The notes under the pieces are model-generated. The model was given only the letters and a program-made list of their open reading frames with translations, was not told the origin of the DNA and made no database searches. This document shows, one piece after another, positions 1 through 64,000 of a DNA stretch of 64,000 nt (positions are counted from its first letter, which is position 1; each line of letters starts with the position of its first letter). The position numbers were made by a program, and so were the translations under genes. Source of the stretch: Methyloceanibacter stevinii (GTDB lineage: Bacteria; Pseudomonadota; Alphaproteobacteria; Rhizobiales; Methyloligellaceae); contig NZ_LPWE01000002.1 of the NCBI RefSeq assembly GCF_001723355.1, forward strand, positions 124,001 to 188,000. Direction: 5' to 3'.

Positions 1-368
1 TCGCGGAGGCAGGCGGCATGCTCACCCGCTCCAGCAATCGCCTGAACGTAGAGACAGCCGATGGGGCTCGATTTGTCGGTAAGGTTCCGGGCCGCCTCCC
101 GAAGAAGCGTTTTGATAGCTTCGCGGGCCGTCGGCGCGGCGAGCATCGCCGTGCGCCGCTCGGCATGAACCTCGGCATAGCGATCCAGCGCCTGCCGGAA
201 CAGCTGCTCCTTGTTGCCGAAGGCGGCATAGAGGCTCGGGGGATTGATTCCCATGGCCTCCGTCAGGTCGCAGATGCTTGCGCCCTCGAAGCCCTGTCGC
301 CAGAAAACCTCGAGCGCCCGGTCTAACGCCTGGTTTTTGCAAAAGGTTCTCGGACGGCCTGCGGCCAC
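1..368 (-). CDS. TetR-family regulator, C-terminus beyond the window
   Basis: The N-terminal DNA-binding half of a TetR/AcrR repressor is readable: a helix-turn-helix with the family pattern FEGASICDLTEAMGINPPSL followed by YAAFGNKEQLFRQAL, then the start of the ligand-binding domain up to the window edge. The start is GTG at 368, preceded by AGAAGGAGC at Shine-Dalgarno distance; a nearby longer reading in another frame lacks TetR features. The gene is divergent from the SDR gene at 504, with an inverted repeat between them, so it probably represses that SDR/pirin unit and itself. The ligand is unknown. About 122 residues are visible; the family is usually 190-210. Confidence 0.85.
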   Translation of the reverse strand, partial: MAAGRPRTFCKNQALDRALEVFWRQGFEGASICDLTEAMGINPPSLYAAFGNKEQLFRQALDRYAEVHAERRTAMLAAPTAREAIKTLLREAARNLTDKSSPIGCLYVQAIAGAGEHAACLR

Positions 369-438
369 GATTCGCGCTCCTTCTAAAGTACCGATCCCTA
401 GCACCTCCACAATTTATAGTGCACGTTATATAATTCCC

Positions 439-482
439 TTGACGCCGCTGGTCCAGATACTTATGTAGCGTTCGTTACATAA
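439..482 (+). promoter_or_regulatory. Promoter of the SDR gene with overlapping TetR-type operator
   Basis: TTGACG (439-444) and TATGTA (462-467) are 17 bp apart and form a plausible sigma-70 promoter reading toward the SDR. The inverted repeat TTATGTA-N8-TACATAA (461-482) covers the -10 element, the usual arrangement for repression by the divergent TetR protein. The sites are visible; the pairing with the regulator is inferred. Confidence 0.6.
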
Positions 483-503
483 TTTCAGCGGAGTATTTGG
501 ACC

Positions 504-1253
504 ATGTCGAAAATGCTTGAGGGGAAGGTCGCCCTCGTCACCGGCGGCTCGCGCGGCATCGGCGCTGCGATCGCCCGGGCGCTGGCCAAGGACGGCGCCG
601 ACGTTGCCATCAGCTTTGCGGCGTCCAAGGACCGCGCGGAAGCGGTGGTCGAGGAACTCAAGGGTTTCGGCGTGCGCGCCAAGGCGTTCAAGGCCGACCA
701 GGCAAACACCGATGAGGTGAGCGGCCTTGTCGCGGCCGTGGTCTCCCATTTCGGGCGGGTGGATATTCTCGTGAACAATGCCGGCGTGTTCGTCATGGGC
801 CAGGTCCATGACCGCGCCAACAACGTCGGCGAGCTCGACCGCATGTTCGACGTCAACGTTCACGGCGTGGCTACGGCCGTGCGGGCCGTGGCGCCGCTCA
901 TGGCCGACGGCGGACGCATCATCTCGATCGGCTCGATCGCCGGTGAGATGTCGCCTTGGGCCGGCATGGCGGACTACTCGGCGACCAAGGGCGCCGTCTC
1001 CGCCTATACCCGCGGCTGGGCGCGCGATCTCGGTCCGCGCGGCATCACTGTCAACACCGTGCAGCCGGGTCCCATAGATACGGACATGAGCCCAAAGGAC
1101 AACGAGCTGGCGGAGACTCTCAGCGCGAGTACAGCCCTGGGCCGCTACGGCACGGCCGACGAGGTTGCTGCCGCAGTCGCTTTTCTGGCAGGGCCGCAGG
1201 CCTCGTACATCACCGGGGCGACATTGAACGTGGATGGCGGCATCGCCGCCTAG
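504..1253 (+). CDS. SDR-family NAD(P)-dependent oxidoreductase
   Basis: A classical short-chain dehydrogenase of 249 residues. The cofactor site TGGSRGIG lies at about residue 14, NNAG at about 91, the catalytic Ser in SIGSIAG and the catalytic YSATK at about 157. The carbonyl/alcohol substrate cannot be read from sequence; it resembles FabG-like cytosolic SDRs often placed under TetR control. The start is ATG 504 with a GGAG element upstream. The pirin gene follows 28 bp downstream with its own strong ribosome site, so the two are probably co-transcribed and repressed by the divergent TetR protein. Confidence 0.9.
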   Translation: MSKMLEGKVALVTGGSRGIGAAIARALAKDGADVAISFAASKDRAEAVVEELKGFGVRAKAFKADQANTDEVSGLVAAVVSHFGRVDILVNNAGVFVMGQVHDRANNVGELDRMFDVNVHGVATAVRAVAPLMADGGRIISIGSIAGEMSPWAGMADYSATKGAVSAYTRGWARDLGPRGITVNTVQPGPIDTDMSPKDNELAETLSASTALGRYGTADEVAAAVAFLAGPQASYITGATLNVDGGIAA

Positions 1254-1281
1254 AACTGAACGGACAGAACAGGAGGTTCCG

Positions 1282-1980
1282 ATGATTGAAATCAGGCCCT
1301 TCGAGACACTGGGGCGCGCGGATCACGGTTGGCTCAAAGCCAACCATCACTTTTCCTTCGCGCGCTATTTCGACCCGGAGCGCGTGAACCACGGCGCTTT
1401 ACGCGTCTGGAACGACGACGAGATCGCACCGAACACGGGCTTCCCGCCCCACCCGCATCGGGAGATGGAGATCATCACCTATGTGCGGAACGGCGCGATC
1501 ACCCATGAGGACAATCTCGGCAATCGCGGGCGCACGGAAGCCGGCGACGTGCAGGTCATGAGCGCGGGCCGAGGCATTCGCCATGCGGAGTACAACTTCG
1601 AGGACGAACCGACGACCGTGTTTCAGATCTGGATCGAGCCGGGCGTCGAAGGCGGCACCCCGTCCTGGGGCACCAAGCCCTTCCCTCGGACGCAGCGCGC
1701 GGGCGAGTTCGTCCCGCTCGCCTCGGGCTTCGAGGGCGACACGGAAGCACTGCCGATCCGCGCCGAGGCGCGCGTGCTCGGCGCGGCGCTCAAGGCCGGC
1801 GAGACCGTCGAGTACCGCATGGGCACACGGCGGCACGCCTATCTGGTGGCGGCCGTCGGCAAGATCGAAGTGAACGGTATCGTCGCGAATAGCCGCGACG
1901 GCGTCGCGATAACCAACGAGACCGTGGTGACGGTCAAAGCGATCGACGACTCGGAAGTCGTCCTGGTCGATTCCCCTTAA
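1282..1980 (+). CDS. Pirin-family protein (bicupin, YhaK/quercetinase-like)
   Basis: 232 residues with the pirin cupin signature HPHREMEIITYVRNG followed by HEDNLG, which carries the metal-binding His/Glu set, and GRGIRHAEYN at about residue 100. Pirins of this type are cytosolic metal cupins, some with quercetin 2,3-dioxygenase activity and possible roles in electrophile or redox sensing. Start ATG 1282 is chosen because AGGAGG lies at 1271-1276; an in-frame ATG 48 bp upstream overlaps the SDR stop. It ends just before a strong terminator and is the last gene of the SDR-pirin operon. Confidence 0.9.
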   Translation: MIEIRPFETLGRADHGWLKANHHFSFARYFDPERVNHGALRVWNDDEIAPNTGFPPHPHREMEIITYVRNGAITHEDNLGNRGRTEAGDVQVMSAGRGIRHAEYNFEDEPTTVFQIWIEPGVEGGTPSWGTKPFPRTQRAGEFVPLASGFEGDTEALPIRAEARVLGAALKAGETVEYRMGTRRHAYLVAAVGKIEVNGIVANSRDGVAITNETVVTVKAIDDSEVVLVDSP

Positions 1981-2010
1981 GTCCAGGGATCTCCCCATCC
2001 CCCTGGCAAC

Positions 2011-2051
2011 GGGGCGGCGTCTAGCCCACGAGACGCCGCCCCATTTTTTTT
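2011..2051 (+). terminator. Rho-independent terminator after the pirin gene
   Basis: A 12-bp perfect stem, GGGGCGGCGTCT pairing with AGACGCCGCCCC, with an 8-nt loop, followed by eight T residues (2044-2051). It ends the SDR-pirin operon and lies just before the convergent Nramp-like gene. Confidence 0.92.
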
Positions 2052-2059
2052 GCGTAGGT

Positions 2060-3331
2060 TCAGCCGAGATATGGCCTGAGGCCGAGATAGCTGAAGAAGG
2101 CGAGCACGACGCCGAGCGCCAAGACCGTTGCGGGCCGGTTCGCGAACTGCGCGCCGACCCAGCCGCGGCGCCCATTGAAGATCAGCAGGGTGAGCGCAAG
2201 GACCGGGAACAGCCAAGCGCCGATCACCGCATAGAACATCTGCACATCGCGAAACCGCCAGAACAGTCCGACCATCGGCACGATGGCGATAACCACGAGA
2301 AAGGCGCGATAGGGCCTCGAGTTCGTGTCGATCTTCGTGCCTTCACCGCGCGTGCCGGTCAGAAGCGCCCAACTGTCGGCGAACAGATAGGGCACGCATT
2401 GCCAGACGCCGAGAAGGCTCGAGAAGACCGCGCCGAACGTGCCGGCGAGAAACAACCACTTGCCTGCCGGGCCCATGACATCGTCGAGACGCTCGGAGAG
2501 GATGACCAGCATTTGCGCACCGCTTCCCTCGATAGTGACGCTCGATCCGATGATCACCATCGCGATCCCGAAGATCGCGGTCATCGCATAGCCGGTGAGC
2601 AGGTCCAGACGGCACAGGGCCAAGTCCTCAGGCGTGTCCCGTCCCTCCTCGCGCAGCCAGTAGCCGTAGCAAAGCACGGTCAGCGTACCGCCCACGCCGC
2701 CGATCAACGCAAGCGTCCAGGTCACGCCCGCGCCGCCTGCCTCCGGGATGCGCGGTACGAACAGGCCTTCGAGGACGGCGCCCGTTCCGGGCCACAACAT
2801 GATGGCCGTGAGCACGACGGTCGTGAACATCACGCCGATGCACACGCGCATGACGTTCTCGAACAGGCGGTAGCCGCCGAACCAGACCATCACCAGTCCG
2901 ACAAGGCTCGCGATCGCCCCGAAGACGATCTTGCCGGTCTTGGCCTCAGAGAAGACGGGCACCATCGCGTGGAGGGTGGCGCCCGTCGCGCTCATCAGCG
3001 CGGAGCCGACGAAGAACGACCACAGCAGCAGATAGGGCAGAAACAGCCACAGTGCCCAGCGCCCGACTCGCGCCGCCACGCCTTCGATCAACGTTTCGCC
3101 CGTCGCGATCTGCCATCGCGCCAGCCCCTCGGTCACCACGAATTTCATCGCGGCGCCGACCACCACGGCCCACAACACCGCCGTGCCGAGCAGGCCGCCG
3201 ACGAAACTCCCGGTGGCGAGGTCGCCTGCCCCTACGCCGGTTGCCGCCAACAGCAATCCGGGCCCGATCATGGCCGCCAGCGAGCGGCGTCGCGCAGGTC
3301 TGTCGGCTGGCTTTTCGTCCCGTTCCGGCAT
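2060..3331 (-). CDS. Nramp-like (NRAMP superfamily) membrane transporter, atypical
   Basis: About 423 residues with about eleven hydrophobic segments and an Nramp-like fold order. The N-terminal GPGLLLAATGVGAGDLATGS aligns with Nramp TM1, but the metal-binding DPGN is replaced by GAGD, and the TM6 MPH motif is replaced by a GGVGGTLTVL stretch. It therefore belongs to a divergent branch and Mn/Fe transport cannot be assumed. ATG 3331 is preferred (AGAGGGA upstream on the coding strand); a longer in-frame start at 3412 adds 27 Arg-rich residues. It is divergent from the FAD oxidoreductase at 3452 and has no obvious regulator nearby. Confidence 0.82.
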   Translation of the reverse strand: MPERDEKPADRPARRRSLAAMIGPGLLLAATGVGAGDLATGSFVGGLLGTAVLWAVVVGAAMKFVVTEGLARWQIATGETLIEGVAARVGRWALWLFLPYLLLWSFFVGSALMSATGATLHAMVPVFSEAKTGKIVFGAIASLVGLVMVWFGGYRLFENVMRVCIGVMFTTVVLTAIMLWPGTGAVLEGLFVPRIPEAGGAGVTWTLALIGGVGGTLTVLCYGYWLREEGRDTPEDLALCRLDLLTGYAMTAIFGIAMVIIGSSVTIEGSGAQMLVILSERLDDVMGPAGKWLFLAGTFGAVFSSLLGVWQCVPYLFADSWALLTGTRGEGTKIDTNSRPYRAFLVVIAIVPMVGLFWRFRDVQMFYAVIGAWLFPVLALTLLIFNGRRGWVGAQFANRPATVLALGVVLAFFSYLGLRPYLG

Positions 3332-3451
3332 CTGTTCCCTCTGCGGCCCGAACTTGCGAATGTCCCTGCGGGCAGCCCTGGTGCAGTAAGCTAGATAGCG
3401 CGCCCGGGACACGCCTGTCTCGCTCCGCCGGAAAAGGACCGGATCGTTCGG

Positions 3452-5080
3452 ATGCCAGCCACAGCGAGCAACACCTCAGACGTTTTCGATGCGGTGATCG
3501 CCGGCGGCGGCCACAACGGGCTCGTTTGCGCGGCCTATCTCGCGCGCGCGGGCCTCCGCGTCAAAGTCCTGGAGCGCCGGCATAGGCTCGGCGGAGCGGC
3601 CGTGACGGAAGAGTTCCATCCCGGTTTCCGCAATTCCGTCTGCTCCTACACGGTGAGCCTGCTGAATCCCAAAGTGATCGCGGATCTCGATCTTCACGGT
3701 TACGGCCTGCAAATCGTCGAGCGCCCGGCGATGAATTTCCTGCCGCTGTCCGACGGCAAGTATCTTCTGACGGGCAACGACCGCATCAAAGCGGAGATCG
3801 CCAAATTCAGCACGCGAGATGCCGAGCGCTACGACGACTACTGCGCCCATCTCGAGCGTATCGCCGACGCACTGCGTGCGTTGGTTCTCGAGCCTCCGCC
3901 GAATGTCACGACCGGATTCAACCTCGGCACGTTGCGGGAACTCGCCCGTACCGCCGCCCTGGGCAAGCAGCTCAGCGGGCTTGGGCTCGGCGGCCAACAA
4001 GACCTGATTGATCTCTTCACCCTGTCGGCCGCGGACTTCCTCGATCGCTGGTTCGAGAGCGAGCCCATCAAGGCGCTGCTGGGCTTCGACTCCATCGTCG
4101 GCACCTATGCGAGCCCCTTCGACCCCGGCACCGCCTATGTGCTGCTGCAGCACGCCGTTCGGCGGAGGGTGAATGGGAAGAAGGGCCTGTGGGGACATGC
4201 CATCGGCGGGATGGGCGCCATCTCCGTGGCCATCGCCAAGGCCGCGCGCGCCCACGGCGCTGACATCGAGACCGGCGCGGAGATCAGCGAAGTGCTGATC
4301 GAGGACGGACGGGCCGCGGGCGCGGTGCTCAAGGGTGGACGGGTCGTAAAGGGCCGCGCGGTTGCCGCGAACATGACCCTCAAGCGCCTCTACACCCAGC
4401 TCCTGCCCAGGACCGCCGTGCCGCCCGATTTCCTGGCCCGCATGGAACGCTTCAAATACGGCTCGGGCACGTTCCGTATGAATGTCGCCCTTTCGCGGCT
4501 ACCGGACTTCAAATGCCTACCCGGCGCAGGCGATCATCTCGGGGCCGGAATCGTCATCGCTCCCAGTCTCGACTACATGCATCGCGCCTACACCGATGCG
4601 CGCGAGCAGGGCTGGAGCCGCGAACCCATCGTCGAGATGCTGATCCCGTCCACCATCGATCCGACCTTGGCGCCACAAGGGGCGCATGTGGCCAGCCTGT
4701 TCTGCCAGCACGTCGCGCCCTCCCTGCCCGGCGGCCGTTCCTGGGATGAGGCGCGCGAGAGGTGGCCGACCTTGCGACGGTCGATCGCTACGCGCCCGGC
4801 TTTGCGCAGAGTGTCATTGGACCGACAGGTCTTGAGCCCGCTCGACCTCGAGCGCGAATTCGGGCTCACGGGGGGAGACATCTTTCACGGTCAGCTGTCG
4901 CTGAATCAGCTGTTCTCCGCGCGGCCGGCTCTCGGCTACGCCGCCTATCGCGGTCCCGTCGAGGGGCTATATCACTGCGGGTCGGGCGCCCATCCCGGGG
5001 GCGGCGTTACGGGTGCGCCGGGCCACAATGCGGCCCGCGCTATCCTCCGAGACCTCAAGCCTTTTTCTTTTCTTTCTTAG
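3452..5080 (+). CDS. FAD-dependent oxidoreductase, phytoene desaturase/PYROXD2-like
   Basis: 542 residues. The N-terminal Rossmann dinucleotide site (AVIAGGGHNGLVCAAYLARAG, read with its following LERRHRLGGAA) and the C-terminal FAD motif GLYHCGSGAHPGGGVTG are characteristic of the CrtI/PYROXD2 amine-oxidase superfamily. No carotenoid gene is adjacent, so the PYROXD2-like branch of unknown substrate is more likely than a true phytoene desaturase. It stands alone; its last 26 bp overlap the 3' end of the convergent SET-domain gene. Confidence 0.85.
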   Translation: MPATASNTSDVFDAVIAGGGHNGLVCAAYLARAGLRVKVLERRHRLGGAAVTEEFHPGFRNSVCSYTVSLLNPKVIADLDLHGYGLQIVERPAMNFLPLSDGKYLLTGNDRIKAEIAKFSTRDAERYDDYCAHLERIADALRALVLEPPPNVTTGFNLGTLRELARTAALGKQLSGLGLGGQQDLIDLFTLSAADFLDRWFESEPIKALLGFDSIVGTYASPFDPGTAYVLLQHAVRRRVNGKKGLWGHAIGGMGAISVAIAKAARAHGADIETGAEISEVLIEDGRAAGAVLKGGRVVKGRAVAANMTLKRLYTQLLPRTAVPPDFLARMERFKYGSGTFRMNVALSRLPDFKCLPGAGDHLGAGIVIAPSLDYMHRAYTDAREQGWSREPIVEMLIPSTIDPTLAPQGAHVASLFCQHVAPSLPGGRSWDEARERWPTLRRSIATRPALRRVSLDRQVLSPLDLEREFGLTGGDIFHGQLSLNQLFSARPALGYAAYRGPVEGLYHCGSGAHPGGGVTGAPGHNAARAILRDLKPFSFLS

Positions 5081-5528
5081 GCTTCTTCTTCGCTTCTTTG
5101 GCCTCGACCTTCGCCCATTGCTTCTCGGACATGCACTTCATGCACCGGCAGCCGATGGGCTTCAGAAACGCATCGAAATAGGATTTGCCGTAATCGTAGC
5201 CGAGCTCCTCGCCGGCTTTGATCTTGCGCTTTGAAAAAACCCAGACACGCTTCTTGTAGACTTCGACTTCGCAGTTCGGCTTGCAGGAATGGTTGATGTA
5301 GCGCGCGACATTGCCCTTGTACCAACCATCGATCGTCTTCTTTTTCGTGACCTCGAACAGGTAGCGGCTACGGCTCGTATACTCTTCCTCCCGGGTGAGC
5401 GTGCGGCCGAAATATTCGGTGACGCACGCACCCTTCGGGATGTCTTCCTTCGCGAACAGCCCCTTGCCGGCACGCGCCTTTCTGACGGCGAGATCGAACC
5501 CGCCGGGCTTGTATCTGGATTTCGTCAT
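5055..5528 (-). CDS. SET-domain protein-lysine methyltransferase
   Basis: 157 residues with a complete SET core: RYINHSCKPNCEV (the knot region that binds AdoMet and the target lysine), EELGYDYG carrying the catalytic Tyr, and a post-SET-like CRCMKC cluster that could bind zinc. The C-terminus is a Lys-rich tail (KEAKKKPKKEKKKA), possibly nucleic-acid binding. ATG 5528 is preferred over an upstream ATG at 5579 because the SET homology begins soon after it. SET proteins are scattered in bacteria and targets are mostly unknown. The tail-to-tail overlap with the FAD oxidoreductase spans 26 bp and encodes the basic tail. Confidence 0.85.
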   Translation of the reverse strand: MTKSRYKPGGFDLAVRKARAGKGLFAKEDIPKGACVTEYFGRTLTREEEYTSRSRYLFEVTKKKTIDGWYKGNVARYINHSCKPNCEVEVYKKRVWVFSKRKIKAGEELGYDYGKSYFDAFLKPIGCRCMKCMSEKQWAKVEAKEAKKKPKKEKKKA

Positions 5529-5799
5529 CGCCTCGCAGCTAGTCCGGCGTTTGATCCCGCCGGTCCGGATGCCCCTCAAACTGGTCTTGTCGATTTAGCC
5601 GCGCTTTCGACTCGGCGGTTCCGAATCTCCAGCGCACAGACTGTAGACCGTTTCCTAGCCGCTTGCCGCAAGGCACTGCAAGCACGCATGTGACTGAACG
5701 GGCCATCGAGCATCACGCTTGCCTTGTAATGTTCGCGGGCGTCCTCCAGGCTGCCGGCCACCCTGCGAACGAACAAGCACAGCCTGCCCCGTACGGACC

Positions 5800-7083
5800 A
5801 TGGCGGAAGCAACGAGCGAAACCGACGCCGGAAGCATGAGACGCAACGAAGCCGTGCTCCTGGGCCAAGGCGTCTCGGGCGGAGTGGCGAACGAACTGAC
5901 CAGTGTCGGGCTCGTCTTGCCGTTTCTCTATACGACCATCGGCGCGCCAATTTTCTTTGCGGGGCTTATCGTGCCGCTCAACACGCTCGCAAAACGCATC
6001 TCGCAGATTTTCGCGGCACGTTTCGTCGGAACCGCACGCTCCAACACACCGATCATCGAGCTCGCCACGCTGACGATGGCGGCTTCCATCGTGCTGATCG
6101 GCCTGACCTTCAGCGCCATCTCCCCCTGGTGGGCCGTGCCGATCTTCCTGGCCGTCGCAGCCATTCTCGGCGCCGCCGCCGGCATAAATGGGCTGGCTTT
6201 CCAAGACCTGATCGGCCGCGCGCTGCCCAAGGAGCGCCGCAGCCGCCTTCTCTTCATCCAGTCGAGCATCGCGGGCATCATCGTCGTGCTCGTGGCGTAC
6301 GGTGCGCAACAAGTGCTGCAGCCCAGCACCTCCCTTGCAGCGCACCAGGAACTGATCTGGCTCGGTGTCGGGCTCTACGTCCTGGCGGCCGTCGTTGTCC
6401 TTGCCGTCCGCGAGCCGCCCAAGACAAGCATGGCCGTGGACACCGGGAGCGGCGGCATGGTCTCGGAACTCGCAGGGAACTTCCGGATCGCCTTCGCGCT
6501 GCCCTGGTTCGGGAAGTTCCTCGTAGCGCGGGCGCTTTACCTGTCGATCGAGCTGGCCATCCCGTTCTTCTCCATCCATGCCGCGACCTTTCACGGGGAC
6601 AGTATCAGCGGCCTGAACACGCTGGTGATCGCGGCCAATATCGGGATCTTCCTGGGCGGCTTCCTCTGGGCCCGCATCGGGCGCCACTCCGTGGAACGCA
6701 TCATGGTGCTCGCGTCGTTTCTCGCTTGCGGCGCCGGACTGATGGCGCTGGGCATCGAATTCGGTGCGGTGCCGCCGACGCTGTTCTGCTACGCGCTCGT
6801 GTTCGTCGCGATCGCTCTCGGCGCTCAGGGCGTGAAAAACGGCCGGACGCTGTATCTGCTAGGCCGGGCCAAGGAGCACGAGCGGCCCTACTGCATCGCG
6901 GTCGCGAACGTCACCACGGGCGTGGTGGCGGTCGCACTCGGCGCATTGCTCGGCGCGCTCGCCGGACTAAAAGGTGTTGCGTGGCCCATCGGAGCGCTGA
7001 TGGTTCTCAACATTGCCGCGGCCATCTACACACTGCGACTGCCGAAGGACACCGATACCGATCCGGCGGGACGAGGCGACTAG
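5800..7083 (+). CDS. MFS transporter
   Basis: 427 residues with about twelve hydrophobic segments and the charged loop LPKERRSRLLF between halves of the first bundle, consistent with a major facilitator. The start is ATG 5800; upstream in-frame codons are Pro/Arg-rich and unlikely to be translated. Its substrate is not evident. It precedes the first AraC-type regulator (7188) in the same direction with a gap of about 100 bp, so it might be a target of that cluster, but no operator was identified. Confidence 0.8.
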   Translation: MAEATSETDAGSMRRNEAVLLGQGVSGGVANELTSVGLVLPFLYTTIGAPIFFAGLIVPLNTLAKRISQIFAARFVGTARSNTPIIELATLTMAASIVLIGLTFSAISPWWAVPIFLAVAAILGAAAGINGLAFQDLIGRALPKERRSRLLFIQSSIAGIIVVLVAYGAQQVLQPSTSLAAHQELIWLGVGLYVLAAVVVLAVREPPKTSMAVDTGSGGMVSELAGNFRIAFALPWFGKFLVARALYLSIELAIPFFSIHAATFHGDSISGLNTLVIAANIGIFLGGFLWARIGRHSVERIMVLASFLACGAGLMALGIEFGAVPPTLFCYALVFVAIALGAQGVKNGRTLYLLGRAKEHERPYCIAVANVTTGVVAVALGALLGALAGLKGVAWPIGALMVLNIAAAIYTLRLPKDTDTDPAGRGD

Positions 7084-7187
7084 CGAACGGCCGGGAGGCC
7101 AAGGCCTATTGCGCCCGGATCGAGCAGACCTTAGAAATCCGTGTTTATCTCTGCGTGTCCCACTGCGTCAGCAGGTGAGCCCATCCT

Positions 7188-8240
7188 GTGTCGATAGCGC
7201 CACAACATTCAGTCGTTCCGATAACGCGGGCTGCCGGATTCGGCCCCCTGCCCCATCTCATTACCGAATGGGAAAGCGAGCGAGCCCTTCACAAGGCCTT
7301 TCACGCAGAAGGACTCCCCCTCTCGGCGATCGACGACCCCAACCTGTATGTCCCTCAGCCGGCCATGGTCGGCGTGTTCGAGCATGCGGCTAGAAGCGCT
7401 GGCCGCAGGGACTTCGGTCTCCACGTGGGCCAGAGGATGCGGTTCCACACCTTCGGTCTGTGGGTGCAGTACTGTACGCAGGCGCCGACGCTGAGCGAGG
7501 GCATGTCGCGCGCGCGTAAGACCCTCCAGTTCCACCAAAACTTTGCCGACTTCTCGCTGGAGCGAGAAGGCAACTATGCGCTCTGGCGTTATCGCCCAAG
7601 AGTTCGGTTTGAGAAAAATATTCAGCATGCGGATCATCTTGTATTTCCATTGCTGCACTCCATTCAGGCGTTTCTTGGCATATCGTGGCGTCCAGCCTGG
7701 TTCGAGCTGAATTATCCGCGCGATGCGGAGGCCCATGTCATCGAGGAGGCGCTTCCGGCGCCGGTGCGCTTCGGCCAGAACGCCATCGGGGTCGCGTTGC
7801 CGCTCGCTTGCCTATACCAGAAAGGGCCCGGTGCGCTGCGCAATCCGATTACGTTTCAGGACGTCCAGGCCACCGAGACTCTCCCCTACCTTCAAGATCC
7901 GCTACGCACGATCATGGCGATGGCCACTTTGCGCCTTCGCGATGGGAAGACCGATATCGACGGAATTGCGCATATGGTTGGCGTTGGCGTGCGCACCCTG
8001 CAGCGCTATCTCGGTGTGGACGGGATGAACTATCGCGATCTCCTAGCGCTCGTACGTTCGAGACGCGCAACTGAACTCCTGCGCGACACGGACATGACCA
8101 TCACCGAGATCGCCCTGTCGCTCGGGTACTCCGAGCATGCGAACTTCACCCGCGCGTTTACACGCTGGACCGGGCGGCCACCCTTGAGCTATCGCCGCGA
8201 GGTCCAGCAACGCACGCATGCTTCGGTGATTCAGGCCTAG
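7188..8240 (+). CDS. AraC-family transcriptional regulator, tandem copy 1
   Basis: 350 residues: an N-terminal sensory domain of the arabinose-binding-like type (OruR/ArgR-like group) and a C-terminal AraC double helix-turn-helix, with the recognition segment SLGYSEHANFTRAFTRWTG at about residues 310-328. The start is GTG 7188, which begins MSIAPQHSVVPITRAAGFGPLP, collinear with the next two genes. It is the first of three tandem paralogues that share the PITRA...PLP start, a GLW-containing core, WFELNYPRDA and the near-identical C-terminal helix. The effector is unknown and no enzyme gene separates the copies. Confidence 0.88.
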   Translation: MSIAPQHSVVPITRAAGFGPLPHLITEWESERALHKAFHAEGLPLSAIDDPNLYVPQPAMVGVFEHAARSAGRRDFGLHVGQRMRFHTFGLWVQYCTQAPTLSEGMSRARKTLQFHQNFADFSLEREGNYALWRYRPRVRFEKNIQHADHLVFPLLHSIQAFLGISWRPAWFELNYPRDAEAHVIEEALPAPVRFGQNAIGVALPLACLYQKGPGALRNPITFQDVQATETLPYLQDPLRTIMAMATLRLRDGKTDIDGIAHMVGVGVRTLQRYLGVDGMNYRDLLALVRSRRATELLRDTDMTITEIALSLGYSEHANFTRAFTRWTGRPPLSYRREVQQRTHASVIQA

Positions 8241-8377
8241 CCGTCACCTTGTTCGACCGCACCAGCAAACCATTTTCGGAGCCAAGGCGTCGCATCGCCA
8301 TAGCGAGACGGCGCGCATAACGTTACAAATAACGATTGCGCCATGCGCATCGCTGCGCGATGCACTGAGGGAGAACC

Positions 8378-9394
8378 ATGGCACGACGTCGACTCGTACC
8401 CGTGACCCGGAGCACCGGGCTCGGGCCCCTGCCACAGATGGTCGTAGAGACCGCTGGCGAGCACGCGCTGCATCGCGCTTTCAACAAGCATGGCCTAGGG
8501 CCTGCCGCGGCGGAGCAGGACGATCTCTATCTGCCGCACACGGCAATGGTCGGCATCTTCGAACATGCCGCCAAACATATTGGCGCGCGAGACTTCGGAC
8601 TGAACGTTGGACGTCGCATGCCCTATCCCAGCTATGGGCTATGGACAAAATACGTTGTCACCGGCGCGACTCTCATCGACGCCTTGAACCGGTTGTGTGA
8701 TTCCGTACGCTTTCAACACACAGGCGCCATCGTCCGTTTGGAGCGCGAGGGAACCCATGTGGTTCTCCGCCATTACCCGCACAGTCCGACCTATCCCAAC
8801 ACCCAGCATTCCGATCATTTGCTCTACCCGTTGCTGTATTTCCTGCAGCTCTATCTCGGCTCTCAGTGGTGGCCGTCTTGGTTCGAGCTCTGCTATCCGC
8901 GAGACGCCAATGCGAACGAGATCGAACGCCACTTTCCGTCGCCGATTCGCTTCGGCACGGGCAGAGTTGGCGTCGCAATGCCTGCAAGCTGCCTGACTGC
9001 GCGGCGAATTATCTCTCAAGAGTCCGTGTCACTCACCGACCTCGAGATCGAGGACCCCATCCAGCATTTCCAGGAGCCGCTTCGTTCGATCATCGCTTTG
9101 GCGACGTTGCGGCTCATGGAAGGCAAGACCGATCTCGACGGAACCGCCCAACTGGCCGGTGTGAGCACCAGGACTCTCCAGCGCAGTCTCAACGACGAAG
9201 GGATCAGCTATCGCGGGCTTTTGGATCGCGTCTGCGAACGGCGCGCCAAGCAACTGCTCACACAGTCGAACCTGACGATAACGCAGATCGCATTGGCTCT
9301 TGGCTACTCCGAGCATGCGAACTTCACCCGCGCGTTTACGCGCTGGACGGGCCAGTCGCCTCTTCAATACCGGCTGAGAATACGAGCGCGGTAG
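8378..9394 (+). CDS. AraC-family transcriptional regulator, tandem copy 2
   Basis: 338 residues with the same two-domain layout as its neighbours. The start is ATG 8378 with GAGGGAGAACC just upstream. The shared blocks are PVTRSTGLGPLP, FEHAAKHIGARDFGLNVG, WFELCYPRDA and ALGYSEHANFTRAFTRWTG. The DNA of the last block is almost identical to copy 1 (35 consecutive identical bases, then one mismatch), although the rest of the protein is much more diverged. The 137-bp spacer upstream carries two direct ATAACG copies, a possible self-regulatory site. Targets are unknown. Confidence 0.88.
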   Translation: MARRRLVPVTRSTGLGPLPQMVVETAGEHALHRAFNKHGLGPAAAEQDDLYLPHTAMVGIFEHAAKHIGARDFGLNVGRRMPYPSYGLWTKYVVTGATLIDALNRLCDSVRFQHTGAIVRLEREGTHVVLRHYPHSPTYPNTQHSDHLLYPLLYFLQLYLGSQWWPSWFELCYPRDANANEIERHFPSPIRFGTGRVGVAMPASCLTARRIISQESVSLTDLEIEDPIQHFQEPLRSIIALATLRLMEGKTDLDGTAQLAGVSTRTLQRSLNDEGISYRGLLDRVCERRAKQLLTQSNLTITQIALALGYSEHANFTRAFTRWTGQSPLQYRLRIRAR

Positions 9395-9450
9395 CAGAGC
9401 AGACTCGTTCGCATCCACGCCGTGAGCGCCCTGAGCCCGCGTGCACGATA

Positions 9451-9465
9451 GTGAGCGACGCTCAC
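9451..9465. promoter_or_regulatory. 15-bp palindrome upstream of AraC copy 3
   Basis: GTGAGCG-A-CGCTCAC is a perfect inverted repeat with a single central base, placed 73 bp before the third regulator. No T-run follows, so an operator is more likely than a terminator. The bound protein is unknown. Confidence 0.35.
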
Positions 9466-9537
9466 AACAACGCGCAGGATCGTTTCCATCTGTTGTCCAT
9501 TGCTTCAAACGCGCCATCAACGTAGGGTTGTTTTCCC

Positions 9538-10620
9538 TTGCTGTTTCATGCCTTGGCCAAAGACTCCGCGGTGCCGAAGCTGTCAAAACGTTCTGTAGCA
9601 CCGCTGACGCGTGCGACGAGTTTGGCTCCGTTGCGGGATCTGCTTGTCGAGTGGGCGAGCGAACGGGCGCTGCAGGGGGCTTTCCACGAAGAGAACCTGC
9701 CCCTCGTCATTACTGAACACACCGACTTGTTCGTTCCTACGAGCGCACTTGTCGCTGCTTTCGAACGAGCGGCCAGAGCGACAGGCCGGCGGGATTTCGG
9801 TTTTCGCGTCGGCCAACGGCTGCAGCATCAGTCCTTCGGTCTGTGGCTTCAGTATTGCGCACAAGGGGCAACATTGTCCGAAGCGCTGCAGCGCGTCAGC
9901 ACCACATTGCACTTTCACCAAAGCGGGGCACACCTCGGTGTCGTCCGCCAAGGGTCCAGCGCGGTCTTGCGCTATGAACGAAGTCAACCACGCAACGGCC
10001 ACAAGCAGCATTCCGACTATACCATCCCGCCGATCCTGAACGTTCTGCGTCTGTATCTGGGCAAGGCCTGGGCCCCATCGTGGATTGAACTCGACTACCC
10101 GCAAGATGCGGACGCCGGGGTCATCGAGGCGCTGATGCCCGCGCCCATCCGATTCTCGCGGCCCGTGGTCGGCATCGCCATTCCCGCCAACTTGCTGTCG
10201 ACGAAGCGGCCCTATCGAATTGGCAAGCCGATAACTGCCCTCGATGTCGAGATCGCGGATTCTTTGCGGGTTACCGATGAGCCCATGCGGTCCATCTTCG
10301 CGATCGCCGTGCTTCGACTCATGGACGGCAAGACGGACATCGAAGGGACATCCGCCATGGCCGGTATCAGCGTGCGAACCCTTCAGCGCTATCTCAACCA
10401 GGAAGGCTACAGCTACCGCGACCTGGCGGAACGGGTTCGCCTGCGCCGCGCGCGGGACCTGCTGGCGCAAACCGACGTCACGGTCACCGAGGCTGCCTTG
10501 TCACTCGGCTATTCGGAGCATGCCAACTTCACACGCGCCTTCCGCCGGAGCACGGGACTGTCGCCTCTAGAATTCCGGCGCCACATGCGCCGGATCGGTC
10601 TGCGCAAGAACTCATCTTGA
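9538..10620 (+). CDS. AraC-family transcriptional regulator, tandem copy 3
   Basis: About 360 residues, same family: APLTRATSLAPL start block, RDFGFRVGQRLQHQSFGLW, WIELDYPQDA and SLGYSEHANFTRAFRRSTG. The start is uncertain: TTG 9538 gives the longest form and GTG 9571 is possible; both precede the conserved block. Unlike copies 1 and 2, its recognition-helix DNA uses different codons, so it is the older or independently evolving copy. Three 12-bp-spaced GGTCACTT repeats lie immediately after its stop, upstream of a secreted-protein gene that may be its target (inference). Confidence 0.86.
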   Translation: MLFHALAKDSAVPKLSKRSVAPLTRATSLAPLRDLLVEWASERALQGAFHEENLPLVITEHTDLFVPTSALVAAFERAARATGRRDFGFRVGQRLQHQSFGLWLQYCAQGATLSEALQRVSTTLHFHQSGAHLGVVRQGSSAVLRYERSQPRNGHKQHSDYTIPPILNVLRLYLGKAWAPSWIELDYPQDADAGVIEALMPAPIRFSRPVVGIAIPANLLSTKRPYRIGKPITALDVEIADSLRVTDEPMRSIFAIAVLRLMDGKTDIEGTSAMAGISVRTLQRYLNQEGYSYRDLAERVRLRRARDLLAQTDVTVTEAALSLGYSEHANFTRAFRRSTGLSPLEFRRHMRRIGLRKNSS

Positions 10621-10645
10621 AATCGACGCCCAGCTTGCTCAAGCC

Positions 10646-10677
10646 GGTCACTTGCCTGGTCACTTCTCCGGTCACTT
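10646..10677. repeat. Three GGTCACTT direct repeats on a 12-bp phase
   Basis: GGTCACTT occurs at 10646, 10658 and 10670, exactly 12 bp apart, between AraC copy 3 and the secreted protein at 10740. The regular phase suggests a binding array or a short tandem duplication; which one cannot be told from sequence. Confidence 0.55.
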
Positions 10678-10739
10678 GGGCGTCGCACCTCTCTGCGATA
10701 GAATTCCGCATACGGAAACCAGAGTCGGGAATCGTGACT

Positions 10740-11288
10740 ATGAGGGCCATCGGCATCGCCAAGTACATCTCCGCCGCATGTTTCTGCGCAACCGTGGCGC
10801 TACCTCTGCCTGCGTCGGCCGAGGTGGAAGGAGCATGCAGCAAGGCCGTGGGCACCTTTCTCACCACCAATGAACTGGACAACAACGGCCGCGCCGGCAC
10901 GAGCCGCAGTCTGCTCGTGCTGACGAACGGCGGTCATGCCCTGCGGTTCGATTCCGACGAGGAGTCGGCGGCGATGGACACACGCCCCTTCGGCAACAGT
11001 GCCGGCTCGTGGCGCTGCGACGGCGTTGACGACGACGGCACCGTGCGCCTCACCGTCACCACCCTGGACTTCACCTATGCAAACGCCGAAGGCGACACAG
11101 GACAGATTGCGCGGATCGATGCAACCGGTACCTACGTGCCGGAGACGGAGACCATGACCCTCAATGCGGTGCTGGCGTTCTTGCCCCTGAACGCCGAGGC
11201 CCAAAGCGCCGACGCTCTCTCGACGGCGCCGAGCAAGATCCTCATCACCCTGACCGGCAAGAGGATCGACCTGCCAAACGCGCCCTAG
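10740..11288 (+). CDS. Secreted protein of unknown function
   Basis: 182 residues. The first 27 are a signal peptide ending in LPLPASA before EVEGAC. The mature part has two cysteines early on and beta-rich segments (SRSLLVLTNGGHALRFDS, VRLTVTTLDFTYANAEGD), suggesting a small periplasmic beta protein. ATG 10740 is chosen because the signal peptide begins there; a longer in-frame start overlaps the preceding regulator. I do not recognise the family. The phased GGTCACTT array upstream hints at dedicated regulation, possibly by the adjacent AraC proteins. Confidence 0.65.
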   Translation: MRAIGIAKYISAACFCATVALPLPASAEVEGACSKAVGTFLTTNELDNNGRAGTSRSLLVLTNGGHALRFDSDEESAAMDTRPFGNSAGSWRCDGVDDDGTVRLTVTTLDFTYANAEGDTGQIARIDATGTYVPETETMTLNAVLAFLPLNAEAQSADALSTAPSKILITLTGKRIDLPNAP

Positions 11289-11315
11289 GCGAGCTGCTCT
11301 GTCCGACTTGGCCGG

Positions 11316-12359
11316 TCACTCACCGGCCGCCTCCTCATTTGGCTTCGCGGCCTGCACCTTGCCGATCGTGCCGCTGTCGGCTCCGAACCAGATCACGTCC
11401 GTCTTGGGATCGTACATCATGTGGCGCACCGTGCCGCCGCCGGAGGGAACAGGCGTGACCGATACGATCTCCTCCGCCCCCGTGTCAAACGCCACGATCT
11501 GATTGGGCTGCGGCCCCGTTTCGGCGACCCAAACACGACCCGCGCTGTCGAGTGCCGTACCGTAGGGCAGGCTCTTGTCGCCGGCGGGAAGGTCCCATTC
11601 CGCGAACGCCTTGGTCTTGGGATCGAAGCGGCCAAGCTTCCCGCGCACATAGTCCGAGTACCAGACCCGGCCATCGTCCGTGATCTCGAGCCGGCGCGGC
11701 TGCGCTGCGGCGTCCGGAATGTCGTACTCGGTCAGGCTCAGCGATTCCGGGTCGATCAACGCCAGCTTGTTGGTCGCGAAGAGCGCGATCCAAGGCGTTC
11801 CATCGGGTGCGATCTTGATGCCGTAGGGACGCGCGCCCGTGGTCGGAACCGGGATCAGATCCACCTTCCGGTCGGCGAGCCGCAAACGGCCGACAAAGTT
11901 TCCATGCTGAACCGTGAACCAGATGTGGCTCCCGTCCGCATCGAACACCAGCGTATGGGGATCCTTGGCCTTCGGATCGGGCATCTCGATCCGCTCGATC
12001 GTATCGGTCTTCGGATCGTAGCGGCCGACATAAGCATTGCGATTGCCCGCGAACCAAACGATGCCGTCGGCATCGACAATCAGATTATGCGGACCGGCCC
12101 CTTCGCCGAGATCGCGCCGGAAGAAGTCACCGCTCGAAGGGGTGAGACGCCCCAAATAGCCGTTCGCCTGCCCGACGAACCAGATCTCGTCCTCACCGGC
12201 GGCGAACGGATCGCGCGGGCGCCCGTCGTAAGGCACGTTCCATTCCTGGATATCGACGATGCCGCCGGCAGCAAACGTGCTTTCCGGATGTGCGACCGCG
12301 AGCGCCGCAGCCAATGCGACGGCAGGGGCGATACCAAATCGCAGATCAGGACGAAACAT
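11316..12359 (-). CDS. Secreted virginiamycin B lyase-like beta-propeller
   Basis: 347 residues: a signal peptide (to about STFAAGG) and repeated blades with the pattern (D)G-x-(I/V)W-(F/V) followed by LGRxDPKT, as in streptogramin lyase/Vgb and NHL-like propellers. At least six blades can be counted. Homology to Vgb is usually insufficient to claim antibiotic lysis, and I could not confirm catalytic residues, so a periplasmic binding or lyase role is all that is supported. The start ATG 12359 has GAGGAGG directly upstream. It is divergent from the VWA gene at 12541. Confidence 0.8.
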   Translation of the reverse strand: MFRPDLRFGIAPAVALAAALAVAHPESTFAAGGIVDIQEWNVPYDGRPRDPFAAGEDEIWFVGQANGYLGRLTPSSGDFFRRDLGEGAGPHNLIVDADGIVWFAGNRNAYVGRYDPKTDTIERIEMPDPKAKDPHTLVFDADGSHIWFTVQHGNFVGRLRLADRKVDLIPVPTTGARPYGIKIAPDGTPWIALFATNKLALIDPESLSLTEYDIPDAAAQPRRLEITDDGRVWYSDYVRGKLGRFDPKTKAFAEWDLPAGDKSLPYGTALDSAGRVWVAETGPQPNQIVAFDTGAEEIVSVTPVPSGGGTVRHMMYDPKTDVIWFGADSGTIGKVQAAKPNEEAAGE

Positions 12360-12540
12360 CTGGACCTCCTCGAACACAGCTTCACATCAGGTTGGTTCAA
12401 CCCATAACGAACAGTCCGGGTCCTGGTGTGACCGAACATGCGCTCCGTGATCAGGTTTCCGTGATCGCCCGCTCGGATCTGACACCCGTTCGCGGCTTCC
12501 GCTATACTGAAGCACTCAGGCTGATGCTTCCGGAGCAACG

Positions 12541-13302
12541 ATGCCGTCACGACGCCTATGCCATGCGGCCCTCGCGCTGCTGACCGTTCTTGCCATGCAC
12601 CTGGCGGTGACCGGCAGTTCCCTGGCACAAGAGGTGCCGTTCGACGACCAAGACCGTCCCTATTGCACCGAGGACGCGATGATCGTCTTCGATGCGTCGG
12701 GCTCCATGGCCGGCAACACGGTCCAGGGACTGTTCAGCGACAAGTCCCGCATCGGCGAGGTCCGCGCCGCGCTGGCGCAGGTTCTTCCAGACGTCACGCG
12801 GTTTCGGAGGGTGGGCCTTATTACCTACGGCCCCGGGCCCTACCAGCACTGCAATGTGCGGCTGAACTTTCCGCCCGAGCCGAATGCCAGCCAGCACATT
12901 CTCGGCATCGTCAACGAGATCAACCCCGCCGGTAAAACGCCGCTCGTCAATGCGGTGGTCGCTGCAGCGAGGATTTTCGAACATGTATCGGCGCCGGGGA
13001 CGATTGTCCTACTCACCGATGGTGAGGAGACGTGTGGCGGCGATCCTTGCGAACTCGGCAAGCTGCTCAAGCAGAAAAGCGAACATCTCACAGTTCACGT
13101 CATCGGCTATCAGCTCAGGAGTTTTCGCTGGACCGGCGCGCAGAGCTACCTCCAAACGAAATGTCTCGCCGAGGAAACCGGCGGCTACTACATCACGGCC
13201 GACAACCGTCAGGACCTCATCGAGGCTTTCCGCAAGACGCTTGGCTGTCCCATGATGTCCGCCCTTCCCCACTCCGCCGTGCCCCACGGCGTATTGCGCT
13301 AG
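12541..13302 (+). CDS. Secreted von Willebrand factor A domain protein
   Basis: 253 residues with a signal peptide (cleavage near SLAQ) followed by a VWA domain: MIDAS motif DASGSM at about residue 51, the conserved TPL (GKTPLVNAV) and LLTDGEETC. The metal-ion-dependent adhesion residues D-x-S-x-S are intact. Cysteines (YC, HC, TC-GGDPC, KC, GC) suggest disulphides in the periplasm. The role is unknown; it stands alone between a propeller gene and a membrane protein. The start is ATG 12541 with GGAGCAACG upstream. Confidence 0.85.
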   Translation: MPSRRLCHAALALLTVLAMHLAVTGSSLAQEVPFDDQDRPYCTEDAMIVFDASGSMAGNTVQGLFSDKSRIGEVRAALAQVLPDVTRFRRVGLITYGPGPYQHCNVRLNFPPEPNASQHILGIVNEINPAGKTPLVNAVVAAARIFEHVSAPGTIVLLTDGEETCGGDPCELGKLLKQKSEHLTVHVIGYQLRSFRWTGAQSYLQTKCLAEETGGYYITADNRQDLIEAFRKTLGCPMMSALPHSAVPHGVLR

Positions 13303-13410
13303 CCCGCAGCGAGCGCGGGCTGCGCGCAGGGCAGTGTCGCGAGGACACGGTCTTCCGGCTGACAAGCGGGTAGGCCATACTCGTTGGCGCTGTGGGGGGA
13401 CAAGCAGCCA

Positions 13411-14067
13411 ATGAAGCCATCTCACCTCTTACTTCTGACAACGATCGCGACGGGCACGCTCTATGTCGTGAGTTTCGTCGCCCTCGGCAACGACCGTCCG
13501 ACGATCGAGACAAGCGGGCAAGAGATCGTCGCATGGCTCACGGAAAACGGCGCGCGGGCGCGGACCTATGCCTGGCTGTCGGCGCTCGTGTCGATGGGCT
13601 TCACCATTTTTGGTGGGCTTATCGCAAGCGCCTTGCCGCGGCCCCATCGCTACATCTTCCTTGGCGGTGCCTTGGGTTTCGCAATCACGGCGCAGGTGCA
13701 AGCCTGGTTTTGGGCGGGCCTGGCCTTCCATCCACAGGACCTCGATGCGGGAACCGCGCGCGTGCTGTTCGACATCACCCAGTTTTGGGGACCGGTCGTC
13801 AACGCCTCGATGGTCGCCATGGCCGCGCCTATCGCGACCCTCGGAATCGGCGCCGACCCCGTCGTCCCCCGCTGGCTCGCCTGGCTCAGCGCGATCTTCG
13901 GCATCGAGCAAGCAATCGAGACCATCACCGTGTTCGGCCAGTCGGGCTTCATTGCGCCGGGCGGCACGATGAACGTCTATCTCGGCGGCGTGCTCGGCTT
14001 TCTCTTTGTGGTGGGTATGCTGGTGTGGGCCATGCCCCGCCTGGACCGGACCGAGCCTGCTACTTGA
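13411..14067 (+). CDS. Integral membrane protein of unknown function
   Basis: 218 residues with about six hydrophobic segments. ATG 13411 is preferred over an in-frame TTG at 13384. No catalytic or transport motif is recognised; it has the look of DoxX- or DUF4386-size membrane proteins without a clear match. It overlaps the 3' end of the convergent TetR gene by 8 bp. Confidence 0.6.
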   Translation: MKPSHLLLLTTIATGTLYVVSFVALGNDRPTIETSGQEIVAWLTENGARARTYAWLSALVSMGFTIFGGLIASALPRPHRYIFLGGALGFAITAQVQAWFWAGLAFHPQDLDAGTARVLFDITQFWGPVVNASMVAMAAPIATLGIGADPVVPRWLAWLSAIFGIEQAIETITVFGQSGFIAPGGTMNVYLGGVLGFLFVVGMLVWAMPRLDRTEPAT

Positions 14068-14677
14068 GCCGGGGCGAAAACAGCAGCTTCACGTATGACC
14101 GCAGGAGCATGATCTGCCGCGCCGTGATCGATGGCTCGGAAACAGCGCGCGACATCACGATGCCCCCCTCGATCACGGAGCTGACCATGTCGGCGAGATC
14201 GTCCGGTTCGACATCGTCGTGCGGCGGGTAGACCGCGAGGATCGCATCGAACATCTTCCGGAACCTCCCGCGCCAGCCGAGGACCGCGCGGCGGTTGGCT
14301 TCGCGGACATCCGCGTTGAAGAGCCTGTCTTGATAGACGGCCGTCGCCACGATGCATCCGGGATGCCCGTTCGGCATATCCTCGATCAGTTCGGCCAGCA
14401 GTTTGAGCGCAATCAAAGCCACCTGCAGCGGATCGTCGGCAAGATCCCTTGCGCGTGCGAACACATCGTCGAAGAGTTGATCCTCGACCGCGATGTGGCG
14501 CTCGATCAAGGCAGACGCCAGCGCGTTCTTGTCCCGGAAGTGATAAAAGAAGCCGCTCTTGGTCAGCTCAGCGCTGGCTACGATCTCGTCGATCGACGTG
14601 GCATCGAACCCTTTCGTCAGGATGGCGTCCTGCGCCACGTCGAGAATCTTCTTCCGTGTGTCTTCCCCGCGCGCCAC
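14060..14677 (-). CDS. TetR-family transcriptional regulator
   Basis: 205 residues beginning VARGEDTRKKILDVAQDAIL with the TetR helix-turn-helix FDATSIDEIVASAELTKSGF and YHFRDKNALASALIERH. GTG 14677 is the chosen start (GGAAGGG upstream); the open frame runs 55 codons further, but that stretch spells the operator region and is not protein-like. The C-terminal domain (NGHPGCIVATAVYQDRLF) resembles the AcrR/NemR-like group. It is divergent from the homocysteine methyltransferase gene, with a cluster of GGTAC palindromes between, which suggests control of itself and possibly of that gene. Confidence 0.88.
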   Translation of the reverse strand: MARGEDTRKKILDVAQDAILTKGFDATSIDEIVASAELTKSGFFYHFRDKNALASALIERHIAVEDQLFDDVFARARDLADDPLQVALIALKLLAELIEDMPNGHPGCIVATAVYQDRLFNADVREANRRAVLGWRGRFRKMFDAILAVYPPHDDVEPDDLADMVSSVIEGGIVMSRAVSEPSITARQIMLLRSYVKLLFSPRLK

Positions 14678-14705
14678 GCCCTGCCCTTCCAAAAACCTGA
14701 CTGGG

Positions 14706-14737
14706 GGTACAGTACCACCGGTACGGTTTTTCCGTAC
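14706..14737. promoter_or_regulatory. GGTAC palindrome cluster, probable TetR operator
   Basis: GGTAC-A-GTACC (14706-14716) and GTACGG-TTTTT-CCGTAC (14721-14737) are two perfect inverted repeats sharing GTAC half-sites, 29 bp upstream of the TetR start codon. This is the expected position for autorepression. The assignment to this regulator is inferred. Confidence 0.55.
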
Positions 14738-14888
14738 GTCATTGGCGGCGTCTGCCGGAATGAACCTGCACAGCATTGAAATTGCGGCGTAAAATTGAAA
14801 CCTCTTTCCGCACCGCAAGTCGCCTTGTTCCACCGCCGCCAAGGTCTAAATACCGTGACTCAACTTCGACACGACGAGGAGACGCACG

Positions 14889-15833
14889 ATGGCCAATGTT
14901 GAGGCGCTGCTTAGGACCGACCGACTTTTCCTGACCGATGGCGGTTTCGAGACGTGGCTATTTTTTCAGAAGGGCTTCGAAGCACCGGAGTTCGCGGCCA
15001 TTGTCCTGATGGATGATGAAGCCGCACGCGCCGCGATGCGCAGCTACTTCGACGGCTTCTTGTCGATGGCGGAACGCGCCGGCACCGGTTTCGTCCTCGA
15101 CACCAATACCTGGCGCGGCGGCGGGCACTGGGGACCGGCTCTCGGCAAGTCCGCAACCGATATGTTGCGGCTGACCGCCGACGCCGTCTCCTTCGCCAAG
15201 GACATCCGCGCGGCATGGCAGTCTCGGGTTGCGCCGATCCTGCTCAACGGCGTCATCGGCCCCGCCGGCGACGGCTATGCCGCCGATACGCAGTTGTCGC
15301 CGGAGGCGGCGCGCGATCTGCACCGACCGCAAATCGAATGTCTGGCTCGGGCCGGCGTCGACATGGTCTCGGCCGTCACCATGCCCCATACGAGCGAGGC
15401 CATCGGCATTACGCAATGCGGGGCAGAGTTCGGACTGCCCCGGATATCCTTTACAGTCGAGACCGACGGACATCTGCCCTCAGGCGAGTCGTTGGGCGAG
15501 GCCGTCGCCAAGGTCGACGCGGCCACCGGCAACGGACCCCTCTACTACATGGTGAACTGCGCCCATCCGGATCACTTTGCCGAGGCCGTCCAGACCGATG
15601 CGTCCTGGGTCGGGCGCATCGGCGGCGTCCGGGCCAACGCATCGCGGCTGAGCCATGCCGAGATCGACGAGGCAGAGGAACTCGACGACGGCGATCCCGA
15701 AGAGTTCGGCCTGCTCCATGTGGCGCTCGCCAAACGCTTACCGGGCCTGCGCGTGGTCGGCGGCTGTTGCGGCACGGATCACCGCCACGTGGCTTGCGTG
15801 TCGAAACACCTGCACGAGAAGGCGGCGGCCTAG
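14889..15833 (+). CDS. Homocysteine S-methyltransferase family protein
   Basis: 314 residues of the BHMT/MmuM pfam02574 type. The zinc-binding cysteines are present: MVNCAHPDHF at about residue 222 and VVGGCCGTDHRH near the C-terminus; the N-terminal LTDGGFETWLFF matches the family start. It would transfer a methyl group to homocysteine or a related thiol. The donor (S-methylmethionine, betaine or other) is not evident. The start ATG 14889 has an ACGAGGAG element upstream. It is divergent from a TetR gene. Confidence 0.88.
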   Translation: MANVEALLRTDRLFLTDGGFETWLFFQKGFEAPEFAAIVLMDDEAARAAMRSYFDGFLSMAERAGTGFVLDTNTWRGGGHWGPALGKSATDMLRLTADAVSFAKDIRAAWQSRVAPILLNGVIGPAGDGYAADTQLSPEAARDLHRPQIECLARAGVDMVSAVTMPHTSEAIGITQCGAEFGLPRISFTVETDGHLPSGESLGEAVAKVDAATGNGPLYYMVNCAHPDHFAEAVQTDASWVGRIGGVRANASRLSHAEIDEAEELDDGDPEEFGLLHVALAKRLPGLRVVGGCCGTDHRHVACVSKHLHEKAAA

Positions 15834-15843
15834 ACGCGGCCGA

Positions 15844-16470
15844 TCAAACTTCCACGCCCTTCTTCGCGTAGTAGGCCTTGATCGATGGGTCTTTCATGAC
15901 CCGCTGGAAGTGCTCGATGAGTCCCGGCGCGACCTTCTCAACTAGGTCGGTCGGAACGTGGTCCATGATGCCCGACGTCATTTGCCGGATCAGCATCGCC
16001 ACTTTGAGATCGGCAATGGTGAGGCGGTCGTCTGCGAAATACCGCCCCCCATGGTCGGCCAGGTTCTGGTTCAGCCGCTTGAGATAAAGCGGGAACATGC
16101 CCTCGACCAGTTCCTCGCGCCGCGCCTTCTTCTCGTCGTCCGGCATGAACATCGTCGGCACGATCACATTCAGGAGGTCCTCCACGGCATCCATGGTCTC
16201 GTCGCACAGCGCCGCTTGCCAGAAGTCGGACGGATAAAGTCCCGTCAGCTTGCCAACATAGCGGTTGATCGCGTTCGACTGCGTCAGGACCTTACCGTCG
16301 GCCACCAGCACCGGCAGCGCGCCGAAGGGCGTCGCGGCCTTCCGCTCGGGCCAGTCCGCCATCGGCACGCGGTCGTCGTGGAAGGGAACCCCGCCCATTG
16401 CGAGTGCGAGCCGCGCGGGCTCGCCGCGTCCCCCGTGAAAATCGAAATAGGTCAGTTTCAAGTCGCTCAT
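15844..16470 (-). CDS. Glutathione S-transferase family protein
   Basis: 208 residues, thioredoxin-fold N-domain (LTYFDFHGGRGEPARLAL, with the catalytic-type Tyr near residue 7 and the cis-Pro in GALPVLV) and an all-helical C-domain with the RYFADDRLTIADLKV capping box. The pattern is Sigma-class-like. ATG 16470 follows GAGGAAACGCAG. It lies 47 bp downstream of acuI on the same strand, so the two are probably one transcript handling electrophilic acrylyl-type metabolites (inference). Confidence 0.88.
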   Translation of the reverse strand: MSDLKLTYFDFHGGRGEPARLALAMGGVPFHDDRVPMADWPERKAATPFGALPVLVADGKVLTQSNAINRYVGKLTGLYPSDFWQAALCDETMDAVEDLLNVIVPTMFMPDDEKKARREELVEGMFPLYLKRLNQNLADHGGRYFADDRLTIADLKVAMLIRQMTSGIMDHVPTDLVEKVAPGLIEHFQRVMKDPSIKAYYAKKGVEV

Positions 16471-16517
16471 CTGCGTTTCCTCGCTCGTTCCCGGAGTCTC
16501 GTTCGTCCGGACTCCGA

Positions 16518-17492
16518 TCAAATCTCGACGACCAAGCGGCCGCGGACCTTACCAGCCAGGATATCGTGCGCCGCCGGAATAACCTCATCACAAGCGATTG
16601 TTCGGGTCATCGACGCGAGCTTGTCGAGATCGAGGTCCTTTGCCAGCCGGGCCCAAGCCTCGATGCGCCGCTCCTTCGGCGCATAAACCGAGTCGATGCC
16701 GAGCAGCGACACGCCCCGCAAGATAAAGGGCATGACCGTGGCGGGCAGGTCCATGCCGCCGGCAAGACCGCAAGCGGCGATCGCACCGCCATAGCGCGTC
16801 ATGGCGAGGGCATTAGCCAGCGTGGTCGAGCCAACGGTGTCGACGCCAACAGCCCAACGCTCTTTCCCGAGCGGCCTTGCGCGCCCGCCAAGCTCGGCGC
16901 GATCCAAAATCTCGCTCGCCCCGAGCGACATCAAATAGTCGGCCTCCTCGGCGCGCCCCGTCGAGGCGATCACTCGCCAGCCACGTCCCGCCAGAAGCGA
17001 GATCGCCACCGAACCAACCCCGCCGGCCGCACCTGTGACGAGGGCATCTCCCTGGTCCGGCGTCATGCCATGCCGTTCGAGGGCCAGCACACACAGCATC
17101 GCCGTGTAGCCGGCCGTACCGATCGCCATCGCTTGGGCCCGTGAAAGACCTTGTGGCAAAGGCACGAGCCAATCGCCGTTCACCCGCGTCAGCTCCGCGT
17201 AGCCGCCAAGGTGGGTCTCCCCCAGCCCCCAACCGTTCAAGACGACCTCGTCGCCGGGCTTGAAGTCAGGATGGCAGGAGACTTCCACAATGCCGGAGAA
17301 ATCTATCCCGCCGATCATGGGAAAACGCCGCACGACCGGCGCCTTGCCGGTGATCGCCAACCCGTCCTTGTAGTTGACCGTGGAATGGGTCACCCGGACC
17401 GTGACGTCGCCGTCCATGAGCGCGTCTTCCGGGAATTCCCCCAGCTTGGCGGTTGTCCCGTTCTCAGATTTGTCGATGACGATTGCGCGCAT
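16518..17492 (-). CDS. acuI: Acrylyl-CoA reductase AcuI-like, MDR superfamily
   Basis: 324 residues with the YhdH/AcuI pattern: [19 protein letters not shown] near residue 40, [10 protein letters not shown], and the NADPH site [21 protein letters not shown]. This zinc-less MDR enzyme reduces acrylyl-CoA to propionyl-CoA in 3-hydroxypropionate or DMSP metabolism and detoxifies acrylate. ATG 17492 begins MRAIVIDKS, the family N-terminus. No acu or dmd neighbours are seen; the GST gene follows directly. Confidence 0.88.
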
Positions 17493-17775
17493 TCTGAACC
17501 TCAAGGCACCGTTCGATCAGTGTGCAGCATAGTGTGCGGCGTGAAAAATACGCCAAGGTCGCGGCTCGGCTTTGCACGTCGCCGAAGCCGCCGGATCAAT
17601 CCCATATCCGGTTCGGATAGTGTCCCACGCCGTATTTGGAAGTCTTGCCCTTGATAAAGCGTCCAAACAGGGCCCCCGTTATAAGGCCGCAAAAAATCGC
17701 GGCGGGGCCAAGGCGCGCTTCTGCTGTGGCCTGAATGAGAAGTGCTAAGTCACGCATCACTAGGGAGAATTTGCA

Positions 17776-18114
17776 ATGTCTAAATTCTGGGCCGCGCTCG
17801 TCGCGGTCATCATGCTTGCGGGAACGCCCGCCCTCGCCGCCAACTGGTCCGACGGTTTCAAGACCTGCGATACCGACGGCAGCGGCACGGTGAGCCACGC
17901 CGAGTGGAACTCTTGCGAGTCGAAGGTCGGCGACCCGACCATGAACCCGACCTTCCGCACGATGGACAAGGACACGAACAACAGCATCGACGAGGCAGAG
18001 TGGGCCGGCGGCGAAAAGCAGAAAATGGCCATCGGCAACAACTGTCAGAAGGCCGAAGGATCCTGGTGCCCGTGCCAGAACAATCCGGACGATCCGGCCT
18101 GTCAGAAGAACTAG
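17776..18114 (+). CDS. Secreted EF-hand protein
   Basis: 112 residues: a signal peptide (MSKFWAALVAVIMLAGTPALA) and two EF-hand loops, DTDGSGTVSHAE and DKDTNNSIDEAE, each with acidic ligands at positions 1, 3, 5 and 12, so calcium binding is credible. Two cysteines lie close to the loops and a C-terminal CPCQNNPDDPACQKN adds more, suggesting disulphides in the periplasm. The start has GGGAGAATTTGCA upstream, and a terminator follows. The partner is unknown. Confidence 0.85.
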   Translation: MSKFWAALVAVIMLAGTPALAANWSDGFKTCDTDGSGTVSHAEWNSCESKVGDPTMNPTFRTMDKDTNNSIDEAEWAGGEKQKMAIGNNCQKAEGSWCPCQNNPDDPACQKN

Positions 18115-18139
18115 CACCCCACACCCGTAGGGCGGCTTC

Positions 18140-18170
18140 AAAGGCGTTTGGCGGCAAGCCAAGCGCCTTT
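18140..18170 (+). terminator. Terminator after the EF-hand gene
   Basis: AAAGGCGTTTGGC pairs with GCCAAGCGCCTTT (one mismatch) around a 5-nt loop, followed by a T-rich stretch. It lies 26 bp after the EF-hand stop codon. Confidence 0.75.
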
Positions 18171-18218
18171 GTCGTCTTTGGTGCGGGGCCACACGCGGCC
18201 CGTAAGCCAGGCGCGGAC

Positions 18219-19480
18219 TTAGCGCCGCAGCGGGGCCTCGGATTCAAGCACCGGATCGTTGTCGAGACTGTCGTCGGTCAGCGTCTTTAGAAAGGCAACG
18301 ATGGCCGCCTCCTCGTCTTCCGTCAGACCGAGATTTCCAAGCTCGGCCTTGTTGACCGTCTCGGGCACTTCCGGCTTCGGCCAACCGGTCACGCCGAAGC
18401 GGGGTCGGACGCATCCGGCACCTCTCCCAGCGTGTCGCGCGTGTTGTAGAAGTGGACGATCTGTTCAAGCGTCGCGAACACACCGTTATGCCCATACGGC
18501 GCGGTCAGCTCGATATTGCGGAGCGTCGAAACCTTGAACTTGCCTTCTTGCGAGCCGTCCGGATGCTCAGCGGCAATGTCCGGGCGTCCGCCGAGACCGA
18601 GATCGGGCGGAAGCTCATCGACACCCTGCAGCTCGGCAATCCGCGGGTTCACCGGAAGGCCCAGATTGTCGTAGGTGAAGTCCGTAAACAGAGCATACGG
18701 ATAATTCTCGGGCGGCTTGCTGATGTGGCAGTTGGCGCACATAGCTTTGCCGTTGAAAAGATCGAGGCCGAGCTTCTCCTGTTCAGTCAGTTCGGCCTGG
18801 CCCGCGACATAGAGGTCGTATTTCGAGTTGAACTCGGCGAACTCGTCGGTCGGCTCGAAGGCCGCGATGGCGAGGCCGAATTTCGGATAGACCAGATCGA
18901 TCTGGTTCCATTTGAGATCCACACCATAGAGCCGGCGAAACGCCTCCAGGTAGACGGGGTTCTCCGCGAGCCGCGACAGAACAGCCTTTTTGTCGGCCAT
19001 TGCCATCTCGAGCGGATTGAGCGGAGGGCCGACAGCCTGATCGGCTAGCGAGTCCGCCCGCCCGTCCCAAAACTGTCCGCCTACATACGAGCCATCCGCC
19101 TCGCTCCAATGGAAGGGCGGGCTGAACGTCGCATAGGCCGAGGTCTGCGCGTTCCGGGTGCCATATTTGCCCGGCAGCGAGCCCGGCGAGACGGGCATGC
19201 CCTTGGGGTCCGCGTCGCTGCGCGGATCGGCGAACCCGGCGGAATGGGCATGACAGGTCACGCAGCCCGTATTGCGGTCCGCCGAGATATTCAGGTCATT
19301 ATAGAGCATGTGGCCGAGCTCGACCGTGTCGGGCGGCGTCTCCCTCAAGGGCAGGTGATCGGGAACCGTGGTGGTCTCCGCGGACGCAGGCCCCGGCACC
19401 GCGCCAAGCCCCGTCAGCGACAGACCCACCAAAGTGACAGCGGCCGCCGTCGCGTTCAGCCCGATTGGCAATGGGCGCAT
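18219..19480 (-). pseudogene. Dihaem cytochrome c peroxidase (MauG-like), frameshifted
   Basis: A periplasmic dihaem peroxidase with two CxxCH haem sites, CVTCH near residue 75 and CANCH near residue 240, and a signal peptide; start ATG 19480 has GGAGG upstream. The main frame stops at 18389 after DASDPASA. Restoring one C (one G on the plus strand in the run 18401-18404) gives DPRFGVTGWPKPEVPETVNK and continues AELGNLGLTEDEEAAIVAFLK to a stop at 18219, the normal C-terminus of the family. The single-base loss sits in a homopolymer, so it may be a read error. A parallel one-base event occurs in many genes of this window. Confidence 0.85.
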
Positions 19481-19723
19481 GCAAAGCCTCCAATCCATCT
19501 CGATCGATACGCGACGCGCGCAACCAATGATCGCAAGTCTAAGTCAGGACGGGAAGCGGCACCAAGGCAGATTGAGGACCTTCCGTTTGAAGCTTCTGCG
19601 ACAGCACCGGACGCAGCGTCACGCCGGAACGGTTGACCGAATCGAGCTTTCGGCCCGAGGATAGCGGACAGCCTTGGCAACGCGGCAACCGTAGCGGGGC
19701 GCAGACGGGGGAGATTGTCAAAC

Positions 19724-20317
19724 ATGACGTGGCGCGCGACCGATTTCATCCCGACACGCCGGCTCGAGGCGCTGACCGATGCGGTATTCGCGTTCGCGCT
19801 GACGCTCCTCGTGCTCAATATCGAGCTTCCCGACGACTTCGACCCGAAGACGACGCAGGCGTTCCTGCAAGGGCTCGCAGGTCTGAGCGATACGTTCATC
19901 GCCTATCTGATCACCTTCCTCGTGCTCGTCGCGTTCTGGTCCGGGCGGGCGCGGCAGACCAGCGAACCGGACATGGCGGGGCCGGCCTATACGCGGGCGA
20001 CGCTGTTTCATCTGCTGTGGGTGACGGTGCTGCCCTTCTCGATGCTTGCGGTGAGCCGCTACAACGTGGCCGGGGCCGTGTGGCTCTACGGCGCCAACAT
20101 GATCCTGCTGGCCGTGACGGGCATCCTCATCTCGCGTGCCGCCAAGCGCGACAGCGGCCGCGACGATGCGAGCGACGGACGCATCGAGTTCGGCCTCCTC
20201 ATCGCCTCGGCCGTGCTGTCCATGCTTGTGAGTCTGTGGTCGCCCGACTACGCCATGCTGGCCTATTTGCTCAACGTCGCCGCGCCCTTCATGCGGCGGC
20301 GCGCGGGGACGGGGTAG
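19724..20317 (+). CDS. TMEM175-family membrane protein (putative potassium channel)
   Basis: 197 residues with six predicted membrane segments. The first carries RLEALTDAVFAFALTLLVLN, the bacterial TMEM175 signature that normally reads RLExFSDAV; here F and S are L and T, so the pore-forming FSD motif is relaxed. Bacterial TMEM175 proteins form tetrameric K+ channels. ATG 19724 has GGGGGAG upstream; TTG 19715 is an alternative. It is divergent from the dihaem peroxidase. Confidence 0.8.
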   Translation: MTWRATDFIPTRRLEALTDAVFAFALTLLVLNIELPDDFDPKTTQAFLQGLAGLSDTFIAYLITFLVLVAFWSGRARQTSEPDMAGPAYTRATLFHLLWVTVLPFSMLAVSRYNVAGAVWLYGANMILLAVTGILISRAAKRDSGRDDASDGRIEFGLLIASAVLSMLVSLWSPDYAMLAYLLNVAAPFMRRRAGTG

Positions 20318-20404
20318 ACGCCGGACGTAAGGCTAGCCTGCGGGAACAGGCTGAGGCCCTCTTATCCGCCGAGCGCCAGGAACGAACGCTTCCGTCGCTT
20401 CTGC

Positions 20405-20440
20405 AAAAAGAGAAAGCCCCGCTCAGGGAAACGGGGCTTT
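20405..20440 (-). terminator. Terminator after the glycine-zipper gene
   Basis: AAAGCCCCG (20413-20421) pairs with CGGGGCTTT (20432-20440); on the minus strand a T-rich run follows. It lies 40 bp after the gene's stop. Confidence 0.75.
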
Positions 20441-20480
20441 CAAGGCAAGGACCGGCGGGGGCATCCAAGAACCTGAGCCC

Positions 20481-20743
20481 CTACTCGTCCTTCGTATCCT
20501 TCTCGTCTTCGTCCTTGTTCTTCTTGATGGCGCCGGCCGTTGCGCCGGCGGCTGCGCCGACAGCGGCCCCTGTGGCCGCCCCGCCACCCGTGACGGCGCG
20601 ACCGCGCCGCCGATCACACCTCCTTTGAGGGCGCCTTTCGCTGCACTTGGATCGTCCTCCGCACTCGCGGACGTTGCTGCGAAGGCAGCGAAGGGCAGCA
20701 TGGCGCTGAGTACCAATGCACGGAACGTTTTCCTCATCATCAT
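20481..20743 (-). pseudogene. Small glycine-zipper secreted protein, frameshifted
   Basis: The frame starts at ATG 20743 (AAGGAGCAACAGACA upstream), with a signal peptide ending TSASA, then EDDPSAAKGALKGGVIGGAV. Near 20595-20604 the glycine-zipper part changes frame, with AVTGGGAATGAAVGAAAG and a KKNKDEDEKDTKDE tail read in the next frame up to 20481. Restoring one base gives a continuous protein of about 87 residues. Such small secreted or lipidated glycine-zipper proteins are common in this order. The indel falls in a GC-only stretch, so it is probably a sequencing artefact. Confidence 0.7.
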
Positions 20744-20992
20744 TGTCTGTTGCTCCTTCTTCTTTTGGCTCAAGGGCCGCAAGGCAACGGTGCCCATCGC
20801 GGCTTTCAGGAAACTGCCGCAAAAGCGCGGTTTTTAGTCCTTGTGCGTCGTAATACAACGCGCGGCGGCACGATTGGTTGCGCCCGCCACCTCATCGCCG
20901 AGGTCAGTTGGTGGGCTGGCCGGCCACATATGCCATGCAGCCTCCCGCACTCACCTGGCCGCCCAGGGTGACCGCAGGCCAAAAAAGGCGGT

Positions 20993-21706
20993 ATGCTGAG
21001 TCAAGAAGACGACGCAGGTCAGGGCATGGAAGCACCCAGGTCAATTTCGCTCCCGTACGAGTTCGACGGGGCATCGGTCGGCGCAATCGCGCATCTGTAT
21101 CGCGGCGAAGTGTACCGCAGCACGATCTGGCGGACCCGTCTCGACAACACGACGAATTGGGCCGTGGTCACGCTCGGCATCGCGCTCTCGATCACCTTCT
21201 CCAGCCGCGAGGCCTCGCCGCTGCCCCTCCTGCTCGCCGGCATTCTGTGCGTCGTCTTCCTGATCTTCGAAGCGCGGCGCTATCGCTACTTCAACGTCTG
21301 GCGCGCCCGCGCGCGCTGGATGGAGAACAATTTCTATGCGCCCATGCTGGACCGGGACCACATGACGCCGGCCGCCGGTTGGCGTGAAGTGCTCGCCCGC
21401 GACTATCGCGAGCCGCATCATCACATCACCTTTGCGCGCGCCATCGGGCGGCGCCTGCGCCGCAACTACATCTGGATCCTCGGCATTCAGACCATCGCCT
21501 ATTACGGCAAGATCGCCATCGACCCGACACCGGTCACAAGCTCTTCGGAGCTCGTCGAGCGCGCGAGCCTCGGCCCCATTCCCGGTGAACTCGTTCTCCT
21601 CGGCGGCGTTGTGTTCAGCGGCGGCTGGATCGCCTTCGCACTGTGGACCCTCTACCGGGACCGCGCCAAGCACGGAAAAGGCCCCGCCCGCGTTGCCATG
21701 GGTTAG
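20993..21706 (+). CDS. DUF2270 membrane protein
   Basis: 237 residues, four hydrophobic segments, with the DUF2270 signature YRGEVYRSTIWRTRLDNTTN followed by WAVVTLGIALS. The function is unknown; members are inner-membrane proteins. ATG 20993 has AAGGCGGT in front; an alternative ATG lies at 21026. It stands alone; a palindrome-rich non-coding stretch follows. Confidence 0.82.
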   Translation: MLSQEDDAGQGMEAPRSISLPYEFDGASVGAIAHLYRGEVYRSTIWRTRLDNTTNWAVVTLGIALSITFSSREASPLPLLLAGILCVVFLIFEARRYRYFNVWRARARWMENNFYAPMLDRDHMTPAAGWREVLARDYREPHHHITFARAIGRRLRRNYIWILGIQTIAYYGKIAIDPTPVTSSSELVERASLGPIPGELVLLGGVVFSGGWIAFALWTLYRDRAKHGKGPARVAMG

Positions 21707-21806
21707 GGCGAATTGGGTTGATGCGGGATGGGTAGTGCGCGATGGCTCGGCTCGCGTTGAGTTAGGGTGCGATGGGTTTTCAACGCTCGCATTCTATTCC
21801 TTCGTC

Positions 21807-21899
21807 ATTGCCGGACTTGTTCCGGCAATCCATTTGGGCCTCGCCCAGACTGCTGACTCCCGAGTGGACCCCCGGGATAAGCCCGGGGGTGACGAGTCA
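21807..21899. repeat. Two REP-like palindromes
   Basis: ATTGCCGGA-CTTGT-TCCGGCAAT (21807-21829) and ACCCCCGGG-ATAAG-CCCGGGGGT (21868-21890) are perfect 9-bp hairpins; the second sits inside a wider pair TGACTC/GAGTCA (21854-21899). They resemble extragenic palindromes dispersed in Rhizobiales genomes. Confidence 0.6.
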
Positions 21900-22004
21900 G
21901 AGTGTGTACGCCAACGCCTATTTTAGTGCGCTACCGCCTAGCGGCTGCTTGATCGCGGGCGGGCATGACAGCCGAAAAGGCATGCGAAAACACTACACTC
22001 CTTT

Positions 22005-22101
22005 TTGTCATCGCCCGGCTTGACCTGGCGATCCAGTAACCCCTGACGTACCGGATCACGACGGGCGGTGTTTACTGGATGCCCGCGTGCGCGGGCATGA
22101 C
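22005..22101. repeat. Composite palindromic repeat (BIME-like)
   Basis: ATCCAGTAA (22031-22039) pairs with TTACTGGAT (22072-22080), and next to it ATGCCCGCG-TG-CGCGGGCAT (22079-22098) is a perfect hairpin. The flanks match the GTCATCGCC...GGCGATCC style common in extragenic repeats of this order. Confidence 0.6.
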
Positions 22102-22666
22102 GAGTCCGAAGTCAAAGGCGCACGCTAAAGCGCCCCGGCGCGTGGATGCACCCGGACTGCGAAACAGTCTCTCTACGTCTCCTAAATCAGACCCGCGAAG
22201 CGGGGACTTCGTCCCGAAGGGACTGCGGGGCGCTGGTCGCCGCCGTCCGTTTGGTTTTGTTGGGCAGCCTTCCGGCGCCCCGCATGGCGTTTGGAGTTTG
22301 CCTCGCATGTCGCGAAGCGACCCTCGACGCCGCAGCGATATTGCAGCCCCCATCTCCGCTTATCTCCTGCCGTTCGGTATGAGCCCTTCGAAAGAAAGGC
22401 GCGCCCGCATGGTGGGACCTTGGATAACTACGCCCAAGGCGGGAGGTAAGGGACCCCTGAGGCCGTTCCGTTGCTCATGATGCGGGGGTCCGGGGGGTTA
22501 GCCCATCTTTACCGCACCTTCCTCAGGCGCCGCGTCCCCCGCCCCGAGAGCAGACGGTCTGCAGCTCGCGTCCTCTTCGAACGAGGGATACACACAGTGT
22601 ACGGCAGATTTTGGGGAGGGGGATAAAGTGCATCAACCATTGGAGCGACGGTATCAATGCAGCGCA

Positions 22667-23020
22667 TCACGAAACCTGCGATGATCGCCAGGATTCGATC
22701 TTGTCGAGAAAGTCTACCAAGAGGCCGAGGTACACATCCTCGTCGGCGTCTTCGAGCTCAAAACCAGCTGCCGGGTTTTGGGCAGAATGAGGAATAAGTG
22801 CAACCGGCCGCACATGACCAAACACATTCACATTCAGAACTAACCTACAGTCCGTTTGTTGTCCGCTTTCGAAGAGTCGTATCTCGGTTTGAGAGATGGC
22901 GGGACTGACGTCACGCTCCTGAGGCATGATCTCTAGTCGCAGTTCGGCAGGTTTGAGCTCATTGTTAAGCTTGTGCAGTGCATCCAAGATTTGAGGAACA
23001 GCCTTAGCCCAGAGCGACAA
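22667..23020 (-). CDS. Hypothetical 117-residue protein, divergent from the RxxxxH protein
   Basis: A TTG start at 23020 with AAAGGAGATCGCC directly upstream gives 117 residues. The protein is acidic toward the end (FELEDADEDVYLGLL) and has no signal peptide or membrane segment. I do not recognise the family. It lies 223 bp from the 443-residue gene on the opposite strand and shares its visibly lower GC, so the two look like a unit acquired together. Confidence 0.6.
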   Translation of the reverse strand: MSLWAKAVPQILDALHKLNNELKPAELRLEIMPQERDVSPAISQTEIRLFESGQQTDCRLVLNVNVFGHVRPVALIPHSAQNPAAGFELEDADEDVYLGLLVDFLDKIESWRSSQVS

Positions 23021-23243
23021 GGCGATCTCCTTTCTTGCTTCTCGCTCGTCAACGGCTGCCGCGCGACAGCCTCTTGGTCAGCTTCCGCACGTTTCCTGGT
23101 CTCTAACTGCGAGCTAGTACGCTACCAAGATGCTTTCTCGTGTGCTCATCCACAGCATGTCGCTCCGTACCGAATCACAGTAATTGTAACCTAGACGGCT
23201 AATTCTCGACTAGCGGCACTCGCCTGTTAACGCCGAAGGCTCG

Positions 23244-24575
23244 ATGAATCACCTTCTCACCATTCAGTGCGCCGAATGCGAACGCAAGATCAACCTGCGC
23301 GTCGGCATGAGCAATCGCGAATTTCAGCCCTTACGCATAACGTGCCGAGGCTGCGGTTCGACGCTCGAACTGGATTTTCGGCTTCGCACAAAGCAAGGGC
23401 TAGACAACCTAGCCCTCGCTCAAATTCTTAAAGGAAACCTACAGTTCAACTTCTTCGACCATGTCGAGATGACGCTGAGGGGTGCGGTTCAAGTTCAGAC
23501 CGAGCCCTTCGAAAATGACATGGATTTTGCGGACCTTCATCTCGACTTTCCGGTAAGTTTCGAACCATATGTTATGGGCGAAACACCCTACTTGCGTGCA
23601 ACAAGGCAGTTTGGAGTTGAGAGCGTCCAACGTCACAGCAGGCGCCTGGACATTCTGAACGAGCAGTACAAGAATTACAAAAAGGTCAGCAAGCTGATCG
23701 GCATGTTCCTCAAAGGCCATTATGGTCCGTTTCGAGAGCTAGCAAGAAAGACCTTCAAAGTGCCTCCTGCTTCCAAAAAGCTGGAGGATTTGAATAGCGC
23801 CCTCTACACCATTCTCGACGCTCACGTTCTGCCATTCACGTTTCCGGCAAACAGCGCGGCAATCGTGAACCAATATTCCTCTCTCCTAGTCGATCTTATT
23901 GAAAATAAGCGCGACGCAACGCTTGCGTTCCTCGATCGCCTAGTGGAATCGAGCTTTCTCGACAATAGCCAACGCGACTGCCTTAGGATTTATGAGCCAG
24001 TATTCCTAGCCGAAATGCCGTTGCGGCCCGCCATGCTGCTCGATTTTGATCCCACCTACGTCGAGGGGCAGATACCAATGCGTGTAAGCACGAACGAATT
24101 CGAAGGGTATCGTGAGGTGTACAAGGACATGGCTGAGCTTCTGAGCCGTCTATTAGTGCTGGTGGCTGGGATCAACAATCTGATCCACAGAGGCGACCAC
24201 AATTCGTTCCTCAAAGGCGCCTACCTAGCTCCCAACGGCAAAGACTTCGCCCCGAAAGACTTGGATGCATTTGCCAATCTGCCGCTAGCGCGCAAGCCCG
24301 ATTTTCTCGACGACTGTTGGTTCACCGTAGACCCCATAGCGCACGACAACAGACTCCGAAACGCTATTGCACATAACAAAATCGAATATGACGAGGTTGC
24401 TCAAACAATCACCTACTATCCAAAGATGGAAGGCATGGAACGCGAGGCCAAATCAGAGATCCAATTGATAGACTACATGAGGCGGATGCTTGCTCTGTTT
24501 CGAGAGATCCATCGCCTCCATCACCTCATGAAGTGCTTGAACTATGCCATTCTCCTCAAGGTGCACGCTCGCTGA
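23244..24575 (+). CDS. Zinc-ribbon plus HEPN-like protein of unknown function
   Basis: 443 residues. The N-terminus is a zinc ribbon with C9-x2-C12 and C34-x2-C37. The C-terminal third is helical and contains LRNAIAHNKIEYDE near residue 370, where R and H are four residues apart, the RxxxxH motif of HEPN ribonucleases; a following helical segment ends the protein. The middle region is helical with no recognised domain. HEPN domains are typical of toxins and abortive-infection systems, but this assignment rests on one short motif. Composition and codon use are more AT-rich than the neighbours, which suggests transfer. Confidence 0.6.
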   Translation: MNHLLTIQCAECERKINLRVGMSNREFQPLRITCRGCGSTLELDFRLRTKQGLDNLALAQILKGNLQFNFFDHVEMTLRGAVQVQTEPFENDMDFADLHLDFPVSFEPYVMGETPYLRATRQFGVESVQRHSRRLDILNEQYKNYKKVSKLIGMFLKGHYGPFRELARKTFKVPPASKKLEDLNSALYTILDAHVLPFTFPANSAAIVNQYSSLLVDLIENKRDATLAFLDRLVESSFLDNSQRDCLRIYEPVFLAEMPLRPAMLLDFDPTYVEGQIPMRVSTNEFEGYREVYKDMAELLSRLLVLVAGINNLIHRGDHNSFLKGAYLAPNGKDFAPKDLDAFANLPLARKPDFLDDCWFTVDPIAHDNRLRNAIAHNKIEYDEVAQTITYYPKMEGMEREAKSEIQLIDYMRRMLALFREIHRLHHLMKCLNYAILLKVHAR

Positions 24576-24661
24576 TCCACCTGTGAGGTGGAGTCTGTTG
24601 CCCTTCTCCATAGCGATGTTCCGCCCATTGCGGAGGGGCTCGCTTGCCGCCAAACCGCGCC

Positions 24662-25066
24662 CTACCGCAAGAACGGCAGCATGTCCGTGTGGTGGCCGAT
24701 CATCTTCCAGGCGCCGTTCTCTTTGCGGAAGACGTTGGTGGCCCGGATCGACACGGTGCCGGGCGCATCGCCCGTGTTGATGTTCTCGCCCTTCTCGTAA
24801 TTGTGCGTGACGGCGAGATCGCCAATCACGGTGATGCGCATATCTGCGGGCTCCACACGGCCGCCAAGCTTCTTCGCCGCCTGCATCTCCCACTCGGCAC
24901 GGATCGCGGGCCAGCCGTGCTGATAGCCGCCGTCCGGCCCCATATAGGTGATGTCGTCCGCATGCGACCAAACCGTAAGCATGGGATCTGCATCGCCCTC
25001 GAACATGGCATTGAGCGCCGCGTAGAATCCGTCCGCCGCCGCCGCGATCTCGTCGTGATCGGTCAT
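24662..25066 (-). CDS. NTF2-like/SnoaL-like domain protein
   Basis: 134 residues with the DUF4440/SnoaL pattern: an N-terminal helix (AAAADGFYAALNAMFEGDA), WSHADDITYMGPDGGYQHGW, IRATNVFRKENGAWKMIGHH. This fold often binds small hydrophobic ligands or catalyses isomerisations; no substrate is evident. ATG 25066 overlaps the DUF2267 stop as ATGA, so it is the last gene of the thiC operon and translated with its neighbour. Confidence 0.8.
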   Translation of the reverse strand: MTDHDEIAAAADGFYAALNAMFEGDADPMLTVWSHADDITYMGPDGGYQHGWPAIRAEWEMQAAKKLGGRVEPADMRITVIGDLAVTHNYEKGENINTGDAPGTVSIRATNVFRKENGAWKMIGHHTDMLPFLR

Positions 25067-25539
25067 TCCTGGGCTCCCTCGATGTAAACCTGCCCGCCCG
25101 TCCCGCGAGCCGTGCCCTTCTCCACCGCCCAGAACGCGCTGGCGGCTGGGGGCAAGCTCGACAGGACCCGCTCGAACGCCGACGGCTCGATCGCGCGCCG
25201 GAGCGCGGCGGACACGTCGGAGATCGCGGATGGCGGCGCCAGATTGTGGTCGGGCCGGATCGCCTTGACCTCTCGGGTCAACGCAGCGCGCGACGGGAAC
25301 GGCGCAGGCGTACCCGACGGCCGCCAACCTTCCACGAAGATCGCGCGCGGCACCGCCGGCAGCACGCCGGCGAAGGTCAGCGCGTCCGCGACGCTCACAT
25401 GATCGCGGAAGACATGCAGCACGGCGCGGAGCGTGTGATAGGCCTGGTTCACGGAGCTGAGCATGCAGGTGTCGCGCACGTCGACAAGCAGCGCCTCGAA
25501 ATCCTTGGACGCACGCAGATATTCCGGCGGCACCGTCAT
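25063..25539 (-). CDS. DUF2267 family protein
   Basis: 158 residues with the helical DUF2267 fold: HTLRAVLHVFRDHVSVADAL, then LPAVPRAIFVEGWRPSG. The second half matches the same repeat style (ALRRAIEPSAFERVLSSLPP). The function is unknown. It follows thiC at 3 bp and overlaps the NTF2-like gene, so it is under TPP-riboswitch control in this operon; any thiamine role is inference. Confidence 0.8.
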   Translation of the reverse strand: MTVPPEYLRASKDFEALLVDVRDTCMLSSVNQAYHTLRAVLHVFRDHVSVADALTFAGVLPAVPRAIFVEGWRPSGTPAPFPSRAALTREVKAIRPDHNLAPPSAISDVSAALRRAIEPSAFERVLSSLPPAASAFWAVEKGTARGTGGQVYIEGAQE

Positions 25540-25542
25540 CGG

Positions 25543-27483
<1,941 letters not shown>

Positions 27484-27870
27484 TCAAGCAAAATATCCAA
27501 AGTAGCAAAGCACGGCGCCGATGATCAGCCAGACCACGCCGCCGATGATCGCGGCACGCGGTTTGTCCAGCATGGCATGGCCGATCTTCTTGACCGCGCT
27601 GAAGCAGAGCATGCGGATGGCGCCGCCGATGACGGCCATCCAGCCAAACAGCGTGATGATGAGGCGCCAGTCGAAGGCCCACACATTGTGGTTGAGCACA
27701 ATGGCGAGACCCGCCGTCATCACCATAAAGCCGGTCACGTAGATCAGCGGGGGACTGTCTAGAAACTGCCGCGCCATGTCCCGCTGTGCCTCCGGGTTGA
27801 CCAGAAGGCCGATCGCGGCCACGAGCATTACGGGACCCATGAGCTGCGCCAGAAAGACCGATGTATTCAC
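27484..27870 (-). CDS. Four-helix membrane protein, first gene of the thiC operon
   Basis: 128 residues with about four hydrophobic segments (VFLAQLMGPVMLVAAIGLLV; LIYVTGFMVMTAGLAIVL; IITLFGWMAVIGGAIRML; IIGGVVWLIIGAVLCYFG). Start GTG 27870 follows AGGAGATATTGCG. It sits directly behind the TPP riboswitch and 9 bp before thiC, so thiamine regulates it. A role in moving thiamine or its precursors is possible but not shown; no motif is recognised. Confidence 0.75.
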   Translation of the reverse strand: MNTSVFLAQLMGPVMLVAAIGLLVNPEAQRDMARQFLDSPPLIYVTGFMVMTAGLAIVLNHNVWAFDWRLIITLFGWMAVIGGAIRMLCFSAVKKIGHAMLDKPRAAIIGGVVWLIIGAVLCYFGYFA

Positions 27871-27881
27871 CGCAATATCTC

Positions 27882-27972
27882 CTGTCCCTTCGCCGGTACA
27901 AGCCGGATCAGGTTCTAAGGGTCTCCGCAGGTTGGCGGACTCTCAGCCCCACATGGGGCTCCCCTCGGACGA
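27882..27972 (-). promoter_or_regulatory. TPP riboswitch
   Basis: On the minus strand the leader contains the conserved blocks GGGGAGCC, GGGGCTGAGA, GACCC, GAACCTGATC and ACCGGCGAAGGGA in the right order and spacing, ending 11 bp before the GTG start of the membrane-protein gene. These are the THI-element signatures (RF00059). It should turn the operon down when thiamine pyrophosphate is abundant. Confidence 0.95.
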
Positions 27973-28110
27973 GATTCACCTTACGCCGACCGCCCGCACT
28001 TCGAAAGGGGGCAGCGCGATCGTGATCGACCTGTCCTGCCTTTCGCGTCCGCCGGGCACCCGCGGCAGCCTATAGGCCGGACACAGACCAAAGGTTTCGG
28101 CGCACGACTT

Positions 28111-28125
28111 GCGGCCTTAGGCCGC
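28111..28125. other. Perfect 15-bp palindrome in the divergent spacer
   Basis: GCGGCCT-T-AGGCCGC lies between the thiC operon and the efflux genes. There is no T-run, so an operator for the pump is more plausible than a terminator. Nothing identifies the protein. Confidence 0.25.
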
Positions 28126-28197
28126 TGGGTCTAAGGCTGGCCATGAATATGCCTTGCTTCCTTACCAATAACGGGCGCGAGACGAGGCGGGGTTTCA

Positions 28198-29386
28198 TTG
28201 GCCGCCGCGCAATACAGAGTGGACGAGAACGTGAGTCAGACCGCCAAGAGTTCCAGAAAAACACAAGATACTTCCGAGGATGCCGAAAACACCTCGAAGA
28301 ACGGGGGATCCAAGCTGCGCTGGATTGCGCTTGGTGTCCTGTTCGCGATCACGGTCATCGGTGTATTCGGCTATTGGCGCTACGCTGAAATCTACCCCTC
28401 CACCGACAATGCCTATACCGGCGCCGATATCGTGCGGATAGCGCCGCTTGTGGCCGGCCAGGTGATTGAAGTCTATGTCGAGGACGACCAGAAAGTCTCC
28501 AAGGGCGATCCCCTGTTCGACATCGACCCCGTGCCCTATGACGCCGCCCTGCGCGGCGCGCCCGCGCCCAGTTCGACGCAGCCGCGGACGCGGCCGGAAC
28601 CGAAGGCGAACCGCTGAAGGAAGCGGCGGCGGAGATGGAAGCCAAGCGCGTCGCCCTGGTCGATGCAATCGGCAAATACCGCGCAGCCGAAAAAGCCCAA
28701 CGCGCGAACGGCGCCTCGAATGCAGCGCCCAGTCCTGCCGTCACAAAAGCCCTCGTCGCGGTTCGCGAAGCCGAAACCGCCTTTCAGACAGCCCATCAGG
28801 CCTTCAGCGAAGCTCAGGACATGAGCATGGTCGTCACCGTTCCCACGGCGAAGCTCCGCGGGGCCGCCGCGCAGCTCGACAAGGCGACCGAGGATCGCGT
28901 GAAGACCCATGTGCTCTCGCCGGGTGACGGCTGGGTCTCCGATGTGCGCATCCGGCCCGGCGCGGTCATGAATGCCGGCATGCCGGCCTTCCCGCTCGTC
29001 GAGTCCGGACCTTGGTGGGTCAATGCGAATTTCAAGGAAACCGATCTCCAGCGCATCCGGAAGGGCAGCCGGCGACCATCAAGCTGGACATGTATCCCGG
29101 CTACGCCATCGAGGGTACGGTTGAGAGCATCAGCACCGGCTCCGGCGCCCTTTTCTCGGTGCTGCCGCCGGAGAACGCCACCGGCAACTGGGTGAAGGTG
29201 ACGCAACGTTTCCCGGTGCGGATCAGGATCGACGGCAAGCCGGATCCGAAGCGGCCCTTGCGCGTCGGCGCCACCGCCACGGTCACGGTCGATACGACGG
29301 GCGACGACAAGACCGCCGCTCAGGCCAAGACCGGCGCGCAGGCGGATGACGCCCCGCAGAATACCGCGAGTGCGGGCACACAATGA
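28198..29386 (+). pseudogene. HlyD/EmrA-type membrane fusion protein, two frameshifts
   Basis: The first part has one membrane helix and the biotinyl-lipoyl segment IAPLVAGQVIEVYVEDDQKV. Near 28560 the frame changes to ARAQFDAAADAAGTEGEPLK, continuing through the coiled coil to FKETDLQRIRKG near 29065. There one missing C restores GQPATIKLDMYPGYAIEG and the final barrel. Restored length is about 390 residues. It would bridge the EmrB-like pump to an outer channel. The start is unsure (TTG 28198 or GTG 28231). Both indels are in GC-only runs. The stop overlaps the emrB-like start. Confidence 0.8.
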
Positions 29387-31167
29387 CCGATCGGCCGCGC
29401 GGGGGGACCGCCGGCCGGAGCGCCGGAGGGCAGCGCCGGTCGGGCCGCACGCCGAAAAGATCGGCGGCGAAGACGGAAGCTCTCAAATCCCAAAGTCCAA
29501 AGTCTCAGAGCCAAGAAGCCGCGCAAGCGTCCGCACCGGTCGAGGCGGCTGATAAGTCGCCTGCGAAAAAGCAAGGCGGCAGACTTCGCGCCGCTAAGAC
29601 CGCCGGCGGCGGCGCCCGTCCCCCGGCGGCGAAAGAGACCCCGCCCCCGCCGCCGCCCAGGGATCGGGACGCACCTCCCGTGGCGCTTGTCGTCGCCGTG
29701 GTGCTCACGGCCATTCTGGAAGTGCTGGACATCACGATCGTCAATGTCGCCGTGCCCCATATGCTCGGCGCGTTCGCGGCCACGCCCGATCAGATCACCT
29801 GGATCTTGACCTCGTACATCGTCGCGGCGGCCGTCGTGGTGCCGCTCACCGGCTTCCTGTCCAACTGGCTCGGCCGCAGGCGGCTTCTGCTCGGATCGAT
29901 CACCGGGTTCGTCATCTCCTCGGTCCTGTGCGGACTGTCCTGGAATCTGGAGAGCATGGTCGTGTTCCGGCTGGCCCAGGGCGTGTTCGGCGCGCCGCTC
30001 GTGCCGCTCAGCCAGGCCATTCTGATGGATGCCTTCCCGCGCGATAAGCAAGGCCAGGCACTGGCCATCTTCGGGCTCGGCATCATGGTCGCACCGGTCA
30101 TCGGACCCTCCTTGGGCGGCTGGCTCACCGAGACCTATTCATGGCGCATGGTGTTCTACATCAACATCCCGGTCGGGGTGCTGGCGCTCCTGCTCTCGGT
30201 CGGCTATCTGCCTAAGCGGGCCATCAAGGACATTACGACGGACTGGATGGGGCTCGCCCTCCTCATCGCCGCCGTAGGAACGCTTCAGCTGGTGCTGGAC
30301 CAGGGGCATATGCGCGACTGGTTCGATTCGAAGGTCATCGTCACCCTCACGATCGTCTGCATCTTCACGACGGTCGCCTTCTTCATGCGCGGCTGGAACA
30401 AGACGAACAACATCATCGATCTTTCGCTCCTGAAGGACCGCAGCTTCGTCGCGGGCACCCTGGCGATCACGCTTTTCGGCATCAGCCTGTTCGGCTGGAT
30501 GGCGATCATGCCGCTCCTCACGCAACGCCTTCTCGGCTATCCGGCCGACCTCGCCGGCATGCTGTTTATCCCACGCGGCCTTGTGAGCGCCGCCATGCTC
30601 GCCATCACGGGCGGTCTGTTGATGCGCTTCGTCGACCCGCGCTGGCTCATCGGCGGCGGGCTGATCCTGACGGCGGCCGGCACGCTGCCAATGGCCTTTT
30701 TCAACCTTCAGGTGGATCCCTGGGCCATCATTGCGCCGACTCTTCTTGCGGGCGCGGGGACCGGCCTCTTCTTCGTGCCGCTCACGGCCGTTGCCTTCGC
30801 GGACGTGCCGAATTCCAAGTACGACGAGGCGGCGGGAATCTATGCCTTGATGCGTGGAATCGGCGGGTCGGCCGGCATCGCCATCGTGAGTTGGCTATTT
30901 GTGCGCCAGGCGCACATTCACTTCGCCGAGCTCACCGCTCACATTACGCCCTATAACCGCGATCTCCTGCCCTACCTCACCGAGCGCGGACTGACGCCAC
31001 AGGATCCGCAGGCAGGCGCAGCCGTGATGCAGGAGATCGCGCGGCAAGCGCAAATGCTCGCATTCGACGACATCTTCTGGTTCATCGGGATCTGCACGTT
31101 AGCCATCGTGCCGGTGATCTTCTTCATGTCCCGGCCGAAGACGACAGGCGTGGTGGTCGCGCACTAA
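29383..31167 (+). CDS. DHA2-type MFS multidrug efflux transporter (EmrB-like)
   Basis: 594 residues. The membrane part has fourteen segments and DHA2 features: EVLDITIVNVAVPHMLG in TM1, WILTSYIVAAAVVVPLTGFL, and LPKRAIKDI. The N-terminal 95 residues are a Lys/Ala/Pro/Ser-rich cytoplasmic extension, long for EmrB. ATG 29383 overlaps the HlyD-type stop (ATGA), so translation is coupled and the pair should form one tripartite pump. Substrates are unknown; no regulator lies beside it. Confidence 0.9.
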   Translation: MTDRPRGGTAGRSAGGQRRSGRTPKRSAAKTEALKSQSPKSQSQEAAQASAPVEAADKSPAKKQGGRLRAAKTAGGGARPPAAKETPPPPPPRDRDAPPVALVVAVVLTAILEVLDITIVNVAVPHMLGAFAATPDQITWILTSYIVAAAVVVPLTGFLSNWLGRRRLLLGSITGFVISSVLCGLSWNLESMVVFRLAQGVFGAPLVPLSQAILMDAFPRDKQGQALAIFGLGIMVAPVIGPSLGGWLTETYSWRMVFYINIPVGVLALLLSVGYLPKRAIKDITTDWMGLALLIAAVGTLQLVLDQGHMRDWFDSKVIVTLTIVCIFTTVAFFMRGWNKTNNIIDLSLLKDRSFVAGTLAITLFGISLFGWMAIMPLLTQRLLGYPADLAGMLFIPRGLVSAAMLAITGGLLMRFVDPRWLIGGGLILTAAGTLPMAFFNLQVDPWAIIAPTLLAGAGTGLFFVPLTAVAFADVPNSKYDEAAGIYALMRGIGGSAGIAIVSWLFVRQAHIHFAELTAHITPYNRDLLPYLTERGLTPQDPQAGAAVMQEIARQAQMLAFDDIFWFIGICTLAIVPVIFFMSRPKTTGVVVAH

Positions 31168-31211
31168 GCGCGGCGCCCAGCCTTAATCGATCCGTCAGAG
31201 TCGGGTTGCTG

Positions 31212-31580
31212 CTACCAGCAGACTTTCGCGCCCGACGTGCAGACCGATGGCGACACGACGCCTCTCCAGCACGTCGTGTGGGCGGTCGATGTGATGATAT
31301 CGGGCTTTTGGTAGAGGTCCGGCGTCACTTCCCCGCGCCAATACGGATTGGGCTTTGGCCGCGCCGGCGAGAGCGTGACCTGGCTCACACGCCACTTCGC
31401 CTTCACAGCCTCGATCTCGTTTTTCAGAGCCGTCAGAGACGCTTGGACCGCAAATGACTTGAACGGTCCGTCATCGGTGGCAAACACGGTCGCACACCGA
31501 GCCTGAGCGCCTCCACTCTGTGCCATGACGAATCCAATCGCCGCGATTGTCAGTGCAAAGGCACGCCGATACGACCCCAT
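31212..31580 (-). CDS. Secreted protein of unknown function, twin 1
   Basis: 122 residues with a signal peptide (cleavage near GGAQA). The mature part ends in a conserved block: YWRGEVTPDLYQKPDIITS, then HTTCWRGVVSPSVCTSGAKVCW. Start ATG 31580 has AAGGAGGCTTCG in front, identical to the leader of its twin. Cysteines suggest a compact periplasmic protein. The family is not recognised. Confidence 0.8.
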   Translation of the reverse strand: MGSYRRAFALTIAAIGFVMAQSGGAQARCATVFATDDGPFKSFAVQASLTALKNEIEAVKAKWRVSQVTLSPARPKPNPYWRGEVTPDLYQKPDIITSTAHTTCWRGVVSPSVCTSGAKVCW

Positions 31581-31607
31581 CGAAGCCTCCTTAGGATACG
31601 TTGACCG

Positions 31608-31976
31608 CTACCAGCAGACCTTGGCGCCGGACGTGCACACCGTCGGCGAGACCACGCCCGACCAGCAGATGGTGTGCCCCTGCGACGTGACCACATCGGG
31701 CTTCTGATAAAGGCTCGGGGACACGGAATCGCGCCAGTAAGGCTGCGGCTTTGCGCGCATGGGCGAGATGGAAACGCTGCGAAGGCGTTTCGAGGCCTTG
31801 AATTCCGCAATAGCTTCTCTGAGGGCGTTCTGAGACCGGGCGACCGCCGTCCTCTTGTCGACACCATCGGCTGTCCCGGACAACCCAACGCAGCCTGCTT
31901 GCGCGGTCGCGCCAAGAGACAGGCAGAACCCAGCCGCCACGAATGCCAGTGCAACGGCGCGCCAATACGACCTCAT
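31608..31976 (-). CDS. Secreted protein of unknown function, twin 2
   Basis: 122 residues starting at ATG 31976, with the same AAGGAGGCTTCG leader as twin 1 and a signal peptide ending ATAQA. The C-terminus YWRDSVSPSLYQKPDVVTS then HTICWSGVVSPTVCTSGAKVCW is nearly identical to its twin, while the N-terminal mature half has diverged. The 27-bp gap between the genes supports a tandem duplication transcribed together. Confidence 0.8.
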   Translation of the reverse strand: MRSYWRAVALAFVAAGFCLSLGATAQAGCVGLSGTADGVDKRTAVARSQNALREAIAEFKASKRLRSVSISPMRAKPQPYWRDSVSPSLYQKPDVVTSQGHTICWSGVVSPTVCTSGAKVCW

Positions 31977-32163
31977 CGAAGCCTCCTTAGGACGTGTAGA
32001 ATGGGAAAGTTGTACGAGCCGCAATCACCCGATTCCAGCCGCTTGCGCCCACCGCAAATGGGTTCTCCACTTCCTGTTACCCATCTGCCACAGTCTAAGG
32101 CCATTTTTAAAGCGAATTGGTCGTCAGCGCACGTCCTGCGCAGGAATATGAAGGTAGGTCGAC

Positions 32164-32967
32164 ATGTCCTCCAAGCTCGTTGTTGTGACCGGCGCTTCCA
32201 GCGGCATCGGAGAGGCCACGGCGCGGCGCTTCGGCCAGGCCGGTGCGCATGTGGTGCTGCTGGCCCGCAACGCCGAACGGCTGGAGCGCACTGCGCGCGA
32301 CGTGCGCGATGCGGGCGGCAAGGCGACGGCGCTCGCCGTCGATCTGCAAAATAGAGCGGAAACGCTGGGCGCGGCAGCGCGCATCTCGGGCGACATCGGA
32401 ACGCCAGACCTTCTCGTCAACAATGCGGGCGTCGGCCGCTGGCGCCCCCTTGTCGAAACCGGCCCCGACGAGGCCGCCGCCATGATCGGCGTTCCCTACC
32501 TTGCCGCCTTCAATCTGACCCGCGCCTTCGCACCTGCCATGATCGAGCGCGGTTCGGGCGGCATCGCCTTCGTGACCTCACCCGCCTCCTATCTCGCATG
32601 GCCCAACGCGAGCGCCTATATCGCCGCACGCCGGGCGATCGCCGGATTCGCCGAGTCGCTGCAAAGCGAGCTGAAGCCGGCGGGAATTTTCGTCACCATC
32701 GTCGTGCTGGGGGCCGTCGAAACCCCCTATTTCGAGAACAATCCCGGGAGCCGCGAAAACATCCCGGAACTCGGTCCCCGGCTCGCGCCCGTGTTGACGG
32801 CAGAACAGGCGGCGGAGGCCTTGTTCCAAGGCACAGAGCAAAAGAAGCGGTTTGTCGTGAAGCCGGCGATCTACCGGGCGCTGTTCGTCATGAACGCGCT
32901 GTTTCCGAAAACGGTCGCCAGCCAGGTCCGCCGCGCCGCCAAGAAGGCTAAGAAGGCCGGCGCCTAG
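32164..32967 (+). CDS. SDR-family oxidoreductase with Arg in place of the catalytic Lys
   Basis: 267 residues: TGASSGIG cofactor site at about residue 9, NNAG at about 88. The catalytic motif reads SAYIAARRAIAGF, so the canonical YxxxK is YxxxR. The Ser is in TSPASY. The C-terminal 30 residues are basic (RRAAKKAKKAGA) and may be membrane-proximal. The substitution may alter or remove dehydrogenase activity. Its TAG stop (32965-32967) overlaps the stop of the convergent CorA gene. Confidence 0.85.
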   Translation: MSSKLVVVTGASSGIGEATARRFGQAGAHVVLLARNAERLERTARDVRDAGGKATALAVDLQNRAETLGAAARISGDIGTPDLLVNNAGVGRWRPLVETGPDEAAAMIGVPYLAAFNLTRAFAPAMIERGSGGIAFVTSPASYLAWPNASAYIAARRAIAGFAESLQSELKPAGIFVTIVVLGAVETPYFENNPGSRENIPELGPRLAPVLTAEQAAEALFQGTEQKKRFVVKPAIYRALFVMNALFPKTVASQVRRAAKKAKKAGA

Positions 32968-33949
32968 CGCCGCAGCATGCCGAGCCGCTTCAAGATGTAG
33001 AGACGAGGCCTGACGCGCCGATAAGCAGCAGCATGGTCACGATGAAGCCCGAGCGGTCGTGCTCCAACGGCAAGCCTCCGACATTCATGCCGAAGATCGA
33101 GGAGATCACGCCGGCGGGCAAAAACACCGTCGTTACGATTGTCAGCAGTTGAAGGTTGCGGTTGGTCTGGTCGGTCATCCGCAGCGAAACCTCTTCCTGC
33201 AGCAGGTGCGCGCGGTCCCGCAAGGCGACCATCTCATGATCGAGCCAGTCGAGCCGCTGCGCGATATGGCTCGTTTTGAGCACGTGGGCTTTGCCCGTGG
33301 TTTGCCAGGCATTCTGCTCGAACCGTCCGATCACGGACCGTTGCGTCGACAACAGCCGGTGCAGCCGCACGGCGAGACGCCGGCATTTGGCCAGCCGTTT
33401 GGGGATATCGTCCTCGAGATCCACGATGAGCCGTTCCTCGATGAAGTCCAGCTCATCGCTGATGGCTTCCGACTTCTCCTCGACCCCTGTCGTAACTTGC
33501 ATGAAGATCGACTCGAGCAAGGCCGTATGGTTCTTCGGGTTTTGGCCGGAGCGAAGCGACTTCCGCACGGCTTCGATCGAATGCAGGCCGTCCCGGCGCC
33601 CGGTGATCAGAAGTTTTTCCGTGGCCACGAAGTGCAGGAGCCCGAGTTCGTCCGAAAGGCCCTCGAGCCGATAGACCAAATCCGCGAAGACCCCGTAGAC
33701 ACAGGCATCGTCCGCGTGCAGCTGCTGGCGATCGCCGACGGACAACAGTAGATCTAGGGCTGCCTTGGGCAGGTCGGGGACATGGGCGCGCAGATAGGGC
33801 GCGACGCGGGCGTCGGCCAGGTTGACGTGCACCCAAAGCCAGCCATCGTCGCCGCTGTGGCCGAGCGCGCCGGGCGGCAACATGCACTCGGAAAGCTCCT
33901 GCGATGCCCCGTCGGCGCTGAAGCGGAACGCCCAGACAGTCCCGGGCAA
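32964..33949 (-). CDS. CorA/ZntB-type divalent metal transporter, frameshifted
   Basis: The frame from 33949 has the CorA long-helix domain and the FGMNVGGLP signature of the first membrane segment. It stops at 32990 in the second segment; shifting one base near 33003-33010 gives LYILKRLGMLRR and a stop at 32964, the usual C-terminus. The TTG start at 33949 may also be false: ATG 34023 (GAGAGGAGAAC upstream) begins MSQTQAAKPSAVS in another frame and would join with one base restored near 33965. Length is then about 350 residues. It probably moves Mg2+, Zn2+ or Co2+. Confidence 0.8.
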
Positions 33950-34111
33950 CAGTCCGAGGGCGGCTCCGTAGCCGTGGGCGGCACTGAAACGGCAGAGGGC
34001 TTAGCGGCCTGAGTTTGCGACATGTTCTCCTCTCGTCGTGTGAGGAGAGACTCCAAACATTGCACTCTTGTGACAGTCGTTTTGGCGCCCGGCCCGCACG
34101 CGTCGACGGCG

Positions 34112-34555
34112 CTAGGGGGCTGCCGGAATGGCGAGCAACGACTTGATGGCGGAACGAGGCCGGGCAAGGTCCGCCAAGGTGTAGCCGTCCAGAACGTCTA
34201 GGAAAGCCTCGCCCGCTCGGTGCAGGGCCTTGCGCAGCACACAGCACCGTTCGATGGCGCAGCCCTCGTCCAGCGGCGGGAAGCACGGCACCAGCGCCAT
34301 GTCCGGTTCCGTATGGCGCACCACGTCGCCCAAAGAGATGCGCTCTGGCCGGCGGGCAAGGCGCAGACCCCCGCCCCTGCCCCGGACGGTCTCCACATAG
34401 CCGGCAACGCCGAGCTCATGCGCAACCTTGGTGAGATGGTTCTTCGAGATCCCGTACGCCTCGGCGACTTCGGCGATGGTGGCCAGGTCGCCATCCTTGA
34501 CCGCGACGTACATCAGCAACCGCAGCGCATAGTCGCTATAGACGGTGAGGCGCAT
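34112..34555 (-). CDS. Rrf2-family regulator, NsrR-like
   Basis: 147 residues with the Rrf2 winged helix (MRLTVYSDYALRLLMYVAV and TKVAHELGVAGYVETVRGRGGG). The cluster-binding cysteines are present as CFPPLDEGCAIERCC, matching the NsrR-type C-x7-C-x4-C spacing, so it probably carries an NO-sensing Fe-S cluster. It is divergent from the truncated globin gene, a typical target. Start ATG 34555 follows AAAGGAGATCGCC. Confidence 0.85.
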   Translation of the reverse strand: MRLTVYSDYALRLLMYVAVKDGDLATIAEVAEAYGISKNHLTKVAHELGVAGYVETVRGRGGGLRLARRPERISLGDVVRHTEPDMALVPCFPPLDEGCAIERCCVLRKALHRAGEAFLDVLDGYTLADLARPRSAIKSLLAIPAAP

Positions 34556-34580
34556 GGCGATCTCCTTTCGGCTAAAACAT

Positions 34581-34593
34581 ATATTTTCAATAT
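34581..34593. promoter_or_regulatory. Putative NsrR operator
   Basis: ATATT-TTC-AATAT is a perfect inverted repeat in the AT-rich divergent spacer between the Rrf2 gene and the globin gene. Its position and base composition fit NsrR-like control; the exact consensus cannot be verified here. Confidence 0.4.
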
Positions 34594-34665
34594 TGCTTTA
34601 TATCAAGCCGCGCGATAAAAGTCGCATCTACGGTACATCTTTCTAGCCCTGCGATGGAGTTGAAC

Positions 34666-35121
34666 ATGACGGACTGCCCCGGCGTGGATTGTGTCACACA
34701 AGAGTCCAGTGAAACGCCGCTGACCGACGACGGCATCCGGCTTCTGGTCGACCGCTTCTATGTCAGGGTGCGTCAAGACGCTTTGCTCGGTCCGGTCTTC
34801 ACCCGCGCCATCGCCGACGACGCGTGGCCCCAGCACCTCGCCACGATGCGCGATTTCTGGTCGTCGGTGATGCTCACCTCGGGCCGCTATCACGGCAACC
34901 CCGTCGCCGCCCACCGGGGCCTCGACGGCATCAAGCCGGCGCATTTCGAGCGCTGGCTCGCCCTGTTCGGCGAAACCTGCCGCGAGTTGTTCGGCGACGA
35001 GACAGCAGCAACCTTCATGGACAAAGCCAACCGGATCGCCACGAGCCTCCAGCTCGCGATGTTCTATCGGCCCGAGAATGATGAGCCGGCGCTACAGCAG
35101 ACGCGGGCCGCCGGCGCCTAG
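34666..35121 (+). CDS. Group III truncated hemoglobin
   Basis: 151 residues. The proximal His lies in KPAHFERWLALF, the F-helix pattern of group III truncated globins, with the B/E helices VDRFYVRVRQDALLG and FWSSVMLTSGRYHG. Such globins bind O2 and NO and help detoxify NO. ATG 34666 has GGAG six bases upstream and is preferred over ATG 34654. Divergent NsrR-like control is expected. The stop overlaps the CLC stop by 3 bp. Confidence 0.85.
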   Translation: MTDCPGVDCVTQESSETPLTDDGIRLLVDRFYVRVRQDALLGPVFTRAIADDAWPQHLATMRDFWSSVMLTSGRYHGNPVAAHRGLDGIKPAHFERWLALFGETCRELFGDETAATFMDKANRIATSLQLAMFYRPENDEPALQQTRAAGA

Positions 35122-36747
35122 CGGTGCTCCTCGACGCTGGTGGCGATGAGTTCCTTGTTGAAGGCCCGTAGCGCGTGCGCTTGGGAGAGCCTGCCGACGA
35201 TCCGGCTGCGATCGTGCGGATCCACGACGGGCAACGTCTCGGCGCCCAGCGTGTCGAAGGCGCGCAACGCCGTCTCCAGCGTCTCGTTGGACGGAATCGC
35301 GTGCTCGCGATCGCCTTCGGGAAGCTCGGTCGGTTCCTCCTCGGTCAAGGGGCGCATGATGTCCGCCACGTGCAGATCCCGCATGATGGTGCGATGGGGC
35401 CCCTCGTGAAGGACGATGCCGCGTGATTCCAGCTGGGCCTGGAACAGAGAGCGGCCGAGGATGGCCTGGTTGATGCCATTGGCGACAGCGACCGTGAGAA
35501 GCAGCGCGAGGCTCAATTCGAAACCACCGGTCAGCTCGAACACCATCACCGTCGTCGAAATCGGCGCGCCAAGCACGGCCGCAGCCACCGCCCCCATGCC
35601 GAGAATGGCATAGAGCCCCTCGCTGGAGCCGACCTCCGGAACCGCCGCGGCCGCGATGAGACCGAAGGCGCCGCCGGTCATGGCGCCGAGATAGAGGGCC
35701 GGAGAAAACACCCCGCCGCCGAAGCGCGAACTCAGAGTGATGGCCGTCGCCACGGTCTTGAGCCCGATCAGCAGCAGCATCATGCCGATGGTCAGCTGGT
35801 CCTTCAGCGCCGCATCCGTCGTGTCGTAGCCCACCCCCAGCACCTCGGGGAACCAGATGGCGATGATGCCCACCATCAGACCGCCGATCACCGGACGCAT
35901 GACGAGCGGGATGTTGACGTTGCGCGCCGCCCAGTCCGTGCTGAGGATGGTCAGTTGAAACACGACCGCGACGGCGGCCGCGACAATGCCGAGCAGAATG
36001 AAGGCCGGCACTTCGAGATAGGAGGCAATGCTGTAGCTCGGGACGATAAACGCGGCCACGTCGCCGAACCAGGCCTGCGACACGATCGTGGCCACGACCG
36101 ACGAGAGCACCAGCGGCACGAACGTACGGATCGAGAAATGACCCAGGATGACCTCCTGCGCGAACAGCACGCCCGCGATCGGTGCGTTGAACGAGGCGCG
36201 ACCGCGCCGGCCGCGCCCGAGGCCAGCAGCGTCCGCCGTGCCGCGTTGGGCAGATTGAGGTTTTCGGAAAAGGCCACGGCAATGCTGGCGCCGAGATGGA
36301 CGATCGGCCCCTCCCGGCCGGCGCTGCCGCCGCACCCGAGCGAGAGCGCGCTGGTCACGGCGCTGATCAGGCCCTGACCAAGATGCAGGCCGCGCCCGCC
36401 GTTGACGCGCGCCTCCATGACATCCGGCACCGCCACGGTCCGTTTGGCCGTCAGCGCATAGCGCAGCAGTAGCCCGACAAACAGACCGCCCACGGCGGGC
36501 GCCAGCATGACGACCCACCAGGCTGGTGCCGCGCCGCCGCCGCCACGTGTTCGGACATGGTGTGGAGCCAGGGCCACTGGAAGACGCCGATGGCGAGACG
36601 GAAAAGAATGGCGGCCACGCCCGTGGCCAGCCCGATCAGCGGCGCCAGGAGCCAGACGGTCGTCTGCCGTGTCTCCTGGAAATGCTTGAGATTGGGGATC
36701 GTCCAGCGTCGGGCCGTATCCAGGAGTTGGGCGCGTCTCAAAGCCAT
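35118..36747 (-). pseudogene. CLC-type chloride channel/transporter with CBS domains, two frameshifts
   Basis: Start ATG 36747 opens with TM1 (LLAPLIGLATGVAAILFRLA). Near 36530-36545 a GCG repeat shifts the frame to APAWWVVMLAPAVGG, which carries GREGP. Near 36196 a missing G shifts to ASFNAPIAGVLFAQEV, followed by GGGVFSPALYLG and a C-terminal CBS pair (from about 35400). Restored length is about 543 residues. The selectivity motifs are intact. The protein would exchange Cl-/H+ or conduct chloride. Both indels are in GC-rich runs and are likely artefacts. Confidence 0.85.
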
Positions 36748-36818
36748 AGAATGGGTTTAAGGTTGCGCGCCTCCCCACTCAAGCACTTGTCGCACGCCAT
36801 TCACGGGACTGCTCCGGC

Positions 36819-37277
36819 CTAGACCACTTCTTTCGGCATCCGGGTCGGCATCTCCGGGAACGTCGGCACATCCGGATCCAGGTGGCGCCAGGACGGTGCG
36901 CGGCTGGCGAAGACGACCATCTGAGGTCTGGCGATTTCCAGATCGTCCAGACTCGACGCTTTGATAAAGACTTTGTCCGGCATCATGGAGTTGCGCATCA
37001 GCACGGACGCCCCGCAATCGGGGCAGAACCCTTGGCTGACGATATTTCCACTGTCCGCGGTGGTGTCGAAGTATTTCAAGGTCCCCGTCAACGTGAAGGC
37101 ATCGTCCGGCACGAAGAGATTCGTGCTGTGGTCCGTTCCGCTGCTCTTGCGGCAGGCTTCGCAGTGACACTGACCGACGAGGACCGGTCCGACCGCGCTC
37201 TCATAGTGGACGGCGCCGCACAGGCAGCTGCCCGTGAAGCCTCCATTCTTATCCGTCGCCGATGTTTCGTCCGCCAT
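36819..37277 (-). CDS. GFA-family (glutathione-dependent formaldehyde-activating-like) protein
   Basis: 152 residues. Zinc-binding pattern is complete: CLCGAVHY near residue 18, CHCEACRKSSG near 38 and FCPDCGASV near 88. The GFA/CENP-V-type fold binds glutathione conjugates in some members; the substrate here is unknown. ATG 37277 follows AAGGAGAACAAG. It is divergent from an HxlR regulator, which probably controls it. Confidence 0.9.
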   Translation of the reverse strand: MADETSATDKNGGFTGSCLCGAVHYESAVGPVLVGQCHCEACRKSSGTDHSTNLFVPDDAFTLTGTLKYFDTTADSGNIVSQGFCPDCGASVLMRNSMMPDKVFIKASSLDDLEIARPQMVVFASRAPSWRHLDPDVPTFPEMPTRMPKEVV

Positions 37278-37344
37278 CTTGTTCTCCTTGCGCTTCCGGC
37301 ATGCTCCAAGGCCCCCGCCACGGGAACCGCCGCCACGATAGCCA

Positions 37345-37374
37345 GTCACTTGTAACTTGCAAGCTAGAAGTGAC
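37345..37374. promoter_or_regulatory. Inverted repeat between GFA and HxlR genes
   Basis: GTCACTT (37345-37351) and AAGTGAC (37368-37374) are perfect arms 16 bp apart, with CTTGCAAG inside. The site lies between the two start codons, as expected for a self-regulating HxlR dimer. Confidence 0.5.
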
Positions 37375-37386
37375 ATACTCGATGCC

Positions 37387-37743
37387 ATGGATGATTCGCG
37401 ATCAGGCTGCCCCATCGCCATGACCCTCGATATCGTGGGGGACCGCTGGACGCTGGTGATTCTCCGCGACCTCCTCATGGGGAAGCGGCGGTTCTCCCAG
37501 TTCCTGGAATCGCCCGAGCGGGTCGCGACCAACGTCCTGACCGATCGTCTAGCCCTGATGGAGCGCGAGGGGCTGGTCACGAAAACGCTCTACCAGGAGC
37601 GGCCAAAACGGTACGAATACAGGCTTTCCGAGAAGGGCGAGGCCTTGCTGCCGGTGCTTCAGGCTATGGCCCGCTGGGGCAATCGCTTCATTCCCAGCTC
37701 TTGGCCCGCGCCCGAAGAGTTCCTTGACCTTAAGGCGCCATAG
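37387..37743 (+). CDS. HxlR-family transcriptional regulator
   Basis: 118 residues from ATG 37387 (MDDSRSGCPIAMTLDIVGDR). The winged helix VGDRWTLVILRDLLMGKRRF and ERVATNVLTDRLALMEREGL are HxlR signatures. Cys8 in SGCPI is the position that senses electrophiles or redox in YodB/HypR relatives. It is divergent from the GFA gene, which fits a thiol-stress or aldehyde response. A TTG at 37357 is an alternative start. Confidence 0.88.
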   Translation: MDDSRSGCPIAMTLDIVGDRWTLVILRDLLMGKRRFSQFLESPERVATNVLTDRLALMEREGLVTKTLYQERPKRYEYRLSEKGEALLPVLQAMARWGNRFIPSSWPAPEEFLDLKAP

Positions 37744-37789
37744 GCCGCGCAGGTCCATGGGCCGGAGCGGAAAGCTCATTCGACCTTCG

Positions 37790-37840
37790 TATTGTGCACT
37801 GCACAATACCCTTGAACTTCATTGTGCGGTGCAATATATA
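37790..37840 (+). promoter_or_regulatory. Promoter of the phasin gene with PhaR-like operators
   Basis: TTGAAC (37812-37817) and TATATA (37835-37840) are 17 bp apart. Upstream, TATTGTGCA-C-TGCACAATA (37790-37808) is a 19-bp palindrome, and a degenerate copy ATTGTGCGGTGCAAT (37821-37835) overlaps the spacer and -10. TGCA-rich palindromes near phasin genes are typical PhaR sites; binding is inferred. Confidence 0.6.
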
Positions 37841-37885
37841 CTGGCCATGGTTCACCGGCGCTCACATCAGGAAAGGAGCACTGAC

Positions 37886-38257
37886 ATGATGGAATTTGAC
37901 AAGACGGCCCTCGACAAGGCCACGCAGGACTTCCAGAAACTGGGCAAGGACAACTACGAAGCCGTGGTCAAGTCCTATGGCCAGATGAACAAGGGTTTCC
38001 AGGACATCGGAACTAGCTTCACCGATTACACGAAGCAGGCCTTCGCCGATGCGACCGCGACCTTCGAGAAGCTCGTCGGCGCCAAGTCGCTCGAGCATGC
38101 CATCGAGATCCAGTCCCAGTATGCCAAGACGGCATATGAGACCTGGATGGCCGAGATGACGAAGATCGGCGAGATGTATGCCTCTGTCGCGCGCGACGCG
38201 TATAAGCCGGTTGAAAAGGCCGTGGCCAAGACCACCGCCACCGTGACCGCGTCTTAA
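37886..38257 (+). CDS. phaP: Phasin family protein
   Basis: 123 residues, highly helical and amphipathic without membrane segments: DKATQDFQKLGKDNYEAVVK, TKQAFADATATFEKLVGAKS and TAYETWMAEMTKIGEM. These are the phasin_2-type repeats that coat polyhydroxyalkanoate granules. ATG 37886 has AGGAAAGGAGCACTGAC upstream; ATG 37889 is also possible. Promoter and terminator isolate it as a single gene, so it is probably regulated by PhaR through the palindromes upstream. Confidence 0.88.
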   Translation: MMEFDKTALDKATQDFQKLGKDNYEAVVKSYGQMNKGFQDIGTSFTDYTKQAFADATATFEKLVGAKSLEHAIEIQSQYAKTAYETWMAEMTKIGEMYASVARDAYKPVEKAVAKTTATVTAS

Positions 38258-38280
38258 TCGGCGGCTACCGCACGCAGCAG

Positions 38281-38316
38281 AAAAGGCCTGGAGGCTCCCG
38301 CCTCCGGGCCTTTTTC
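38281..38316 (+). terminator. Terminator after the phasin gene
   Basis: AAAAGGCCTGGAGGC pairs with GCCTCCGGGCCTTTT with one bulge/mismatch, followed by a T-rich tail. It lies 23 bp after the phasin stop. Confidence 0.85.
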
Positions 38317-38375
38317 TTTGCCGTATTGGGTTTGCCTTGGCCGGGTCTGCGGCACCCGCGCGGCCGTCTGCCCCG

Positions 38376-39752
38376 CTAGGAGGCGAGCTTCAGGGACTCA
38401 TCCTTGGGCGGTGACGACGGGGTGCTCTCGCCCATCGTGCGCATCTCGCCTGCCGGCAGCGCGCATGCGCCGAACTTCTTCAGCAAGCGCTTCATGTAAC
38501 GGCGGAAGCGCAAGTGATGGATCTCGAAGCGATGCCACGGCGTGTCCTGGCGCTTGATGCCGTGGCCGATATCGGGCGCCCCCTGCCGCTTCAACTCCCG
38601 GAACCATTCGGCGCGCTCGGGATCCTTCTCCTCGGCGGTGATGAAGGCCGCGATCAGACGCGCCTGCTGGTCCGCCACCTGCCAAACCCCGCCCTCGGCC
38701 GGATCGAACAGGCCGACCGCGAAAAAGTCGTCCCAGTCCCGGTGGAAGGTGTGAATGAACAGCTTCGACCAGCCCCGCTCGTCGAGCACGTAGGAGTCCT
38801 CCATGAACGGGAAATGGACTTGGAAACCCGTTGCCCAGATGACCATGTCGACTTCCGCGGACGTCTCGTCGGTGAAATAGACACGGCGCCCTTCCAGGCG
38901 CTCGACGCCCGGCTTGGCCACGACACGCCCATGGACGAGATGGTCGAGGTAGGTATTGGAAGCGGTGGGGTGGGCCTCGAACAGATCGTGATCGGGCTTC
39001 GGCAGGCCGTAACGATCATGAGGACCGATCAAGATACGCATGCCGAGCTTGTAGAGCTTGTACATGACCTTGCGTGGGATCGGCGCCCGGCTGATCCTGT
39101 CGATCACCGTATCGGTCGGCTTCCCGAATAGAAGCTTGGGGAAGAAATAGTAGGTGCGGCGCATCGAATGGATCGCCGCCTTACCGTCATGGGCGGCATC
39201 GTCCAGGATATCGACGGCCGAATTGCCGGCGCCCACCACCAGGACTCGCTTGTCCTTGAGCTGCGCCTTCGACTTCACGTCGTGGGAGTGCAGCACCTCC
39301 CCTTCGAACGTGCCGGGGTACTCCGGGACGAACGGGTGCCAGTGATGGCCCGTGGCCATGACGACGCCGTCATAACGGCGCGGCTCGGTTTCACCTTCGA
39401 GCGTGACCAGCCATCCGTCGTCGTCGCGTTCGATATGGCCGACCCGCGTGTTGAACGTGATGTGGTCGTAGAGACCGAACTCTTCCGCATAGGCCCGAAA
39501 ATACGCCTGCGCCTGGGCCGCGCTCGCATAGACCGGCCAGTCTTCGGCGAAGTCGAAGTCGAGATAGCGCGTGAGTTTCGCTGAGGAATTGAGGTGGGTC
39601 GAGCCGTACACCGCGTGGGGACTATCGAGGTTCCAAATGCCCCCGACATCGCTCTCCGCCTCGAAACAGTCGAAGTCGATGCCGCTCTCCGCGAACCGCT
39701 TGACCACGGGTAACCCGCAAGCGCCGGCGCCAATAATGCAGTATCGCTTCAC
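38376..39752 (-). CDS. Flavin-containing monooxygenase-like oxidoreductase
   Basis: 458 residues: FAD site GAGACG at residues 8-13, second nucleotide site VLVVGAGNSAVD near 170, and ATGHHWHP near 130. The layout matches FMO/trimethylamine monooxygenase relatives, which oxidise N or S centres with NADPH. The substrate is unknown. It is alone between the phasin gene and the FAD oxidase operon. Confidence 0.88.
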   Translation of the reverse strand: MKRYCIIGAGACGLPVVKRFAESGIDFDCFEAESDVGGIWNLDSPHAVYGSTHLNSSAKLTRYLDFDFAEDWPVYASAAQAQAYFRAYAEEFGLYDHITFNTRVGHIERDDDGWLVTLEGETEPRRYDGVVMATGHHWHPFVPEYPGTFEGEVLHSHDVKSKAQLKDKRVLVVGAGNSAVDILDDAAHDGKAAIHSMRRTYYFFPKLLFGKPTDTVIDRISRAPIPRKVMYKLYKLGMRILIGPHDRYGLPKPDHDLFEAHPTASNTYLDHLVHGRVVAKPGVERLEGRRVYFTDETSAEVDMVIWATGFQVHFPFMEDSYVLDERGWSKLFIHTFHRDWDDFFAVGLFDPAEGGVWQVADQQARLIAAFITAEEKDPERAEWFRELKRQGAPDIGHGIKRQDTPWHRFEIHHLRFRRYMKRLLKKFGACALPAGEMRTMGESTPSSPPKDESLKLAS

Positions 39753-40004
39753 GTCACCTCCAAGAGCACAGGTGCGACATAAGCACCTCAGACTAGCTCC
39801 ATATTACGGCAGACCAAAGCACTCCAGGCCCTGTGCATCAACCCATAGGAATTTGGCCTGGGCTCATTGATTTGGCTCAAGTCGCAGCCTCTCTAGGGAA
39901 GGTCTCTAGGGACTAGACGGCATTTCGCTTGTGCCTGAATTCGATGGAAGTTACCCGTATGGTCACCGGCCGCAATACCCAGCATCGCGAGTTGAGGGAA
40001 TTTC

Positions 40005-41366
40005 ATGGACAGTGAGCAGGACATCACTATCAAGAACTGGGACGGCACCTGGACCTACCACCCACGCGTGAAGGCCAGGCCTGAAAGCGTCGAGGATCTC
40101 GTCGAGATCGTCACGGACCCGGTGCGCTTTCCCTCGCCCGTTCGCCCGGCCGGCTCGATGCACTCTACCGCGCGCATGAACGGCGACGACGAGGGCGGCA
40201 CCATGGTCGATATGACGGCCATGAACCGCATCCTCCATTTCACGGACGACACCGTCACCGTCGAAGCCGGCGTGACTCACGGCGACCTTGCAAAGGCCCT
40301 CAAGGCGCGCGGCCTCCAGCCCTACATCACCACGGAAATCGGCAATACGACGCTGGCCGCCTTTGCCTGCGCCGCCACCAAGGACAGCTCCTTCCCCGGC
40401 GAGTACGGACAGGTCAGTTCCTATGTGGTGGGAATCCGCTATGTGGACCCGAACGGCGAGATCAAGGAGATCACGGAGGCGAACGATCCTCAGGAGATGC
40501 AGCTCTTCCGGACGAGCTACGGCATGTTCGGTCTCATCTTCGAGGTCACCATCAAGGTGCGCCCCACGCAGGCGCTCGAAGTGCGGCACTACGGGCTCAG
40601 CATCGACGAGTTCCGCAAGTTCCTGCCCGTGTACAAAGCGCGCGGCCACGCGGTCATGTACTACATCTACCCGTATGCGCGGCGGGTCGTGGTCGAGCTG
40701 CGCAAACAGCATCCCGACCGGAAGCCCACCTCGCGGCTCCGCTGGCAATACCGCAACAAGTTCTGGAAGCAGTGGGCCCCGGCTGTCGCGACGTGGATCG
40801 ATACCAACATCAAGAGCAAGAAGTGGCGGACCAAGGCGCACGACACCTTCTTCTACGTGCAGCGGCAGCTGATGGTGCGGCTCATGCGCTACAATCACAG
40901 CTGGCCCCACGCGCAGATCATCACCTACCCCCGCAAGCCGAAGGTGTTCTACCTGTTCAGCATGTGGTCGTTCCGCGAGACCGACTTCTTCGACATCCTC
41001 GAGCGCTATTGCGACTTCTGCATCGCCTACGAGAAGGGCACTGGCTTCCGCTGCAACCTGCCGTCCGTCGGCTACGTGATCAGCCGGGACTGCGAGGCCC
41101 TGTTCTCCTACACCTGGGAGGGCCCGGGCATGAGCATCGATCCCGCCTCGACCGGCGGGCGGGAGTGGGAAGAGTTTCTCCACGCCTATAACGATTTCTG
41201 CAGCGAGCATGGTGGGACGCCGCTCTTCAATCAGACGCCGTTCCTCACCCGCGAGATGGCACGCCACTCCTTTGGGGCGCGTCTGCAGAAATTCGCCGCC
41301 GCGCGGGCCGAGCGCGATCCCAAAGAGCGGTTCCTCGACCAGCACTTCCGCGATCTTCTGTCTTAG
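40005..41366 (+). CDS. FAD-linked oxidase, D-arabinono-1,4-lactone oxidase-like (VAO fold)
   Basis: 453 residues. The PP-loop region RPAGSMHSTARMN and following DMTAMNRIL belong to the vanillyl-alcohol-oxidase fold, and the C-terminal half matches aldonolactone oxidases (FLPVYKARG, DFCSEHGGTPLFNQTP). No covalent FAD His can be placed with certainty. It probably oxidises an aldonolactone or sugar-like substrate. A 50-bp gap separates it from the aldo-keto reductase, suggesting one transcript. Confidence 0.82.
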   Translation: MDSEQDITIKNWDGTWTYHPRVKARPESVEDLVEIVTDPVRFPSPVRPAGSMHSTARMNGDDEGGTMVDMTAMNRILHFTDDTVTVEAGVTHGDLAKALKARGLQPYITTEIGNTTLAAFACAATKDSSFPGEYGQVSSYVVGIRYVDPNGEIKEITEANDPQEMQLFRTSYGMFGLIFEVTIKVRPTQALEVRHYGLSIDEFRKFLPVYKARGHAVMYYIYPYARRVVVELRKQHPDRKPTSRLRWQYRNKFWKQWAPAVATWIDTNIKSKKWRTKAHDTFFYVQRQLMVRLMRYNHSWPHAQIITYPRKPKVFYLFSMWSFRETDFFDILERYCDFCIAYEKGTGFRCNLPSVGYVISRDCEALFSYTWEGPGMSIDPASTGGREWEEFLHAYNDFCSEHGGTPLFNQTPFLTREMARHSFGARLQKFAAARAERDPKERFLDQHFRDLLS

Positions 41367-41417
41367 CGCAGGAATTTGGCGCCCGCACGAACCGCCCCGA
41401 CCACAAGGACTGCACCG

Positions 41418-42404
41418 ATGGAGCAGATCAGCATTCCCGGACTTCCCTTTGCCGCATCGCGCGTTGCGCTCGGCACCTGGGCGATCGGCGGCTGGATGTG
41501 GGGCGGCGCGGACGACGACAATGCGGTGGCCACGATCCACCGCGCGCTCGACCTCGGCATCAACCTGGTCGACACGGCGCCGGTCTACGGTTTCGGCCAC
41601 TCCGAGGAGATCGTCGGGCGCGCGCTCGAGGGCCGTCGCGACACCGCTCTGATCGCAACGAAGGTGGGACTCGACTGGACCAGCGGGCGCCCGCGCCGCA
41701 ATTCGACGCCGGAACGCCTGCGGCAGGAGCTCGAAGATTCGCTGCGGCGGCTTCGGACCGACGTGATCGACATCTACCAGGTCCACTGGCCAGATGACGC
41801 CACGGCGTTCGAGGTCACGGCCGAAACCCTCGACGAATTCCGGCGCGAAGGGAAAATTCGCGCCATCGGCGTCAGTAATTTCGACGTCGCGCAGATGGAC
41901 CGTTTTCGGACGGTGGCCCCGATCGCCACGATCCAGCCGCCCTACAATCTCTTCGAACGGGGTGCCGATGACGAGGTCCTGCCCTATGCCAAGACGCATG
42001 GCATCGTGGCGCTGACTTATGGCGCTCTGTGCCGCGGGCTCTTGTCCGGGCGGATGACGGAGGACACCACATTCGAGGGCGACGATCTGCGCAAGATGGA
42101 CCCGAAGTTCCAGGCCGCGCGGCGCGGACAATACCTCGCCGCCGTGGCCGAGCTCGATGCGCTTGCCCGCAAGAAGTTCGGCAAGTCCGTTCTGGCGCTC
42201 GCCGTGCGTTGGATTCTGGATCAAGGCGACACGGTCGCGCTCTGGGGCGCCCGGCGCCCTGCGCAGCTCGACGCCGTCCCCGACATCATGGGCTGGCACA
42301 TCGATCCCGAGACCATGGCGGAGATAGACCGCATTCTGGACGAGACGATCACGGACCCTGTTGGCCCTGAGTTCATGGCGCCGCCGCGGACCAAAGCCGC
42401 GTAG
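41418..42404 (+). CDS. Aldo/keto reductase
   Basis: 328 residues from ATG 41418 (AAGGA upstream). The catalytic tetrad is recognisable: Asp and Tyr in DTAPVYGFG, Lys in ATKVGLDW, His in YQVHWPD. The (alpha/beta)8 fold and NADPH site (VRWILDQGDTVALWGARR) are normal. The substrate is unknown; its place next to the lactone oxidase suggests related sugar or lactone chemistry. Confidence 0.92.
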   Translation: MEQISIPGLPFAASRVALGTWAIGGWMWGGADDDNAVATIHRALDLGINLVDTAPVYGFGHSEEIVGRALEGRRDTALIATKVGLDWTSGRPRRNSTPERLRQELEDSLRRLRTDVIDIYQVHWPDDATAFEVTAETLDEFRREGKIRAIGVSNFDVAQMDRFRTVAPIATIQPPYNLFERGADDEVLPYAKTHGIVALTYGALCRGLLSGRMTEDTTFEGDDLRKMDPKFQAARRGQYLAAVAELDALARKKFGKSVLALAVRWILDQGDTVALWGARRPAQLDAVPDIMGWHIDPETMAEIDRILDETITDPVGPEFMAPPRTKAA

Positions 42405-42420
42405 GCCGGGCGGAGAAAGC

Positions 42421-42948
42421 TCAGCCTGACGTCGCGGTTCGGTCGAGGCCAATCCCAGTCTGACGCTGATAGAGGATCAGGTCGAGCGAAGGCGCCTCGC
42501 CCGCAACCTTGGTCAGCAGGCAATGCGCCTGGCCGCGGTGATGGGTCTGATGGTTGAACACGTGCGACAAAGCGGAGCTGAGAGGCTGCACGACCTTGGC
42601 GGGCTGGACGATCGTGCCGTAGTGGATGTTGCTCGCGACGTCGGCGTCAGCCAGACCTCCCACATAGGCGGCGATGCGCGCATCCTCCGCACGCCGCGCT
42701 TTGCGCAACGGCTCGAACTCCTCATACAGGATCGCATCGAGCGACGGCGGCAGAGCCCCCGCGCCTGTGAAGCGGTGCATCCATATGCGGTCCGCCACCA
42801 AAATGTGGTTGAGCGTGCCGTGCATCGACTTGAAGAAGGCACCCTGATCGGCGCGGTAATCCGCATCGGATAGGCGCGATGCCGCATCGTAGAGACGCTC
42901 GTTGGCCCACGCGTTGTAGCCAGCGAACATCGCAAATGTCTGGCGCAT
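42421..42948 (-). CDS. DinB family protein
   Basis: 175 residues with the metal-binding His triad of the DinB fold: HGTLNHILVADRIW and FNHQTHHRGQ. Many members are bacillithiol- or mycothiol-type transferases or have unknown roles. ATG 42948 lies 2 bp after the SDR stop, so it is translated in the same operon. No thiol partner can be named. Confidence 0.85.
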   Translation of the reverse strand: MRQTFAMFAGYNAWANERLYDAASRLSDADYRADQGAFFKSMHGTLNHILVADRIWMHRFTGAGALPPSLDAILYEEFEPLRKARRAEDARIAAYVGGLADADVASNIHYGTIVQPAKVVQPLSSALSHVFNHQTHHRGQAHCLLTKVAGEAPSLDLILYQRQTGIGLDRTATSG

Positions 42949-42950
42949 CG

Positions 42951-43724
42951 CTACGCTCCCGTCGCCTTGATGAACCACCGCACGACGGGGAACGACGCCA
43001 CGCGCGGCAGATTGCGCACCGTCTTGAGGAACAGTTCCACCTGGGGCGGAAAGGCGATCTCGTAGGGCCGCTTCGGCAGCTTCTCCAGGATCTTCCGGGC
43101 GCAGCGCTCCTTCGATATCACGAAGAGCTTCTTCTTCGGGTCGTAGGACGCATTGAGCGGCGTATCGACGAAGCCTGGATTGACGAGCGTGAGATCGACG
43201 CCCGTGCCCCGCAGCTCCAGCTTCAGGCTCTCCGCAAGATTGATGACCGCCGCCTTGCTGGCGCCGTAGCCGCCATTGCCCGGCCAGCCGGCATAGCCGA
43301 ACAGCGAGCCCATGATGGCGAGATGCCCCGCCTTGCGCTCCAGCATCGCCGGCAGCACGGCGGCGACGCCGTTCAGCACGCCGTCGACGTTGAGCGCCAT
43401 GGTCTGACGGAAACCTTCCGCGTCGATATTGCGGATGTCGAACGGCACATACATGCCGGCCCCGAGCAGCGCCAGATCGATCGGCCCGAGTTCGGCCTCG
43501 ACCTTGGCCGCACAGGCCTTGAGCCCCTCGACGTCGAGAACGTCCGCCGGGAAGGCCGTGATGTTGGGGCTGGACGCCGCCAGCGCATCGAGCTTTTCGC
43601 TCGGCCGCGCGGTCGCCGCGACTTTCACGCCCGCATCGGCCAGGCGCCGTGCGATCTCCCCGCAAATCGCGCCCGAAGCGCCCGTGATCCAGGCGGTTTT
43701 CCATGGATAGGTCTTGTCGGCCAT
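42951..43724 (-). CDS. SDR-family oxidoreductase
   Basis: 257 residues with GASGAICG (cofactor), a weakened NNAG (LLGAGMY) and catalytic YGASK. The C-terminal region (NPGFVDTPLNASYDPKK) resembles fatty-acyl or short-chain ketone reductases of the YqjQ type. It lies upstream of the DinB gene in a two-gene operon. The substrate is unknown. Confidence 0.88.
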   Translation of the reverse strand: MADKTYPWKTAWITGASGAICGEIARRLADAGVKVAATARPSEKLDALAASSPNITAFPADVLDVEGLKACAAKVEAELGPIDLALLGAGMYVPFDIRNIDAEGFRQTMALNVDGVLNGVAAVLPAMLERKAGHLAIMGSLFGYAGWPGNGGYGASKAAVINLAESLKLELRGTGVDLTLVNPGFVDTPLNASYDPKKKLFVISKERCARKILEKLPKRPYEIAFPPQVELFLKTVRNLPRVASFPVVRWFIKATGA

Positions 43725-43793
43725 ATGGTCCCCGTTTGGCTAAGTGTGGCCCGCACCGGGATCGATACTGCCCGGCCGCACCGGGCGCAAGGC

Positions 43794-43821
43794 GGCATCA
43801 TGCCCAAGGAGGCATCATGCC
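43794..43821. repeat. Direct repeat of an 11-bp near-palindrome
   Basis: GGCATCATGCC occurs twice, at 43794-43804 and 43811-43821, within AAGG-type contexts, between the adenylate cyclase and SDR genes. It could be a regulatory double site or a short duplication. Confidence 0.35.
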
Positions 43822-43856
43822 AAAGCCGGGTTTAGGCCGCAGCGCGTCGTCTTGCC

Positions 43857-46037
43857 CTAGCGCTTCTCCGTTTGGGAAAGGCCGTCCCAGTCCCCCGGCG
43901 GCGGCGATTGGGCGAAAGCCTCGCAACGGTCGCGCATGATCTTGGCCGGCTCGTCGTCCGGCTTCTGCTTCAGGATGGCGGCAAAGGCGGCCGCCGCCGC
44001 ATCCCACTCCCGGTTGAAATACAGGTCCATCGCCTCGGTGCAGGCTTGCGCCAAGGCGATATCATCTTCGGACAAGGCATCGCGCTCGCCGATCAGCGCA
44101 TAGATCACAAGGCCTTCCTGACGCCCCTTGACCGCGACCTTGTCGATCGGCCGGGTGACGATGACATCGTCCACGGCACGCCGGGTCACGTCGCTGATGA
44201 GAATGTCCGTCCCGTAGATGTGGTTCAGGCCTTCGAGCCGGCTCGCGACATTGACCGTGTCGCCGATGGCCGTGTAGTCGAGCCGGTTCGGGCTGCCGAA
44301 ATTGCCGACCATCGCGGACCCGGTGTGGATGCCCGTGCGGGTACGAAGCAAGGGCAGGCCCTCCTTCGCCCAGATGTCGCGGAGCTTCGCAAGCCGCCCA
44401 CGATTGGCAAGCGCCGCCCGGCAAGCCTCGAGCGCATCCTGCCCGTGAGAACGTGGCGCGCCCCAAAGGGCCATGATGCCGTCGCCGATGAACTTGTCGA
44501 CCGTTCCGCCATGATCGAGAATCTCCCCCGTCATCTCGTCGAGATAGCGCGCGAGGAGCTCGACGAGTGTATCGGGCGGAAGCGTTTCCGATATCGAGGT
44601 GAAGCCCTCAAGGTCGGAGAAGTAGACGGTGATCTCGGTGCGCGCACCGCCGAGCTTCGCCTCTTCACCGGATTCCAACAGGAGGCGGACCAAATCGGCC
44701 GGCACGTATTTCTGGAACGACCGCAGACCCGTCTTCATTTCCTCAACCGCCGTCGCAAGCGTGCTGATTTCGCGAATGCGGCTTTGCACGGGCGGTTTCG
44801 GATCGAGGCGGAACTGTCCGATCCTGCGGGTTTCGTCCGCGATGGCGCGGAGATAGCCGGCGATACGCTTCGATAGCAGGACCGACAACGCCGCCGCGAC
44901 CAGCACGCCGCCGAGGCCGAGATAGACCATGAGCTGGGCCATGCGTTGAACGTCGCCGAAGATCTCGTCCTCGGGCAGCGCCATGCCGATGATCCAGTTA
45001 GGTCCGCCCTCCCGGCCGAGGTGTCTGTAGCTGCCGAGATAGGTACGGCCGTCCGCTTCGAACGTGATCTCCTGCAACGACGCGGGAACCCCGGTCAGAT
45101 CGGTGCCGAGCGGCTCGAGGAAGTTGGCGACGCGCGGATCCGCGATGTCCTCGGCCCGGATCGTGACACGTCCGCCATCGTCCGGCGCGGGTTGGGTCAG
45201 ATCGATCCGCTTGGTTTCGTCGGGATCGGCTGCGGCCGGGTGGGCGATGACGCGCCGCGCGCCGTCGCCCGTCACCTCCAGCAGGAAGGAGATGCCGGCC
45301 GAGCCCAGCTTCACGTCGCGCAGGAACCGGCTCAGGGCGTAAAGGTCGAAATCCGCCGTCAGGACGCCGACAAACTCCCCATCGGGCCCCTCCGCCGGCA
45401 CCGCCCGGCTGACGCCCGGAACGTCCAGGGATTCGCCGGAGCCGAGAAACACATAGGATTCGGTCCAGACCGGCGTCTCGGCGTTCTTTGCCGAAAGGTA
45501 ATACGGCCGCTCATACGGAGGCGTCCGCTTCGAATTCGGAATGTCCCGCAGCTTCGACCAGGTCTCTCCGGGCAGCACGGTGAACTCCCGGAGATAGCGG
45601 CTGCCATCGTCTTCCGGCGTGAGCCACAGCACGCTGAGATCGCCGTTGCGGTCCCGAAAGGCGTGGTAGTACTTCCCGCTCGGCATGCCGAAGGACATGT
45701 AGGACAGGCTCGGACGGGCCTCCAGCGATGCCGCGAAGTAGGTGCTGAGCCGCTTCTCGTCATCCGGATCGATCCAGCCTTCGGTGATGAGCCTGGCGAC
45801 GGTATCCGCCTCGTCCTCGGCCACGTCCAGCGCGTGCTGCACATGCTGCTCGACCCGCTCGGAGGCCTGCGTGAGAACTTGCGCACCGAGATCCTGGACC
45901 GCGAAACGCGCATAGAGATACGCCGCCGTCCCGAGCAGCGCCACCGCCGTCAGCAGCACGGCCAGCATCAGAGTGAGAAGTGTGGCCCGAAAGCTTATGC
46001 GCACGATTTGAGGACCTTGCACTGTCACCGCCGTCAC
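43857..46037 (-). CDS. Cache-domain class III adenylate cyclase
   Basis: 726 residues: an N-terminal membrane segment, a periplasmic dCache sensor (about 60-340), a second membrane segment, HAMP, and a class III cyclase domain at about 455-640. The catalytic metals are bound by FSDLEGFT and DKFIGDGIMALWG; LDYTAIGDTVNVASRLE supplies the adenine and transition-state residues, so it should make cAMP. The final part is a helical tail. GTG 46037 is the longest start; GTG 46004 is equally possible. It is a lone signal-transduction gene. Confidence 0.9.
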   Translation of the reverse strand: MTAVTVQGPQIVRISFRATLLTLMLAVLLTAVALLGTAAYLYARFAVQDLGAQVLTQASERVEQHVQHALDVAEDEADTVARLITEGWIDPDDEKRLSTYFAASLEARPSLSYMSFGMPSGKYYHAFRDRNGDLSVLWLTPEDDGSRYLREFTVLPGETWSKLRDIPNSKRTPPYERPYYLSAKNAETPVWTESYVFLGSGESLDVPGVSRAVPAEGPDGEFVGVLTADFDLYALSRFLRDVKLGSAGISFLLEVTGDGARRVIAHPAAADPDETKRIDLTQPAPDDGGRVTIRAEDIADPRVANFLEPLGTDLTGVPASLQEITFEADGRTYLGSYRHLGREGGPNWIIGMALPEDEIFGDVQRMAQLMVYLGLGGVLVAAALSVLLSKRIAGYLRAIADETRRIGQFRLDPKPPVQSRIREISTLATAVEEMKTGLRSFQKYVPADLVRLLLESGEEAKLGGARTEITVYFSDLEGFTSISETLPPDTLVELLARYLDEMTGEILDHGGTVDKFIGDGIMALWGAPRSHGQDALEACRAALANRGRLAKLRDIWAKEGLPLLRTRTGIHTGSAMVGNFGSPNRLDYTAIGDTVNVASRLEGLNHIYGTDILISDVTRRAVDDVIVTRPIDKVAVKGRQEGLVIYALIGERDALSEDDIALAQACTEAMDLYFNREWDAAAAAFAAILKQKPDDEPAKIMRDRCEAFAQSPPPGDWDGLSQTEKR

Positions 46038-46129
46038 GGCAATTGCGATAAAGAACCTCTATTGCGTACCGCGCTAGCTCCTTAGGACGCAACACGGATC
46101 AGTTGCGTGGCCCGGCAGGGTCTCCCTCC

Positions 46130-47428
<1,299 letters not shown>

Positions 47429-47463
47429 GATGAAATCCCCTAAATCCTGGATAGAACACAGAA

Positions 47464-47489
47464 ACGGCCCCGCGAGAGCGCAGGGCCGT
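47464..47489 (-). terminator. Hairpin between serC and purA
   Basis: ACGGCCC (47464-47470) pairs with GGGCCGT (47483-47489) with an extra GCG/CGC inner pair; on the minus strand TTT follows. It could end the serC transcript or attenuate it into purA. Confidence 0.6.
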
Positions 47490-47538
47490 ATGCCGTTATA
47501 GCCCGGCTCGCGGGCCGATGCGAGCCTTGCAACAAACC

Positions 47539-48714
47539 TTAGGCGCTCCCACCAAGCGCCTCCTTCTCGCACCCGAAGGCCCAGTCGAGCCAGGGCAGCA
47601 AGGCTTCCACATCCGACCGCTCCACCGTGGAGCCTGTCCAGACCCGAAGACCCGGCGGCGCCGAACGGTAAGAGGCGATATCGAACGCGACGCCTTCTTT
47701 TTCGAGCCGCTTGGCCATGCGCTTGGCGAAGGCAGCCTGCTCGTCCGCCGAGAGCGCCGTCACGTCCGGATCGACCACTTTCAGGCAGATCGATGTGTTG
47801 GAGCGCGTCGCGGGATCGACGGCGAGAAAATCCACCCAGGGGGTCTCGGCGACCCACTTCGAGATGGTTTCCGCATTGGCATCGGCGCGCGCGATCGTTG
47901 CCTCGAGGCCGCCGACGCGCTCAGCGAACGCAAGAGCAGCCAGGTAGTCCTCGATGCACAACATGGACGGCGTATTGATCGTCGAGCCCTCGAAAACGGA
48001 CTCCATCAGCTTGCCGTCCGCGGCGAGACGGAAGAGCTTCGGCATCGGCCACGGCGGCGTGTAGCTTTCCAGCCGCTCGACCGCGCGCGGCGACAGGATC
48101 AACATGCCGTGCTGCGCTTCACCGCCGAGCACCTTCTGCCAGGAGTAGGTGGTGACGTCGAGTTTGCGCCAGTCGATATCCTGCGCGAACACGGCCGACG
48201 TGGCGTCGCAAATCGTCAGGCCTTCGCGTGTGCCTGAGATCCAGTCCGCGTTCGGTACCCGCACGCCCGAGGTGGTGCCGTTCCAGGCGAAGACGACGTC
48301 GCGCGCGAAATCCACTTGGCCAAGATCGGGAAGCTCTCCGTAAGGGGCCGTGAGCACACGGACGTCGCTCAGCTTGAGTTCGTCGACGATATCCGTGACC
48401 CAGTCCGCGCTGAACGCTTCCCACGCCAGCACATCGACGCCGCGCGGGCCGAGCAGGTTCCACAGCGCCATCTCGACCGCGCCCGTGTCCGAGGCCGGCA
48501 CCAGCGCGACGCGATAGCCGTCGGGCAGTTTGAGCAGCGCGCGCGTGCGGTCGAGCGCCTCCGCGATCCGCCCCAACGTGTCCGTCTGCCGATGGTTGCG
48601 CCCCAGCAGCGCGCCGCTGAGCGCCTCGAGCGACCAGCCCTTGTACTTGGTGCACGGGCCGGATGAGAAGCGCGGGTTCTCGGGACGATGGTTAGGTTTG
48701 TTCGACGATGTCAC
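47539..48714 (-). CDS. serC: Phosphoserine aminotransferase
   Basis: 391 residues of the alphaproteobacterial SerC type: [35 protein letters not shown] and the PLP lysine in SWQKVLGG. It converts 3-phosphohydroxypyruvate to phosphoserine. GTG 48714 is the start. purA follows on the same strand 110 bp downstream; the usual serA neighbour is missing. Confidence 0.95.
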
Positions 48715-48850
48715 GGGAAGGCTCCAACAGGGTCATCACCAAGCGTCCGCTGTTCCGAGCTGCTTGGAGGAAAGCGGTGCACTTATCGCGCGCCCATTCG
48801 GCCCGTCAAGCCGCCCTTTCGGGCGAGGCCCCCGCCGGAACGGACGGCCA

Positions 48851-48883
48851 AAAGAAAACCGCCCGTCGCGAACGACGGGCGGT
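48851..48883 (-). terminator. Strong terminator after the outer-membrane gene
   Basis: ACCGCCCGTC pairs perfectly with GACGGGCGGT; on the minus strand a TTTTCTTTT tail follows. It ends the Omp transcript. Confidence 0.9.
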
Positions 48884-48910
48884 CAGGCTGTCAGTCGGCT
48901 GGACGATGGG

Positions 48911-49765
48911 CTATTTGAACGCGACCGGCATCGGGGCGGGAACGACCGGTGCGTGGCCCAGTTTCCAGCGCATGCCCAGCATGAGGTCATGCGAGGTCAC
49001 ATTGCCGAGATCCACGCCAGCGTAGGAGCTGGTGCCGTCGAAGGCCGTCACGGTCCCGCTCTTCGCTTCGCCGAGATCGGAGTAGCGATAGGACAGGTCG
49101 AGCGTCACGGACTCGTTCACGTCGTAGGCGATACCGCCATAGACGGCCCAAGCGAAGTTCGTCTCCGTGTTGTCGGCGCCATAGGCAACACCGCCGTTCG
49201 GGACGTTGACGTCCTTGAGGCCAAGCACGGACACCGAGGCGATACCGATACCGGCACCGACATAGGGCGTGAAGCACCAATAGGTGCCGAGATCCGCATA
49301 GGCGTTCCATAGACCAACCCAGCTCTCGATGTCGGCCGTGTATTCGTTGGTGCCGGGCAGGAACGTCCCGTCCGCGTCATTGCTGGCCCGGCTGAAGCTG
49401 CCGTTGCCGCCCGGATATTTGTCCTGGGCGATGAAGAGCGACTTGCCGCGATATTCAGCCGTCATGTCGAAGCGGAGCCAGTTGTTGAACTGGTAGCCGA
49501 CGCCGAGGCCGAACAGCGGCGAACTCTTGATGTCTTCGTGCACGACCGTGAAGTCGTTGTACTGGAACAGCTCGGAGCTGATGCCATCCACGACGGGATT
49601 GGCGGCGCCGATGAAGCCCCTCAAATAGATCGGTCCCGTGCAACCAACGCACGGCGCCTCGATAACAGGCGGCGGCGGCGGAAGGCCGAGATCGGCCGCA
49701 TGCGTGACCGTGATTGGCGCCATGGCCAATACACTGGCGAGAACTAGAGAACGTGTCTGTCCCAT
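48911..49765 (-). CDS. Outer-membrane beta-barrel protein (Omp25/31-like)
   Basis: 284 residues. Signal peptide (MGQTRSLVLASVLAMAPITV, cleaved near THA), a Pro-rich stretch, and alternating strands such as FGLGVGYQFNNWLRFDMTAE and WAVYGGIAYDVNESVTLDLS. The C-terminal HDLMLGMRWKLG strand resembles Omp25/31-type barrels. It is a major surface protein candidate. ATG 49765 follows AGGGGTAATCAG. A strong terminator follows. Confidence 0.88.
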   Translation of the reverse strand: MGQTRSLVLASVLAMAPITVTHAADLGLPPPPPVIEAPCVGCTGPIYLRGFIGAANPVVDGISSELFQYNDFTVVHEDIKSSPLFGLGVGYQFNNWLRFDMTAEYRGKSLFIAQDKYPGGNGSFSRASNDADGTFLPGTNEYTADIESWVGLWNAYADLGTYWCFTPYVGAGIGIASVSVLGLKDVNVPNGGVAYGADNTETNFAWAVYGGIAYDVNESVTLDLSYRYSDLGEAKSGTVTAFDGTSSYAGVDLGNVTSHDLMLGMRWKLGHAPVVPAPMPVAFK

Positions 49766-49969
49766 CTGATTACCCCTTTTCGACTGCAGCCCTGGCGAAG
49801 CTCGGCCAGCCGGGCCGATTCGCGTTGGCTGTCTCGTTTGGGGACTATCGAGGGGTTTGGTTAATGGACCCCTAATGGGCGGCTCAGACTGACACAACCC
49901 GGGCACACCCGCGCGGGCGCACGGGAAAAAACGCTGGTTTTCAAGGGTATTTCAGCCCGCGGAGGGCCC

Positions 49970-51319
49970 TTAAGCGGCGGCGGCGTCCGAGAGGGCATGG
50001 ACGATGTCCGAGACCACCGTTTTGACGAGTCCCTCGTCGTCGCCTTCGGCCATCACGCGAATCACGGGCTCCGTGCCCGACGGGCGGATGACGAGACGGC
50101 CGGCGTTGCCGAGCCTCGACTTTCCGTCGTTGATCGCGCGCTGTACGCCGACATTGTCGAGCGGCTGGCTGTCCTTGTAGCGCACGTTCTCGAGGACCTG
50201 GGGAAGCGGCTCGAAGCGCTTGCAGACCTCGCTCACCGGACGACCGCTCTGGACCACCACGGCCAGGATCTGCAGCGCCGTGACCAGGCCGTCGCCCGTC
50301 GTCGAGAAGTCGGACAATACGATGTGCCCGGACTGTTCGCCGCCCACATTGTAACCGTGCTGGCGCATATGTTCGGTCACGTAGCGGTCGCCCACGGGCG
50401 TCCGGGCCATGCCGAGCCCGAGGTCTTCCATGTAGCGCTCGAGACCGAGATTGGACATGACGGTGGCGACGATGCCGCCGCCCGCCAGCCGTCCGCGCCG
50501 GAGCCAGAATTCGCCGATGACCGCCATGAGCTGGTCGCCATCGATGATGCGGCCCTTCTCGTCGACGATCACGACCCGGTCCGCATCGCCGTCCAGCGCG
50601 ATACCGATATCGGCGCGGACCTCTTGAACCTTGCGGATCAGGTTTTGCGGCGATGTCGAACCGCAATCCTTGTTGATGTTGAGACCGTTGGGCTCGACGC
50701 CGATCTTGATGACCTCGGTTCCAAGCTCCCAAAGCGCCTCGGGCGCGACCTTGTAGGCAGCGCCGTTCGCGCAGTCGATAACCGCCCGGATTCCGTCGAA
50801 GCGCAGATTGCGCGGCAAGGTGCGCTTCGCAAATTCGATATAGCGCTCACGGGCGCTCTCGATACGGGTCGCGCGGCCGATGCGTTCGGCCGATGCGAGC
50901 AGGCCCGCTGAATCGCCCTCGATCAACGCCTCGATCTCGCCCTCTTGCTCATCGGAGAGCTTGTAGCCTTCCGGCCCGAACAGCTTGATGCCGTTGTCGA
51001 GATAAGGATTGTGAGAAGCCGAGATCATCACGCCGAGATCGGCGCGGAGCGAGCGCGTCAGCATAGCAACGGCAGGCGTCGGCATCGGCCCGAGCTGGAA
51101 CACGTCCATTCCGGCCGCGGTGAAGCCGGACACCAGCGCGGACTCGATCATGTAGCCCGAAAGCCTTGTGTCCTTGCCGATCACGACGCGATGGCGATAG
51201 GAACCATTGGTGAATAGCTTGCCGGCGGCCATGCCGACCTTGAGCGCCACTTCCGAGGTCATCGGATGCGAGTTGGCGCTGCCACGGATACCATCCGTGC
51301 CAAAGTAATTTCTGGCCAT
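49970..51319 (-). CDS. glmM: Phosphoglucosamine mutase
   Basis: 449 residues with the phosphoserine loop [18 protein letters not shown], the metal loop [12 protein letters not shown] and the sugar-binding GGEQSGH. It converts glucosamine-6-phosphate to glucosamine-1-phosphate for UDP-GlcNAc synthesis. ATG 51319 starts [13 protein letters not shown]. It lies downstream of folP in the housekeeping run. Confidence 0.97.
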
Positions 51320-51478
51320 CCCGGTTATTCCCCCATCGTTGCCGCCTGGCATGCGCTCCCCGCCGCCCAGCTCATTCTTTGGAACTTTACCACTCGCCCG
51401 ACGCGAGACATATCTCGGCGGTGCCCTCAAGCGAGAGGGCGGATTATGCGCCTGCCGATGGCCAAAATGGGTTCAAAA

Positions 51479-51499
51479 AATGTAAGCAAAAGTTACATT
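51479..51499. promoter_or_regulatory. Inverted repeat upstream of glmM
   Basis: AATGTAA-GCAAAAG-TTACATT is a perfect 7-bp inverted repeat with a 7-bp spacer, 160 bp before glmM and just after the folP stop. Its half-site ATGTA/TACAT resembles the TetR operator at 461-482. A regulator cannot be named. Confidence 0.4.
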
Positions 51500-51527
51500 C
51501 CGAAGCGCCCAAAATGGCCGTTTTCCC

Positions 51528-52595
51528 TTAATTTTCAGCACCAAACATTGCGGCGCGCCAGACGCCGAGAGCCTGGCTGGTTCCCGCTACGTCGTGCACC
51601 CGGAAGAGTTGAGCCCCTTGCGAGGCCGTGGCGATGGCGGCGGCGTGGCTGCCTGGTTCCCGCGACTTCGGTTCGGCCGCTTGGCCCAACCCGCGAATGA
51701 ACTGCTTGCGCGAAGCCCCGATCAGAAGCGGTACGCCCAACCCGTGGAAGAGGCTGACATTGGCGAAGAGCGCAAGATTGTGCTCGAGCGTCTTGCCGAA
51801 GCCGAGCCCGGGATCGGCCGCGATACGCGCCTTGGGGATACCGGCGGCAACGCACGCCTCGATGCGTGCCCTGAGATAGTCGAACACTTCCAGCACCACG
51901 TCGTCATAGGTGGGGTTGTCCTGCATGGTCTTCGGCTCGCCTTGCGCATGCATCAACACCACGTCGAGGCCCGTCTCCGCGGCCGCCTGCAACGAGTCTG
52001 GATCGTAGGTGAACGCCGAAACGTCGTTGAAGATCTTGGCGCCGGCCTTCGCCGCCGCGCGGGCGACGTCGGCCTTACGGGTGTCGATGGAGATGATCGC
52101 TCCCGAGCCCTTGAGCCCCTCCAGAACCGGCAGGACACGTTCCAGCTCGTCGTCCACGGCCACGGTGTCAGACCCTGGACGCGTGGACTCCCCGCCAATG
52201 TCGACGATGGCCGCCCCGTCCTTCTTCAGCTCCGCTGCATGATTCACAGCGCCCTCGGTCTTGTCGTAAAGGCCGCCGTCGGAAAAGGAGTCCGGCGTCA
52301 CATTCACGATGCCCATGAGGGTTGGCCGCGAAAGGTCCAGCCCCGCGAAGGGTGGCCGCGGCTGGATCACCTGGTCGAGCCGCACACGAAGGTCCGCGTC
52401 CCCAGCATCGCTCAGCGCCGAAACGGAGAACATATAGGCCTTCGACTTCTTGGGCTCGCCCTCGATCAACTCGACGCTCGTGAAAGCGATCGCGCCGCCG
52501 GCAAGCGGCAGCGCAAGCCCGTCCTCGATGGCGGCATAGGCCTGAGGTCCGTAGAGAAACCCGAGCGGCCGGAGATAGATTTTTCTGTCAGACAT
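51528..52595 (-). CDS. folP: Dihydropteroate synthase
   Basis: 355 residues: MGIVNVTPDSFSDGG, IVDIGGESTRPGS and IAADPGLGFGKTLEHN are the pterin and pABA sites. The enzyme condenses pABA with the pterin diphosphate and is the sulfonamide target. The first 85 residues form an extension seen in alphaproteobacterial FolP. It lies between ftsH and glmM, the conserved order. Confidence 0.95.
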   Translation of the reverse strand: MSDRKIYLRPLGFLYGPQAYAAIEDGLALPLAGGAIAFTSVELIEGEPKKSKAYMFSVSALSDAGDADLRVRLDQVIQPRPPFAGLDLSRPTLMGIVNVTPDSFSDGGLYDKTEGAVNHAAELKKDGAAIVDIGGESTRPGSDTVAVDDELERVLPVLEGLKGSGAIISIDTRKADVARAAAKAGAKIFNDVSAFTYDPDSLQAAAETGLDVVLMHAQGEPKTMQDNPTYDDVVLEVFDYLRARIEACVAAGIPKARIAADPGLGFGKTLEHNLALFANVSLFHGLGVPLLIGASRKQFIRGLGQAAEPKSREPGSHAAAIATASQGAQLFRVHDVAGTSQALGVWRAAMFGAEN

Positions 52596-52698
52596 GGGTG
52601 AGCCCTAACACATCGAACTGGCGCTGGCACAAAGCATCATGCCCGGCTTGGGGGCCGGGCATGATTGAAACAATTGCCTATGAACGCTTGGAGCCGGC

Positions 52699-54627
<1,929 letters not shown>

Positions 54628-54849
54628 ACACTGACCTGATGGATTGATTCTCGCGGCACACGGGGATGAGGGATGATCCAGTCCCCGCACGGGACGGCAT
54701 AGTTAAGCCCGATTAACATAGGAACGGGCAGCACTTTTGCCAAGTAAAGCTAACGGCAAGTCATGGACGCTTTCTGAACGATTCCAGCCGGAAACGCCTG
54801 AAATTTAGCCAGTCGGGACCGCCTCGCACCTCGGCACGCTGGCCAGAGC

Positions 54850-56154
54850 CTAAGACGTCCCCCAAAGGAATGTCGCCCGGCAGTCAAACCCTGCTTCATG
54901 GCGTGACAATGGCGCGGGCAGCGGTGCCGCGCCTTGACGGAAATCAGGAAGGACCAGCCGCCCATCGGCGCGCCGGCAAACCGGCAGCGTACAGGCCGCC
55001 AGACGGGGAACGCAGAGGGCCCCGTCTTGGTCGTTCATGAGCGCGTCGATACCGCCCTCGCCCAGCGCCTCGACGGTTACCGCTTCCGCCTCCCCCGCAC
55101 CGAGTTCGAGGCGAAAGCGATTGTCCCAGAGTAGGCGCTCGCCGGGGCGAAGCGCGCCGTGCGGCAAGCCGGTCTTGCGGACCTCACGGTAGACAGCCAA
55201 GAACGCGCGGCCTGGAACGATCTGGCAGCGCCCCAAAGTCTGTGCCTTGTCCGGCTCCGCACGAAGCCCTTCGAGCAGCGCTTCGAGCTTGGCGAGCCGC
55301 AGCGGCTCGCTCGAACCGCCCACCGCTGCGATAAGCCGCGCAAGCGCCCGAAGGCCCACCTCCTCGGGAGCGTCCAACAGGTCGAGACGAGAGACCGATG
55401 CATACCCCGCGGGGCTACGCTCGCAGTGCCCCTCGAGAAACCGATCGACCGCTGCCTCGATCGCCAAGCGTGCCCGGCGCAGCCGCCGCGCCGACAGCGC
55501 GATTGCCTCCGGCTCGAGGCCGATCTCCGACAGCGCCGCCATCGCTTCCCGCAAGCGTACCCGCTCGAAGCGGGCATCCTGGTTGCTCGGATCGGAACTG
55601 TAGGGGAGATCGGCCGCCTCGGCGGTCGCGACCAGCCGCGCCTTGGGGACCTCCAGCAGCGGCCTCAGGAGCGTGAGCCCCGCCCAGTCGCCCTCCTCGG
55701 GGATCGCCGCAAGCCCATCGAGCCCGCTGCCCCGCTTGAGCCGCATCAGGAACGTCTCCGCCTGATCGTCCAGATGATGGGCTGTCACGAGCGCCGGAAT
55801 GTCATGGGCCGTACAATAGGCCGCCATGAGGCCGTAGCGTGCCGCGCGGGCCCGCGCCTGCAGACTCGCGTCGACGGGCCCGTGCCGCCAGGTCAGGATC
55901 GCGTGGCGTACCCCAAGCCTGTCCGCGATCTCGGCCACCGTCTCCGCCTCGGCCCGGGAGCCCGGCCGCAGGTCATGGTCCACGGTCAGGGCCACGGGCG
56001 CAGGCAATGCATGCCGGCGCGCAAAATCCACACTGAGATGCAGCAAGGCGACGCTGTCCGGCCCGCCGGACACGGCGAGCGCATAGCTTCCACAGCGGGC
56101 CAAGGGCGCCAGGAACCGGTCGGTCTCGGCCTCGGTGAGCGGGGTGGCTGTCAT
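54850..56154 (-). CDS. tilS: tRNA(Ile)-lysidine synthase
   Basis: 434 residues with the PP-loop SGGPDSVALLHL near residue 30 and the TilS C-terminal region. The enzyme modifies the CAU anticodon of tRNA-Ile to lysidine and is essential. ATG 56154 (GAGG upstream) is preferred; GTG 56184 and ATG 56166 are alternatives. In relatives cpoB lies between pal and tilS; here the spacer is 61 bp with nothing in it. Confidence 0.95.
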   Translation of the reverse strand: MTATPLTEAETDRFLAPLARCGSYALAVSGGPDSVALLHLSVDFARRHALPAPVALTVDHDLRPGSRAEAETVAEIADRLGVRHAILTWRHGPVDASLQARARAARYGLMAAYCTAHDIPALVTAHHLDDQAETFLMRLKRGSGLDGLAAIPEEGDWAGLTLLRPLLEVPKARLVATAEAADLPYSSDPSNQDARFERVRLREAMAALSEIGLEPEAIALSARRLRRARLAIEAAVDRFLEGHCERSPAGYASVSRLDLLDAPEEVGLRALARLIAAVGGSSEPLRLAKLEALLEGLRAEPDKAQTLGRCQIVPGRAFLAVYREVRKTGLPHGALRPGERLLWDNRFRLELGAGEAEAVTVEALGEGGIDALMNDQDGALCVPRLAACTLPVCRRADGRLVLPDFRQGAAPLPAPLSRHEAGFDCRATFLWGTS

Positions 56155-56215
56155 AGCCCTCAGCATTGGCGCAAGGGGCCCCACGGGGCAAGTCCGGGCG
56201 GTGGCGCCGGACGCG

Positions 56216-56774
56216 TCAGCGGAGCGTCGGCGGCAGGCTCACGACCGTTCGCGCCCGGCGGTTGCGCGCCCGGCACGAGAGGGCTTCACAGTTCGCGACC
56301 AGGCGCTCCCGGCCGTAGGAGACGGTGGGGATTGACGCGGCGGTGGACCCGTTGCCTCTCCAGCATACGTCTTCACGGCCACGGCCCGCTCGGCGCCGAG
56401 CATCAGGTTGTGCTGGGAGTCGCCCCATTCGTCCGCATGGCCTCGACGAGGATCCGGTAGTCGGGATTGGCCCGCAGCCAGCGGACCTGGCGGCTCAAAG
56501 TCGCCTTCGCGGCCGGGGACAGTTCGGAACTGTCGCTGTCGAAATAGACCACATCGCCGGCGGCGGCGAATTGCGCGGAGCCGGCGGGACGCGACGCGCT
56601 GTCGACCCTCGCGGATGCCTCGGCGACAAGCCCTCCAGCGTCGCCCGAGCCGGCGGCTCCAAGCGTGTACTCCTGCGGCTGGGTCGTGGGACCCAAACAA
56701 GCGGATAGACCGGAAGACAGGAAAAACGCGCCCACAAGGGCGCCGGCGCGGCCGAAGCCACCGCACAGACGCAT
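56216..56774 (-). pseudogene. pal: Peptidoglycan-associated lipoprotein Pal, two frameshifts
   Basis: Start ATG 56774; lipobox LSAC near residue 25. The first frame runs to YRILVEAM; restoring a base near 56440 gives VEGHADEWGDSQHNLMLG. A second restored base near 56356 gives GSTAASIPTVSYGRERLVAN and RARNRRARTVV, ending at 56216. The result is 186 residues with the OmpA-like peptidoglycan site complete. Pal anchors the outer membrane in the Tol-Pal machine. The strong conservation after each shift favours sequencing error. tolR, tolA and tolB are missing upstream and cpoB downstream. Confidence 0.88.
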
Positions 56775-57085
56775 AACCGGATACTCCCAAACACGGTTGG
56801 TTATGGGAGAAGCCTAGGGGCCAAGCCGTTAATGCGGTGTTAGCCGTTTAAGGACCGGGAAAGCAAAACGGCGTCCCGCCAGTCGCGGTGCCGTGGGCCG
56901 GGATCAGGACCCGGCATGAGCACAGGGCTCTTGAGCTCAGCTCACAAAATGAGGGCCCAGAAAAGGAAAAGGATGCCCAAGGCGCCGAAATCTCAAGCGC
57001 GCTGGACATCCCAAATCCCGTAGTGAAACCCGAGAGTTTCCGCAAATCCGAGCGCCGAAGGCGCTCAGGATCTGCCATACCGGTG
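56775..57085. other. Non-coding stretch between the mini-lipoprotein and pal
   Basis: About 310 bp without a recognisable gene. It holds two hairpins (56897-56915 and 57050-57066). An open frame at 56848-57078 on the minus strand lacks a ribosome site and family features. No remnant of tolB was recognised. Confidence 0.5.
56897..56915. repeat. REP-like palindrome
   Basis: GCCGGG-ATCAGGA-CCCGGC is an inverted repeat of the extragenic type seen near 21.8 kb; it lies 120 bp upstream of pal. Confidence 0.45.
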
Positions 57086-57205
57086 TTAGCCGAGCTTCAG
57101 CGGCTCGACAACAACGGCCTTCTCGTGGTGGCCGAAGCAACCGCCGAGCGAAACGGCAGCTGCAACGAGCATGACAGCGGCGATAACGCCCTTCAAACCC
57201 TGCAT
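57086..57205 (-). CDS. 39-residue lipoprotein between tolQ and pal
   Basis: ATG 57205, with AAAGGAGAG 6-9 bp upstream, opens MQGLKGVIAAVMLVAAAVSL followed by GGC, a signal peptide with lipobox (Cys23). The mature 17-residue peptide has HH and several acidic/basic residues. The stop is at 57086, and a GAGCGCC-TTC-GGCGCTC hairpin follows. It is the only gene-like object where tolR, tolA and tolB would be. Small entericidin-like lipoproteins are common in this order, so it may be unrelated to Tol. Confidence 0.7.
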   Translation of the reverse strand: MQGLKGVIAAVMLVAAAVSLGGCFGHHEKAVVVEPLKLG

Positions 57206-57673
57206 GGTCTTCTCTCCTTTGGTTAATACGGCAAGTGCCGTCTTTGCGTGTACCGGTGCAGCGCATTCAGATCAAGATCGGACTGAGGTCTCCTGACGGA
57301 TTTGCCAGCCCATGATGCGAAAATGCCACGCCGAATCTTGTCGTTCGTCCTTGGGAAGCTATCCCCCGATGAAACGCTGAGCAAGGCGCGGTTAACCACG
57401 TTGGGTGGTTCGCGTTAAGGAAAGGTAACCATGTGTTGCAGCAGCGACACAGACGGCCTTCAAGCGCCGAAAAACGAAGCAAAAATGCGAAAAAGTCACC
57501 GTCGAATCGCGGGCTGTCCGTGACCAAATCGCACCATCGGGACTCACACCCGGCAGGCGGCACGACCCGTAGCCACATGGCCGGATTCGATGCCCGGCTC
57601 GCCTAGGGACGAGAGCCGGCAGAGGTACGACAGCGGCCGAAGCCGCCCCATGCCGCGCCGCAGCAATCAGGCC
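57206..57673. other. Non-coding stretch downstream of tolQ
   Basis: About 470 bp. Reading the minus strand from the tolQ stop, no frame resembles TolR (no SEINVTP or membrane segment). It ends with the leader of the mini-lipoprotein. An open frame at 57267-57578 lacks a ribosome site. Confidence 0.5.
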
Positions 57674-58399
57674 CTAAACGGCCCTCTCGATCTGCCGCGA
57701 TAGGATCGCGGAAAACTCGTCGGCGAAGCCCCGCAGCCGGGCCGCATAGCGCGTCCGCTCCACCTCGAACTTCAAGGCGAAGATCTTGGCCGGAATCGCG
57801 ACGAACCACCCCAGCGCCGCCGCCAGAAGGCCCTGGGCGACCCCTGGGGACACTGAGGCCAGGCTAGCGAGATCGCTGCCCGCTGCTCCCTGAAAGGCCG
57901 ACATGAGGCCCCAGGCGAGACCAAAGAGCCCAATGAGCGGCGCGGCGGCCGCGATGGCGGGCAGAAGGGTCAACCCGCGTCCCAGCCCCTCGACGTCCCG
58001 TAACAGAGCGACGTTGGTCACCGTGTCGATGCGGTCCTGGACGCCGGTCATCGGCCGCGCCGCCGGCTGGCCATTCTCGGTCTCGGTGGAGCGCTTCCAT
58101 TCGCGCATGGCCACCACGAACAGCGAGGCCATGCCGCCGTTCCGGCGCTGCGACAGCGCCTGATAGAGTTCGTCCAGCGCCTGGCCCGACCAGAACACCT
58201 TCTCGAACTTGTCCGCCTCTTTCCGCGCCCTGGCGAACTGGATCAGCTTCCGGACGATCACGGTGACACTCCAGACCAGGGCGATCAGAAGCGCGGCGAT
58301 AGCCAGTTGCACGCCCAACGGCGCATCGAGGATCAACCCCAGCACCGACGGGGCGGCAAACGATGGGTCGCCAACGGCGAGCGCGGCATCCGGATTCAT
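57674..58399 (-). CDS. tolQ: TolQ, MotA/ExbB-type channel, pore threonines lost
   Basis: 241 residues with three membrane segments and the TolQ-specific end GFADEFSAILSRQIE. Compared with E. coli TolQ, Thr145 aligns with Leu161 (GLFGLAWG) and Thr178 with Ala194 (LLAAALGW), so the polar pore residues that carry protons are absent. Conserved glycines and fold are kept. TolR, its partner with the pore Asp, is not encoded next door. It is in the ruvCAB-ybgC run 153 bp downstream of ybgC. Function as a proton channel is doubtful. Confidence 0.9.
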   Translation of the reverse strand: MNPDAALAVGDPSFAAPSVLGLILDAPLGVQLAIAALLIALVWSVTVIVRKLIQFARARKEADKFEKVFWSGQALDELYQALSQRRNGGMASLFVVAMREWKRSTETENGQPAARPMTGVQDRIDTVTNVALLRDVEGLGRGLTLLPAIAAAAPLIGLFGLAWGLMSAFQGAAGSDLASLASVSPGVAQGLLAAALGWFVAIPAKIFALKFEVERTRYAARLRGFADEFSAILSRQIERAV

Positions 58400-58552
58400 C
58401 GCAATCCTCTCAAGCGCAACCCCCGAGACCTAGACTCTCGGAAGACTCAAATTCCAGTAGTCCCAATCTCGCGGGGCATCAAAATGGCTGCAAAAACCGA
58501 TAGTTAAAAGCCCGCAAGCCCGTACCAAGTTCCACTGCGGCGGCCCATAGGT

Positions 58553-59026
58553 TCAATCGCGCACCTTAACGAAACGTTCAAGCGCATCGCGGACGAGGTG
58601 CCCCAGACGCTGCGGCTTGCCGGCCTTGGATACGAGCACCACGGACACTTTGAGGCGCGCCAGCGGGACGCCGTCTCGGCGCACCTCTTGGGACAGGATC
58701 AATGTGGCGCCCCCGATCTCCGCGCAGTGCGTCACCACTTCGAGCACCTCGTCGATATGGGCAGGCTTCAGATAGTCCACCTCGATACGCCGCACGACGA
58801 ACACGGCCGGATCCCCCTCAACCGGGTTCTCGAGACTACGGTGATCGATGCCGAGATTGCGGATGAAGTCGGACCGGCCCCGCTCGGCGAACTTCAGAAA
58901 GTTCGCGTGATAGACGAGCCCGGTGAAATCGGTGTCCTCGAAATAGACACGCACGGGGAGGATGTGGCGGTCCCCCTCGATCCGTCCGGCAAGATCGGGC
59001 CAATTGCTGGGCGGGGTTTCGCTCAC
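58553..59026 (-). CDS. ybgC: Acyl-CoA thioesterase YbgC
   Basis: 157 residues, hotdog fold: [20 protein letters not shown] holds the catalytic Asp of the DTD-type motif. It hydrolyses short acyl-CoA or acyl-ACP near the inner membrane and is usually first in the tol-pal operon. GTG 59026 starts MSETPPSN and overlaps the ruvB stop TGA as GTGA if ruvB is read with one base restored. Confidence 0.95.
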
Positions 59027-60059
59027 TCCTCCTCTCCTCCCCGGAAGAGAACGCCTTGCGCGCCTCGGGCGGCGCGGTCACGCCCAGGTGCTCGAAGGCC
59101 TGCCCCGTCAGCACCCGGCCACGTGGCGTGCGTGCGATGAAGCCCTGCTGCAGCAGATACGGCTCGATGATTTCCTCGATGGCGTCGCGCGGCTCCGACA
59201 GCCCCGCGGCAATGGTCTCGATGCCGACGGGCCCACCGCCATAGTTCACGGCGATCAGGCGCAAGTAACGGTGATCAAGCGCATCGAGCCCGCGCCCGTC
59301 TACTTCCAGCTGCGACAGCGCGCTGTCGGCCAGCGCCGCATCGACGGCCCCATCGCCTTGCACGGCCGCGAAGTCGCGCACCCGGCGCAACAGACGCGCC
59401 GCCACGCGTGGCGTACCCCGCGACCGCTTCGCAACTTCCATGGCGCCATCTTCCGTCAGCGGTAACCCCAAGAGCCGCGCGCCCCGGCGCACGATCTCCT
59501 GCAACTCGCTCACCTCGTAGAACATGAGCCGGATGGGAATGCCGAAGCGCTCGCGCAACGGCGTCGTCAGAAGCCCCGTGCGCGTGGTCGCGGCGACAAG
59601 CGTGAACCGGGCGAGGTCGATGCGCACGGAGCGCGCCGCCGGTCCTTCGCCGATAATGAGGTCGAGCTGGAAGTCCTCCATGGCGGGGTAGAGAATCTCC
59701 TCTACCGCAGGGCTGAGGCGATGAATTTCGTCGATGAAAAGCACATCCCGCTCTTCGAGATTGGTGAGCAGTGCCGCGAGATCCCCGGCCTTCGCGATCA
59801 CCGGACCCGAGGTCGCGCGGAAATTGACCCCGAGCTCGCGCGCCACGATCTGTGCGAGCGTCGTCTTGCCCAGGCCCGGGGGCCCCGCGAAGAGCACGTG
59901 ATCGAGCGCCTCTCCCCGCGACCGGGCCGCATCGATAAAGACCTTGAGATTGGCACGTACCTTGGCTTGGCCGATGAACTCGGACAGCGTCTGCGGCCGC
60001 AGCGCCGCTTCCGGCTGGTCGTCGTCGCGCTTCGCGGAGGCCAGGACCCGCTCGGTCAT
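59023..60059 (-). CDS. ruvB: Holliday junction helicase RuvB, one base missing near the end
   Basis: The Walker [13 protein letters not shown] and Walker B DEIHRL are intact. The open frame runs to 58836 and through the ybgC start, which would give 407 residues. If one base is restored near 59040-59090, the end reads FRGGEEE and a TGA at 59023-59025 overlaps the ybgC GTG start. That gives 345 residues, the family length. RuvB drives branch migration with RuvA. ATG 60059 overlaps the ruvA stop (ATGA). Confidence 0.92.
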
Positions 60060-60673
60060 TGCGACAGCTCCTTCAAGCCGAGCCGGATCAGCTCGGCGGC
60101 GCCCGCTTCATTGCCCGCCATGCGGATGGCGGTGCTGACCGCGGCGGCGGCCTCCCCATGCGCATAGCCGAGATTGGTGAGCGCGGAGACCGCGTCGCGC
60201 GCGGCCAGTCCCTCGGGGAGTTCCGCCACGGGAGACGGCGCACCGCCAGGCACGGAAATGGCAGGCGCGAGCGCCGGCATCTTGTCCTTCAGTTCGGCGA
60301 CGATCCGCGCGGCGACCTTGGGACCCACGCCCTGGGCACGGGCCACGTGGGCTTTGTCCTGCAGCGCTACCGCGTTGGCGAGGTCGGCCACGGTGAGCGA
60401 TCCCAGCACCGCCAGCGCCACTTTGGCACCCACGCCCTGCACCGGTCTGCAGCGCCCGGAACCAGGCGCGCTCATGCTCGGAAGCAAAGCCGTAGAGCCG
60501 GACGTGTCCTCGCGCATGTGCGTATCGATCGCGAGCGATACCGGCTCGCCCACGGGCGGCAAGGCGCCGAGCTGGCGCGCGCCCATGGTCACCTCGTAGC
60601 CGACGCCGCCCACGTCGATGATGGCGGTCGAAACCGAGACCGAATCCACAAGCCCCGTCAGCTTTCCGATCAT
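60056..60673 (-). CDS. ruvA: Holliday junction protein RuvA, compensated frameshift
   Basis: 205 residues, start ATG 60673. The family segment after HMRED is replaced by [13 protein letters not shown]-type residues (58-77). Adding one base near 60502 and removing one near 60443 restores [20 protein letters not shown], which matches RuvA. The HhH motifs QGVGAKVAL and [10 protein letters not shown] are intact. RuvA tetramers hold the junction. It overlaps ruvC and ruvB by 4 bp each. Confidence 0.95.
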
Positions 60674-61209
60674 GACGCCGTCCTCTGGGACCTTAAGTCC
60701 GCTCGCGCCACCGCGTCTTCGAGCTTCGACCAGTTGCGCGAGTGAGCATGCGTGATGGCGATGGCGAGCGCATCGGCGGCATCGGCGCTGCCGGGGTCCG
60801 CCTTGGGCAGCAGATATTTCACCATGGCCCGGATTTGATCCTTGTCCCCATGGCCCGCGCCGATCACGGTCTTCTTGACGGCGTTGGGCGCGTATTCGGC
60901 GATTGTCAGCCCGGCCATCGCCGGGACCAGCATGGCGATGCCGCGCGCCTGGCCGAGCTTGAGGGTCGCGGCCCCGTCCCGGTTCACGAAAGTCTGCTCG
61001 ATGGCCGCTTCCGCCGGGGCCATTTCTGCCAGCACGCCCGACAGCCCATCGAATATCTGCCGCAGGCGCACGCCGAGACTCTCGGCGGCGTCGGACGACA
61101 CCGACCCGCAGGCGATGAAGCCGAGCTTCACCCCGTCCGTATCGATGACACCCCACCCCGTGTTTCGTAAACCAGGATCGATGCCCATAATGCGAATCGC
61201 GCCCCTCAT
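60670..61209 (-). CDS. ruvC: Crossover junction endodeoxyribonuclease RuvC
   Basis: 179 residues with the RNase H-like catalytic residues: [11 protein letters not shown] (Asp), [10 protein letters not shown] (Glu), and [13 protein letters not shown] (Asp and His). It resolves Holliday junctions. The stop overlaps the ruvA start as ATGA. The start is ATG 61209. Confidence 0.96.
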
Positions 61210-61383
61210 GGCCGAATCGTAGCACAGCGCGGAAGGATGGCAGGCGGCTCAGAACATCGAAATTGACGCTCTCCGGGAACGGACGGCCGGATGCGGCGTT
61301 GGACCTTCTGGTATGGGTGGCTTCCCTTGTGCGTGCGACCAGTCGCCAAGGCTTGCGGCCCCTGCCGAAGGGGGAGCACAGCG

Positions 61384-62324
61384 ATGGCCGGCGCAGAACG
61401 CGAAATCACCGACCCTGTCGAAGCGGCCAAGCATGGCATTGGCAGCTCAAAGCGCCTGATCGCCGCCACACTGGACGACCTCAGCGCGCACCATAGCTGG
61501 CTCGAGACCTATCATCGCGACGAGCGGCTGCGGGCGGAACGCCTGCGCCGCCGGGAACTGCGCGACCGGCTGGAACGCGGCGTCCGACACGCCATGACCA
61601 GGACCAAACGCGCCGCGCAAACGACCTATGTTGGCGGACGCCGCGTGGCCCGCTTCTCTAAGCGGCATGCCCTCGCCTTCGCGCGCTGGGCGTCTCCAAG
61701 ACTGCAGACCTTTGTGCAACACGCCGCCGAGACGACGTCGACGGCGTGGTGCTGGTCTCGGAAGCACACGCCGATTTTCGCTCACCAAGCTTTCTCAGCC
61801 GCGCACGACGGCTTCGCGTGGTCGGTTCAGGCTTCCGAGGATGCAGGCCACGTCTTCCGGCAGCGCATAGCCACGCTTGCCGACGAAGCTCGACCGAGCT
61901 TTGGCGCCGGTCCGCTCCCCTGCGCCGCCGCGGTGAACTCGAATGGCTGAGGACGCGGCTGTACATGCGGCGAGTCCGCGCCGAGGCCGCGAAGCGCCTC
62001 ACCGACGCGGTCGCCACATCGCAGACGCTCGCCCAAGCCCGAAAGAGGATCTATCGCTGGACGATCCGCGGGCTCCGGATCAGTAAGCCCGCGGCACAGC
62101 GCGCACACGGCGCGGCGCTCCGCATCGAGGCCGATCTGTCCGACCGCATCATTCGGATCACGCCGGAATTTCGCCGGCTCTTGCGGGCCCATATGCCGGC
62201 AGCCAACGTGGCGGCGGAGGCTCCCGCCTCGGAGGGATGCCGCGCCCTGATCGTGAGGCCGAACACCGCCCTCGCCTGTGTTGCGCCCGCCGAGCACAAA
62301 CTGCCCGCTCCGTATCACGCCTAA
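61384..62324 (+). pseudogene. Hypothetical protein, frameshifted
   Basis: ATG 61384 (GGGGGAGCACAGCG upstream) opens a helical, Arg-rich protein. The frame ends at 61950 with PLPCAAAVNSNG, but shifting one base near 61920 gives LRRRGELEWLRTRLYMRRVR, which continues to 62324. The restored length is about 313 residues. It has a coiled-coil look and no signal peptide. The family is not recognised. Confidence 0.55.
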
Positions 62325-62345
62325 GAGGCTGCGCTCAGCCGGTCG

Positions 62346-62750
62346 CTACCGCTCGAGGAATCGCGCCTTCAGATCCTTGGTCCGGGCGGTCGTGTGGTCG
62401 AGAAGGCAAAAGACAACGGCATTGGAGCGGCCCGTGCCGCCGTACCACTCGTAGCCGACCGCGTCGCAGTCCTCTTCCTTGAACTTGATCCAGTCGCGCT
62501 GCGAGGCCAGGAGCGTATCTTTCCAGGCCTTCAGATCCTCGGCGGGCATGTAGTCGTTGTTCTTGAAGGTCGCCATGACCTGCTTCCACACGGCGTTCAG
62601 CTCCGCGTCGGCCTTCTTGTATTCCCTGCTGACGCACTCGCCGATCTCGATCGTGGTTTGCGCGTTGTCGCAGATTGCCTTCTCTTGTGCGAGTGCTGAG
62701 CTGCCGGCCAGCAGACCCGCTCCTAAAGCCATCGGTATCAAAACGCGCAT
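62346..62750 (-). CDS. LprI-like (DUF1311) secreted protein
   Basis: 134 residues with a signal peptide ending SSALA and the LprI/DUF1311 pattern: ICDNAQTTIEIGECVSREY and AELNAVWKQVM, then YDA-type cysteine (EEDCDAVG) and a C-terminal CLLDHTTARTKDL. LprI-type proteins inhibit lysozyme in some bacteria; others have unknown roles. ATG 62750 is the start. Confidence 0.85.
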   Translation of the reverse strand: MRVLIPMALGAGLLAGSSALAQEKAICDNAQTTIEIGECVSREYKKADAELNAVWKQVMATFKNNDYMPAEDLKAWKDTLLASQRDWIKFKEEDCDAVGYEWYGGTGRSNAVVFCLLDHTTARTKDLKARFLER

Positions 62751-62810
62751 GGGGTCCTCCGCTAGAGCTCGGTCATCACGCGGTACTATCCCCCGTGACC
62801 GTGACAGCTC

Positions 62811-64000
62811 TCAAGCGCTGTCTGTGTCCGCCGTTTCCGGCTCCCGCACCTCGGGCAGGAAGACGGTCTGCAGCAGGCCACCGCCGGGCCTGTTGACGAT
62901 CTGGATGCTGCCCCCCGCCCGGGTCACGATCTCATGGGCGATGGTGCCCGAGCCCGGCGCCGGGAATGTTCTGGCGCGCGCGGGATCGGCCCGGAAGAAC
63001 GGCTCGAAAACCTGACCGAGGACCTCTTCGGGAATGCCGGGGCCATCGTCTTCGATGGTGACCATGGCGTTGGTTCCGTCACCGCCGACACCGACCCGGG
63101 CGCGAACGCCGTGCGTTGCCGCATTGATGATGAGATTGCGCAAGGCGCGGTTCAGCTTGAGGCGCCCCGCCAGAACGGTTACCGGATGGGTGGCCGCCAA
63201 GGTGACGTCGAAGTCCTGCTGTTTGAGCTCCGTGCAGATGCTTCCGACCAGATCGTCGAGCTCTACCCGCTCCGGCGCCTCCGCGCCGGTTTCCTCGCGC
63301 ACGAGCAGGATGGCGCTATCGGCGATGCGCTCCAACTCGTCGATGTCGTTGAGCCATTTCTCCCGGTCCTCCTCCTCCGGCACGAACTCGGCGCGCAGCC
63401 GCATGCGGGTGATGGGCGTGCGCATGTCGTGACCGGCGGCGGCCACGAGCCGCATCCGGCTTTCCATCGCACGCTTCAGGCGTGCCGATAGCGAGTTGAG
63501 CGCGCGCGCCGTGGCGCGAACCTCCGCCGGCCCCTTTTCAGGCAGTTCGGACATCATGCCGTCCGGTCCCACGGACTCCACGGCGTTCTCCAGAAACACG
63601 AGCGGACGGACCATGCGGCTCGAGGCGAAAACGGCCACTGCCGTCGCGCCCACGGTGATGAGGAACAGCCAGCGCAGAAGCGCCCACCACGGCACGCCCT
63701 GGGGCGGCAGCCGCGTGATGGGCATCGGTAGGCCAGCCTTTGTCCTGAATGGGAATCCAGACGGCGAGCGACCCGGGGCGCAGCGGCGCGAGTGCGTCAC
63801 AACCACATCGAGGTTGTAGCCCTTGTCTCGCAGCTTCTCCCGCAGCGCGTCGGTCGTGCGGCTATAAGGATGGCCGCGCGGTTCGGGGCGCAGCCGAAGT
63901 GTTTCGGGAGACTTCTCAGCCAGGTCGGCATACAGGGACACCTGCTTCGCCGCGATATCGAGAGCGTGGCCCGACCGGGGCGGCGGTCCGAGCAACAGAA
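62811..64000 (-). CDS. Sensor histidine kinase, N-terminus beyond the window, compensated frameshifts
   Basis: The C-terminal kinase core is present: H-box AAAGHDMRTPITRMRL, N-box LNRALRNLIINAA, G1 DDGPGIPEE, F-box FEPFFRADPAR, and a HAMP-like segment before. The G2 box reads TFPAPGSGTIAHEI; shifting gives NIPGAGLG, then TIAHEI, so a base is missing near 62968 and two near 62950. A second pair near 63780 and 63720 hides GSLAVWIPIQDKGW in the sensor. The open frame reaches the window edge. The target regulator is unknown; EnvZ-type signalling is the closest fit. Confidence 0.82.
   Translation of the reverse strand, partial: LLLGPPPRSGHALDIAAKQVSLYADLAEKSPETLRLRPEPRGHPYSRTTDALREKLRDKGYNLDVVVTHSRRCAPGRSPSGFPFRTKAGLPMPITRLPPQGVPWWALLRWLFLITVGATAVAVFASSRMVRPLVFLENAVESVGPDGMMSELPEKGPAEVRATARALNSLSARLKRAMESRMRLVAAAGHDMRTPITRMRLRAEFVPEEEDREKWLNDIDELERIADSAILLVREETGAEAPERVELDDLVGSICTELKQQDFDVTLAATHPVTVLAGRLKLNRALRNLIINAATHGVRARVGVGGDGTNAMVTIEDDGPGIPEEVLGQVFEPFFRADPARARTFPAPGSGTIAHEIVTRAGGSIQIVNRPGGGLLQTVFLPEVREPETADTDSA

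Follow-up and report, generated by a model that had tools for sequence, protein, structure and literature searches.

What can a TolQ and a Pal do in a bacterium that lacks the genes which stand between them in intact relatives? The question is raised by a locus of Methyloceanibacter stevinii. The window, that is, the whole stretch of 64,000 nucleotides that was analyzed, carries on its minus strand the genes ruvA-ruvB-ybgC-tolQ-39-aa lipoprotein-pal-tilS-ftsH, and the part from ybgC to tilS is arranged as an earlier reading of the letters (the sequence-only reading) had described it. The features of the locus are the following:

58553..59026, minus strand: ybgC, tol-pal associated acyl-CoA thioesterase (NCBIfam TIGR02799)
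57674..58399, minus strand: tolQ without partners, 241 aa, predicted to be pore-dead (NCBIfam tolQ, AlphaFold model)
58088..58234, minus strand: core cytoplasmic loop of TolQ, residues 56-104 (dN/dS and identity)
57917..57919, minus strand: codon of Leu161, matching E. coli TolQ T145; T to L in 7/7 (alignment)
57833..57835, minus strand: codon of Gln189, matching E. coli TolQ E173; E to Q in 7/7 (alignment)
57818..57820, minus strand: codon of Ala194, matching E. coli TolQ T178; T to A in 7/7 (alignment)
57785..57787, minus strand: codon of Lys205, matching E. coli TolQ V189; gained Lys in 7/7 (alignment)
57206..57673, no strand: gap between tolQ and the lipoprotein, the site of tolR, tolA and tolB in intact relatives (tblastn)
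57086..57205, minus strand: 39-aa lipoprotein, one of several paralogues in the genome (lipobox in the sequence)
56216..56774, minus strand: pal region (tblastn pieces, partial PF00691)
54850..56184, minus strand: tilS, flanking gene (locus comparison)

Gene Content of the Locus and Identity of TolQ

The tblastn searches (E 0.001), run with TolR, TolA and TolB from an intact relative, gave no homologue of these three between tolQ and pal, which agrees with the gap proposed by the sequence-only reading. No known RNA family was matched at window positions 55000-60000 up to E 0.5. The ybgC gene scores 133.1 bits (E 6e-39) against TIGR02799, slightly under the cut-off of 141.35, and precedes tolQ in all 19 loci compared.

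The tolQ gene of the window is a single open frame. Its product passes PF01618 (MotA/TolQ/ExbB) with 63.3 bits against a cut-off of 22.9, and its best NCBIfam family is tolQ (TIGR02796, an equivalog; 178.1 bits, E 1.9e-52, under the cut-off of 221), followed at a distance by exbB with 102.8 bits. An AlphaFold model built from seven TolQ sequences is of moderate confidence (mean pLDDT 73.7, pTM 0.54). In comparison with the PDB it gave 45 matches at E ≤0.001, and those ranked 1-23 are all TolQ, with TM scores of 0.74-0.80 by query length. Both the fold and the ybgC neighborhood assign the protein to the TolQ family. One PDB entry, 9avi, has TolQ as the sole protein in its title, a hint that this protein can be obtained on its own.

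The 39-aa lipoprotein is near-invariant across much of the genus and persists where tolA, tolB and pal are gone. Matches to it are found in 16 of the 17 genus genomes, with 2-5 matches in each of those 16. Upstream of it, at 57206-57435, an alignment of 11 genomes shows a strongly conserved leader which includes the ribosome site and TTAA-rich motifs.

Distribution of the Tol-Pal Genes among Relatives

The TolQ of the window was matched in 60 of the 61 genomes searched, its own included, with a few matches being only partial or ExbB-like. When named genomes were scanned with the alignment of the clade, the best matches included Methyloceanibacter records. The tol loci compared were those of the window, of 15 of the 16 other genus members (G010 has no TolQ match) and of three further family members.

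Four states of the locus were found, with the contig of G011 being cut at tolQ. In state a, the full tolQ-R-A-B-pal is present (G001, G008, G012, i.e., M. superfactus R-67175, G015, G016 and the three family members). State b retains tolQ, the lipoprotein and pal only, and includes the genome of the window (G000) together with G014, G004, G009, G013 (M. methanicus R-67174), G006 and G003; these seven are referred to below as the clade. State c has tolQ-tolR and the lipoprotein, without tolA, tolB and pal (G002 and G005). State d has tolQ, a tolR in two frames, the lipoprotein and pal, without tolA and tolB (G007, M. marginalis R-67177). The TolQ of the six other clade genomes are 70-98% identical to that of the window, and two of these genomes (G004 and G014) are single contigs. 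Clade genomes which are at least 90% complete measure 3.0-3.4 Mb.

TolA is missing in each of the ten genomes that make up states b, c and d, and TolB_N in 12 of the 17 genus genomes, a count that includes G010 and G011 with their incomplete data at the locus. CpoB, searched with the protein of G001 (its identity checked by NCBIfam), was matched at the locus in six of the eight state a genomes (one of them G001) and in no genome of the other three states. The missing cpoB before tilS, as noticed in the window, is thus common to all seven clade genomes.

In the order as a whole, TolB is present in 144 of 149 sampled genomes that are at least 95% complete. The five exceptions are G000, G003, G004 and G014 of the clade, and G036, whose contig ends in tolB. 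As candidates for convergent losses of TolB, G036, G038 and G053 were rejected, since their contigs end inside or before this gene.

Whole-Genome Searches and Reliability of the Assembly

The genome of the window (3.2 Mb, 14 contigs, 99.6% complete) contains four MotA/ExbB and four ExbD matches. Over its whole length no match was found to TolA or to TolB_N, the latter search being positive in the controls E. coli, Caulobacter and one Bacteroides, and an intact tolQRAB elsewhere, the finding that the sequence-only reading had set against its own claim, did not appear. The four ExbD genes sit in three loci of the exbB-exbD-tonB type (gene names by eye). At one of them (L005, 7055-9708 onward), exbB, two exbD and a tonB-like gene are followed by a BtuB-like receptor and ABC-transporter-like genes, the later names also being given by eye.

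The same applies to the rest of the clade. TolB_N and TolA gave no match in any of the seven genomes, and no TolR adjoins tolQ. ExbD was matched 12 times (G000 four, G003 two, G004 one, G006 two, G009 one, G014 two), each time adjoining an exbB-like gene other than tolQ, although this neighbor is in G006 a weak match only (28% identity). In M. methanicus (G013, 93% complete), no ExbD/TolR match was obtained genome-wide at E 0.001, nor a second match to the TolQ of the window; this species possibly has neither a Tol nor a Ton motor. A full Tol-Pal set, with TolQ, TolR, TolA, TolB and Pal all encoded, does not exist in the clade, and the loss of the motor (TolR, TolA, TolB) in these Methyloceanibacter is strongly supported. 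In dividing cells, this proton-driven motor draws the outer membrane inward.

In the window, the assembly is probably affected by small indels. In detail, frame-breaking gaps in comparison with G014 were found in ruvA (two), ruvB (one), pal (three), tilS (one) and ftsH (two), and none in ybgC, tolQ and the lipoprotein. In ruvA and ftsH the gaps are partly compensated inside each gene, as judged by eye. That tolRAB exist and are simply missing from a misassembled or incomplete genome, a doubt already raised by the sequence-only reading and fed by these indels, has a negligible chance of being true, because six further genomes, two of them single contigs, share the same gap and have no TolB_N or TolA anywhere.

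The Residues of the TolQ Pore

The seven TolQ proteins of the clade align readily. They were compared with ten relatives drawn from states a, c and d, leaving out G011, which is cut short, and G012, which is partly out of frame. At 12 positions one residue is fixed in the ten relatives and another in the seven clade members. These include T161L, E189Q, T194A and V205K in the numbering of the window, i.e., T145, E173, T178 and V189 of E. coli, each changed in 7/7 against a different residue in 10/10. Additionally, the site of E. coli D207, a residue described as facing the lumen at the cytoplasmic end of the channel, holds D or E in all ten relatives and R, K, E or G in the clade, being basic in five of seven.

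The proton path of E. coli is described as beginning at E173, passing through the ring of T145/T178 and ending at D23 of TolR (PMC12583513; PMC12965293). V189 is not among its described residues. In the same reports, E173A is lethal, T145A causes a severe and T178A a moderate defect. In place of this set, all seven clade members have L, A and Q at T145, T178 and E173 and no TolR. The sequence-only reading had correctly aligned Leu161 and Ala194 with the two threonines; the glutamate is a third loss, which it had missed. With TolR, TolA and TolB absent and the three residues replaced in 7/7, its conclusion that TolQ has lost the energizing role is upheld, and judging from these replacements the TolQ of the clade is very likely non-conducting.

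A TolQ still energized through pairing with the ExbD of a TonB system is highly improbable. Potential partners do occur, as the window genome has exbB-exbD-tonB type loci and five of its six clade relatives have ExbD beside exbB-like genes, but the pore residues of TolQ are gone and M. methanicus, without any ExbD match, retains the same TolQ.

Selection on TolQ

The tolQ gene is open in all seven clade genomes. Its median dN/dS (NG86) is 0.174 over the 21 clade pairs (0.059 to 0.278 by pair) and 0.173 over ten intact pairs. By the ratio of sums over residues 18-239, the clade reaches 0.165 against 0.126 in seven intact relatives. An overall value clearly below that of intact relatives was consequently not seen, the one from the ratio of sums being somewhat higher. 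For other genes of the clade, the medians are 0.027 (ftsH), 0.043 (ruvB), 0.093 (ybgC), 0.191 (pal) and 0.193 (tilS).

The regions of the protein behave differently. TM2 and TM3 together show a dN/dS of 0.146 in the clade against 0.064 in the intact set, and TM1 of 0.327 against 0.194. TM1 with its preceding residues has kept only four of 14 invariant sites in the clade. On the contrary, the core cytoplasmic loop has 0.071 against 0.189, the lowest clade value among the regions compared, and an identity of 0.90 against 0.78. The whole loop (0.156 vs. 0.178) and the tail (0.154 vs. 0.117) differ less. Pairs with failed estimates were dropped, so that 19/21 clade pairs were used for TM2 and TM3 and for the tail, and in the intact set 15/21 for the loop, 16/21 for the core and 19/21 for the tail. 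These shifts indicate that constraint now lies less on the pore helices and more on the cytoplasmic loop, and not that the protein is held as a whole. At five of six changed sites the residue is conserved but its synonymous codons vary; for Lys205 all seven genomes use AAG.

The sequence-only reading had spoken of a TolQ remnant. That TolQ is neutral and heading to a pseudogene is improbable, even with the long stem of the clade in the TolQ tree, the many otherwise invariant membrane residues lost and the raised dN/dS of TM1 and of TM2 and TM3, since the frame is open in 7/7, dN/dS stands at 0.17 overall and 0.07 in the core loop, and the new residues are fixed amid synonymous variation. In this respect the term remnant does not hold: TolQ is a maintained, altered protein under purifying selection.

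The Pal Lipoprotein

In the window, the frame of pal at 56403-56774 stops early and the remaining OmpA domain lies in two other frames (three tblastn pieces), with a partial match to PF00691 of 22.4 bits, under the cut-off. Thus, pal is present in the region, as claimed, but not as one open frame. In G014, which is near-identical to the window genome, pal is a single frame of 185 aa, scoring 72.7 bits against PF00691 and 103.3 bits against its best family, TIGR02802 Pal_lipo, under the cut-off of 125.35. Since frame-breaking gaps occur also in ruvA, ruvB, tilS and ftsH and not in tolQ, the break is probably a sequence error and not a real loss.

Pal is intact in six of the seven clade genomes, and those six have the lipobox and the arginine matching R104 of E. 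coli (numbering counted by hand on chain 9rle_P), a reported contact to peptidoglycan (PMC11559426). Four fixed changes, R117W, E121Q, P158L and W168R in G014 numbering, mark the Pal of seven TolB-less genomes (G014, G004, G009, G013, G006, G003 and G007; G000 was omitted for its broken frame) in comparison with eight TolB-bearing ones. At the site of E102, reported to contact TolB, every genus genome whose aligned sequence extends that far has Ala, whether or not it encodes TolB, and the site is therefore uninformative on the loss.

Phylogeny and a Second Route of Motor Loss

The clade is supported with UFBoot 100, and G007 is its sister (UFBoot 93 and 98). The intact G012 joins these two with an SH-like support of 0.816 in the combined data and 0.950 in rpoB alone, with UFBoot 60, whereas a tree of the flanks only places it with G002/G005 (UFBoot 68). 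As the best trees set G012 apart from a group that would unite the clade, G007, G002 and G005, two losses of tolA-tolB are favored, which weakly indicates that these genes were lost separately in G002/G005 and in the lineage of the window clade. The AU test does not reject one loss (p 0.186; the program warned of too few replicates).

G002 and G005, drafts of 82-84% completeness, have a whole TolR frame of 157 aa with VGVM where intact relatives have VDVM. In this way, the Asp matching E. coli D23 is Gly, and the threonines and the glutamate of TolQ are kept. Pal is not at their locus. The sole OmpA-domain match of G002 is a 361-aa frame of a type present in most of the genus, and G005 (84% complete) has no such match genome-wide. 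These two genomes give the impression that a TolQR pore tends to be shut once TolA is absent, but G007, which has neither tolA nor tolB, keeps the pore residues of TolQ and the Asp of TolR. The tolR of G007 (L062, 1541-2027) lies in two overlapping frames, and its contig carries a split ybgC as well, so that error and decay are both candidate causes.

A Proposed Role of TolQ and Pal without a Motor

The retention of TolQ with an altered pore, together with Pal, suggests a second job of TolQ which needs no energy. Four results computed from the genomes, namely gene loss, fixed residues, purifying selection and shifted constraint, lead to the following proposal. The clade has lost the proton-driven part (TolR, TolA and TolB), and TolQ and Pal would have stayed as passive parts. 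TolQ would have stopped carrying protons once the periplasmic entrance E173, the polar ring T145/T178 and the TolR partner were gone; a new lysine sits close to where TM3 ends on the cytoplasmic side. The retained fold and cytoplasmic loop may still dock to the division or polar-growth machinery, and Pal, with its peptidoglycan-binding arginine, is most likely a link between outer membrane and wall that is not actively relocated.

The constraint on the core loop, which fits a kept cytoplasmic partner, and the functions of TolQ alone in other bacteria are the grounds for this proposal. In E. coli, overproduced TolQ is reported to disturb division without TolR or TolA and to bind the periplasmic part of FtsN via its N-terminus, and the cytoplasmic pairings with FtsN given in the same report were negative (PMC3831626). 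The region of this contact, the N-terminus, is poorly kept in the clade, which counts against a scaffold. TolQ fusions are described as reaching midcell without one or all of the other Tol proteins, and the build-up of Pal at septa as requiring all four of them (PMC11559426); therefore, Pal of the clade may do different work. In Sinorhizobium meliloti (PMC7327166), growth is reported to require TolQ and Pal, and two-hybrid assays with cytoplasmic fusions describe interactions of TolQ with RgsM, RgsE and, more weakly, RgsA. Experiments on species of the clade were not found in the literature searched.

The most serious competitor is that TolQ now works outside division, either as another kind of pore or, together with YbgC, as a membrane protein linked to lipids or to a thioesterase. 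The gain of Lys205 and the change at the D207 site would make the cytoplasmic lumen more positive, and ybgC adjoins tolQ in 7/7. This linkage is ancestral, however, and proves little, and no direct sign of a transport or lipid function was seen, so this explanation is considered unlikely. The reading of TolQ as a pore-dead passive scaffold and of Pal as a static tether after the loss of the motor is moderately favored, the scaffold role and its partners being the inferred part. As for the wider statement, that a MotA/TolQ/ExbB stator subunit has permanently given up conducting protons and survives as a motor-free scaffold of division or polar growth, evolution having split the architectural from the energized role, we find it evenly balanced.

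Comparison with Known Systems

How much of the importance of TolQ lies in generating force and how much in serving as a scaffold is difficult to tell apart with mutants. In this clade the force was removed by nature and TolQ and Pal were kept, and the question becomes testable in a genus with cultured species. The genus offers a natural series of genomes in which motor loss has gone to different lengths, its intact species serving as controls, and at least one species (M. methanicus) apparently lives without any stator partner of the ExbD/TolR type. In the literature searched, from which subscription papers were mostly out of scope, a natural, selected TolQ without proton-path residues or TolR, beside Pal, was not found. 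Methyloceanibacter and Tol-Pal came up together only in a reference and in unrelated mentions within the accessible parts of the sources.

The locus shares with the Tol-Pal system (TolQRAB-Pal) of E. coli and alphaproteobacteria its position, YbgC, the TolQ fold and a Pal with OmpA domain and lipobox. It differs in having no TolR, TolA and TolB in the clade, no CpoB at the locus, and a TolQ with replaced proton-path residues. Tol-Pal is reported as essential in Caulobacter (PMC7327166). On the other hand, tol-pal loci are described as completely lacking in Buchnera, Neisseria meningitidis and Rickettsia/Anaplasma (PMC12204202). Like these lineages, the clade has lost the Tol motor despite its outer membrane; unlike them, it keeps TolQ and Pal and loses the middle.

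Two further comparisons concern function. The effect of TolQ on FtsN in E. coli (PMC3831626) is, similarly, a TolQ function without TolR or TolA, but it was described upon overexpression, while the clade presents a natural state with an altered pore. The Rgs network of S. meliloti (PMC7327166) belongs to a bacterium of the same order, where TolQ and Pal are needed and TolQ contacts Rgs proteins; in contrast to the clade, S. meliloti has a tolQRAB operon along with Pal.
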